From positions 1-39,633 of the forward strand of contig CAMCCX010000019.1 of the NCBI GenBank assembly GCA_945873305.1: a stretch of DNA of 39,633 nucleotides. The letters are read 5' to 3'. A program made the translations under genes and the position numbers. Shown piece by piece: positions 1 to 39,633 of this stretch; position 1 is the stretch's first letter; every line of letters starts with the position of its first letter. The stretch is from Akkermansia muciniphila (GTDB taxonomy: Bacteria; Verrucomicrobiota; Verrucomicrobiia; Verrucomicrobiales; Akkermansiaceae). The notes beneath the pieces are model-generated. The model was not told where the DNA came from and made no database searches. It saw nothing but the letters and a program-made list of their open reading frames with translations.

Positions 1-1
1 C

Positions 2-349
2 ACCAACAAATCGAACTACCAGGCCGCCCGCAGCCGCTACGACGAAGCCCTCGCGACCTATCGCCAGACCCTGCTCGTCGCCCTCCGCGAGGTGGAAGAC
101 GCGCTCGTCGATCTCAAGGGACTCACGAAATCCCGCAACGCGCTGCGACTCGCGCTCGACAGCTCGCAGGAAACCCGGCGGCTCTCCCAGGAACGCTATG
201 ACAAGGGCCTGACCAGTTATTTCGAGGTCGTCGATTCCGAGCGCGACGTGCTGCGGGTCCAACTCGTCCTCAGCCAGCTCGAAGCCAACCAGCGCATCAC
301 CCTCGCGGCCCTGGCCAAAGCCCTCGGCGGCGGCTGGAGCGGGAAATAG
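2..349 (+). CDS. Outer membrane factor of an RND-type efflux system, C-terminal part (partial)
   Basis: The frame is open from the left edge of the window, so only the last 115 or so residues are present. The text matches the C-terminal helical half of TolC/NodT-type outer membrane factors: a helix with RYDEALATYRQTLL, then ALREVEDAL, then a second helix with the typical RYDKGLTSYFEVVDSERD turn, where the family usually has a glycine-leucine-x-x-tyrosine turn. Such proteins form the trimeric outer-membrane channel of tripartite efflux or export pumps. The partner inner-membrane and periplasmic subunits would lie to the left, outside the window. The gene ends 5 bases before the stop of the convergent Rrf2 gene. 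The substrate cannot be told from this piece. Confidence 0.85.
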   Translation, partial: TNKSNYQAARSRYDEALATYRQTLLVALREVEDALVDLKGLTKSRNALRLALDSSQETRRLSQERYDKGLTSYFEVVDSERDVLRVQLVLSQLEANQRITLAALAKALGGGWSGK

Positions 350-354
350 CCAGG

Positions 355-765
355 TCACTGGCCCGACGGACCGACGAACTGGGCGAAGGTCTCCTGTTGC
401 AGGCCATCGAGCGCCTTCTGATGCATTTCAAGGAATGTGTCGTGAAGCGGACAATGCGGTCCGTGACCGCACCAGTTCGGACCGAACGGACACATCACGC
501 GATCCGCAGGATCTTCGAAAACCCTCACCACATCGAGCAAAGTGATTTCCCCCGCCGGCCGCGAGAGACGGTAGCCGCCCGTCGGCCCGCGGGTGCCCTC
601 GACCAGCCCGGCGCGGGACAGCATCGTGAGCACCTTGGCGATCAACTGCCGGGAAATTTCCCGCGATTCCGCGATCTCCGCGCTGCCGGCCAGCCTGGAT
701 TCGCCGGAGACCGCCGCCAGATAACTGACAGCGGCGATTCCCGATTGGGCCAGTTTGCTATACAT
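355..765 (-). CDS. Rrf2-family transcriptional regulator, NsrR/IscR-like with three cysteines
   Basis: 136 residues from the ATG at 765; a GTG two codons upstream is possible but less likely. The N-terminal winged helix shows the Rrf2 signature (YSKLAQSGIAAVSYLA at the start, then a recognition-helix stretch RQLIAKVLTML and the wing RGPTGGYRLSRP). Three cysteines at about residues 92, 99 and 105 sit where IscR and NsrR bind an Fe-S cluster, so the protein probably senses nitric oxide, oxidants or Fe-S status through a cluster. It is divergent from an NnrS gene; NnrS is a known member of nitric-oxide regulons, which favours an NsrR-like role. The spacing of the cysteines (6 and 5 residues between) differs slightly from the E. 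coli proteins, so the exact ligand set is inferred. Confidence 0.88.
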   Translation of the reverse strand: MYSKLAQSGIAAVSYLAAVSGESRLAGSAEIAESREISRQLIAKVLTMLSRAGLVEGTRGPTGGYRLSRPAGEITLLDVVRVFEDPADRVMCPFGPNWCGHGPHCPLHDTFLEMHQKALDGLQQETFAQFVGPSGQ

Positions 766-853
766 GAACACGCCCCCAGAATGCAGACCAACGGCTCAGA
801 GTCGATGAAGGATTTCATTGGCGAATTATTTTTCTTTAGTTGGCCGACCGGCG
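766..853. promoter_or_regulatory. Divergent control region between the Rrf2 regulator and nnrS
   Basis: This 88-base gap must hold the promoters of both divergent genes. A perfect inverted repeat ATGAA-GGAT-TTCAT lies at 805..818, followed by an AT-rich run (ttatttttcttt) about 825-836. The repeat is a reasonable operator for the adjacent Rrf2-type dimer, although it is not a clear copy of the E. coli NsrR site. Function is inferred from position. Confidence 0.4.
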
Positions 854-2104
854 ATGAATACTCCGAACATGACGGCTCCACAAGATCGGGAAAGCACCTC
901 CAGCCCATACCCCATGAGCTTCCCCGCCTGCCGCCACCGCAATCGCAAAACCAAGCCCGCCGCCCAATCTCTCGTCTGGCTCGGCAGCGAACCCTACCGG
1001 CTGTTCTTTCTCAGCGGCATCCTCTTCAGCATCGCCGGAGTGGCGATGTGGCCGTTGTTTTTCTCGGGGAATTTCCCGTTCTATCCGGGCGTGAGCCACG
1101 CGCGGGTGATGATCGAGGCCTTCGGCGGCGCGTTCGTGATCGGCTTCCTGGGCACCGCCGGCCCGCGGATGCTTTCCGCGCCCCGCCTGAAGCCGTGGGA
1201 GCTCGCCGCTTTTTTCCTGCTGCATCTCGCCAACGGCCTTTGCCACCTGCGCGGCCTCACGATCTGGGGTGATGGCTTGTTTCTCGCCCTGCTAACGGGA
1301 TTCGCCCTCTCGCTGGGGACGCGGGTGGTCTTCTTCCGCAAGGAATGGCCGCCGCCAGCGATGCTGCTCGCGGCCACGGGGCTGGTCTGCGGGATCGCCG
1401 GCACCATCCTCTGGCTGAACCCCGCGTGGGTGGCGCGACCCGAGATCCAGCGTTTCGCAGGCCTATTGCTCTATCAAGGATTCCTGCTGGGACCGGTGAT
1501 GGGCGTGGGCATTTTTCTTTTCCCGAGATTGCTCGGCGGCGACTTCGGCGAGGACGTCACCTTCCGCCGCATGGCGCTCGCCGCAGTCGCGCTGCTCGCG
1601 AGCTTCGCGGTGGAGGTGTGGGTCCTTCCCGCCGCCGGGCAAATCCTGCGGGCGGCGGCGTTGTTATTCGCGCTTGCCCACGTCCGCTGGCGGCGCGGCA
1701 AGGACGCGGCAACGCCCGGCACGCTGGCTAACGCGCTGCGGTTCTGGTGCCTGCCACTCGCGGTGATCGGGCTCATCGCGCCGGTGTTTTCGCCGCTGCA
1801 ACACATCGCGCTTGACCACTTGTTATTCGTCAGCGGTTTCGGGCTGCTCTGCCTGATTGCGGGAAGCCGCGTGCTGTTCGGCCACAGCGGCTCACTGGAG
1901 CGTTTCGCCCAAGGATCGTGGATCGCGCGCGGCATCGTCTTCGCCACCGTGCTCGCCGCGCTCACCCGCGCTTCGGCGAATTTCATGCCTAAAATCATGA
2001 TTTCCCACTACGAATACGCCGCGTGGTCGTGGGCCGCCGGTGCCGGACTCTGGACGCTTTGGCACGCCCGGAGGTTTTTCAAAAGGGATCCCGGCGACGA
2101 CTGA
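854..2104 (+). CDS. nnrS: NnrS family protein, multi-pass membrane haem/copper protein
   Basis: 416 residues from the ATG at 854 (a TTG 12 codons earlier is less convincing). About 12 hydrophobic segments fill the protein, starting at LFFLSGILFSIAGVAMWPLF. The text RVMIEAFGGAFVIGFLGTAGPRML, with HARV just before it, is the typical NnrS N-terminal core, and histidines at SPLQHIALDHLLF and in the penultimate helix fit the haem/metal-binding pattern of the family. NnrS proteins protect cells from nitrosative stress and are widely co-regulated with nitric-oxide reductases. No reductase is visible here. The divergent Rrf2 regulator is the likely controller. The final charged tail (RRFFKRDPGDD) is cytoplasmic by the positive-inside rule. 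Confidence 0.85.
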   Translation: MNTPNMTAPQDRESTSSPYPMSFPACRHRNRKTKPAAQSLVWLGSEPYRLFFLSGILFSIAGVAMWPLFFSGNFPFYPGVSHARVMIEAFGGAFVIGFLGTAGPRMLSAPRLKPWELAAFFLLHLANGLCHLRGLTIWGDGLFLALLTGFALSLGTRVVFFRKEWPPPAMLLAATGLVCGIAGTILWLNPAWVARPEIQRFAGLLLYQGFLLGPVMGVGIFLFPRLLGGDFGEDVTFRRMALAAVALLASFAVEVWVLPAAGQILRAAALLFALAHVRWRRGKDAATPGTLANALRFWCLPLAVIGLIAPVFSPLQHIALDHLLFVSGFGLLCLIAGSRVLFGHSGSLERFAQGSWIARGIVFATVLAALTRASANFMPKIMISHYEYAAWSWAAGAGLWTLWHARRFFKRDPGDD

Positions 2105-2143
2105 ACGGCACCGCGGGCTTGTTCTTGCGGCTACCACTGAACG

Positions 2144-2260
2144 TGTTGCTCAGCAACAAGGAAGGGCGGAATCCGTCCGCCCATGTGCATGAGGTGACCA
2201 TGAGACGAGGGAAACCGCTGGGCATGGGCTTTCCATGCACCCGGCGGTCAGATACCGCCG
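2144..2260. repeat. Cluster of four short perfect hairpins in an intergenic gap
   Basis: The gap between nnrS and gluQ (2105..2333) holds four separate inverted repeats in a row: TGTTGC/GCAACA at 2144..2158, GGGCGGA/TCCGCCC at 2164..2182, GCATGG/CCATGC at 2222..2238 and CGGCGGT/ACCGCCG at 2242..2260. Loops are 3 to 5 bases. None is followed by a clear U run on the plus strand, so an intrinsic terminator is not obvious. It may be a REP-like element or a structured leader of gluQ. No gene was found in the gap. Confidence 0.45.
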
Positions 2261-2333
2261 CCCCTTGGTGCCCCTGGCTTTCAGTTGCACCCTGTTCTTG
2301 CGCTTCGATTCCGCCGGTGCGAAACAGTCCGCG

Positions 2334-3173
2334 ATGATCGTCCGCACGCGATTCGCCCCCAGTCCCACCGGGCGCCTGCACCTCGGCCACGTGCTCGCGG
2401 CGCGGGTCGCGTTTTCCATCGCGCGCGATGCCGGCGGAGTCTTCCTGCTGCGCCATGAAGACATCGACGGCCCCCGCGTGCGGGAGGAATTCTATCAAGG
2501 CATCGAGGAGGACCTCGAATGGCTCGGGCTGCGCTGGGACGGCGACGCGCTGCGCCAGAGCTCGCGGATCGCGGCCTACGAGGCGGCGCTCGAATCGCTC
2601 CGCGAGCGGGGTCTCGTCTATCCGTGCTTCTGCACCCGCCGCGAGATCCAGCACGAATGGGCGCGCATGGGAGCCGCCCCGCAAGGCCCGGAAGCCCCGG
2701 TTTATCCTGGCACCTGCCAGAAACTATCATCTTCCATACAGGAAGTGAAACTGGGCTCGGGCATGCCTTTTGCCTGGCGCCTCGACTCGCGCAAGGCGCG
2801 CGAACTCGCCGGTCCCCTCACTTTCCAAGACCTCCGCTTCGGGGAAATTTCCGTGGACCCGGACTTGCTTGGAGACGTCGTGCTCGCCCGCAAGGACATC
2901 GGCACCGCCTATCATCTCGCGGTGGTCGTGGACGACGCGTTCCAGGAAATCAGCCACGTCTCCCGCGGCGAGGACCTGCTGTCATCCACCCACGTCCACC
3001 GCCTGCTGCAAGCGCTTCTCGGGCTTCCCGCGCCGCTCTATCAACACCACCCGCTGATGCTCGATGAGGAGGGGAACCGGCTCGCCAAACGATCCAACTC
3101 ACTCGCCATCGCGACGCTGCGCGACCAAGGGCGGTCCCCCGCCGAAGTGCTGGCCATGATCGATGCGGGATGA
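2334..3173 (+). CDS. gluQ: Glutamyl-queuosine tRNA(Asp) synthetase
   Basis: 279 residues, a truncated glutamyl-tRNA synthetase paralogue without the anticodon-binding domain. The start chosen is the ATG at 2334 because the family begins directly with the class I signature: RTRFAPSPTGRLHLGH, whose HLGH is the HIGH-type ATP site. HEDIDGPR follows, and CFCTRREI with a later CQK carries the zinc-type cysteines of GluQ-RS. A degenerate KMSKS equivalent is RLAKRSNS near the C-terminus. The enzyme charges glutamate onto the queuosine base of tRNA(Asp) at the wobble position rather than onto a 3' end. Length agrees with the family (about 290). The gene lies 45 bases before the recombinase gene. Confidence 0.92.
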   Translation: MIVRTRFAPSPTGRLHLGHVLAARVAFSIARDAGGVFLLRHEDIDGPRVREEFYQGIEEDLEWLGLRWDGDALRQSSRIAAYEAALESLRERGLVYPCFCTRREIQHEWARMGAAPQGPEAPVYPGTCQKLSSSIQEVKLGSGMPFAWRLDSRKARELAGPLTFQDLRFGEISVDPDLLGDVVLARKDIGTAYHLAVVVDDAFQEISHVSRGEDLLSSTHVHRLLQALLGLPAPLYQHHPLMLDEEGNRLAKRSNSLAIATLRDQGRSPAEVLAMIDAG

Positions 3174-3218
3174 AGACTTTACTCCGGCACCGCGCGGGGC
3201 GAATTTTCCGCACGCCCG

Positions 3219-4103
3219 ATGGAACCCAGCTGCGATCAATTCATCCGCTATCTCGCCACTGAGCGCGGGCTGTCCGCGGCCTATCAGCTTTCCGTCCGCC
3301 AGACGCTCGACGCGCTGGCCGGCTGGATGAAATCGCGCAGCACTTCCCTGCCCGACCTCGGGACCGACGAGCTCGCGGCGTTTCTCAGCCAGCGGAAATC
3401 GGACGGCCTCAACGCGGCCTCGCTGCGGATCACCACGGTGCATTTGAAGATTTTTTTCCGCTGGCTGGTCATGAAGTGCAAGCTGGAAATGGACCCGGCC
3501 GAGCCGCTGCTGGCCCCGCGGCCGGACCAAACGCTGCCGGAAACCCTGCACGCTTCCGAGTTGGTGAAATTGCTCGAATCCATCGATCCGTCATCACCGT
3601 TAGGCCGGCGGGACCTGGCGATTCTCGAGTTGTTCTATTCCTCCGGCCTGCGGCTGTCCGAGCTGTGCAAGGCGCGGCTGGAGATGATGGATTCGGAGGA
3701 AGGTTTCCTGCGGGTCACCGGAAAAGGCGGGAAAACCCGGATCGTCCGCGTCGGCAACAAGGCGCGCGAGGCGATTTCCAACTATCTGGCTAACGAGCGC
3801 CCGGGTCTGGTCACGAAAAAGACCTCGTCGCACATTTTCATCAGCATCCGCGGCACCGCGCTTTCGCCAGACCGGGTCCGCCAGATCGTCAAGGAGCGCG
3901 CCAAGTTCGCGGGCATCGACCAGAACATCTACCCGCACCTACTGCGCCATTCCTTCGCGACCCACCTGCTGGAGGGCGGCGCGGACCTGCGGGTGATCCA
4001 GGAACTGCTAGGCCACGCCGACATTTCCACCACCCAGATTTACACCCACGTGGACCGCCAGCGGTTGAAGGCGGTGCACAAGCAGTTCCACCCGCGGGGG
4101 TGA
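3219..4103 (+). CDS. xerD: XerC/XerD-type tyrosine recombinase
   Basis: 294 residues, the usual Xer length. The N-terminal SAM-like core-binding domain covers about residues 1-95 and the catalytic domain the rest. All catalytic residues are visible: Arg145 in SSGLRLSEL, Lys172 in GKGGK, His240 and Arg243 in [10 protein letters not shown], His266 in LLGHADIST and Tyr275 in IYTHV. Xer proteins resolve chromosome dimers at dif during division. Its place among housekeeping genes with no neighbouring mobile genes supports a cellular Xer rather than a phage integrase; whether it is the C or D type cannot be decided from this text alone, so the symbol is tentative. Confidence 0.85.
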
Positions 4104-4221
4104 GCCGGAGTGAATTGTTTGGAATTTCAGCGATCGCCAACCAAACACCACCCTGATTTTTAAACTTTCTTTACATTCAGGACGCGGTTTGACAATTGAG
4201 ATACAAATTATTGCTTCCTGC

Positions 4222-4788
4222 ATGAAAAAACATTTCTCCCTGAAAATCCTCGCGGCCGTTGCCGTTGCCGCCTTGGCATCTTGCGCGTCCCAGCCAAGCC
4301 CCAAGAAACAGCATGTCTCGGCATCGGCTCGTCCAGATTCATCGCTATCCGGGCAGGTGTTTGATGCAGTCAATTCCTACCGCAGCCAGCGCGGCGCATC
4401 GGCGCTCCAGCGCCACGCCGGACTCGACCGGCTTGCGCAAGAGCATTGCGAATACCTGCGACAGCATCGCGGCACCTTCAAGCTTCACGGGAAAAATGTC
4501 AGCCATTTCGGCTTCGATGGACGCGCTTTGGCGGCCCGCGAGCGCTACCACATGCAGAACGTCAGCGAGAATGTGGCGGCCGCCCACTCTCCGGGAAAAA
4601 GCCCCGCCCCGGTGATCGTCAAGCTGTGGGAGGGATCCAAGGATCATGAATCCAACATGCGCGACTCGTGGAGCCACACGGGCGTGGGCGTGGTGGTGGA
4701 CAAGGACGGCATGGTTTTCGTGACCCAGCTTTTCGCCACGGTGAGCAATTCCCAGTTGGCAACGCGCGAGCGCTTCAACCGCTTCTGA
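4222..4788 (+). CDS. CAP-domain (SCP/PR-1-like) lipoprotein
   Basis: 188 residues from the ATG at 4222, chosen because it starts a clear lipoprotein signal: KKHF, a hydrophobic stretch, then the lipobox LASC at about residues 18-21. The mature part is a CAP domain: VFDAVNSYRSQRG opening helix, HAGLDRLAQEHCEYL, then SENVAAA, the WEGSKDHESNM helix, and WSHTGVGVVVDKDG before a final strand. The His and Glu residues of the CAP cavity are present (HCEY, SENV and the SHTGVG block). Function of bacterial CAP proteins is mostly unknown; a role at the outer membrane or cell wall is inferred. It ends 9 bases before rnhB. Confidence 0.85.
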   Translation: MKKHFSLKILAAVAVAALASCASQPSPKKQHVSASARPDSSLSGQVFDAVNSYRSQRGASALQRHAGLDRLAQEHCEYLRQHRGTFKLHGKNVSHFGFDGRALAARERYHMQNVSENVAAAHSPGKSPAPVIVKLWEGSKDHESNMRDSWSHTGVGVVVDKDGMVFVTQLFATVSNSQLATRERFNRF

Positions 4789-4797
4789 CTTCTCACG

Positions 4798-5421
4798 ATG
4801 CCTGATTTGTCGTTTGAAACCGCCCTTCAAGTCCGCGGATTTCGCCGGGTTGCGGGCATCGACGAAGCGGGGCGAGGCCCCCTCGCCGGTCCGGTGGCGG
4901 CGGCCGCGGTGATTTTACCCGACGGCTTCACCTGCCCCGGGCTCGACGATTCCAAAAAAATCAGCGAGCCCAAGCGGGAGCGGCTTTACGAGCGACTCAC
5001 CACCGACCCGGCGATTCATTGGACCGTCGCCACCGCGGACCGCGAGGAAATCGACCGGCTCAACATTCTGCGGGCCACTCATCTGGCGATGCGGCGCGCC
5101 GCCGAAGCCCTCCGCCCGGCACCGGATCATTGCTTGATCGACGGGCTGCCGGTCAGGGATTTCCCCTTCCGCCACGACGGAATCGTCAAAGGCGACGGAC
5201 TTTCGCTGTCGATCGCCGCGGCGAGCATCATCGCGAAGGTCACCCGCGACCGGATCATGCGCGAGCTCGACCGGGAGTTTCCCCAATTCGGCTTTGCGAA
5301 ACACCAGGGATATGGCACCAAAGGGCATCTTGAAGCGCTACGGATTCACGGCCCTTGTTGCCACCATCGTCGCTCGTTTCAGCCGGTCGCTCAACTCACC
5401 CTGCCGTTTGACGGCAGCTGA
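4798..5421 (+). CDS. rnhB: Ribonuclease HII
   Basis: 207 residues. Shows the RNase HII active-site segments in order: GIDEAGRGPLAGPV (the DE pair), LDDSKKIS, then DHCLIDGL (Asp) and SIAAASIIAKVTRD (Asp), followed by FGFAKHQGYGTKGH. The enzyme cleaves RNA in RNA-DNA hybrids, mainly single ribonucleotides misplaced in DNA. It overlaps the start of yraN, a very common pairing in bacteria, so the two are probably co-transcribed. Confidence 0.95.
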   Translation: MPDLSFETALQVRGFRRVAGIDEAGRGPLAGPVAAAAVILPDGFTCPGLDDSKKISEPKRERLYERLTTDPAIHWTVATADREEIDRLNILRATHLAMRRAAEALRPAPDHCLIDGLPVRDFPFRHDGIVKGDGLSLSIAAASIIAKVTRDRIMRELDREFPQFGFAKHQGYGTKGHLEALRIHGPCCHHRRSFQPVAQLTLPFDGS

Positions 5422-5788
5422 CGGCCAGCCGCGCGACCGAATTTGGGTGGGAAACTATGGCGAGCAGGTCGCGGCCGCTTGGTTGCAATCCCGAGGTTGC
5501 AAAATTCTGGCGAAAAACTACCGCGGGCCGCGGCGCGGCGAGGTGGACATCATCGCGCGGGATCAGAAATTGCTGCTGTTTGTGGAAGTGAAAACCCGCC
5601 GCGAAGGCGGCAAAATCCGCGGTCTCGACGCGGTGGGGAAAGACAAACAAGCCTTGATCGAGCGCGGCGCGAATTCCTGGCTCAAACGCCTCGGAACCCG
5701 CGAAGTGCCGTGGCGCTTCGACGTCGTCGAGGTTTACGTCGAAGAGGGCGCGCGACCGCGGATCAACCACGTGAAGGACGCGTTCTAG
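5408..5788 (+). CDS. yraN: YraN family (UPF0102) putative endonuclease-like protein
   Basis: About 126 residues. The open frame extends back to an ATG at 5294, but that stretch lies wholly inside rnhB, and the family begins just before the GxxGExxAAxxL segment (here VGNYGEQVAAAWLQ). The TTG at 5408, overlapping rnhB by 14 bases, is the best-placed start; a GTG at 5447 is another option. The restriction-endonuclease-like core is visible: RRGEVDIIARD and LLFVEVKTRRE carry the Asp and Glu-x-Lys of that fold. The biological role of YraN is not established. Its stop codon overlaps the stop of the convergent cysS. Confidence 0.85.
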   Translation: MTAADGQPRDRIWVGNYGEQVAAAWLQSRGCKILAKNYRGPRRGEVDIIARDQKLLLFVEVKTRREGGKIRGLDAVGKDKQALIERGANSWLKRLGTREVPWRFDVVEVYVEEGARPRINHVKDAF

Positions 5789-7185
5789 CCAGCCACAGGC
5801 TCCAGCGTGTAGCTGTCCTTGCCATCCTTGACGAGCCAGCCCTGCTCGACGAGCTGGGCGCGGAGGGTGTCGGATTCAGCCCAGTTTTTCGCGAGGCGGG
5901 CGGCCCAGCGGGCTTCGGCAAGTGTCTTGATCGATTCGGGAATGGCGCTGGAATCCTGATGGATTTCCTCCGGCAGCGTGAGGCCGAGGGCGCGGAGAAG
6001 ACGGTTGAATCCGGCGAGCGCGGCGGCGGCTTCCGGGCCGGATAGGTTGGCGGCTTCGCGCAGGCCGGTGAACATCCCGCCCAGCGCGCCGGGGGTGTTG
6101 AGATCGTGGTTCAGGCTGTCCCACGCCGCTTGGAACGGGCCGAAGTCGGCGCTGGAGATCACCGTGCCGGGCTCGATTTTCGCGGCGAGCTGGCGGGCGC
6201 TTTTGGCGAGTTTCGCGAGCGCTTCGCGGGCCCCGGAAAGCGAATCGAGGGTGAAATTGAGCGGCTTGCGGTAGTGCGCGCCGATCAGGACGTAGCGGAC
6301 TTCCATCGCCGAAAATCCGCGAGCGGCGAGGTCTTCGAGCGTATAAAGATTGCCGAGCGATTTGGACATTTTCCCGCCATCGACGAGGAGGTGGGTGATG
6401 TGGAACCAGTGCGCGGCGAAGTGGCCGCCGCACGCGCATTCGCTCTGGGCGATCTCGTTTTCGTGGTGCGGGAAGACCAGATCGACGCCGCCGGAATGGA
6501 GGTCGAACGACTCGCCGAGGTATTCCTGGATCATCGCCGAGCATTCGAGGTGCCAGCCGGGGCGGCCTTGGCCCCACGGCGAGGGCCAGAAATTCTCGCC
6601 GTCCTCGGGCTTGCGGCCTTTCCAGAGGACGAAATCCGAGAGGCTGTCTTTTTCGTATTCGTCCGAGCTGGAGCGGGCGTTCTGGGTTTTGCCGATGTCG
6701 AGCTCGCGCTGGTCGAGGCGGGACAGGCGGCCGTAGCCGGGGAAGGAGGAAATTTTGAAATACACCGAGCCGTCGTCCGAGGCGTAGGCGTGGCCTTTTT
6801 CAACGAGCGTCTCGATCATCGCGATCTGCTGCGGGATGTGCTCGACGGCGCTCGGCTCGATGTGCGGCGGGAGCAGGCCGAGTTTCTCACAATCGGCGTG
6901 GAATTTCGCGGTCCAGCCGGCGGTGAATTCCTTGAGGGACTGGCCGGATTTTTGAGAGTCACGGATGGTTTTGTCATCCACATCGGTGATGTTGCGGACA
7001 TGGAGTGTGCGGATGCCGCCGGTTTCCAAGGTCCGGCGCAGCACGTCCTGAAGGACGAAGGTGCGGAAATTTCCAATGTGCGCGGGGCCGTAAACGGTCG
7101 GTCCGCAGCAGTAAAATCGGAAGGTCGAGCCGTCGATGGGGCGGAGCTCGCGTTCGGTCCGGGTGAGCGTGTCAAAAAGCCGCAT
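5785..7185 (-). CDS. cysS: Cysteinyl-tRNA synthetase
   Basis: 466 residues, the usual size. Class I synthetase with HIGN at residues 37-40 and KMSKS at 272-276. Zinc ligands are as in E. coli CysS: Cys27 in FYCCGPTVYG, Cys215 in GWHLECSAM, and the His and Glu in FPHHENEIAQSE. The C-terminal third is the helical bundle and a short anticodon-binding end. It attaches cysteine to tRNA(Cys) in the cytoplasm. Its last bases overlap the end of yraN by 4 bases, with the two stop codons interlocked on opposite strands. Confidence 0.96.
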   Translation of the reverse strand: MRLFDTLTRTERELRPIDGSTFRFYCCGPTVYGPAHIGNFRTFVLQDVLRRTLETGGIRTLHVRNITDVDDKTIRDSQKSGQSLKEFTAGWTAKFHADCEKLGLLPPHIEPSAVEHIPQQIAMIETLVEKGHAYASDDGSVYFKISSFPGYGRLSRLDQRELDIGKTQNARSSSDEYEKDSLSDFVLWKGRKPEDGENFWPSPWGQGRPGWHLECSAMIQEYLGESFDLHSGGVDLVFPHHENEIAQSECACGGHFAAHWFHITHLLVDGGKMSKSLGNLYTLEDLAARGFSAMEVRYVLIGAHYRKPLNFTLDSLSGAREALAKLAKSARQLAAKIEPGTVISSADFGPFQAAWDSLNHDLNTPGALGGMFTGLREAANLSGPEAAAALAGFNRLLRALGLTLPEEIHQDSSAIPESIKTLAEARWAARLAKNWAESDTLRAQLVEQGWLVKDGKDSYTLEPVAG

Positions 7186-7247
7186 GGCCGGGGTTTAGGC
7201 AGCGGCGGGCTGGGAGCCAAGAGCAATCCGACGGAGTTTCGCCCGGC

Positions 7248-7535
7248 CTAGCGTTGGCGGCGGGCGACGAGGAGAAGCGCGGTCAAGGCGAGCAAGGAAA
7301 ACATTCCCGGCTCAGGCACCGCTTGGGCACCGACTTCGACGTAAACCCACTGCGGCGCGCTCCCCTTGGCGATCACTTCCACCGGCACGCGGACCACGGC
7401 TTCCGCCGGCGGAGACTGCGGAGTAAAGGAAGCCGCCCGGGCTGCGGGCTTGGAAACAGGCGCCTCCGAGCCGCGAAGGGTCCACATGGCGAAGGCCGGA
7501 GATGCAAGGAACACCCCGAACAACAGCGCTTTCAT
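7248..7535 (-). CDS. Small PEP-CTERM sorting-signal protein
   Basis: About 95 residues from the ATG at 7535 (a GTG six codons upstream is possible). The N-terminus is a Sec signal (KALLFGVFLASPAFAM), and the C-terminus is a PEP-CTERM signal: the VPEP box, a hydrophobic segment FSLLALTALLLVA and a basic end RRQR. Such proteins are exported, recognised by an exosortase and processed at the membrane. Only some 50 residues remain between the signals, so the mature product is a short proline- and valine-rich peptide of unknown role. An exosortase gene is not in this window. Confidence 0.75.
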   Translation of the reverse strand: MKALLFGVFLASPAFAMWTLRGSEAPVSKPAARAASFTPQSPPAEAVVRVPVEVIAKGSAPQWVYVEVGAQAVPEPGMFSLLALTALLLVARRQR

Positions 7536-7659
7536 TTTAAAAATCCCGAACACGTCGGCAAAAACGTAATTAAATTTTAAAAATAATCAACAAATATGAA
7601 GTATTTTGAGAATTTAGAGGATTGGTTTTCGGATCGCCAAGGCTAAGGTGTCGCCGGAA
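7536..7659. promoter_or_regulatory. AT-rich divergent promoter region
   Basis: This gap separates two divergent genes and contains a strongly AT-rich block (about 7567-7620) that stands out in otherwise GC-rich DNA. It most likely contains the promoter of the PEP-CTERM gene and perhaps that of the plus-strand gene. No -35/-10 pair could be assigned with confidence. Confidence 0.35.
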
Positions 7660-8205
7660 ATGGAGCGGACAAAGGACGAACGGGTGAAGCAAGTCGCCAT
7701 CGGAGTGAGCATTCTGGTGACGCTGACCGTCGTGGTGACGGGGCTTTTGATGGGTTGGCGGCTGCTGCCGGGCCTGCTCGGCGAATGGGTGGGCACGATG
7801 ATCGGGATCATGACGACGCCGTTTTTCATGGAGGCGTCGTTCGCGATTCTCGGCCTGGTGACGGTGATTTCGCTGAACCACTGGCGCCAGCTGAAGGACG
7901 GGGATGATTTCGTCTATCTGGAGCAAGTGGCGGGACCGGAGCTGCCGCAGGATTTGCCCGAGCACGCGAAATTCGCGGTCTATCGGGAAAAGCCGCTGGA
8001 CGGCGAGGAGCCGTCGCTTTTGGCGCAGGCGGAAGGGGCGTTTGCCATCGGCGACTATCCGGCGGCGGGCGAGCGGATCGGCGCGATGAACCACGACCAA
8101 CTGAGACATCCCCAAGCCCTCCGACTGCGGCTTGATCTGGCGAAAGCGACCGGTAGGGACGACTTGGTGAAGCAGCTGGAAGCGGAGCTCCGGCAATCCG
8201 ATTGA
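7660..8205 (+). CDS. Two-TM membrane protein of unknown function
   Basis: 181 residues from the ATG at 7660; a GTG at 7648 would add four residues. Two hydrophobic segments lie at about residues 12-34 and 45-70, followed by a soluble domain of some 110 residues. The end of the soluble part (GAFAIGDYPAAGERIGAMNHDQL, then a leucine-rich helix) resembles a single tetratricopeptide-like helical pair. I do not recognise the family. It lies upstream of an Hpt-domain gene, which may be a chance neighbour. Confidence 0.65.
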   Translation: MERTKDERVKQVAIGVSILVTLTVVVTGLLMGWRLLPGLLGEWVGTMIGIMTTPFFMEASFAILGLVTVISLNHWRQLKDGDDFVYLEQVAGPELPQDLPEHAKFAVYREKPLDGEEPSLLAQAEGAFAIGDYPAAGERIGAMNHDQLRHPQALRLRLDLAKATGRDDLVKQLEAELRQSD

Positions 8206-8261
8206 GCGTTTGAACACTACGTGATTATTGACTTCAAAAACCGACCTGACTTTGACACAGA

Positions 8262-8609
8262 ATGCCCGCAGTGAACAGTGATCCAGCACCCATGAACCCG
8301 GCGAACTTCTTGAAAATGGCCCACGGCGATTTGGCCGGGCTGCGCGAGCTGGCGTTCGATTATTTCAACGACACCCGCCGCCAAATGACCGGCTGGTTGG
8401 CGCTGGTGGAAGCGGGGAATTTCAAACAACTCCGGGACGACCTGCATCGCTGCAAAGGAGGCGCGTCGCTCTTCGGACTGGAGCGGATCGTCGCCCTGAT
8501 CGGTTCCTGCGAGAGCGCGTCGGCGCTCGAGGAGCGCGGCTTCGACCTCACCAGTTTTGAAATGGAACTCACCGAAGCGGAACGTGCCGTGATGGCGATG
8601 ACGGCTTGA
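8262..8609 (+). CDS. Stand-alone Hpt (histidine phosphotransfer) domain protein
   Basis: 115 residues from the ATG at 8262; an ATG at 8292 is a possible start that gives 105. The Hpt motif is LHRCKGGASLFGLERI, with the phospho-accepting histidine at residue 62 (HxxKGxxxxxG), flanked by helices as in single-domain Hpt proteins. These accept phosphate from a receiver domain and hand it to another in multistep phosphorelays. No sensor kinase or receiver gene is nearby, so its partners must be elsewhere. The stop overlaps a possible TTG of the next frame; the next gene starts 8 bases downstream. Confidence 0.8.
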   Translation: MPAVNSDPAPMNPANFLKMAHGDLAGLRELAFDYFNDTRRQMTGWLALVEAGNFKQLRDDLHRCKGGASLFGLERIVALIGSCESASALEERGFDLTSFEMELTEAERAVMAMTA

Positions 8610-8617
8610 CCGGCACG

Positions 8618-9100
8618 ATGGCAGCCACGATTCAATCCCCCGAGAAAGAACTGCGATTCACGCGTTCCGGCCAGGCCGGGTTGTTCTGGATGACCGCCGC
8701 CGTGTCCGCATCGGTCGGGATCACGATGCTGGCGACGTCGATTTACCGCGACATCAATCCCGAGTTGCCGCACCCGGCGTGGGCGGCGCTGCCGTTGGTT
8801 CTCGCGCTGGTCATGGCCCGCGCGGCCGTGCGGCTGACGCGCCACGCCTACCTGATTCTAACGCCGCTGGGGATCGAGATTTTCCCGTTCTTCCGGCCCG
8901 CCGCCGGGATGCGGCTGGTCACCTGGCAGGAAATCCACCACGCGGAGGTGAATGAAAAAAACACGCGGCTGACCCTGCATCACGATCCCGAAAAAACCTC
9001 GGGCATCCATCTCTCGCTCACCCCGATTCGCGCGGACCGGCGGAGCTTGCTTGCCAAGGCCGTGCTCGGGCGGCTATCTCCCGCCAGCCCCAACAGCTGA
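8618..9100 (+). CDS. Membrane protein with PH-like cytoplasmic domain, unknown function
   Basis: 160 residues from the ATG at 8618. Two hydrophobic segments (about residues 23-41 and 54-72) are followed by a soluble domain whose strands (AYLILTPLGIEIFPFF, then LVTWQEIHHAEV, then TRLTLHHD) look like the bacterial PH (YdbT/DUF304-type) fold. That assignment rests on pattern only. It is closely spaced between the Hpt gene and the YbjN-like gene, so the three may form an operon. Confidence 0.6.
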   Translation: MAATIQSPEKELRFTRSGQAGLFWMTAAVSASVGITMLATSIYRDINPELPHPAWAALPLVLALVMARAAVRLTRHAYLILTPLGIEIFPFFRPAAGMRLVTWQEIHHAEVNEKNTRLTLHHDPEKTSGIHLSLTPIRADRRSLLAKAVLGRLSPASPNS

Positions 9101-9107
9101 AACTCCC

Positions 9108-9623
9108 ATGCGCTCCCATTCCCGACAAATCCTCACCGTCGAAGAAACCTTCGGCCAAAACGGCTGGCATTGCGAACTCGTCGAGGGCCGGGATGTCCTC
9201 CGCGCCGGCTTCGACGCCCACCACACGCGCATCGATCTCATCGCCCAGGCCTATCCGCAGCTCAACGCGCTGGTCGTCGTTTCCGAATCGCCGCTTCATC
9301 TCGATGAAGCGCACTTGCCCAAAGTCCTCGAACTGCTCGCCCGCGCCAACAAGCCGCTAACACTCGGTGGCTTCGAGTATGATCTGGACCGCGAGTTCCT
9401 GGTCTTCCGCATCACCAATCTCTTCGAGCGCGAGAAATTCGACAGCGACATCATTTCCTCGATGGTCCATTGCGCGATCGCCGAGCTCGACCGGATCACG
9501 CCCTACGCCGCCATCGTCCGCGACACGCCCGCCGACTTGCTAGACGACCTCGACCTCGGCCGCCTGCTGATGCGCGAGGACATCATCCCGCCCGTGCCGG
9601 GGGATGAGGAAGAGGAGTATTGA
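9108..9623 (+). CDS. YbjN-domain protein (type III secretion chaperone-like fold)
   Basis: 171 residues from the ATG at 9108; the frame is open further upstream but that part overlaps the previous gene. The domain shows the YbjN pattern: ILTVEETFGQNGW at the start, strands LRAGFDAHHTRIDLIA and LNALVVVSES, a helix VLELLARANKPLTLGGFEYD, the strand FLVFRITNLFE and a final long helix. YbjN proteins are linked to sensory and stress responses but have no defined activity. The acidic tail DEEEEY is unusual. It is probably co-transcribed with the preceding gene, 7 bases away. Confidence 0.65.
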   Translation: MRSHSRQILTVEETFGQNGWHCELVEGRDVLRAGFDAHHTRIDLIAQAYPQLNALVVVSESPLHLDEAHLPKVLELLARANKPLTLGGFEYDLDREFLVFRITNLFEREKFDSDIISSMVHCAIAELDRITPYAAIVRDTPADLLDDLDLGRLLMREDIIPPVPGDEEEEY

Positions 9624-9691
9624 AACCGCGCCCAGCAGCCCTTCCCACTGCATTGACAGCCATCAAAGCCTGACCCAACTTGCAGAGCGTC

Positions 9692-10345
9692 ATGAAACTC
9701 AAACTACTCTCCGTATTGGCCACCGTCTTGTGCAGTGCCGCCGCCACCGCCGCTGATGAGTGGACATCGATGTTCAACGGGAAGGACCTGAGCGGTTGGA
9801 AATCCAACGCCGCCAGCGAGAACCAACCCGCCGGTGTCTTCAGCGTGAAGGACGGCGAACTCATCGTCAGCGGCGGGCGCGCGCACCTCTTCTATGTCGG
9901 CGCGGACGGCAATGCGAAGTTCAAGAATTTCGAATTCAAAGCGAAGGTCAAAACGACGCCGAACGCTAACAGCGGCATCTATCTCCACACCCGGTTTCAG
10001 GAAAAGGGTTGGCCCGGCGCGGGCTATGAGTGCCAGGTCAACGCGACCCACTCCGACCGCAAGAAGACCGGCGGACTCTACGCCGTCGCCGACGTGATGG
10101 ACAACGCGCCTAACCAAGACGGCGAGTGGTTTGACTATGCGATCAAGGTCGAGGGCAAGCACATCGTCATTTCAATCAACGGCAAGGTGACCACCGATTG
10201 GACCGAGCCCGCGGATTGGGATCCGGCCAAGACGCTCTCCAACATGCCGGGTCGCAAACTCGGAGAAGGCACCATCGCGATTCAGGGCCACGACCCGAAA
10301 AGCGTGATCCACTACAAGGATCTTTTCATCAAGGCGCTGCCATAA
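9692..10345 (+). CDS. Exported DUF1080 (3-keto-disaccharide hydrolase-like) protein
   Basis: 217 residues from the ATG at 9692, which starts a Sec signal (KLKLLSVLATVLCSAAATAA). The rest is one DUF1080 jelly-roll domain: WTSMFNGKDLSGWK at its start, then FSVKDGELIVSGG, NFEFKAKVKTTPNANSGIYL, and GEWFDYAIKVEGKHIVISING. This domain is very abundant in Verrucomicrobiota and Planctomycetota; some members hydrolyse 3-keto-glycosides made by Gfo/Idh/MocA dehydrogenases. It sits ahead of two sugar-isomerase-type genes, consistent with saccharide breakdown, though no dehydrogenase is visible here. Confidence 0.85.
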   Translation: MKLKLLSVLATVLCSAAATAADEWTSMFNGKDLSGWKSNAASENQPAGVFSVKDGELIVSGGRAHLFYVGADGNAKFKNFEFKAKVKTTPNANSGIYLHTRFQEKGWPGAGYECQVNATHSDRKKTGGLYAVADVMDNAPNQDGEWFDYAIKVEGKHIVISINGKVTTDWTEPADWDPAKTLSNMPGRKLGEGTIAIQGHDPKSVIHYKDLFIKALP

Positions 10346-10423
10346 AGCCGACCTGCACTCCGCGGGCCGGAATCGGTGAATTTCAAACTTCCCCCGGCGG
10401 AGGCCCCGCATTTTACTTCGCCC

Positions 10424-11440
10424 ATGCCCGCGAAATTCGCTCTCAAACCCAGTGTCCAACTCGGCGTCGTGCCGACTCATCTCAAATTCGTCGGTGGCCT
10501 CCTCCCCGACGAAAACGGCAAATTCCCCCGCGATGCCGACGGAGTGCTGCGGGTCGTCGCCGGGATGAGGGAGCTTTGCGAGATTTCCCCGGTCAAGATG
10601 AGCATCGTGCAGATCTCATACTTCGCCTCCGCCGATGCGGCGGATGTCGCGGAACTGGTCAAAAGCCTCAAGGCGCTGGATCTGGAGGTCCACCTCATCA
10701 TCATGGTCGGCGGCGCGAACCCGATGAACCCGGCGGACGAGGACGCGGTGGTCGCGCAGTTGGTGCCATCGGTCAAGGTCGCCATCAGCCACGGCGTCCG
10801 CTACGTTTCCTCGACCTCCATCGAGGAATGGATGAGCGCGGATCAGCCCCGCGAAGGCGCGGAATTCGACGCGGCGGTCGCTCAAAACGTGAAGCTCCAC
10901 CTGCGGGTTTACGAGGAAGCCGGCATCGCGGGATCGTGTGTGGAAAGCTGGGGCATCGAGTTTTTGCGGCCCGGCGAGTTCAAAACCTTCACCAACCTCG
11001 ACCGCGCCTGGTCGGTCGTGAAAGCGGCCAACGCGGCGCTCGGGAAAAAGTTTTTCAAGCTGCTGGTGGATGCGGCGCATTGCGGCGACTCCGGCCTGTC
11101 GATTCCCGAAAACCAAGCGCTCATCGCCCGGATCGCGGCGGCGGGTGAGTTAGGGGCATTTCACGCTTCGGCGAAGACCACGCGCGGCTGCTTGTCCACG
11201 GACGACGGCTGGATCGGCGCGCTGCTCACCGCGGCGGCCAAGACCGGCGAGCTGCGGCATGTTTTTGTGGAAGTCTTCGACCACACGGACGCGGCGTTGG
11301 AATTGTTACGACAGCTCGAACCCGGCCACGGCATCGACACCCGCGACGGCCGGAGCTACGCGGAAGTGACCGCGGACGGGCTCGGCGACATCGCCCGCCG
11401 TCTCAACAATCTAGCCGCCCGCGGGTTTCTCAACGCCTGA
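10424..11440 (+). CDS. Sugar phosphate isomerase/epimerase-like TIM barrel
   Basis: 338 residues from the ATG at 10424; a GTG at 10376 would add 16. Alternating strands and helices fit the xylose-isomerase-like TIM barrel. The metal-site pattern can be followed: Glu in SCVESWGIEFL, Asp and His in LLVDAAHCGDSG, His in GAFHASAKTTRG, and Glu in VFVEVFDHTD. Substrate is unknown; such proteins isomerise or epimerise sugars, keto-sugars or inositols. The next gene, a mutarotase-like protein, begins 6 bases downstream, so the pair is surely co-transcribed. Confidence 0.7.
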   Translation: MPAKFALKPSVQLGVVPTHLKFVGGLLPDENGKFPRDADGVLRVVAGMRELCEISPVKMSIVQISYFASADAADVAELVKSLKALDLEVHLIIMVGGANPMNPADEDAVVAQLVPSVKVAISHGVRYVSSTSIEEWMSADQPREGAEFDAAVAQNVKLHLRVYEEAGIAGSCVESWGIEFLRPGEFKTFTNLDRAWSVVKAANAALGKKFFKLLVDAAHCGDSGLSIPENQALIARIAAAGELGAFHASAKTTRGCLSTDDGWIGALLTAAAKTGELRHVFVEVFDHTDAALELLRQLEPGHGIDTRDGRSYAEVTADGLGDIARRLNNLAARGFLNA

Positions 11441-11446
11441 TCCGCC

Positions 11447-12535
11447 ATGCACCTTGTCCACGGCGAGCCGTCGTTTCACCTAGCAACTCCGGAGCTCGAT
11501 CTGGACGTCACCGCGCGCGGCGGGCATCTCGCGCCGGTCGTTTTCCATCTGCCAGGCCGCGACGTCTCACCTTACGCGCTCGCGCCGTGGGAGCCCGCGG
11601 AGTTCCCGGAAATCCCGCCGCTACTCTCCGTGCTGCGCGGGGATTTCCTCTGCATTCCCTTCGGCGGACAAGTCGATGGCCCACCGCACGGAGAGTCTGC
11701 GAACGGCGAGTGGAGCCTGCTCGCGAAGGACGGGAATTCACTTCATCTCACCATGGATGCCGGTGGCCATTTCGAGAAAATCCTCTCCATTCGCGCGGGT
11801 CAGCATGCCGTATTTTGTGAGCACCGGATTTCCGGTCTGGGGGGCGATTTCAATTATGGCAACCACCCGATTCTCGATCTTTCAGGATTGTCGGAAAACG
11901 TCGGACGCGTCACGGTGAGCCCGTTTCGCTGGGCGTCGGTCTTCCCCGGCGCGTTTTCAAATCCGGCCGCCGGGGAAACCCAGGCGCTGGCCGAGGGCGC
12001 GCGATTCACCGACCTGCGGGCAGTGCCACTCGCCGCCGGTGGCACGACGGACCTCACAAAATACCCCGCACGGGCCGGCAATGATGATCTCGTGATGATG
12101 GTCAGCGAAGCCGCCACACCCGAGCAGCCCTTCGCCTGGTCCGCGGCCGTGCTCGATGGCTATGTGTGGTTTTCCCTGAAAAATCCGGCGGATTTTCCCG
12201 CCACGATGTTCTGGCTCTCCAACGGCGGACGGACGGCACCCCCTTGGAATGGCCGCCACGTCGGGCGCATCGGAATCGAGGAAGTCTGCTCGTATTTCGC
12301 CAATGGAGTGGATGTCTCGCGCCAGGACCTACTCGCGGCGGAGGAAATTCCCACCACACGCCATTTCAAGCGCGATGAAGTGGTTTCCCTCAAAACGATC
12401 CAAGCGGTGGCTGCCGTAGGTCCGGATTTCGGCGCAGTTTCAAAGATCCTCCCTGCGGGCGACGATTGCCTGACGCTAACCGGCGACTCAGGCGCGTCGA
12501 TCATGGTGCCGATCGACTGGAGATTCCTGCTCTGA
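11447..12535 (+). CDS. Galactose mutarotase-like protein (putative aldose 1-epimerase family)
   Basis: 362 residues with mostly beta structure. The text ARGGHLAPVVFHL near the start, LRGDFLCIPFGGQ at about residues 64-76, and HGESANGEWSL just after it resemble the strand order and the HG-x-x-x-x-x-W block of the mutarotase fold. The usual catalytic Glu near the C-terminus is not certain (candidates are in GIEEVCSYF). I do not assign a substrate. It directly follows the TIM-barrel gene. Confidence 0.5.
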   Translation: MHLVHGEPSFHLATPELDLDVTARGGHLAPVVFHLPGRDVSPYALAPWEPAEFPEIPPLLSVLRGDFLCIPFGGQVDGPPHGESANGEWSLLAKDGNSLHLTMDAGGHFEKILSIRAGQHAVFCEHRISGLGGDFNYGNHPILDLSGLSENVGRVTVSPFRWASVFPGAFSNPAAGETQALAEGARFTDLRAVPLAAGGTTDLTKYPARAGNDDLVMMVSEAATPEQPFAWSAAVLDGYVWFSLKNPADFPATMFWLSNGGRTAPPWNGRHVGRIGIEEVCSYFANGVDVSRQDLLAAEEIPTTRHFKRDEVVSLKTIQAVAAVGPDFGAVSKILPAGDDCLTLTGDSGASIMVPIDWRFLL

Positions 12536-12577
12536 AACGCCCGGACATATCCATTCTTGCCCTCGACAAATCAATGC

Positions 12578-12607
12578 TTGCCAGCCAAATCGCGACTTCG
12601 GATACAT
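12578..12607 (+). promoter_or_regulatory. Candidate sigma-70-type promoter before the PMI-like gene
   Basis: In the 125-base gap 12536..12660, TTGCCA at 12578..12583 is separated by 17 bases from GATACAT at 12601..12607. The -35 is good, the -10 is weak. It would give a leader of about 45-50 bases before the ATG at 12661. Support is positional only. Confidence 0.3.
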
Positions 12608-12660
12608 CTTGCGATAGATCAAATTGTCACTGCCGTATTCACACGACCTTTTAAGAACTC

Positions 12661-13923
12661 ATGAGCAATCCTCTCACCACCGCCGACCTGTCCACCACGT
12701 CCACGAATCTCAAAGCCCTCATCGACGGCCACCTCGAAGACACCGGCGGACTCCTGCGCCTCTCGCCCACCTGGGTCCCCCGCTCTTTCCTGCAACCCGG
12801 CCTGCGCATCAAGCTCCACCCGGACGACACCTACGCCTACGGCCTCAACCGTGGCGGCATCGATGAACGCTGGTTCGGCTCGACCACCGAGACCGCCAAC
12901 GAGGGCCGCGCCGCCGATGAAGGACTCTCCTACGTCGTCGTCGGCAACGAGCGCTTCACCCTGCGCGACGCCATCGCCGAGTCCGGCGCGGGCATCATCG
13001 GCAAGACGATGTGGGACAAATACGGGAAATGGCCGGTTTACTCGAAGTTCTTCGACAACATGGGCCCCATCCCGCACCACATGCACCAGAGCGCCGAGCA
13101 GGCCGCGCTGGTCGGCCAAGAGGGAAAACCGGAGTCCTACTACTTCCCGCCGCAGCACAACAACGTCGGCAACAATTTCCCCTACACCTTCATGGGCTTC
13201 GAGCCCGGCACCACCCGCGACCAGGTCCGCAAGTGCATCGCCAACTGGAACAAGGGAGAAAACGGCATCCTCGATCTATCCAAAGCCTATCGCCTCAAGG
13301 TCGGCACCGGCTGGCTCATCGACCCCTGCATCCTCCACGCCCCCGGCTCGCTCTGCACCTACGAACCGCAATGGGGATCCGACGTCTTCGGCATGTATCA
13401 GAATCTCGTCGAAGGCCGCGAAGTGCCCTGGTCATTGCTCGTGAAGGACATGCCCAAGGACAAGCACCAGGACATCGATTTCATCATCGACCAGCTCGAC
13501 TGGGAGAAAAACGTGGACCCTAACTTCAAGGACAACCACTACCTCGAACCCGTCACCGCCGAGAAGGGCGAGGGCTACCACGACAAGTGGATCGTCTATG
13601 GAAAAGTCGATGGCTTCCAATACTTCACCGCCAAGGAAATCACCGTGGAGCCCGGCCAGACCGTCACCATCAAGGACAACGGCGCCTACTCGCTCATCGT
13701 CGTGCAAGGCGAGGGCTTCGCCAACAAGCTCCGCCTCAACTGCCCGAAACTCCTGCGCTTCAACGAGCTCGCCAACGACGAGTTCTTCTGCACCGAGTCC
13801 GCCGCCCAGCAAGGTGTCACCTTCAAAAACACCTCCCTCACCGAGCCGCTGGTGGCGCTCCGCTACTTCGGACCAGAAGTGAATCCAAACGCCCCAGCCA
13901 TGGGAGCCTACAAAAACCAATAA
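12661..13923 (+). CDS. Type I mannose-6-phosphate isomerase-like cupin protein
   Basis: 420 residues. The cupin metal centre of type I phosphomannose isomerases can be traced: [14 protein letters not shown] corresponds to the QVHPDD motif, MHQSAEQA and GKPESYYF hold the next ligands, and [15 protein letters not shown] with WGSD after it corresponds to the VPAGxxHA...E.Q..SD segment. A second cupin-like half follows from about residue 320 ([16 protein letters not shown]). The first motif has Lys in place of the usual Gln, so the substrate may not be mannose 6-phosphate. Unusual for the family is the stretch IPHHMHQ, rich in histidine. The downstream TIM-barrel gene lies 46 bases away and probably shares the transcript. 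Confidence 0.65.
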
Positions 13924-13969
13924 GTCCCATAGGACCTATAATACCTATCTTCATCAACCCAAGCACACC

Positions 13970-14971
13970 ATGAAACTTCACAACGCCATGTGGCCCGGTC
14001 TCGTCGGCAAAGAACCCGGCACCGACCACCCTCCCATCTCCCTCGAACACATGCTCGAGCTCACCGTCGCCGCCGAGGTGGACGGCCGCAAGTTCGACGG
14101 CATCGACTACTTCCTCTTCCACCCGCACACCGACCCCGACGCATCGGAATCCGACATCCGGAAAATCGCCGACCTCATCGCCAGCCACAACCTCAAGGTC
14201 GGCTCGCTCGTCGCGCCGATCTGGCCCGGCACCGTCGGCGACGCCGCCATGGGCGATGCCGAAGCGCGCCGCAAGTTCGTGCTCGCCGTCGAGAAAGCCT
14301 GCCGTATTGCCAAGATCTTCAACGAGCACGGTGTCCGCGAATACGGCGTCATCCGCATCGACTCCGCCAGCTCCGTCACCGACTGGGCGAAGGACCCCGC
14401 CGGAAACACCCGGAAGATTGCCGAGACCTTCCGCGAAGCCGGCAAGGTCGCGGAACAACACGGCGAGCGCCTCGCCGCCGAAGGCGAAATCTGTTGGGGC
14501 GGCATGCACTCGTGGAAGGCCATGCTCGACACCCTCGAAGCGACCGGCATGCCGAACACAGTCGGCTTCCAAGCCGACCTCGCCCACACCTATCTCTACC
14601 TGATGGGCTACAACGCCCCGGAAGCCGCGCTCCTCAAGGAAGGCTACACCGAGGAAGAATTCTGGGCCGCCTACACCACCATGACCGACGCGCTGCGCCC
14701 GTGGACCTTCGACTTCCACGTCGCCCAGAACGACGGCACCGTGCACGGCACCGGCTCCCACGACAAGACCGGCCGCCATTGCCTCGCCGACGATCCGAAC
14801 GGCAAACTCGACATCCCCCGCGCCTCCGCCTACTGGCTCAAGGACGCCGCCTCGCGCGGCATGAAGCACATCTGTTGGGACGGTTGCATGTTCTCCAACG
14901 AAGTCCTCGAAACCCCATCCACCTGGCAACACATCCTCGAAGCCATGATCAAAGTGGATCAGGCTCTGTGA
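13970..14971 (+). CDS. Sugar isomerase/epimerase-like TIM barrel protein
   Basis: 333 residues, a second xylose-isomerase-type barrel, not obviously close to the one at 10424. Metal-site candidates are Glu in [15 protein letters not shown], Asp and His in [13 protein letters not shown], His in [14 protein letters not shown] and Asp in HICWDGCMF. The sequence [14 protein letters not shown] early in the barrel fits strand 2. With the preceding PMI-like cupin it forms a two-gene unit that probably handles one sugar or its phosphate; the sugar cannot be named from sequence. Confidence 0.7.
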
Positions 14972-14998
14972 ATAAGATGCAACCGATTTTTGGACCGT

Positions 14999-15086
14999 TT
15001 ATGGTTTAGTTAGGAGAGCGGAGTGTTTCCGGTGGTTGTTATAGTAGGCGTCGATGTAGTCGTAGCGAGCGCGCCTTGCCCCCACA
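14999..15086 (-). pseudogene. Relic of an IS3-type transposase C-terminus
   Basis: Read on the minus strand, this 88-base stretch ends in a stop at 14999 and translates to a C-terminal end with YIDAYYNNHRKHSALL. That is the closing part of the integrase core of IS3-family OrfB transposases (Y-I-x-x-x-Y-N-x-x-R-x-H-S-x-L). No start, no upstream catalytic region and no paired inverted repeats are present, so it is a remnant of a lost element. It lies between the sugar-isomerase gene and the terminator of gap. Confidence 0.6.
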
Positions 15087-15118
15087 AAAAAACGGCAGCC
15101 CTCGCGGACTGCCGTTTT
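15086..15118 (-). terminator. Rho-independent terminator of gap
   Basis: A 10-bp perfect stem (AAAACGGCAG and CTGCCGTTTT) with a 10-base loop lies at 15089..15118. On the minus strand the stem is followed by an uninterrupted run of T. It sits 26 bases past the stop of the GAPDH gene. Confidence 0.85.
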
Positions 15119-15143
15119 CAGCTTAATTTCTAGCGTGCGGAAA

Positions 15144-16259
<1,116 letters not shown>

Positions 16260-16314
16260 TCAATCTTCGGGGTCAAAACCATGAAAATTCGTGGAATCCG
16301 CGGGATTTCCCGAC

Positions 16315-16349
16315 GAAAAAGCGGACCTTCCATTTCGGGAGATCCGCTT
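16315..16349 (-). terminator. Probable Rho-independent terminator of the small lipoprotein gene
   Basis: An inverted repeat AAGCGGA/TCCGCTT (16319..16349) with a 17-base loop is followed on the minus strand by TTTT. It lies 42 bases beyond the stop of the lipoprotein gene. Confidence 0.55.
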
Positions 16350-16390
16350 GCTTGCGCGACGCGGTCCGCATGGAACCGCCGATTTGGGAA

Positions 16391-16720
16391 CTATTCGGGA
16401 GGAACGGTTTCCTTGAGCTTGTCGGCCGCTTTCTCCGCGGCTTCGGCCGCTTCATTCAAGGCTTTCGCCGCGGCGTCCTTGGTGGCGTCGGTGACCTCGG
16501 CGGCCTTTTCCTTGGCCTTCTCGCCGGCTTCTTCCATCGCCGCTTTCGCGTCGGATTTTGCTTCATCCAGCTTTTTGTCGGCGTCCTTGGCCATGTCCTT
16601 CATGCCTTCAGCCATCTGCTCGGCGCCGGCTTCCATTTTCTCGGTGGCGGTTTTCTTCGCCTCGCAGGCAGCGAACATGACGGGCAGGGCGAGCGCGGGA
16701 ATCCAAAGTTTGATTTTCAT
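16391..16720 (-). CDS. Small Ala/Lys/Glu-rich helical lipoprotein
   Basis: 109 residues. The first 19 form a lipoprotein signal (KIKLWIPALALPVMFAAC, lipobox FAAC). The remaining 90 are almost entirely Ala, Lys, Glu, Asp and Met and would form a long amphipathic helix or coiled coil, with repeating motifs such as AEKAADKLKE. The composition resembles LEA-like or YtxH/entericidin-type stress proteins, but that is not a specific homology. It is the only gene between two terminator or promoter regions, so it is probably transcribed alone. Confidence 0.75.
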   Translation of the reverse strand: MKIKLWIPALALPVMFAACEAKKTATEKMEAGAEQMAEGMKDMAKDADKKLDEAKSDAKAAMEEAGEKAKEKAAEVTDATKDAAAKALNEAAEAAEKAADKLKETVPPE

Positions 16721-16867
16721 GATGTTGGTTGGTTAATCGTAACGATTTTGGCCTTGGCCAAACTGGAAGATAACTGATCCGGATGACTTGTCAAAGAATC
16801 GAATTTCCGCCGATTGGCTAGAGATTTCACGGTTTACGGGACACCGCAACCTGCCAAGATCGCGCGC

Positions 16868-18598
16868 GTGCACCCACCTGAAAAACGCCGCGCCGGCATC
16901 CTGATTCCCGCATTCACCCCACGCCGCGAGGGCGACCTCGGGATCGGCGACACGCTGGCCTTGCGGGAATGGATCGACTGGGCCGCGGAGCACCAGGTGG
17001 GATTCATCCAGCTCCTGCCGATCAATGAAAACGGCACCGAGGAGAGTCCTTACAGCGCGATTTCCTCGGTCGCGCTGGATCCGATCTACCTGGCCTGCGA
17101 GACCTCGGAAATCCCGGGTCTAAAGGAAGCTGACATCGCGCTGGCGCGGGATCACTTGCAAGGCGCGCTGACGTCGCCGCTGGTGAATTACCCGGCGGTG
17201 CGAAGCGCGAAACGCAATCTGCTGGAATTGGCGTGGTCGAGATTTGATCAGGCGGATTCCGCGCTTGCGGAGGAGTTCGCGCGGTTCAAGAAACAGGAAC
17301 ACGACTGGCTGGCCGACTATTGCCTGTTTCGCTATCTGATGGAACGCCACGGCGAAAATCTGACTTGGGACAAATGGCCGGATGCTTGCCGGACGCCGAA
17401 AAAGGCCCGCGAATTCATCGGCAAACAACACGCGCGGGACGCGGCCGTGGTGGATGACCGGCTCGGGTTTTTCGCGTTCGTGCAATGGCTGTGTTTCCGC
17501 CAATGGCTGGCCCTGCGCGCCCACGCGGACCTCCGCGGCGTGAAACTGATGGGCGACGTGCCCATCGGGATCAGCTGGCATTCAAGCGACGTGTTTTTCA
17601 ACCAAGGGGACTTCCACCTCGACTGGTGCGGCGGCTCGCCGTCGGAGGGAAACAGCCAGGACGACCCGTTTTTCCAACAATGGGGACAGAACTGGGGCAT
17701 CCCGCTCTACCGCTGGGATCACATGCAGGCGAACGGCTTCAGCTGGTGGAAAAAGCGGATCGCGCGGCTGACCCGGATTTTCCAAATCTTCCGGCTCGAC
17801 CACATTCTCGGGTTCTATCGCATTTACGCCTTCCCGTGGCGGCCCGAGCGCAACCCCGAATTCATCGGGCTCAACCACGAGCAGGCGGCGGCGATCAACG
17901 GCGGACGCCTGCCCCGCTGGTTCCTGCGGCCTGACGACACGGTCGAAAACAAAGCCGCCAACCGCGACGACGGCGACATCCGGCTGCGCGCCGTTCTAGC
18001 AGCGGCAAAGGATTGCGAAGTCATCGCGGAGGACCTCGGCTGGGTGCCCGCATACGTCCGCCCGCACCTCGCGGACCTCGGGATCACCGGCTATCGGATT
18101 CCGCACTGGGATTGCAACGAGCACGGCCACCCCACTCCCGGCAACGCGTTTCCGGAAAACTCCTTCGCCACTTATTCCACCCACGACCACCATCCGATCA
18201 ACGGGATCTGGCGCGGCTGCCTGGCAGTGATCAAACAGCACCAGGAAAACCCAACAGAACAATCCGGCTGGGCCGTGGGCGGCGCGCAGAACACGCTGCG
18301 GATCCTCGCCGAGTTCGCCGCAGTGCCGATAGGCGACCACGCGCCGTGGCCGCCCTTCACCGAAGGCGTCCGGCTGCGGCTCATCAAAGCGCTGTTCGCT
18401 TCTAACTCGCGCTACGCCGCCTTGATGATCACCGAGCTCTTCAACCTCGACGAGCAGTTCAACCACCCGGGCACTTGCGGCGGGGAAAACTGGCGCTTCC
18501 GGCTGCCGTGGACCCTCGACGAGATCCGGGCGGATCGTGAACTGGAAGAAAGCGGCCAGAAACTCGCCAACCTCATCAGCATCACCCGGCGGGGTTGA
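16868..18598 (+). CDS. malQ: 4-alpha-glucanotransferase (amylomaltase)
   Basis: 576 residues from the GTG at 16868; an in-frame TTG at 16814 would add 18 residues not expected for the family. GH77 landmarks occur in order: RRAGILIPAF, LGIGDT, QLLPINENGTEESPYSAISS, LMGDVPIGISWHSSDVF, then FRLDHILGFYRIYAFP holding the catalytic nucleophile Asp, VIAEDLGWVP with the acid/base Glu, and THDHHPINGIW with the stabilising Asp. It transfers glucan segments between maltodextrins in glycogen and maltose metabolism. No other glycogen genes are adjacent. It converges on the moaE-MOSC gene with a gap of 6 bases. Confidence 0.94.
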   Translation: MHPPEKRRAGILIPAFTPRREGDLGIGDTLALREWIDWAAEHQVGFIQLLPINENGTEESPYSAISSVALDPIYLACETSEIPGLKEADIALARDHLQGALTSPLVNYPAVRSAKRNLLELAWSRFDQADSALAEEFARFKKQEHDWLADYCLFRYLMERHGENLTWDKWPDACRTPKKAREFIGKQHARDAAVVDDRLGFFAFVQWLCFRQWLALRAHADLRGVKLMGDVPIGISWHSSDVFFNQGDFHLDWCGGSPSEGNSQDDPFFQQWGQNWGIPLYRWDHMQANGFSWWKKRIARLTRIFQIFRLDHILGFYRIYAFPWRPERNPEFIGLNHEQAAAINGGRLPRWFLRPDDTVENKAANRDDGDIRLRAVLAAAKDCEVIAEDLGWVPAYVRPHLADLGITGYRIPHWDCNEHGHPTPGNAFPENSFATYSTHDHHPINGIWRGCLAVIKQHQENPTEQSGWAVGGAQNTLRILAEFAAVPIGDHAPWPPFTEGVRLRLIKALFASNSRYAALMITELFNLDEQFNHPGTCGGENWRFRLPWTLDEIRADRELEESGQKLANLISITRRG

Positions 18599-18604
18599 GC
18601 AAGT

Positions 18605-19540
18605 TCATCCGCCCACGGAAAGAACCCCGTCTGATAGAACACGCGCCCGCAGGCCGCCGCGGAAATTCGCCTTGAGAAACTCCTCCGCGCCCGGAGCGAC
18701 GGCCTCGTCCATCCAGTAACAGGGTTTGCATTCCTCGCTGGCTTCGAACTCGACGCCCTGGAAACGGAACCGCTTGCCGACCCATTCCGCCAGATCGACT
18801 CCGCGGACGATCAGATTCCTGCGGAAGAGCGAGCTGGAGAGTTCCGGCTGCGAAAAACGGTCGCGCACCGCTTGCACGGCATCGGCGTCGAAAAAAGTCA
18901 CCTGCCCCTTGAAGTCCGGCTTGTAGCCGAAATAACGGTCGCAGCGCAGGCCCATTCCGGCCACGCACTCGACTTCGGAAATGCCGCGGATGCCGTGGTC
19001 GAGGCGTCCCAGCTCGTGGCGGCCGCGGAAGTCATTGCCCTCGGAAATCCAAATCTCCAACAACTCCGCCTGCCAGTCAGGAATCCCCTCCCCCGCCCTG
19101 CCGGTCTCCGCGGACTTGTTATCCGGGCCGACCCACTCGCTGCGGCCGTCGGCGTAGGTTTCCTTCTTCCAAACCGGCAGCTCGTATTTCAGCCGCTCCA
19201 TGATCGTGCGGGCAGCCTCAAACGCCGGGCCGCGGTGGGCGGATGCGACGCCGACCCAGACCGCGGCCTCGCCGATCGCTAACGGACCGGTGCGGTGCGC
19301 CGCCTGCGCCGCGAGGAGGCCGTGGCGCGCCGCCTCTTCTTCAAGAATGCGCTGGCCGGTCGAAATCGCGAGCGCCGGATACGCTTGGTATTCCAAACAG
19401 CTCACCGCCTGCCCGGCGTTGTGATTTCTAACCCGCCCGTCGAAAGTCACCACCGCCCCGGCGGCGGGATCGCGGAGTTCCGCCCCCAACGACGCGATGT
19501 CGATGGCCTGGCTGACGAGTGAAAACCGGATGGAGGACAT
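18605..19540 (-). CDS. moaE: Fusion of molybdopterin synthase large subunit (MoaE) and a MOSC domain
   Basis: 311 residues in two parts. Residues 1-145 are MoaE: VTFDGRVRNHNAG, then a helical middle, IGEAAVWVGVASAHRGPAFEA and the catalytic-lysine segment ERLKYELPVWKKE. Residues 160-311 are a MOSC domain: GMGLRCDRYFGYK, NLIVRGVDLAEWVGKRF and the conserved ECKPC pair (Cys271 and Cys274), ending in GGLRARVLSDG. MoaE with MoaD makes the dithiolene of molybdopterin; MOSC domains bind molybdenum cofactor or carry sulfur to it. The fusion therefore may couple synthesis to sulfuration or delivery. It is the last gene of the operon, 11 bases after moaD. Confidence 0.9.
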   Translation of the reverse strand: MSSIRFSLVSQAIDIASLGAELRDPAAGAVVTFDGRVRNHNAGQAVSCLEYQAYPALAISTGQRILEEEAARHGLLAAQAAHRTGPLAIGEAAVWVGVASAHRGPAFEAARTIMERLKYELPVWKKETYADGRSEWVGPDNKSAETGRAGEGIPDWQAELLEIWISEGNDFRGRHELGRLDHGIRGISEVECVAGMGLRCDRYFGYKPDFKGQVTFFDADAVQAVRDRFSQPELSSSLFRRNLIVRGVDLAEWVGKRFRFQGVEFEASEECKPCYWMDEAVAPGAEEFLKANFRGGLRARVLSDGVLSVGG

Positions 19541-19551
19541 GATGAAAATTT

Positions 19552-19791
19552 CTAGCCGCCCGACATCGGCGGCAGCAGGGCAATGCGGTCACCGTCCGCG
19601 AGCAGGTGGTCCCATGAAACGAACTCGTCATTCACCGCGACTCGGAAATCCGTCGTCGCCAGTCCAAGCCGATGTTCTCGATCCAACTCCGCGTAGAGCT
19701 GCGCGGGAGTTTCCGCGGAGTGGGTGACGCGTTCTTCCGCGAGCCCGCGACGCTCGGCGAGGAGGCCGTAATAACAGACGTTGACGGTCAT
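19552..19791 (-). CDS. moaD: Molybdopterin synthase sulfur-carrier subunit MoaD
   Basis: 79 residues with the ubiquitin-like pattern of MoaD: TVNVCYYGLLAERRG at the start, RVAVNDEFVSWDHLLADGD as the later strands, and LLPPMSGG at the end. The C-terminal Gly-Gly is present and is the site that becomes a thiocarboxylate. The start overlaps the end of mobA by 4 bases, and moaE follows after 11 bases, so the two synthase subunits are translated together. Confidence 0.92.
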   Translation of the reverse strand: MTVNVCYYGLLAERRGLAEERVTHSAETPAQLYAELDREHRLGLATTDFRVAVNDEFVSWDHLLADGDRIALLPPMSGG

Positions 19792-20381
19792 GGGACTTTC
19801 GCGGTGGCCCAGTCTTCGGGCGTGTTGGCGTTGTCGAGCGCGCGCGGCGTCACCGGCTCTAGCAGGCGGCAGTCGTTTCGAATCAGGATCTTTCTCGGGC
19901 AGCGAAAATCAGCGGCCTGCGCTTGCAGGAGAATGGGCAATGCGGCTTGCGAATAGAGCGTGCACAGCGGCTCTGGCAGCCCGTCGAACCCGCTGCGGTA
20001 AGCGAGGAATTTCTCGTCCGTTTGTTTCGACGAGATGAGATAGGCGAGCGTCGCCGCATCCAGCCGTGGCAGGTCGCAAGCAAGGACGAGCCAGTCTGCG
20101 GCCGGGTCCAGCCGCATGCCCGCAACGATCCCGGCGATCGGCCCAAGACTTGCGCCTTCGGGATCGCGGACGATTTCCACGCTATCAAGACCGGCGGGGA
20201 TTTCCTGATCGTGGCGGAGGGAAATGGCGATCGATTCGCACCCGGCTTCGCGGAGGAGATCGTGGCAGCGCCGCAGCAAAGTCCGGCCGTCCGGATGGAC
20301 CAGCGCGGCCTTGTCCCGGCCCATCCGCGAGCTGCGGCCACCTGCTAACACGAGACCGCGGAGTTTCTGTTTGGAGTTCAT
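19788..20381 (-). CDS. mobA: Molybdenum cofactor guanylyltransferase (MobA-like)
   Basis: 197 residues from the ATG at 20381. The open frame extends 28 residues upstream but that part is the end of moaC in another frame; the chosen start is interlocked with the moaC stop. The nucleotide-binding signature LVLAGGRSSRMGRDKAAL is at residues 10-27, and ADWLVLACDLPRLDAATL holds the metal-binding Asp. It attaches GMP to molybdopterin; a related CTP-using (MocA) role cannot be excluded from sequence. Confidence 0.88.
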   Translation of the reverse strand: MNSKQKLRGLVLAGGRSSRMGRDKAALVHPDGRTLLRRCHDLLREAGCESIAISLRHDQEIPAGLDSVEIVRDPEGASLGPIAGIVAGMRLDPAADWLVLACDLPRLDAATLAYLISSKQTDEKFLAYRSGFDGLPEPLCTLYSQAALPILLQAQAADFRCPRKILIRNDCRLLEPVTPRALDNANTPEDWATAKVP

Positions 20382-20860
20382 GCGTGGAAATCTCCTGACT
20401 TGCCGCCGGTTTTGGAAATGAGCCGCAGATCGTGGATGCGGATCGCTTTGTTCATCGCCTTGCACATGTCGTAAACGGTGAGCGCCGCGACGCTGGCTCC
20501 CGTCATGGCCTCCATCTCGACGCCGGTTTTGCCCGTGGTGGAAACCTCGCAGCGGATGGCGACCCCGGTCTCGTTAGGGATGATTTGAAACTCACAGTTC
20601 TCGACCGGCAGCGGGTGGCAAAACGGGATCAGCTCGCTGGTTTTTTTCACCGCCATCGTGCCGGCGATGATGGCGGTCTGGAACACCGGTCCTTTCGGCC
20701 CTTGCAGGTCGTTGTTTTGAAATCTCGCGATGATTTCCGCGCCTAACTCCATGCGCGCCTCGGCGACGGCGGTGCGGCGGTTCGCGGATTTCCCGGTGAT
20801 GTCCACCATCGTCGGCTGGCCCTCGCGGACATGGGTGAAATTCTGGTCGTTAGGATTCAT
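20378..20860 (-). CDS. moaC: Cyclic pyranopterin monophosphate synthase MoaC
   Basis: 160 residues from the ATG at 20860, which interlocks with the moeA stop as ATGA; an ATG two codons upstream (20866) is also possible. Family motifs: THVREGQPTMVDITGK, GTMAVKKTSELIPFCHPL, and VEMEAMTGASVAALTVYDMC. MoaC converts the product of MoaA into cyclic pyranopterin monophosphate. No moaA gene is in the window, so the first step must be encoded elsewhere. Confidence 0.96.
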   Translation of the reverse strand: MNPNDQNFTHVREGQPTMVDITGKSANRRTAVAEARMELGAEIIARFQNNDLQGPKGPVFQTAIIAGTMAVKKTSELIPFCHPLPVENCEFQIIPNETGVAIRCEVSTTGKTGVEMEAMTGASVAALTVYDMCKAMNKAIRIHDLRLISKTGGKSGDFHA

Positions 20861-22053
20861 AGCCATGGAGTGAATGGGAATGCGGCGGAAATGGCGCTCA
20901 TTTCGCCGCGCGGAGGGAGAGTTACGAATCCATCGCTGTTGAGCAAGCCGATGAAATCGCCGCTGTTGCCCGTCGCCGCGGGTTCGGCCCGGCCGTCGGC
21001 GCGGAGCGTGACTGGCAGATGGCGCGTGAAGCCGGGAAGCGGCATCGCGCGGTCGTCCATCACCACGCGTCTGGCTGATAGGCGCGGCAGGCCGGATGCC
21101 ACGGCGAGCGCCGGAAACACGAACGCGTGCAGCCCGGTCAGCGCGGAAACCGGATTTCCCGGCAGCGCCATGACCACCTGCCCGCCCGGACCGAGCCAGC
21201 AGCCGGCGGGCTTTCCGGGACGCTGCGCCACGCCGTGAAAGACCTCGCGGCAGCCGAGTTCCGCAAGCAGCGTGGGGACGAAATCGCGAGCGCCTTTCGA
21301 AACAGCCCCCGTTAGGACCAGCCAGTCGTGGGTGGCTAGAAGCTCTTCGATGACCGGGCGGGCGGCGGAAACCTCGTCACTCAAGACCCCGACGCGCCGT
21401 GGCGGATAGCCACCGAGCTTCAGCGCGGCGGCGAGCGAGTGGGCGTTGGACTGGCGGATCTGATGGGGAGCGGGAAACTCGTCCACGGCGACGAGCTCGT
21501 CGCCGGTCGCGATCACCGCGATTCTCGGGACGCGCGAAACTTCCAGCCAGGCCGCGCCGCAGGACGCGGCGACGCCGATTTCACGCGAGCCTAACAGGAC
21601 GCCGGATTCCAACAGAATTTGCCCCGCCGCGGCATCGCTGCCAGCGCGGTGGATGAAACGCCCCGCGACCGGAGCGGCGGATTCGGCAAATTTGACGGAG
21701 CCCGGATCACTGCCGATCACTTCTTCGACCGGCACGATGCAGTCGGCGCCGGACGGACAAGGCGCGCCGGTCATCACTTCCACGCAGGTGCCAATTTCCG
21801 CCGAAAGCGAGACCGCCGCACGTCCCGCCGGAGCGGAATCCGTCACCCGGAATGAGCGGCGGCCCACCTGCCAGTCCGCGGAGCGCAGCGCGTAGCCGTC
21901 CATCATCACCCGGTCGTAAGCGGGCACCGCGCGGTCCGCGGCCACGCTTTTCCGAAGCACCCGCCCGGCCGCGTCCTCCAAACGGCAGCGCTCCGCCGCC
22001 ATCAGCGGCGGGCATTTCAAGAGAAGCTCCAACGCCTCGTGGAATGAAACCAT
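20857..22053 (-). CDS. moeA: Molybdopterin molybdenumtransferase MoeA
   Basis: 398 residues from the ATG at 22053. The frame is open much further, to 22665, but that upstream part is antisense to ribH and is not coding. MoeA landmarks: VSFHEALELLL at the start, AVPAYDRVMMDGYALRSAD, EVMTGAPCPSGADCIVPVEE, VAVIATGDELV, and GGQVVMALPGNPVSALTGL. It inserts molybdate into adenylylated molybdopterin. As first gene of the operon moeA-moaC-mobA-moaD-moaE it probably sits behind the promoter in the 108-base gap shared with divergent ribH. Confidence 0.94.
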   Translation of the reverse strand: MVSFHEALELLLKCPPLMAAERCRLEDAAGRVLRKSVAADRAVPAYDRVMMDGYALRSADWQVGRRSFRVTDSAPAGRAAVSLSAEIGTCVEVMTGAPCPSGADCIVPVEEVIGSDPGSVKFAESAAPVAGRFIHRAGSDAAAGQILLESGVLLGSREIGVAASCGAAWLEVSRVPRIAVIATGDELVAVDEFPAPHQIRQSNAHSLAAALKLGGYPPRRVGVLSDEVSAARPVIEELLATHDWLVLTGAVSKGARDFVPTLLAELGCREVFHGVAQRPGKPAGCWLGPGGQVVMALPGNPVSALTGLHAFVFPALAVASGLPRLSARRVVMDDRAMPLPGFTRHLPVTLRADGRAEPAATGNSGDFIGLLNSDGFVTLPPRGEMSAISAAFPFTPWL

Positions 22054-22161
22054 GAGCGGATCTTCGTTCCCCCGACTTGCCCGCCAAGCCAAATTCGCGT
22101 CATCGATGAAACTCCATGCCTGTCGGTTGACTTTTCCGCCGACGCCCGCCATACCCCGCGC

Positions 22162-22677
22162 ATGTCGACAGCGTTGCCGCCCAAACCCCGCATGATCGGA
22201 CCCAAAGTCCGGATCTGTATCGTTGCGTCGAAATACAACGAGCAATTCACGGACGCGCTGGTAGAGAACGCCATCGAGGAGCTCGGCGAACTGGTGCCGC
22301 AAGGCCGCGTCGATCTCATCCGGGTGCCCGGCGCTTTTGAAATTCCGGTGATGGTGGCCACCCTGCTCGACCGCGATCCGCCGGCCTGCGTCATCGCGCT
22401 CGGCCTGATCATCCGCGGCTCGACCGAACACGCGGACTTGGTCGCCAGTTCGGTGACTGACGCGCTCCAGCAGCTCGCCGTCAAATCGCTGCGGCCGGTA
22501 ATTCACGAGGTTTTGCTGGTGGAAGACGAGAAGCAAGCTTACGCACGCTGCATCGGCGCGCAGCTCAACCGCGGCAAGGAAGCGGCTCGGGCAGCGGCGT
22601 CGATGATTGATATTTTCCAAGAACTCGACCGATCCATGCCTCGCAACACCAGCCATTCCAAGCATCGCAATGCCTAG
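22162..22677 (+). CDS. ribH: 6,7-dimethyl-8-ribityllumazine synthase
   Basis: 171 residues. Lumazine synthase core: RICIVASKYNEQFTDALVENA (the phosphate and pyrimidinedione site), VPGAFEIPVM, CVIALGLIIRGSTEHADLV with the catalytic histidine in GSTEH, and a final helix. It condenses the ribitylaminopyrimidine with dihydroxybutanone phosphate in riboflavin synthesis. The end overlaps nusB by 8 bases. The C-terminal tail (SMPRNTSHSKHRNA) is longer than in most homologues and lies partly in the overlap. Confidence 0.93.
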   Translation: MSTALPPKPRMIGPKVRICIVASKYNEQFTDALVENAIEELGELVPQGRVDLIRVPGAFEIPVMVATLLDRDPPACVIALGLIIRGSTEHADLVASSVTDALQQLAVKSLRPVIHEVLLVEDEKQAYARCIGAQLNRGKEAARAAASMIDIFQELDRSMPRNTSHSKHRNA

Positions 22678-23584
22678 CCGCCGCCAAATCCGCGAGGCGG
22701 TCGTCCAGTTTCTTTACTGCGCGGATCTTGAGGGCGGCGCCGATCCCGCCGCGCTGCGCGGCCCGTTCTGGGACTTCGTCACGGAATCCGACCGCCGCAG
22801 CCTCCAGCTGGCCACCTTCCGCACCGTCCATCACCTTGCCCACGGCCGGGAAGGACGCTTGGCGGAATTCGTCGAGCGCCAGTCGCTGGCGAGCACGCTG
22901 CTCTCCGCATGGCCTCAGGCGGAGAGTTTGAAAATCGACCTCAAGCGTATCGCCGAGCTGGAGTCGGGCTGGAGCACGTCATTCGCGAAGCTCGAACGCC
23001 TGCCGAAAGACGACGACGACGCCTCGGTGGCGGAGAGCTTCGGCGACGCGCTGCAAATCCTTTTCAAAGTTGACCGCGACCTCGCCGCCGCGCGCCGCCG
23101 GTTTCTCGAAGGCATCGAGGATTTCCCCGCCTTGCGCGTACAGTTGGAGGGCGTGGCGGCGACGATCCGCCGCTTGCAGCGGATTTCCGACCGCCTGCGA
23201 ATGGTCGAGGAGCCCGAGAAATTTCCCGAACAAGCGGACCTCGCGCGTTTGCGCGACTCGAAGGCGGATATTCTCGCGCTGCAAAAAAAGGCGGACGAGC
23301 TCGTCGATTTCATCCTCAGCCAAAAGGAGCGGATCGATACAACTCTCGCCGCAGTGGTGGAAAATTTCGCTCCCGAGCGGATTGATCCGGTGGACCGGGC
23401 GATCTTGAGACTGGGGACTTACGAGATCCTGCACGCGGCGATTCCGCCGAAGGTGGCGATCAACGAGGCCATCGAACTGGCCAAACGATTCGGCACGACC
23501 GACTCCGGGCGGTTCGTGAACGGAGTGCTGGACAAGATCTCCAAGCAGGCGGCGGAAGCCTCAGAAAGTCAGGACGTTTTGTAA
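22670..23584 (+). CDS. nusB: NusB antitermination factor with a large internal insertion
   Basis: 304 residues from the ATG at 22670; NusB is normally about 140. The opening SRRQIREAVVQFLYCADLEGG is the NusB first helix. The closing part from about residue 206 (DPVDRAILRLGTYEILH, then KVAINEAIELAKRFGTTDSG, then FVNGVLDKI) is the NusB C-terminal half. Between them lies about 170 residues of charged helical sequence with coiled-coil character, such as LQRISDRLRMVEEPEKF. NusB binds boxA RNA with NusE and prevents early termination on rRNA. The split layout with an insertion is seen here; its function is unknown. RibH-NusB coupling is common in bacteria. Confidence 0.85.
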   Translation: MPSRRQIREAVVQFLYCADLEGGADPAALRGPFWDFVTESDRRSLQLATFRTVHHLAHGREGRLAEFVERQSLASTLLSAWPQAESLKIDLKRIAELESGWSTSFAKLERLPKDDDDASVAESFGDALQILFKVDRDLAAARRRFLEGIEDFPALRVQLEGVAATIRRLQRISDRLRMVEEPEKFPEQADLARLRDSKADILALQKKADELVDFILSQKERIDTTLAAVVENFAPERIDPVDRAILRLGTYEILHAAIPPKVAINEAIELAKRFGTTDSGRFVNGVLDKISKQAAEASESQDVL

Positions 23585-23633
23585 TTGGTAAGTCGCGCCG
23601 CAGTCTTCATAACAGCGCGCGAGCTTATCCATC

Positions 23634-24923
23634 ATGCGCTATCCTACCCCTTTTCAGCAGAAAACCCTGTGGAATGCCGCCACGGGTGTCTCCATCCTGA
23701 TCCTCGGCGCCTTGGTTGTCAGCTTCGTCTGGCTGGCCGGTTACGTCTTCGGATTTCTCCAACCCGTGCTCATCCCGCTGATCGTGGCCGGGATCGTGGC
23801 CTACGTGCTGGATCCGGTGGTCAGGTTCCTGGAAGGCCGCGGGCTCAGCCGCGCGTGGGCGGTCATCACGCTCTTCCTGATGATTCTGATAGGCGCGACG
23901 CTTCTCGTCGCCGCGGTCCTGCCCGGCATCCAGCGCGGCGGCGGCGCGCTGCGGGACATGATCTCGGCACCGGCAAAAACGACCAAAACCCCCGAAAAAA
24001 ATCTTGCCGAAGACGGCTCCGAGCATCTCGCGCCCGCCCTCGCCCGCTCGCTTCGCGACCTGCGCGTCCGCTACCAGGGCGGCCCGATCGGATGGCTTCT
24101 GACAGAAACCGATGACCTGGGCGACCCGGTGGCGGCGGATGAAAAATCGCTCAAGCCGGAATCGCTCGCTTATTTCGAGCGCACCCGCGGCGGACGCATG
24201 GTCATGGAAAACCTGGACGTGATTTTCAAAACCGGCCGCACCTGGCTGACGGCGGGATCCACCAAGGTGCTGGGATTTCTCGGCCTCGTCATCGGCATGA
24301 TCATGGTGCCGGTCTATCTGTTCTTTTTCCTCAAGGACTCGGCATCGATCCGCTGCCATTGGCATGATTACGTCCCGCTCAAGGCCTCGCGATTCAAGAC
24401 CTCACTGGTGGAAACGCTCCAGGAAATCAACGGCTACCTGGTCTCGTTCTTCCGCGGGCAGGTCATCGTCGCCGCGATTGACGGGCTCCTGGTTGGCATC
24501 GCGCTGACGATTTTCGGGCTGCCCTACGGGCTTTTGATCGGGGTTTTCATGGCGATTCTGGGAGTGATCCCCTACATCGGAAACATTCTCTGCCTGATTC
24601 CCGCGTGCATCATCGCCTGGCTCCACGCGCAGGGAACCGCGCCTTTCGGACTGAGCCCGTGGGCTTACGTCGGGTGCGTCGTGGGGATTTTCGTCATCGT
24701 CCAACAGATCAACTCGCTGGTCACCGCGCCCAAGATCGTCGGGGATTCCGTCGGGCTGCATCCGCTCACCGTGATTTTCTCGATGCTGTTCTGGTCGCTG
24801 GTTCTCGGCGGCTTCGTCGGGGCGCTGTTGGCCGTTCCGCTCACCGCGGCGGTGAAGGTCCTGTTCCGCCGTTTCATCTGGGAACGGCAGCTGCTCGATG
24901 CAGCCGCGGCAGACCCAAGTTAG
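23634..24923 (+). CDS. AI-2E family transporter (PerM/TqsA-like permease)
   Basis: 429 residues with the layout of the PF01594 family: two N-terminal hydrophobic segments (VSFVWLAGYVFGFLQPVLIPLIVAG region and a following LFLMILIGATLL), a long loop, then LGLVIGMIMVPVYLFFFL, and four C-terminal segments including GVFMAILGVIPYIGN and the end LGGFVGALLAVPLTAAVKVLF. Family members export small molecules such as autoinducer 2 or exchange ions. Here the loop is longer than usual (about residues 105-210) and rich in charged residues. It starts 49 bases after nusB and may be read from the same transcript. Confidence 0.85.
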   Translation: MRYPTPFQQKTLWNAATGVSILILGALVVSFVWLAGYVFGFLQPVLIPLIVAGIVAYVLDPVVRFLEGRGLSRAWAVITLFLMILIGATLLVAAVLPGIQRGGGALRDMISAPAKTTKTPEKNLAEDGSEHLAPALARSLRDLRVRYQGGPIGWLLTETDDLGDPVAADEKSLKPESLAYFERTRGGRMVMENLDVIFKTGRTWLTAGSTKVLGFLGLVIGMIMVPVYLFFFLKDSASIRCHWHDYVPLKASRFKTSLVETLQEINGYLVSFFRGQVIVAAIDGLLVGIALTIFGLPYGLLIGVFMAILGVIPYIGNILCLIPACIIAWLHAQGTAPFGLSPWAYVGCVVGIFVIVQQINSLVTAPKIVGDSVGLHPLTVIFSMLFWSLVLGGFVGALLAVPLTAAVKVLFRRFIWERQLLDAAAADPS

Positions 24924-24931
24924 CACCCGGC

Positions 24932-25004
24932 TAAAAAAGACCTCTCGAATCACGCCGCTGGAATTCTCCCCCCGGATTATCCCAGCTTTGCGCGAAACGA
25001 GAGG
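24932..25004 (-). terminator. Candidate terminator of the minus-strand zinc-ribbon membrane protein gene
   Basis: An inverted repeat CCTCTCG (24941..24947) and CGAGAGG (24998..25004) brackets a 50-base loop. On the minus strand the stem is followed by TCTTTTTTAG. The loop is long, so this is only a tentative assignment. The surrounding gap 24924..25088 contains no gene. Confidence 0.35.
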
Positions 25005-25088
25005 CGCAGGAGGTTTGTGGAAAGCGCAACGGCCGGCAAGGCGATTCCCTCATCCGCCGCAAGAAGTTTTCCGCCAGCGGATTTCGTT

Positions 25089-26696
25089 TTATTCGCCGAG
25101 GCGGGCGGCAATGGATTTCTTGGACTGCTCGATGAGAACCTTCAGCTCGGGGTCCTTGTCCGACATCGCCTCCGTGAGAACCGGCAGGCTGCGGCTTCCG
25201 CCCACCCGGCCCAGAATCCGGACCGCCGAATATCGGATGGTGCCCGAGGTGTTGGGAAACCGCGCGAGCACGGCGTCTTCAACCGGCTGCCCGAGGTCTG
25301 AGTAAAGCGACTCCCATGCCACCGGGTTTTTATACCAAAGTTCATCCAAAATGGGAATGATCCCGGTATTTCGCTCCTTCACGATCAGGGCGACGATTTC
25401 CGGCGGGACGGCTTGGCCTTTCGCGACCAACTTCTTCACCTCGATGAGCGCCGCCTCGCTGGCCGGCCCCGGCAACTCCGACCAGACCGACAAAGCGCTG
25501 CAAATGTTGCCCTTGAAATCCAAACCTTCCTCACCCAGCAGCGAAATCAGCTTCCGGCTGATGTCAGCGCGGTAAATTTTCGGCTCGGCATCCGCCAGCC
25601 GCTGCACCGCGCGCCGGACCCGGTCGAGATCGATGCTCTCCAGCTCCCGTTTGTTCAAATCATAGAACGCCGGGGCGTCTTTTTTCGATAGTTTCTCGAT
25701 CGATCCTTCGATGAAAATGTCATTGCGCACCCGGACTTCGATCACCGAGAGGTCGGTATAGATTTTTTCCGTCTGCCCCAACGCCGAAGTCAACTCCGCC
25801 AGCTCTGGCAGGGATTTCCTGATGCCCGTGACGACCAGTAAATAATCCCCGCCGTCCCGCGGAAAGTAATGCGACGCGGGATCCGCATCGGTGACCCGGA
25901 GAATGTAATCCCTCACCAGAAAGCGGTTGCTCTCGCTCAACTCCCTGAACCACAGCCCGACAGCCTGCTTGCCGCTCCCCTCCAACGCCAGCTTCTGGAT
26001 CTCCGCAACCAGCGGAGCCGTCCCGATGCGGGCGCGCAATGCCAGGGTGGCGCTGTCCTCACCCGGCTGTTGGATGGGCGCAGCCATTGGCGAGCTCGTT
26101 CCCGGCTCACCCGCCGTTCCGCTGCCAAGCGGCGTCGATCCGGTTTTGAAAAAGAACGGCACCAGCAACAACGCGAGGCTCAAAACCAGTGCAACCCCCA
26201 ACGCTTTCACCCGCGCCCGCGGATTCGCGTAAACGAGCAGCACCGTTCCCAACACACACACGAACCCCGCCATCAGAAGGCGGTTTGTAATGACCATCCC
26301 ATCCAGCACGCCGCCGCGGCTGGCACCAAACATCAAAAGCAGCGCCATCAGCACCATGCCCGACACGCCGATGATGCCCGCCATGATCCGCTGAGGCGAA
26401 GCAGGCTCGAGCACCGCGGGATCCGGCACATTGCTGTAACGGACCGGTTGCATGCCGATCAACGCGTCCCCACCCGGCAAAGGAATCCGCGGAAAGCGGT
26501 TCAACCCATGGCTTTTTTGCTCGCTGGGGTAAAATTTCCGGCCCCGCACGATGACCTCGTCGTTGATCCGGAAGCGGTGCTCGCAGCCACCGCATTCGAC
26601 AGTGCGCTCCCGCAAATCATCCCCCACCTTGAATCGCTGGCTGCAGGACGGGCAGCGGATCAGTAACAATGAATCATCGGGCACTTGGGAAGACAT
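25089..26696 (-). CDS. Zinc-ribbon, three-TM protein with a C-terminal helical-repeat domain, unknown function
   Basis: 535 residues. Residues 15-45 form a zinc ribbon (RCPSCSQRFKV, then VECGGCEHRFRI, two CxxC pairs). Hydrophobic segments follow at about residues 104-125, 134-154 and 164-184. From about residue 210 a soluble part begins with a Ser/Thr/Pro-rich linker, and its C-terminal end (SGTIRYSAVRILGRVGGSRS, then LPVLTEAMSDKD) looks like a HEAT-type repeat that may bind other proteins. The zinc ribbon resembles those used by bacterial membrane proteins for sensing or scaffolding. The family was not recognised. Transcription ends towards the candidate terminator at 24932..25004. Confidence 0.7.
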   Translation of the reverse strand: MSSQVPDDSLLLIRCPSCSQRFKVGDDLRERTVECGGCEHRFRINDEVIVRGRKFYPSEQKSHGLNRFPRIPLPGGDALIGMQPVRYSNVPDPAVLEPASPQRIMAGIIGVSGMVLMALLLMFGASRGGVLDGMVITNRLLMAGFVCVLGTVLLVYANPRARVKALGVALVLSLALLLVPFFFKTGSTPLGSGTAGEPGTSSPMAAPIQQPGEDSATLALRARIGTAPLVAEIQKLALEGSGKQAVGLWFRELSESNRFLVRDYILRVTDADPASHYFPRDGGDYLLVVTGIRKSLPELAELTSALGQTEKIYTDLSVIEVRVRNDIFIEGSIEKLSKKDAPAFYDLNKRELESIDLDRVRRAVQRLADAEPKIYRADISRKLISLLGEEGLDFKGNICSALSVWSELPGPASEAALIEVKKLVAKGQAVPPEIVALIVKERNTGIIPILDELWYKNPVAWESLYSDLGQPVEDAVLARFPNTSGTIRYSAVRILGRVGGSRSLPVLTEAMSDKDPELKVLIEQSKKSIAARLGE

Positions 26697-26871
26697 GTTG
26701 TGGGTGGAACTCTTGATCTAATTTCAGGTGATTGCAACCCCAAGCATCATCCCCGCGCGCCCCCTCCGGAAGACCGGCTTTAACCGGCGTTTTGAAATTT
26801 AGTTTGGAAACATTAAAAATTGACCATTCCGGAATTTATTCATACCTGACTGACCAACCGTTCATAAGCCG

Positions 26872-27459
26872 ATGACGAACTCACTCAGCCTCAGCCTCAG
26901 CCTCAGCCCCCTGCCATCCACCCGCCCAAGCGACGAATCCGGTACGTTCATGATGGAGAAAAACGGATTTGTGGACGAAGCGGTGGTCATGGCCCTGATC
27001 ACCGATACCCACCCCGGCCGCAGCATGGCTTACCCCGAAGACCTCGCGCTGGCTGCCGATGACCTCGATTTCGCGGGCTGGCAACTCCCCGTCACCCAAA
27101 CCGCAAGGCCGCGAACCGCCGAAGGCCCCCCTCATGTGATCGATGCCATCGTCCGCCGCGCCGCGCCCCCACTCATTGCCGAATCCGGCATCGGAATCCC
27201 CCACTCCGGCACCCATCGCTGGTGGCTGCCAGGACTGGCCGGCGTCCTTTCCACCATGCTTTTCACCCTGCTTCTGCTCACTCTTTCATCCCGCCCCGCG
27301 GCATCCTCCGGACCGATGCTCCAGCCCACCGCTGCGACCGCTCACCAGCCGATGCTCCCCGCACCCGCCGACGCCGCGGAGACTCCAGCCGAACTCACCG
27401 TCGCCAGCGCCGGGCAATTCCCGCCATCCACCCCCGAGCCGATGACCGGCGAGGATTGA
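26872..27459 (+). CDS. Single-TM protein of unknown function with a proline-rich tail
   Basis: 195 residues from the ATG at 26872. One clear hydrophobic segment (about residues 116-139, LPGLAGVLSTMLFTLLLLTL) splits a 115-residue amino half from a 55-residue Ala/Thr/Pro-rich outer tail. The N-terminus begins in a Ser-Leu run encoded by a hexanucleotide repeat. The layout resembles verrucomicrobial anti-sigma-like or secretion-accessory proteins, but no domain was recognised. Its neighbour purU lies 34 bases downstream. Confidence 0.55.
   Translation: MTNSLSLSLSLSPLPSTRPSDESGTFMMEKNGFVDEAVVMALITDTHPGRSMAYPEDLALAADDLDFAGWQLPVTQTARPRTAEGPPHVIDAIVRRAAPPLIAESGIGIPHSGTHRWWLPGLAGVLSTMLFTLLLLTLSSRPAASSGPMLQPTAATAHQPMLPAPADAAETPAELTVASAGQFPPSTPEPMTGED
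26884..26907 (+). repeat. Hexanucleotide repeat CTCAGC, four copies at the gene start
   Basis: Four perfect tandem copies of CTCAGC begin at codon 5 of the single-TM protein gene and encode Leu-Ser repeats. As the unit is six bases, changes in copy number would not shift the frame. Confidence 0.9.
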
Positions 27460-27493
27460 CGCACGGACCAGGGTCACGCAGTCTCCCGCCCTC

Positions 27494-28354
27494 ATGTCCC
27501 GTCTCGGATTGATTCTCAAACTCAGCTGCCGCGACCAACCCGGCATCGTCGCCAAGGTCGCCAACTACGTCGCCGGCCATCGCGGCAACCTCATCGAATT
27601 CGCCCAGTTTTCCGACCAACTCGGCGGCAAATTTTTCGCCCGCCTCGAAATCGAAACCGCGGACCTGGATGTCGATGTTCAGGATTTCATCGACGGCTTC
27701 GGCACCCTTGGCCGCTCCTTGCAGGCGGAATGGCATTTCCGCCGCCTTCCCTACCGCATGAAAACCGCCGTGCTCGTCACCAAAACCGACCACTGCCTCA
27801 ACGAAATCCTCTGGCGCGCCGAACTCGACGAACTCCCCATCGAAATCACCTCGATCATCGGCAACCGCCCCAACTGCCGCCCCATCGCCGAGCGGGCCAA
27901 CATCCCGTTTCATCAAATCGACATGGACGGAGAAAACCGCCAGGCCGGCTTCGCGCGCATCCGCGAAATGATCGTCGAGCAAGACGTCGAACTCATCGTG
28001 CTCGCCCGATTCATGCAAATCCTGCCAGACGATTTCTGCCGCGATTTCGCCGGAGGCATCATCAACATCCATCACAGCTTCCTGCCCGCCTTCATCGGCG
28101 CAAACCCCTACAAACAAGCCTACGAACGGGGCGTGAAATTGATCGGTGCCACCTGCCACTACGTCACGGCCGACCTCGACGCCGGCCCCATCATCGAGCA
28201 GGAGGTGGACCGCGTGCAACACTTCCACACGCCCAACGACCTCGTCCGCCTCGGTCGCCACTGCGAGCGGATCGCCCTCGCCAAAGGGATCCGCTTTCAC
28301 GTCCACGACCGGACCATCATCGACGGCCACCGGGCGATCGTTTTCCCGGATTAA
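27494..28354 (+). CDS. purU: Formyltetrahydrofolate deformylase
   Basis: 286 residues. The N-terminal ACT domain (residues 1-80) starts LGLILKLSCRDQPGIVAKVA. The C-terminal formyltransferase-like domain has the catalytic block NIHHSFLPAFIGANPYKQAY, and GATCHYVTADLDAGPIIEQ with the Asp of the Asn-His-Asp triad. The enzyme hydrolyses 10-formyl-THF to formate and THF and supplies formate for purine synthesis. It ends 58 bases before the tRNA-Ser gene. Confidence 0.93.
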   Translation: MSRLGLILKLSCRDQPGIVAKVANYVAGHRGNLIEFAQFSDQLGGKFFARLEIETADLDVDVQDFIDGFGTLGRSLQAEWHFRRLPYRMKTAVLVTKTDHCLNEILWRAELDELPIEITSIIGNRPNCRPIAERANIPFHQIDMDGENRQAGFARIREMIVEQDVELIVLARFMQILPDDFCRDFAGGIINIHHSFLPAFIGANPYKQAYERGVKLIGATCHYVTADLDAGPIIEQEVDRVQHFHTPNDLVRLGRHCERIALAKGIRFHVHDRTIIDGHRAIVFPD

Positions 28355-28412
28355 AATGAAATTGGAGGCTTTACAAACCCAAGCCACCCGCTCAATTTCC
28401 GCCTCCGTTCAA

Positions 28413-28502
28413 GGAGAGGTGGTCGAGTGGTCTATGGCACCTGATTCGAAATCAGACGTAGTGTAACAGCTACCGTGGGTTCAAATCCCACCCTCTCCGC
28501 CA
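28413..28502 (+). tRNA. tRNA-Ser (anticodon CGA), with encoded CCA
   Basis: 90 bases fold as a class II tRNA. The acceptor stem GGAGAGG pairs with CCTCTCC, followed by G and CCA at 28500..28502. The T arm carries the GTGGGTTCAAATCCCAC sequence. A variable arm with a GTAG/CTAC stem gives the long extra arm of serine tRNAs. The anticodon loop TTCGAAA holds CGA at 28447..28449, reading UCG. The first anticodon-stem pair is a C-A mismatch, the other four pair. The gene is intact and lies just left of the phage integrase, and is its likely attachment site. Confidence 0.93.
28465..28502 (+). other. Probable attachment site (attL) in the 3' part of tRNA-Ser
   Basis: The integrase gene begins about 118 bases past the tRNA 3' end, in the arrangement typical of elements that integrate into tRNA genes and rebuild the 3' end. 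The T-arm and 3' acceptor strand (28465..28502) is the most likely crossover core. The matching direct repeat should lie beyond the right edge, so it cannot be confirmed here. Confidence 0.6.
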
Positions 28503-28573
28503 ACTGGTTGCTCAATCGACGCAACTGATACGCCATCAACAACTTGCGAGCCGTCAGAGCAAACCGGGACAGA

Positions 28574-28600
28574 TTTTCCTGACAGTTTTTCTGACAAGTT
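28574..28600 (+). repeat. Direct repeat near the integrase start (candidate arm sites)
   Basis: Two copies of TTTTYCTGACARRTT-like sequence (CTGACA at 28579..28584 and 28591..28596, 12 bases apart) lie between the tRNA and the integrase. Spaced repeats here would fit arm-type integrase or excisionase binding sites. Tentative. Confidence 0.35.
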
Positions 28601-28619
28601 GACTCGAAAGCCGGGGTCT

Positions 28620-29948
28620 ATGACCCGGAAACGCAAACGCCGTAGCAGTGTCGTGGAAATCGGCAACGGTCCCGCGAGAATCAAAATCTACACGATGAAC
28701 CGTCGGGATGGTTATCCCGAGTTCACGCTTTCATGGAAGGAGGCGGCCAGGCGCAAGACGCGCAGCTTCTCCTCGATGGATGAAGCACGGATGATCGCCC
28801 AGCAGATCAGCGTCCGTCTGACCAATGGCTGGACGGCCGCCGATGAAGCGACCCGCCGCGACATCGACCTGCTCCGCCACTGCGAGCAAGTAGCTCGGGA
28901 GCATGGAGTCGGTCTTTCCGCCGCGATGGACGAATGGGCCAGCGCACGGAAAGCCGCAGGTGAAATCCCACTGTCCGATGCGGTGCGGTTCTATCAAGCA
29001 AACCGGGCAGATCTATTTGCCGTCCGCACCAACGTCCAGGTAGCCGCCGAGTTCGTCGTGTCGCTGAAACGCAAGGGCGTGAGTGCCATCTATGTTCGGA
29101 ACGCGACTAGCAGCCTCAAGCGGGTCACCGATGCCATGCCGGGAAATATCGCAGATGTCAGCGTGGCCGACATCAACCGGTTCCTCGACAGCCTCAAGAC
29201 GCTTGGGCCGGTCAGCAAGAACGGCATTCGGCGCAACCTCGTTACGATGTTTGGATTCGCCAAGAAACAGGGCTACCTCCATCCCGACCGGAAAACTGCT
29301 GCGGAACAGAGCGACTCGTTCAAGGAGCCTGAGAAGGAGATCGAGATTTTTACGCCGGACGAGATGCGTGACATCCTGCTCGCCGCCCACGCCCGCATCC
29401 TGCCGCTCATCGCCATCGGCGGATTTTGCGGAATTCGGTCTGCCGAGGTCGAACGCCTCACCTGGCAGGACATCAAATGGGATCGCGGCCACATCGAGAT
29501 CGCCGGCCACAAGGCGAAGACGGCGGCGCGGCGACTCGTCCCCCTCCCCGAGAATCTCAAGGCGTGGCTTGCGCCATGGCGTGATGAAACCGGCCCTATC
29601 CTCACGATCAGCGATGTATCGGGTGCCTTGGGTGATACCGCAGTGAAGGCGAAAATCCCCGGCGGATGGCGTCAGAATGCCCTCAGACACTCGTTCATCA
29701 GCTATCGAGTATCACTGACAGGCGACGTAGCTCGAACCTCTCTGGAGGCAGGCAACTCCCCGAAAATGATCTTCCGCCACTATCGGGAAATCGTGGATGA
29801 GGAAGCCGCCCGGACATGGTTCGGGATGACGCCTCCCGATGGCTGGATGCCGACGGGACTCAAGCACAGCCTGCGGGAACGGATGCGGCGCTTACTGGCA
29901 CAAGATGGGACACCGCGTGTTGACAGCGATAACAGTGAGCAATCATGA
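28620..29948 (+). CDS. int: Tyrosine-type phage integrase with Asn in place of both box II histidines
   Basis: 442 residues from the ATG at 28620; a TTG at 28599 would add seven. An N-terminal Arg/Lys-rich segment and a core-binding domain precede the catalytic domain. GFCGIRSAEVERLTW carries the box I arginine; AGHKAKTAARRL the lysine; NALRHSFISY the box II arginine, with Asn where His is usual; EAGNSPKMIF has Asn where the second His is usual; and FRHYREIV holds the tyrosine. It is the gene next to tRNA-Ser and probably mediates integration there. Its end overlaps the following small HTH gene as ATGA. Confidence 0.9.
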   Translation: MTRKRKRRSSVVEIGNGPARIKIYTMNRRDGYPEFTLSWKEAARRKTRSFSSMDEARMIAQQISVRLTNGWTAADEATRRDIDLLRHCEQVAREHGVGLSAAMDEWASARKAAGEIPLSDAVRFYQANRADLFAVRTNVQVAAEFVVSLKRKGVSAIYVRNATSSLKRVTDAMPGNIADVSVADINRFLDSLKTLGPVSKNGIRRNLVTMFGFAKKQGYLHPDRKTAAEQSDSFKEPEKEIEIFTPDEMRDILLAAHARILPLIAIGGFCGIRSAEVERLTWQDIKWDRGHIEIAGHKAKTAARRLVPLPENLKAWLAPWRDETGPILTISDVSGALGDTAVKAKIPGGWRQNALRHSFISYRVSLTGDVARTSLEAGNSPKMIFRHYREIVDEEAARTWFGMTPPDGWMPTGLKHSLRERMRRLLAQDGTPRVDSDNSEQS

Positions 29949-30172
29949 AAGCACTCACTCACACCACCAACGATCCGGCGACGAAGAACGATCCCATTCT
30001 GATCAAAAAGAAGGAACTCGCAAAACGGCTCTCAGTCAGCCCCCACACGATTGATGCGTGGGTTCAGCGTCGTGAAATACCGTGCATCAAAGTGACTCCT
30101 CGACTTTATCTCTACGAAGTCGAGGCAGTCATGGACGCCATCCGGAAGAAATACGGAACCAACGCCGCCTGA
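29945..30172 (+). CDS. Small excisionase-type helix-turn-helix protein
   Basis: 75 residues. A MerR/excisionase-type winged helix is seen: LIKKKELAKRLSVSPHTIDAWVQR, then REIPCIKV with an LYEVEAVMDAIRKKYG helix. Translationally coupled to the integrase by a 4-base overlap. In such a position it is a directionality factor (Xis-like) or a small regulator. Followed by a terminator. Confidence 0.8.
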   Translation: MKALTHTTNDPATKNDPILIKKKELAKRLSVSPHTIDAWVQRREIPCIKVTPRLYLYEVEAVMDAIRKKYGTNAA

Positions 30173-30183
30173 TTCCTGAACAC

Positions 30184-30221
30184 GAAAAACCCCGGACGGT
30201 GAAAGCCATCCGGGGTTTTTC
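30184..30221. terminator. Bidirectional Rho-independent terminator
   Basis: A 13-bp perfect stem GAAAAACCCCGGA/TCCGGGGTTTTTC with a 12-base loop lies between the plus-strand HTH gene and the convergent minus-strand holin-like gene. A-run and T-run on either side make it active in both directions. Confidence 0.9.
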
Positions 30222-30227
30222 ATTGGT

Positions 30228-30416
30228 TCACTTTCGCCTCAGTTTTCGAGCCATGCTGACGAGCGACATGATGCCCACGGCCAGACCGACGAGCAGCGAC
30301 GCCACGCGCAGGTGCCATTCGACCTGCTCTTGGAACGACGTGATGAGGCCGACCACCGGCGAGGCGATGCCGACGATGGCTTTGGAGACGTAGTCTAAGT
30401 CGATGGGTGCGCGCAT
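30228..30416 (-). CDS. Small two-TM protein, holin-like
   Basis: 62 residues with two hydrophobic segments (about 10-26 and 36-52: IVGIASPVVGLITSF and ASLLVGLAVGIMSLV) and a basic C-terminus (RKLRRK). That layout is like class II holins. It is the last gene of the minus-strand block, where phage lysis genes often sit, but no endolysin is visible in the window. Function is inferred from size and layout. Confidence 0.5.
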   Translation of the reverse strand: MRAPIDLDYVSKAIVGIASPVVGLITSFQEQVEWHLRVASLLVGLAVGIMSLVSMARKLRRK

Positions 30417-30432
30417 TGGCAGAGGGCGGGTG

Positions 30433-30843
30433 TCAATCCTTGGGCTTGGCTGGTGGCGAGTTTTTCAAATTCATCTTTCCTTCGAAAATGGAGAGCCAGA
30501 GGTTGTTGTGGGTCTTGGCCGCAGCGTTCCCCCCGTAGTTCGGGCGGTCGGCTGCGGTCTTGACGCTGAGCAGGGTTTTCTTGTCGGCCAGCGGAGCGAA
30601 GCGCCACTGCGCACTGAAAACCTCAGCGGACTTCGACTGTTTATGAGTGGCTCTCAGAAACTCCGCGAACCTCGCACGCTCATGGTTGGCTCTCAGATCC
30701 GCGCCGAACTTCGCCTGCTCCTTCAACCGCAGCAGGGACTTGAGTGCGAGCACCGTCGGGTCCGTGGCGCTGGGATCGGCAGCCTGCCCCGCCGCCGGAA
30801 CGACGAGACAGATGATGGTCAACAGTGGAAGGACGTTCTTCAT
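30433..30843 (-). CDS. Exported protein of unknown function
   Basis: 136 residues. The first 20 residues form a Sec signal (KNVLPLLTIICLVVPAAGQA). The mature part is charged and helical (LRLKEQAKFGADLRANHERA) with a C-terminal Lys/Pro-rich end. No family recognised. It lies between the holin-like gene (16 bases downstream of it) and another exported protein gene, with a 3-base gap on that side. Confidence 0.65.
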   Translation of the reverse strand: MKNVLPLLTIICLVVPAAGQAADPSATDPTVLALKSLLRLKEQAKFGADLRANHERARFAEFLRATHKQSKSAEVFSAQWRFAPLADKKTLLSVKTAADRPNYGGNAAAKTHNNLWLSIFEGKMNLKNSPPAKPKD

Positions 30844-30846
30844 GGC

Positions 30847-31527
30847 TCACTGGTCGAGTTGGAGAGCGACGAGGTCGGCGGAGATTTCCGCGAGCCACGC
30901 GTTGGAGGCGGCATCACGCGCCGGGATGGCAAGCACGAGATTCTTCTGCTTCTGGGTAACTGCAATCTGTTCAGCCTTGGGAAGCGTGCTGCGGTAGAAC
31001 TTGAAGAACGCCCGGTTGTCGTGTGCGCTGCGATCCCTAATCACTGCCCACGCGGCGTCTCTGAACGCTGGCGTGGCATTCGGATGCGTGGCCAGATTAC
31101 CCGCCAGGGCTGGAGCAGCTTCGAGCATTTCGCTTGTCCAGTCCTCCATGTTGTTGTCCCAGAACTTGACCATCGCCCGGACGACACTCATGCCCTTGCC
31201 GGTCTTGTCAGTCTTGGCAAGCGCACGAGTCGCCGCAACACGCGCTGGCTCCCCGCCCTGCGCCTTTGCCACCGCCATCACGATCCACGCCTCCATCGCG
31301 GTGACGGTGGTTCCCTCCAAGACGGCATCCTTAATGGCGACGCCTTCCGGTGTGGCTGCTACTGCCGCCCCTGCATCCGGGTTTCCCGCATCAGAGCGGA
31401 TCTGGACAAGGGCGAGCCACGCGGTTTCATTGGCCGAGTGGACGGAGATGACAGGCTGTTCCGTTTGAGCTTGCAGGCTGATAACCCCTGCGAGAAGCAG
31501 GGCCGATAGTGTTTGTGCTAGTTTCAT
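30847..31527 (-). CDS. Exported Ala-rich protein of unknown function
   Basis: 226 residues. A Sec signal (KLAQTLSALLLAGVISLQAQ) precedes an alanine-rich soluble domain that is probably mostly alpha-helical, with repeats of hydrophobic-plus-small residues such as GEPARVAATRALAKTDK. No known domain was recognised. Closely packed with the preceding and following exported protein genes, so the three are likely to be made together late in the phage cycle or as a lysogeny cargo. Confidence 0.6.
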   Translation of the reverse strand: MKLAQTLSALLLAGVISLQAQTEQPVISVHSANETAWLALVQIRSDAGNPDAGAAVAATPEGVAIKDAVLEGTTVTAMEAWIVMAVAKAQGGEPARVAATRALAKTDKTGKGMSVVRAMVKFWDNNMEDWTSEMLEAAPALAGNLATHPNATPAFRDAAWAVIRDRSAHDNRAFFKFYRSTLPKAEQIAVTQKQKNLVLAIPARDAASNAWLAEISADLVALQLDQ

Positions 31528-31563
31528 TGTTGTTTGGTAGGTGAGAGTGTCAATTCGGGTGGA

Positions 31564-32280
31564 TCACATGGCCTTCCACGAGACTCCGTCGTGGCAGTAG
31601 AACTTGCTGTCGGTGGTATTGAAGTAGAGATCGCCAGCCGCGAAGTCCGTGCCGAAGGTGCCTGTGGGGGCAGTGGTCAAGCGGCCATGAAAACGCATCA
31701 CCGGCTTGTTTCGGGATGTGATGAATCCGTTCCAAGTGATCTTGGCATGGGTCGTGCCGAGGACTTGGATCTCGACTGCCGACTGCGTGGTGGTCTGTCC
31801 GGCGGTGCCGCCGGAAGTGGCGACCAAAAGACCGGGGGTGAACTCCAAGCCGGAAGCGCCGAGCGATAGGTCACGCCACACGGTGAGGGCCGGTGAGGTG
31901 AAATAGGTGTCCTGCGCCGCTTTGACGCCTGCCGCTCCACTGCTACTCCAACCGACCACCGCGATACCATCAGTGGGATTGGGGGTGCGGGCGACGATCG
32001 CATGATTGTCGCGCCCTTGGACGGTTAGCATTCCAGCCACGGTGCCAAACGTGATGCCCGAATTGTTGATCTGCACTTGGCCATTGTTGCCGGAACCGGC
32101 AGCAGTGCGCATCAGCCCGTTGAGCGATAGTAGGCTGTTAGGTTCGAACGTGAGAACGCGGTTGGCCCCCATCACGAGATTGCCCGTGATCTGGTTGTTG
32201 TTCGGGTTCTTGGTGACGGCTGCCGTCTGGGCGAACACACCACCGCTGAGGGCAAGAAGGATGGAAATGCCAAGTTTCAT
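31564..32280 (-). CDS. Fibre-like protein with an N-terminal export signal
   Basis: 238 residues. The start KLGISILLALSGGVFAQTAA looks like a Sec signal, unusual for a tail protein. The body is Gly/Ser/Thr-rich with short repeating strands (NNNQITGNLVMGANRVL, SGNNGQVQINNSG) and ends GDLYFNTTDSKFYCHDG, a common ending of phage and verrucomicrobial fibre-like proteins. It may be a receptor-binding fibre, or an exported surface protein; which one is not decided by sequence. Confidence 0.6.
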   Translation of the reverse strand: MKLGISILLALSGGVFAQTAAVTKNPNNNQITGNLVMGANRVLTFEPNSLLSLNGLMRTAAGSGNNGQVQINNSGITFGTVAGMLTVQGRDNHAIVARTPNPTDGIAVVGWSSSGAAGVKAAQDTYFTSPALTVWRDLSLGASGLEFTPGLLVATSGGTAGQTTTQSAVEIQVLGTTHAKITWNGFITSRNKPVMRFHGRLTTAPTGTFGTDFAAGDLYFNTTDSKFYCHDGVSWKAM

Positions 32281-32286
32281 GGGATG

Positions 32287-33114
32287 TCAGAGGATTTGTT
32301 TCCAGCACCTCGCGTTGTTCGTCGCGTGGTAGTCGTTGGGGCGGATGATGCCGGGCGATGCGGTGGCGCTGGTGCCCGCCTGAAGCTGGTAGAACGAGAG
32401 CGTGCTGCCGACGATGACCCCGAGCACCCGGTCGAGCGGCAGCGTGTTGGAAACGATGGCGGCGAGCGCGTTGGCCCCGGTGCCGGTGAGCGTGGTGATG
32501 GTCGGATCGATCAGGATGCCGCCGGGAAGATGGGCGACGGGCACTTTGCCGCCCGCATCGAGCGGGGCGTATCCGTTCGCCACCCCCTTGTTGGTCTTGA
32601 TTTCGATGCCGGTTGCCGCCGGGTATGCCGGTTCCGCCGAAGTGGGAACTCCCTCGTCGCCCCGGTTCACGTCGTTCTCGACGACCACGAGGAAGGTGCG
32701 CGTGCTGGTCGGTTCGCCCGTGCCTTCGCGCCAGGTGATTTCGCCCATCAGGGTGATTTCGGAAAGCTCTTCGGAGGTGGGCGACCCGACGTTGAGCGCC
32801 GAGTTGAGTTGCAGCGTGTTGAAGCTGATAGAGCATTCGTAGGCAGGTGTGTCGTCGCCCTCCGATGGCATTAACCAGTCCGCGCTGTGTGCGAGATAGG
32901 ATCGGTCGAACTGGTTGCGCGGCTTGATGCCGATCTGGATTTCGAGATTACCGGGATCGCCAATCGTGACGGGCATGATGCCGTTTTCGAGGAACACGAC
33001 TTGGAGTTTGGTCGAGTCGCCGCGCTTGAAGCGCAAAGAGGAAACCGCGCTCCGCTGGCCGGGTCCCTGGATGAGTTGGAGCGTCTCAAGATCGACGTGG
33101 AGCTTCACGCCCAT
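32287..33114 (-). CDS. Phage tail fibre or baseplate-associated protein
   Basis: 275 residues. The first 170 residues are beta-rich (LRFKRGDSTKLQVVFLENG). The middle motif NGYAPLDAGGKVPVAHLPGG is typical of phage tail-fibre connectors (GYAPLDxxGKVPxxyLP), so it is identified as a tail fibre or its shaft attachment. The C-terminus (FYQLQAGTSATASPGIIRPN) resembles a fibre end. It follows the zinc-finger gene by 18 bases. Confidence 0.7.
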   Translation of the reverse strand: MGVKLHVDLETLQLIQGPGQRSAVSSLRFKRGDSTKLQVVFLENGIMPVTIGDPGNLEIQIGIKPRNQFDRSYLAHSADWLMPSEGDDTPAYECSISFNTLQLNSALNVGSPTSEELSEITLMGEITWREGTGEPTSTRTFLVVVENDVNRGDEGVPTSAEPAYPAATGIEIKTNKGVANGYAPLDAGGKVPVAHLPGGILIDPTITTLTGTGANALAAIVSNTLPLDRVLGVIVGSTLSFYQLQAGTSATASPGIIRPNDYHATNNARCWKQIL

Positions 33115-33132
33115 GCGTGCCTGTCAACCGGA

Positions 33133-33690
33133 TCACTTGGCCGGCCATTTGCGCAGCGGGCAGTCCTGCGACCTGAAACGCGCTTTGGCATCGACAAAGC
33201 ATCCGCAGCGGGCGCAGGTCCGGTTCGACCGCAACTGGTCGCATGACGCGCAGACGGCAAGACGCGCCGCCACTTGCTGTGTGGTCAAATTCGGTTGTCT
33301 CTGAACGATGGCTTTCGTTTCAGAGCCAATCGCCTTGGCCAGACTGCCAGCCCTCTTGAGCAATCCCGGTGGTGCTGGCTGGTTGGCCTTGGCATGCGCC
33401 GATTTCCGCGATTTCACTCCACTCCGCCAGGATGATGCGCGTGCAGCGATCATGTCGCCGCCATAGGTTGCGAGAGTCGCTTCCACAACGGGCAATGCAG
33501 CGTTGAGTTCCTTGATGAAGGCATGTCCAGCCTGCGACAACATGCCGTTGGGCAGGAACATTCCTTCGCGTTGCACCGCGTTGAACGCTCGATGCGATTT
33601 CACCGGCATGGCCGATTTCAGCAAAACGCGAAATTGCGGGTCGTCCTGAAACGACTGAAGGCATGAGGGAATGATGTCTTTCTTGTCCAT
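33133..33690 (-). CDS. Small zinc-finger protein of the phage tail module
   Basis: 185 residues from the ATG at 33690, which overlaps the stop of the large upstream gene (TAATG). An open frame extends upstream but lies inside that gene. The C-terminus carries a cysteine cluster CASCDQLRSNRTCARCGCF plus a later C-P, ending in RKWPAK, the pattern of a small zinc-ribbon found in many phages (DUF6171-like). The rest (about 120 residues) is helical with a basic Ala/Lys-rich region. Role unknown. Confidence 0.65.
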   Translation of the reverse strand: MDKKDIIPSCLQSFQDDPQFRVLLKSAMPVKSHRAFNAVQREGMFLPNGMLSQAGHAFIKELNAALPVVEATLATYGGDMIAARASSWRSGVKSRKSAHAKANQPAPPGLLKRAGSLAKAIGSETKAIVQRQPNLTTQQVAARLAVCASCDQLRSNRTCARCGCFVDAKARFRSQDCPLRKWPAK

Positions 33691-35573
33691 TATCCGAAGC
33701 AGCTTGGGTAATAGGTTCCATTCGTGGCGGTGAATGATTGGCGGAAGGACGGGCTGCAATCCCCGGCGGTTTCGCAATAGCCGTCGCAGCAACCGTTGCC
33801 GACATTGTTGCAGTTGTCCCCTTCGTCGGAGTCATTCGGGATGCAGTTCCCCGCCGACGCGCAAGTGATGCAGTTGCCATCGTCCTCGGTGATCTCCGGA
33901 TCGTAGTTGGCCGCGTAGGGGTTTGTGCATCCGCTGCCGCACATTTTAGGGAACTTGAACTCGTGCTGATCGTTGGACTGCAATTTCTTGATCGGAAGGT
34001 ATGCGTTGGCACGAATCAGGATGGAATCCCCCAAGCCAGCTTGAACCGACTCCGAGTAGTCGATGGACTGCCCTGGAGTCATGTTTGGATTGTCGATCTT
34101 TTTGCCGTGGACATAGACCGACACCCAATAGGTGCCGTTCGCCTCCGGTGATGGAGCAGCGCCAAGAGTCACACGGAAGCCGAGTTGGATCTGGAACGGC
34201 GGTGCCGTGTTGTCGAGGAAACACGGTGGATACCACGTCACGTCCTCAATGGTGATCTGTGCGGGTTGAATCCTCGGCGGCGGCGGGGGAGGAGGAGGTG
34301 GTGGGGGCGGCGGCGGTGGCGGAGGGGGCGGCGGTGGGATGAATACACAAGCGTAAGTGAGGCATCCCATAGCATCCATACCGGTGACAACCCGCACGGT
34401 CCCGGCAGGACAGTCAGGTGGCGGAGGGCATCCGACCGGGACGCACGCATAGATCGGGCACCCGTCCGCTTCCACTCCGGTTTGCACGCGCACCATATTT
34501 GGTCCGCAGATGATAGGCTCACCGCAAGGGTTTCCGATAGGCTCGCACGGACCCCATATCACGCAGCCGTTTTCATCAACTCCTTTGCCTCTGGAGACTT
34601 CACCCGGAGGACATGCGGGAGGATCACCGCAGGCGACGGGCACGCAAGCATAGGTAGGACACCCTTTCGCATCTTGCCCGGTAATGACGAGTCTGCTGCC
34701 CACACCGCACATCGGCGGGTTAGGACAAGGTGGCTGGCAATTCCACACCGCACAGCCGACGTCATCGAAGCCAATGGCAACCGCGATCTGTCCCTCTGGA
34801 CATACGGGCGGGGCGGCGCAAAACACGGGCTGGCAAGCGTAGGTAGGACAGCCTCGCTCATCCCTGCCCGTTTCTATCACCTTTGAGTCGGGTCCACAAG
34901 ATGGTGGATCACCGCACGGTTGACGGTCATCCGGGGCGCAATACCAGATCGCGCAGCCGAGGTCATTGAAGCCGCTGACTCGTGCGGTGAAGCCTTCCAT
35001 GCAAGCGGGCGGGTCGTCGCAAAACACAGGTTGGCAGAGATAGATTCGGCAGCCGCAGGTATCGAAGCCTCCGGTCACGAGCTTGAAGTTTGGTCCGCAA
35101 TTTGGCGGGACTTCGCATGGGATGGCGCAATCGTCAGGATCGACAGGCGGGTAAATCGGCGGAACGACCGGGCACTCGGCGGGTGGCGGGTTTCCTCCGG
35201 TCGGTGGGATAAATGGGCTTGTGATAGGTGGCGAATCGACGGGCGTCGGGTATTGCGCTTTTCCCTGCTGATCCCATCCGTCATAGACGGTGCCGCACTG
35301 TGGCGAATAAACCGTCCAGTCGTAGGCAAGAAACTCTTCAACGCCGAAGTCGGCGTTCCTAACCACCCGGCTCACTGCTGCTCCGGTGGTGGTCGAAGAC
35401 TTGGTCAGGTAGGTGAGATGAAACAGTCCGTGATGATAGACGATCCACCGTTGCGAGGTCGCATGGTTGAACGGATCGGTGATTGGGTCAGCCCATCCGT
35501 TCCGGCGCACCGCCCAACCTCTGCGTGCGTATTCAGCCGCCAGCGGCCAAATCATGCCATGTCCCACGCTCAT
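33690..35573 (-). CDS. Multidomain tail protein: Tad2/DUF2829-like head, eight Cys-rich repeats, polyproline hinge
   Basis: 627 residues. Residues 6-91 resemble the Tad2/DUF2829 domain (LAAEYARRGWAVRRNGW at the start and EEFLAYDWTVY at the end). Residues 153-410 hold eight repeats of about 33 residues with the pattern C-x2-P-P-x-C-x(15)-G-C-x(4-5)-C, like antistasin or VWC knots. Residues 413-433 are an uninterrupted run of 21 prolines. The last 190 residues include a beta domain and a CTNPYAANYDPEITEDDGNC segment, a known calcium-binding-type extracellular repeat, then more cysteines. It is likely an exposed virion protein; the use of a Tad2-like domain in it is unusual. It overlaps the next gene by 4 bases. 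Confidence 0.7.
   Translation of the reverse strand: MSVGHGMIWPLAAEYARRGWAVRRNGWADPITDPFNHATSQRWIVYHHGLFHLTYLTKSSTTTGAAVSRVVRNADFGVEEFLAYDWTVYSPQCGTVYDGWDQQGKAQYPTPVDSPPITSPFIPPTGGNPPPAECPVVPPIYPPVDPDDCAIPCEVPPNCGPNFKLVTGGFDTCGCRIYLCQPVFCDDPPACMEGFTARVSGFNDLGCAIWYCAPDDRQPCGDPPSCGPDSKVIETGRDERGCPTYACQPVFCAAPPVCPEGQIAVAIGFDDVGCAVWNCQPPCPNPPMCGVGSRLVITGQDAKGCPTYACVPVACGDPPACPPGEVSRGKGVDENGCVIWGPCEPIGNPCGEPIICGPNMVRVQTGVEADGCPIYACVPVGCPPPPDCPAGTVRVVTGMDAMGCLTYACVFIPPPPPPPPPPPPPPPPPPPPPRIQPAQITIEDVTWYPPCFLDNTAPPFQIQLGFRVTLGAAPSPEANGTYWVSVYVHGKKIDNPNMTPGQSIDYSESVQAGLGDSILIRANAYLPIKKLQSNDQHEFKFPKMCGSGCTNPYAANYDPEITEDDGNCITCASAGNCIPNDSDEGDNCNNVGNGCCDGYCETAGDCSPSFRQSFTATNGTYYPSCFG
34275..34337 (-). 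repeat. Polyproline-encoding tract (21 codons)
   Basis: 21 consecutive CCN codons on the minus strand, using all four third bases. It forms a stiff hinge between the Cys-rich repeats and the C-terminal domain. Mixed codons speak against a simple DNA slippage product. Confidence 0.9.
34344..35117 (-). repeat. Eight tandem Cys-rich coding repeats
   Basis: Eight copies of about 96-105 bases encode the cysteine-rich modules of the large tail protein. The opening CxxPPxC occurs at residues 153, 185, 220, 252, 283, 315, 350 and 382. The copies differ clearly in sequence, so they are old or positively diversified rather than recent duplications. Confidence 0.85.
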
Positions 35574-36022
35574 TGTGTGCTTGTGGGTTGGAACGTCCTG
35601 CGGATGTTCTCATACAAAGGGACAATCGGGCAGGTTCCATAAACGGCGTTCGGATACATCGGATCAATCACGGGGGCTGTGTCGGCAGGGCGCGGGTAGG
35701 GCTTCTTGCCCTGCCAACGGTCGCCGCCATAGCCATAGCCGCCCTGCATCTCCAGGCACGCGGGAGTCAGCACGGTCCAGTCTTCGGCATAAAAATCCTC
35801 GACCACGAAATCCGTGTTGCGAATGACCCGAGTCGCCTTGTTTCCGGTGACTGGAGCGCGGTAGAGCAGCCAGAACAGGGCGTTTTGATAGACAACCCAC
35901 CGCAAGGCGCGGCCCGTGTCGCCAAACAACTCGAGATCATCCCATCCGGCACGACGTACCGCCCACCCGCGACGGGCGTATTCGGCGGCCAGTGGCCAAA
36001 TCATGCCAGAGCCGTAAGTCAT
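35570..36022 (-). CDS. Short protein with the same Tad2/DUF2829-like domain
   Basis: 150 residues. The first 90 residues align with the start of the large protein downstream (MIWPLAAEYARRGWAVRR-GW and ...VEDFYAEDWTVL), showing a common domain. After it comes a Gly/Tyr/Pro-rich tail. The domain resembles Tad2 (DUF2829), the phage protein that binds Thoeris signal molecules, from the AxxxxxxGxxVxRxxW opening and AxDW closing. In a tail module it may instead be a structural use of that fold. Coupled to both neighbours through 4-base overlaps. Confidence 0.7.
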   Translation of the reverse strand: MTYGSGMIWPLAAEYARRGWAVRRAGWDDLELFGDTGRALRWVVYQNALFWLLYRAPVTGNKATRVIRNTDFVVEDFYAEDWTVLTPACLEMQGGYGYGGDRWQGKKPYPRPADTAPVIDPMYPNAVYGTCPIVPLYENIRRTFQPTSTQ

Positions 36023-36765
36023 GGGTTCGGAACGAGGTCGCGGTCGATGGCGAGGCGGAAGGTCTTGGACGAACGGATGACTTCGTCGGACAACGCGCCC
36101 GGTTCCAGGTAATCAACGCGCCACTCAATTTCCGCGATGGCGTCGAAGGTTGTCTGGTAGTCGGCCTGATAGTTGGCGAGCGCGTTGAGGAGTTCCGGGA
36201 TGTCGAGATCGACCAGGATGCGGTAGCGCGGGCGGTCGCTGGTGCCGATGATTTCCAACCCGCCGTTGCTCTGAACCAGCACGGTTTCGCCGTCGAACTC
36301 GCGGATGTTCATGACGATGGATGCCATCGCCATCGTTTGCAGCTCCTCACCCTTCAGGAAACCGATGTCGAGAAACACCTTGTCGCCGTATTTGAGGAAC
36401 ATGACCGCCTGGCTGGCTTGCGACGATGACGGCGTGATGCCGGGAACCGAAACCGCGCCGGATCGCAGGTCGATGTTCACCTCGATTCCGATGCCGTCGT
36501 TGAAATTGGTGTCCTCGATGCCCATGGCGACTTCCAGCGGGGTCGAGGGGCCGGTCGCATTGCTGGCGATGACCTTCACGAGATAGACCCCGGCAGAGAT
36601 TGCCGCTCCGCTGACGAGGCCAGACGAGTTGATCGACATGCCAGACGGCAGACCATCAGCGGTCCATGATGTCGGCGTGTTGGTCGCCTGCATTTGATAC
36701 TCGAAATACTGCCCCTTGCGGTAGCCAAGGACGGAGGTGGTGTTGGAAATGACGGGAATGGCCAT
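36019..36765 (-). CDS. Tail-associated protein with an N-terminal putative Ig (He_PIG) domain
   Basis: 248 residues. Residues 17-75 show the He_PIG pattern: GQYFEYQMQATNTPTSWTADG then LPSGMSINSSGLVSG and an ending of VKVIASNATGPST. He_PIG is common in verrucomicrobial surface proteins. The remaining 170 residues form a second, uncharacterised beta domain. Between a large tail protein and the Tad2-like protein, it is likely part of the tail tip or baseplate. Confidence 0.7.
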   Translation of the reverse strand: MAIPVISNTTSVLGYRKGQYFEYQMQATNTPTSWTADGLPSGMSINSSGLVSGAAISAGVYLVKVIASNATGPSTPLEVAMGIEDTNFNDGIGIEVNIDLRSGAVSVPGITPSSSQASQAVMFLKYGDKVFLDIGFLKGEELQTMAMASIVMNIREFDGETVLVQSNGGLEIIGTSDRPRYRILVDLDIPELLNALANYQADYQTTFDAIAEIEWRVDYLEPGALSDEVIRSSKTFRLAIDRDLVPNP

Positions 36766-36767
36766 GA

Positions 36768-39119
36768 TTATTGGATGGTTGCTTTGCCTAGACTTTCGGG
36801 TTCATCGCCGGTGAGGGTCGCCTTGAGTCCGTTGAACGCGACGAGTCCGCGTGGGTCGGTCTGGTGGTCGTCGGTGTCGAAGCGAACGAGACGACCGCGC
36901 AGGATGAAGTTGGCGGTGGTCATCGTGGTTTCAGTCGCCTCGGTGGCTCCGTAGATCACACGGTCCACGACGCAGGTATCGGCGGAATCGACGATCTTGC
37001 GGACCACACGCAGGCCGAAGCCGTGTGAGGAAGGAATGCTCGTGAGCATGAAGCTGTGATCGAGCGACGGCGGCAGGAAAGTGACATCCGCGATGTTGCT
37101 CGGGCTTGGCGGATTTCCCGATGGCAAGCCGATGTCGATGGCAACGCCCCAATGAACGAGGGTGTTCGAGTTGAACACAGCGGCGACAAACGAGAAATCG
37201 AGCGAGAGCCGTTTGCCGAGTCGCAGTTGCTTGCCGTTGACGTGGATGCGAAACAACTCGCGGGAGAAGTCCGAGGGGTAGAATACCTTCTCGCCCGCGA
37301 TGACCTGTTCGACCTGATAAAAACCGCGCCCGTCCCATGCAAAGAATCCCGGCGCGTTGAGCTTGGTCGAGCGGCGGCCGAGATAGCCGGGGATCACCAG
37401 AGGAGCTGTCGGGTCGGTGTATTGATAAATCACACCTGTCGCGGGCGAGGTCGGCAGGACGTTGGCCGTCGTGAAGACAAGCGGATCGACATGGACGGCT
37501 GGTAGCAGGCCGCCAACTCGTGGCAGGTCGGCGGGTTTGATCGAGGGCACGTCCTTTGCCTCGATCTTCTGGCGAGTGGGAAACACCTCAAAGAGTTCCG
37601 GCAGTTCCCACGCGGCGATGACGGTTTGTGAGGTGGAGCTGACGCCGGGTGGCGAGGTAGGGATGAATGTTTCCAGGTCTTCGACGCGCTCGCCAAGGTC
37701 ATCAAGGATCAGTTGCAGCCCCTCGATTTGGGCGATGGTGTGGCCGTGCGTTTGGAAAACGGACACCGGGCCTGCGGTGGAAATGGTGACGACATAGCCG
37801 TTCAGCGCAGGCGCTTCCGCGAAAGTGATGCTGAGATCATCCTCGCCATCCAAGGTGACCGACAGCGGCTCCACGATGGCGCGACTACCGCCGTTTTGCC
37901 GAACGGTGACGTGGAGGTCGCGGGTGCCGAGGTTGTGGCTGATGGTGAATGAAAAATTCACACCGTCACCGATGGGCGCGACGTAGTGCTGTGAGCCGGT
38001 GATAATCTGGTCGGGCGTGAACGGAACATACGTCCTGCCGTAGGGCGGTCGCAGCCAGTCGATGTTCGCGGCGGTTTCGAGTCCCTCCCAGTTGAGTTCG
38101 CGAATCAGCAAGATCGGAGCGCGGAACGGCGTGAGCGTGTAGGTCTTGTCAGGGTCGTTCTCATCTTGAATTGCGACTTCAATTTCCAAGTCGGGCTTTA
38201 ATTCGGCAGCTCCGCGCAGCGCGGCGGCGATTTCAGCGGTGTTGAGATCGAGGATGACGGTCGGATCGCCGGGCGGTGCGGAAAACACCGCGACTTCGAT
38301 CAACTCCTGGTCAATGCCGGCCATATCGCCGTTGAAGGTGATGTGGGCGATGTTGGTCGCCGGGTTGCTGACGGAGAATGATCCTCCATCGTCAGCCAGC
38401 ACCGTGAGCGCGTCCTGAATTTCCTCGGGGCCGTCATCCACGGACAATTCGCGGGTCTTCTTGAACCCACGGCGCAACTGATAGGTGCCCTTGAAGGTTG
38501 GCTGGATTTTGAGTGCCTGGATTTCGGGCCAGAGCGTGGTGGCCGATGCCCCGCCTGCTTGCACCTCGCTCACAGTAGGCGCGGGCGGCACGATCAGTTC
38601 GAAGCTCGCGGTGGATGCGAGCGGGGCCTGAACGAGCCGGACCTCGTGGCGATATTGTCCGGCCACCTGTGTCGAGCGAACGCGCACGAACGAGACGGGC
38701 CGCAATTCTGAAAGCAGTCCCCCGGCGGAGTATCCGGATAGTGCGATTTCCTGCAGGCCGGTGGAAATGATCCACGAGCCATCCTGTTTTCCGACCACCG
38801 CGTCATCCAATCCGATGGCGGCAAGTGCGGTTTGCACAGCGCCCGCCGTGGCGTCGTGAGAAATCGGCGCGGTATCCTGGCCGTCCACTCGCAACACAAA
38901 GAAGCCAGATGTCGGGCGAGCATCGACAAATCCGATGGAGGCGCGGATGTGCGTCACAATCCTCTGGACCTCGATTGGCGAGCCTTCGAGCGATTCGGCG
39001 AAGCGCAAGCCTATGCGCACCTTGTCACCCTGGACGAAGGCCGGGAATGAAATCGCGCTGCCGCCAAGCGTCGTGGTCAGCCTGCGAGTGGTGAGATTGG
39101 CGTAAACGGTGGCCTGCAT
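36768..39119 (-). CDS. Large phage tail or baseplate protein
   Basis: 783 residues, the largest gene of the module. It is beta-rich with repeated domains around 100 residues each; hydrophobic-Gly motifs such as VQTALAAIGLDDAVVGKQDG and ALTVLADDGGSF suggest several copies of one fold in the first half. A later region with HNLGTRDLHVTVRQNG is commonly seen in tail-tip or fibre proteins. No specific Pfam domain was identified. Start is the ATG at 39119, inside a hairpin (see separate entry). Confidence 0.7.
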   Translation of the reverse strand: MQATVYANLTTRRLTTTLGGSAISFPAFVQGDKVRIGLRFAESLEGSPIEVQRIVTHIRASIGFVDARPTSGFFVLRVDGQDTAPISHDATAGAVQTALAAIGLDDAVVGKQDGSWIISTGLQEIALSGYSAGGLLSELRPVSFVRVRSTQVAGQYRHEVRLVQAPLASTASFELIVPPAPTVSEVQAGGASATTLWPEIQALKIQPTFKGTYQLRRGFKKTRELSVDDGPEEIQDALTVLADDGGSFSVSNPATNIAHITFNGDMAGIDQELIEVAVFSAPPGDPTVILDLNTAEIAAALRGAAELKPDLEIEVAIQDENDPDKTYTLTPFRAPILLIRELNWEGLETAANIDWLRPPYGRTYVPFTPDQIITGSQHYVAPIGDGVNFSFTISHNLGTRDLHVTVRQNGGSRAIVEPLSVTLDGEDDLSITFAEAPALNGYVVTISTAGPVSVFQTHGHTIAQIEGLQLILDDLGERVEDLETFIPTSPPGVSSTSQTVIAAWELPELFEVFPTRQKIEAKDVPSIKPADLPRVGGLLPAVHVDPLVFTTANVLPTSPATGVIYQYTDPTAPLVIPGYLGRRSTKLNAPGFFAWDGRGFYQVEQVIAGEKVFYPSDFSRELFRIHVNGKQLRLGKRLSLDFSFVAAVFNSNTLVHWGVAIDIGLPSGNPPSPSNIADVTFLPPSLDHSFMLTSIPSSHGFGLRVVRKIVDSADTCVVDRVIYGATEATETTMTTANFILRGRLVRFDTDDHQTDPRGLVAFNGLKATLTGDEPESLGKATIQ

Positions 39120-39138
39120 GGGGATGTCCTGCCCATGC
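39116..39138 (-). promoter_or_regulatory. Hairpin enclosing the start codon of the large tail gene
   Basis: On the minus strand, GCATGGG and CCCATGC form a 7-bp stem with loop CAGGACATC. The loop contains an AGGA (Shine-Dalgarno-like) and the 3' arm contains the ATG at 39117..39119. Such a hairpin could limit translation initiation of the large tail protein. Confidence 0.4.
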
Positions 39139-39151
39139 CCGCCGCGTCAAC

Positions 39152-39313
39152 TCACAGCTCGAAGTAGGCAGCATCGAACTTCGTCATGACATGCGGAAAC
39201 GGCGGCTCCAATCCGGCTGCCTGCTCCGCTTCCTCCTCTTCCTTGCCCAGCCGTTTGGCGAGAAGTCGCTGTTCTTTGTCCAAGCCGAAGCCGTCTTTGG
39301 TTTCTTCACTCAT
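39152..39313 (-). CDS. Small acidic protein of the tail module (53 residues)
   Basis: 53 residues, shorter than usual gene-calling limits but clearly coupled: its ATG overlaps the stop of the upstream gene as ATGA. Sequence is charged: SEETKDGFGLDKEQRLLAKR, then a Glu-run KEEEEAEQAAG, and a C-terminal half with PPFPHVMTKFDAAYFEL. Such small acidic genes between tail genes often encode assembly factors, but no identity is assigned here. Confidence 0.6.
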   Translation of the reverse strand: MSEETKDGFGLDKEQRLLAKRLGKEEEEAEQAAGLEPPFPHVMTKFDAAYFEL

Positions 39314-39633
39314 AGCGACCAGAACCTCCCTGCCAGATTGCGGTTGCGCAGTACTTGCAGCGCTTCGTTGAAGGCGTCGTTACCCGGTGCGAGCAGGCTG
39401 CTGAAAATCGAATCAGCGATGCCGCCCAAGAGGCCGGTTCGGAGTTGGATTGGCTGGATCGGTGTCGGGTCCGGAATCCGCTGTGGCGCGTGGCACAAGT
39501 TCCAGAACTGGTCATGCTTCACGAACGCGGTCCAGGTGTCATCCATCGGCAGCTCTGGCGAGAACCCTGGCGGCGAAAGGAAATAGATGGTAGCGATCTT
39601 GATCGCGTCGAACTCGGGATCGGGGGTTCCTTC
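39310..39633 (-). CDS. Phage protein, C-terminal part (partial, 5' end outside window)
   Basis: The frame is open to the right window edge, so at least 107 residues are coded, though an ATG exists at 39546. Visible text includes EFDAIKIATIYFLSPPGF before that ATG, in frame and protein-like, and the end ALQVLRNRNLAGRFWSL. No family was recognised. Its end overlaps the following 53-residue gene by 4 bases. Confidence 0.65.
   Translation of the reverse strand, partial: EGTPDPEFDAIKIATIYFLSPPGFSPELPMDDTWTAFVKHDQFWNLCHAPQRIPDPTPIQPIQLRTGLLGGIADSIFSSLLAPGNDAFNEALQVLRNRNLAGRFWSL

Follow-up and report, generated by a model that had tools for sequence, protein, structure and literature searches.

Two adjacent genes in the tail region of an apparent Akkermansia prophage begin with related segments of about 90 residues whose opening and closing motifs recall Tad2 (DUF2829). 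Tad2 has been studied as a counter-defence sponge. This raises the question of whether the shared head domain serves the virion structurally or equips its tail against host defence, both of which had been suggested in an earlier note on the interval 35301-36022, i.e. the second head plus the entire gene of the 150-aa protein. The window, the whole stretch of 39,633 nucleotides analysed here, corresponds to a complete contig (C19) of a draft genome of 3.06 Mb. Our results favour the structural reading: the head probably belongs, as a remote member, to the Tad2/DUF2829 (PF11195) superfamily and serves as a structural module in the tail of the phage.

The proposed relationship between the N-termini of the 150-aa (P0001) and the 627-aa protein (P0002) was borne out, as was the repetition of the underlying coding DNA. 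The two proteins have in common an N-terminal domain of about 90 aa, with 64 of 129 residues identical between them (50%, E 8e-35), and a direct repeat of 72 nt with 81% identity occurs in both genes, the copies being 449 bases apart (35488-35559 and 35937-36008). Over the entire heads, DNA identity amounts to only 59% and dS to about 1.5, which is near saturation. Hence, the duplication is old, and the 72-nt repeat represents an old duplication held by selection at the protein level. Median dN/dS values of 0.10 and 0.12 were obtained for the two copies, both of which are under purifying selection. The most conserved residues are those of the core (RR..W and ADW). Since independent viral contigs and Verrucomicrobiota genomes also contain the pair, it is not an assembly artefact.

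Judged from translations only, the left part of the window appears to carry ordinary bacterial genes. Beyond the integrase (28599-29948), the remainder of the contig is occupied by tail-type genes on the opposite strand, and we read this segment as a prophage truncated by the end of the contig. The stop codon of the gene for the 248-aa protein overlaps the start of the 150-aa gene, and the stop of the latter overlaps the start of the 627-aa gene, in each case as ATGA; these three genes are therefore coupled. A tape-measure gene is located upstream in the related locus L019, and tail-type matches were obtained for surrounding genes. The conserved trio of the 783-aa, 248-aa and head genes, this tape-measure gene and the tail or virion matches of the neighbours place the head gene in a conserved tail operon. 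A 219-aa open reading frame (33133-33792) overlaps the end of the 627-aa gene; its C-terminus matches DUF6171 (E 4.7e-7) and phrog_13558 (E 1.8e-14), and its true start probably lies further downstream.

Features of the prophage segment and of the two head genes (positions in the window)
Feature	Position	Strand	Remarks
Phage integrase	28599..29948	+	marks the prophage edge adjoining the tail genes
275-aa protein	32287..33114	-	minor-tail-protein matches; downstream of the head genes
627-aa protein (P0002)	33690..35573	-	ORF confirmed; start overlaps stop of 150-aa gene (ATGA)
Conserved C-terminal region, 627-aa protein	33870..34268	-	contains GCTNPYAANYDPEITEDDGNC motif
Poly-proline tract coding region, 627-aa gene	34275..34338	-
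Cys-rich repeats (GxDxxGCPxYxC), 627-aa protein	34344..35111	-	7 matched by the pattern used
Head domain with proposed Tad2 fold, copy 2 (residues 7-94 of P0002)	35292..35555	-
72-nt direct repeat, copy in 627-aa gene	35488..35559	-	81% to 35937-36008
150-aa stand-alone head protein (P0001)	35570..36022	-	ORF confirmed; start overlaps stop of 248-aa gene (ATGA)
Head domain with proposed Tad2 fold, copy 1 (residues 7-92 of P0001)	35747..36004	-
72-nt direct repeat, copy in 150-aa gene	35937..36008	-	81% to 35488-35559
248-aa protein, putative Ig domain (He_PIG)	36019..36765	-	conserved neighbour, directly upstream of 150-aa head gene
783-aa virion/tail-type protein	36768..39119	-	conserved neighbour; virion/tail matches

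In the 627-aa protein the N-terminal head is followed by a linker, Cys-rich repeats, a poly-proline tract and a conserved C-terminal region. The latter is 82-92% identical in most close relatives, and the number of Cys-rich repeats differs among them. N-terminal fusion to a linker and a Cys-rich protein within a conserved tail operon fits the structural use envisaged earlier. The head of this appendage-like protein would mediate oligomerisation, docking to the tail tip, or both, with the Pro-rich linker, the Cys-rich repeats and the C-terminal region projecting outward. The 150-aa product, an ancient head-only duplicate, may serve the fused head as a partner or as an adaptor subunit, packing together with it or against it. 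That the proteins are present in the virion, that the head oligomerises and that the 150-aa product is an adaptor are inferences; for oligomerisation, the analogy is to the Tad2 tetramer. The protein contains 48 Cys residues in all, and the poly-proline tract after the Cys-rich repeats comprises 21 residues. Its relatives range from 442 to 686 aa, some of them cut by contig ends, and vary in Cys number and poly-Pro length.

The head might instead bind another small molecule, a glycan or a component of the host surface, and thus serve as a receptor- or ligand-binding element at the tail tip. The parent fold has binding loops, the head loops differ in length among relatives, and the gene lies in the distal part of the tail operon. 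Nevertheless, we regard this as unlikely, because conservation is concentrated in the core residues and variation in the Cys-rich region, and because head 1 is under strong constraint (dN/dS about 0.10), which is not typical of receptor-binding parts.

The assignment of the structural module to the Tad2 superfamily depends on family-level comparisons. Full-length P0001 and P0002 gave no Tad2-like match in Pfam at E<=1, single-sequence searches of both against Pfam, PHROG, PADLOC and PDB did not assign the heads to any family at a significant level, and neither did a scan of the head family against NCBIfam. Against PF11195, the P0001 head obtained 11.7 bits (E 0.4) and did not reach the gathering cut-off of 25 bits. 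Among diverse relatives, PF11195 (Tad2-like) was matched by 9 out of 13 in a first set and by 15 out of 21 in a wider set, with a best E of 5e-4. The 21 members were compared to 24,736 Pfam models, and the only other match was to a glycosyltransferase family in one member (0.077). When the head-family profile was run against 177,635 PDB sequences, ranks 1-7 were exactly the seven Tad2/AcrIIA7 sequences (E 0.0038-0.057), which are the same seven retrieved by true DUF2829 queries. DUF2829 sequences scored 4.0-16.1 bits with the head-family HMM, mostly above all shuffled sequences (maximum 5.8). In the reverse direction, natural heads reached up to 10.5 bits and overlapped with the shuffled set (maximum 6.5), and reversed heads scored below zero in the HMM control. 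In the alignment of the head family to the DUF2829 profile by hhalign, only the N-terminal 22 columns were aligned, which is a weakness. With 15 of 21 members matching, the uniform top PDB ranks and these controls, the remote profile kinship is specific to PF11195.

Structure prediction gave a divided picture. The AlphaFold model of the P0001 head, built from a shallow alignment, was weak (pLDDT 66), and no Tad2 structure was among its top 50 matches. For the compact relative L080, modelled with the window heads in the alignment (pLDDT 68.5), the best seven PDB matches were Tad2 chains (probability 0.82-1.00, E 0.017-0.15, TM about 0.5), and the top named matches in a viral library were DUF2829 and Tad2-like proteins. 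The fold evidence thus comes from L080 and not from the window head, although both models display an identical order of elements (helix, strand, three strands, short helix, strand). Tad2 came first in both the profile and the fold rankings, which is hard to obtain by chance even though the E-values are modest. Consequently, the resemblance to Tad2/DUF2829 noted at the outset is supported at the remote level, by the family profile and the predicted fold of L080, whereas neither window protein alone passes a threshold.

Convergence of an unrelated head on the helix-strand-W...DW pattern is improbable. It would account for the negative single-sequence searches, the restriction of the hhalign alignment to 22 columns and the moderate confidence of the models; in contrast, profile and fold comparison, which are partly independent, both place Tad2 at the top of the whole PDB, and among the Pfam models PF11195 has almost no competitor.

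According to a review (PMC12043709), the elements that form the ligand pocket of Tad2 include the last helix, the loop preceding it, and the loop that connects strands 1 and 2. Based on this location we placed the corresponding stretches from sequence. In the four solved Tad2 proteins they carry WNGKxM and WxxSQxD (SV in ModTad2). In the 21 tail heads these signatures are lost: WNGK was found in 0/21, the Trp at position -12 in 0/21, and the SQ pair is missing. What is retained is an acidic residue (mainly the one at -6), the Ala and the final DW. A few rows of the signature table were anchored on a wrong Trp, namely that of GWAV in three close-relative heads and the last Trp in L068; visual inspection showed that NGK and SQ are missing from the correct positions as well. 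Comparison of the head proteins to defence and counter-defence families yielded no match. A ThsA STALD domain was found in none of 142 genomes of the order by a search that had no responding positive control. In addition, the window proteins, with 150 aa and 627 aa, differ in size from a stand-alone Tad2 of about 80-100 aa. Since the WNGKxM and WxxSQxD signatures are absent, the anti-defence role considered in the earlier note is unsupported.

Remote homology and fold, together with the several ligands bound by Tad2 relatives (gcADPR and cyclic dinucleotides, PMC12043709; His-ADPR, PMC13299392), would allow the heads to be functional sponges, expressed late or carried by the tail, for a Thoeris or CBASS signal nucleotide, but this is very unlikely given that all 21 lack WNGKxM as well as the Trp and SQ of WxxSQxD, and that the gene is part of a tail operon and its product is joined to an appendage-like protein. 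It is likewise very unlikely that the tail-borne domain still binds a nucleotide-derived signal via an altered pocket, so that the virion would bring a counter-defence sponge into the cell or pre-load it in the course of assembly.

A tail module belonging to the Tad2 superfamily, as we prefer to see the head, differs from the characterized members of this group. The predicted fold of L080 resembles SPO1 Tad2 (gp34.65; 8sme, 8smf) and ModTad2 (9eib), and the motifs G..hxRxxW and AxDW are common to these proteins and the heads. SPO1 Tad2 and ModTad2 are stand-alone proteins of about 90 aa with WNGKxM and WxxSQxD or WxxSVxD, which the heads do not possess. Unlike them, the head domain is encoded in a tail operon, either fused to or accompanying an appendage-like protein. 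AcrIIA7/HgmTad2 (8kbi, 9kzr), also of the PF11195 family, provided the best single PDB match of the head profile (E 0.0038); in contrast to the heads, it was deposited as an inhibitor that stands alone and bears the complete signature. In the part of the phage SpaA1 report drawn on here (PMC3398947), the DUF2829 gene 7 is located in the head-morphogenesis region between the genes of a minor head protein and the scaffold, and the DUF2829 genes 60 and 61 are arranged in tandem. To the extent of this description, both a position in a structural region and tandem copies are precedented in the superfamily, although the SpaA1 proteins are short and stand-alone with no tail-appendage fusion. DUF2829 proteins from the same phylum (L039-L048) show remote sequence kinship to the heads, but most of them keep WNGKxM and WLASQxD. 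Two of these loci, L046 (1495-2577) and L048 (1282-2208), each encode a canonical DUF2829 domain preceded by an extension in which PMTRGxYN...W.PK..FE occurs; this adds another fused architecture to those of the superfamily in Verrucomicrobiota.

The literature searched did not yield any tail appendage reported to carry a Tad2-like domain as its N-terminal module. On the basis of homology, phage genes encoding Tad2-like domains now receive the names 'Thoeris anti-defense 2-like' or 'anti-CRISPR'. A Tad2 fold that occurs in a conserved tail operon, fused and without pocket signatures, implies that such a name alone is no proof of anti-defence. It also raises the question of whether the sponge derived from a virion assembly domain, or the reverse.

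Close relatives of the head pair were present in 14 viral contigs, and those that reach far enough display the order 783 / 248 / 150 / long protein. The 150-aa protein is conserved in L001-L013, L018, L019 and L038. The close relatives that bear a name are MAGs of Akkermansiaceae and Verrucomicrobia, one each, and we therefore take the host to belong to Verrucomicrobiota. Distant relatives were identified by protein and profile searches within the same bacterial order. Those with enough flanking sequence (L030-L033, L078, L079) keep the trio of 783-like, 248-like and head protein but possess a single head gene, in which a Gly/Pro-rich linker and a distal part follow the head. Most of the distant relatives are encoded in open frames of roughly 300-600 aa, and the lengths of the head loops vary within the family. 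In the tree of heads, the single-copy relatives are placed outside, copy 2 forms one fully supported clade, and copy 1 constitutes the less resolved remainder. This is most simply explained by duplication of a single fused gene in the ancestor of the window's group, with one copy retaining only the head.

A search of the phylum with the family profile returned almost nothing outside the window's order; the sole other match, L084, was rejected as a multi-pass membrane-type protein by eye. The P0001 and L080 heads had no tblastn matches in annotated phages. The L064 head gave only matches with E 6-8 in Pseudomonas phages, which extend from the final part of a baseplate-spike gene into the gene that follows it and were taken as chance.

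A very divergent adjacent pair was observed in L070 (1315-2425), in which a stand-alone head of 117 aa is accompanied by a head with a different domain fused to it. This suggests that the combination of stand-alone and fused heads may have arisen more than once. In a prophage on contig G060:C12 (L037, 5894-7187), the copy-2 head is distributed over two reading frames, which points to decay or to an error in the assembly. Both head copies are in open frames in a second prophage of this contig (L036).
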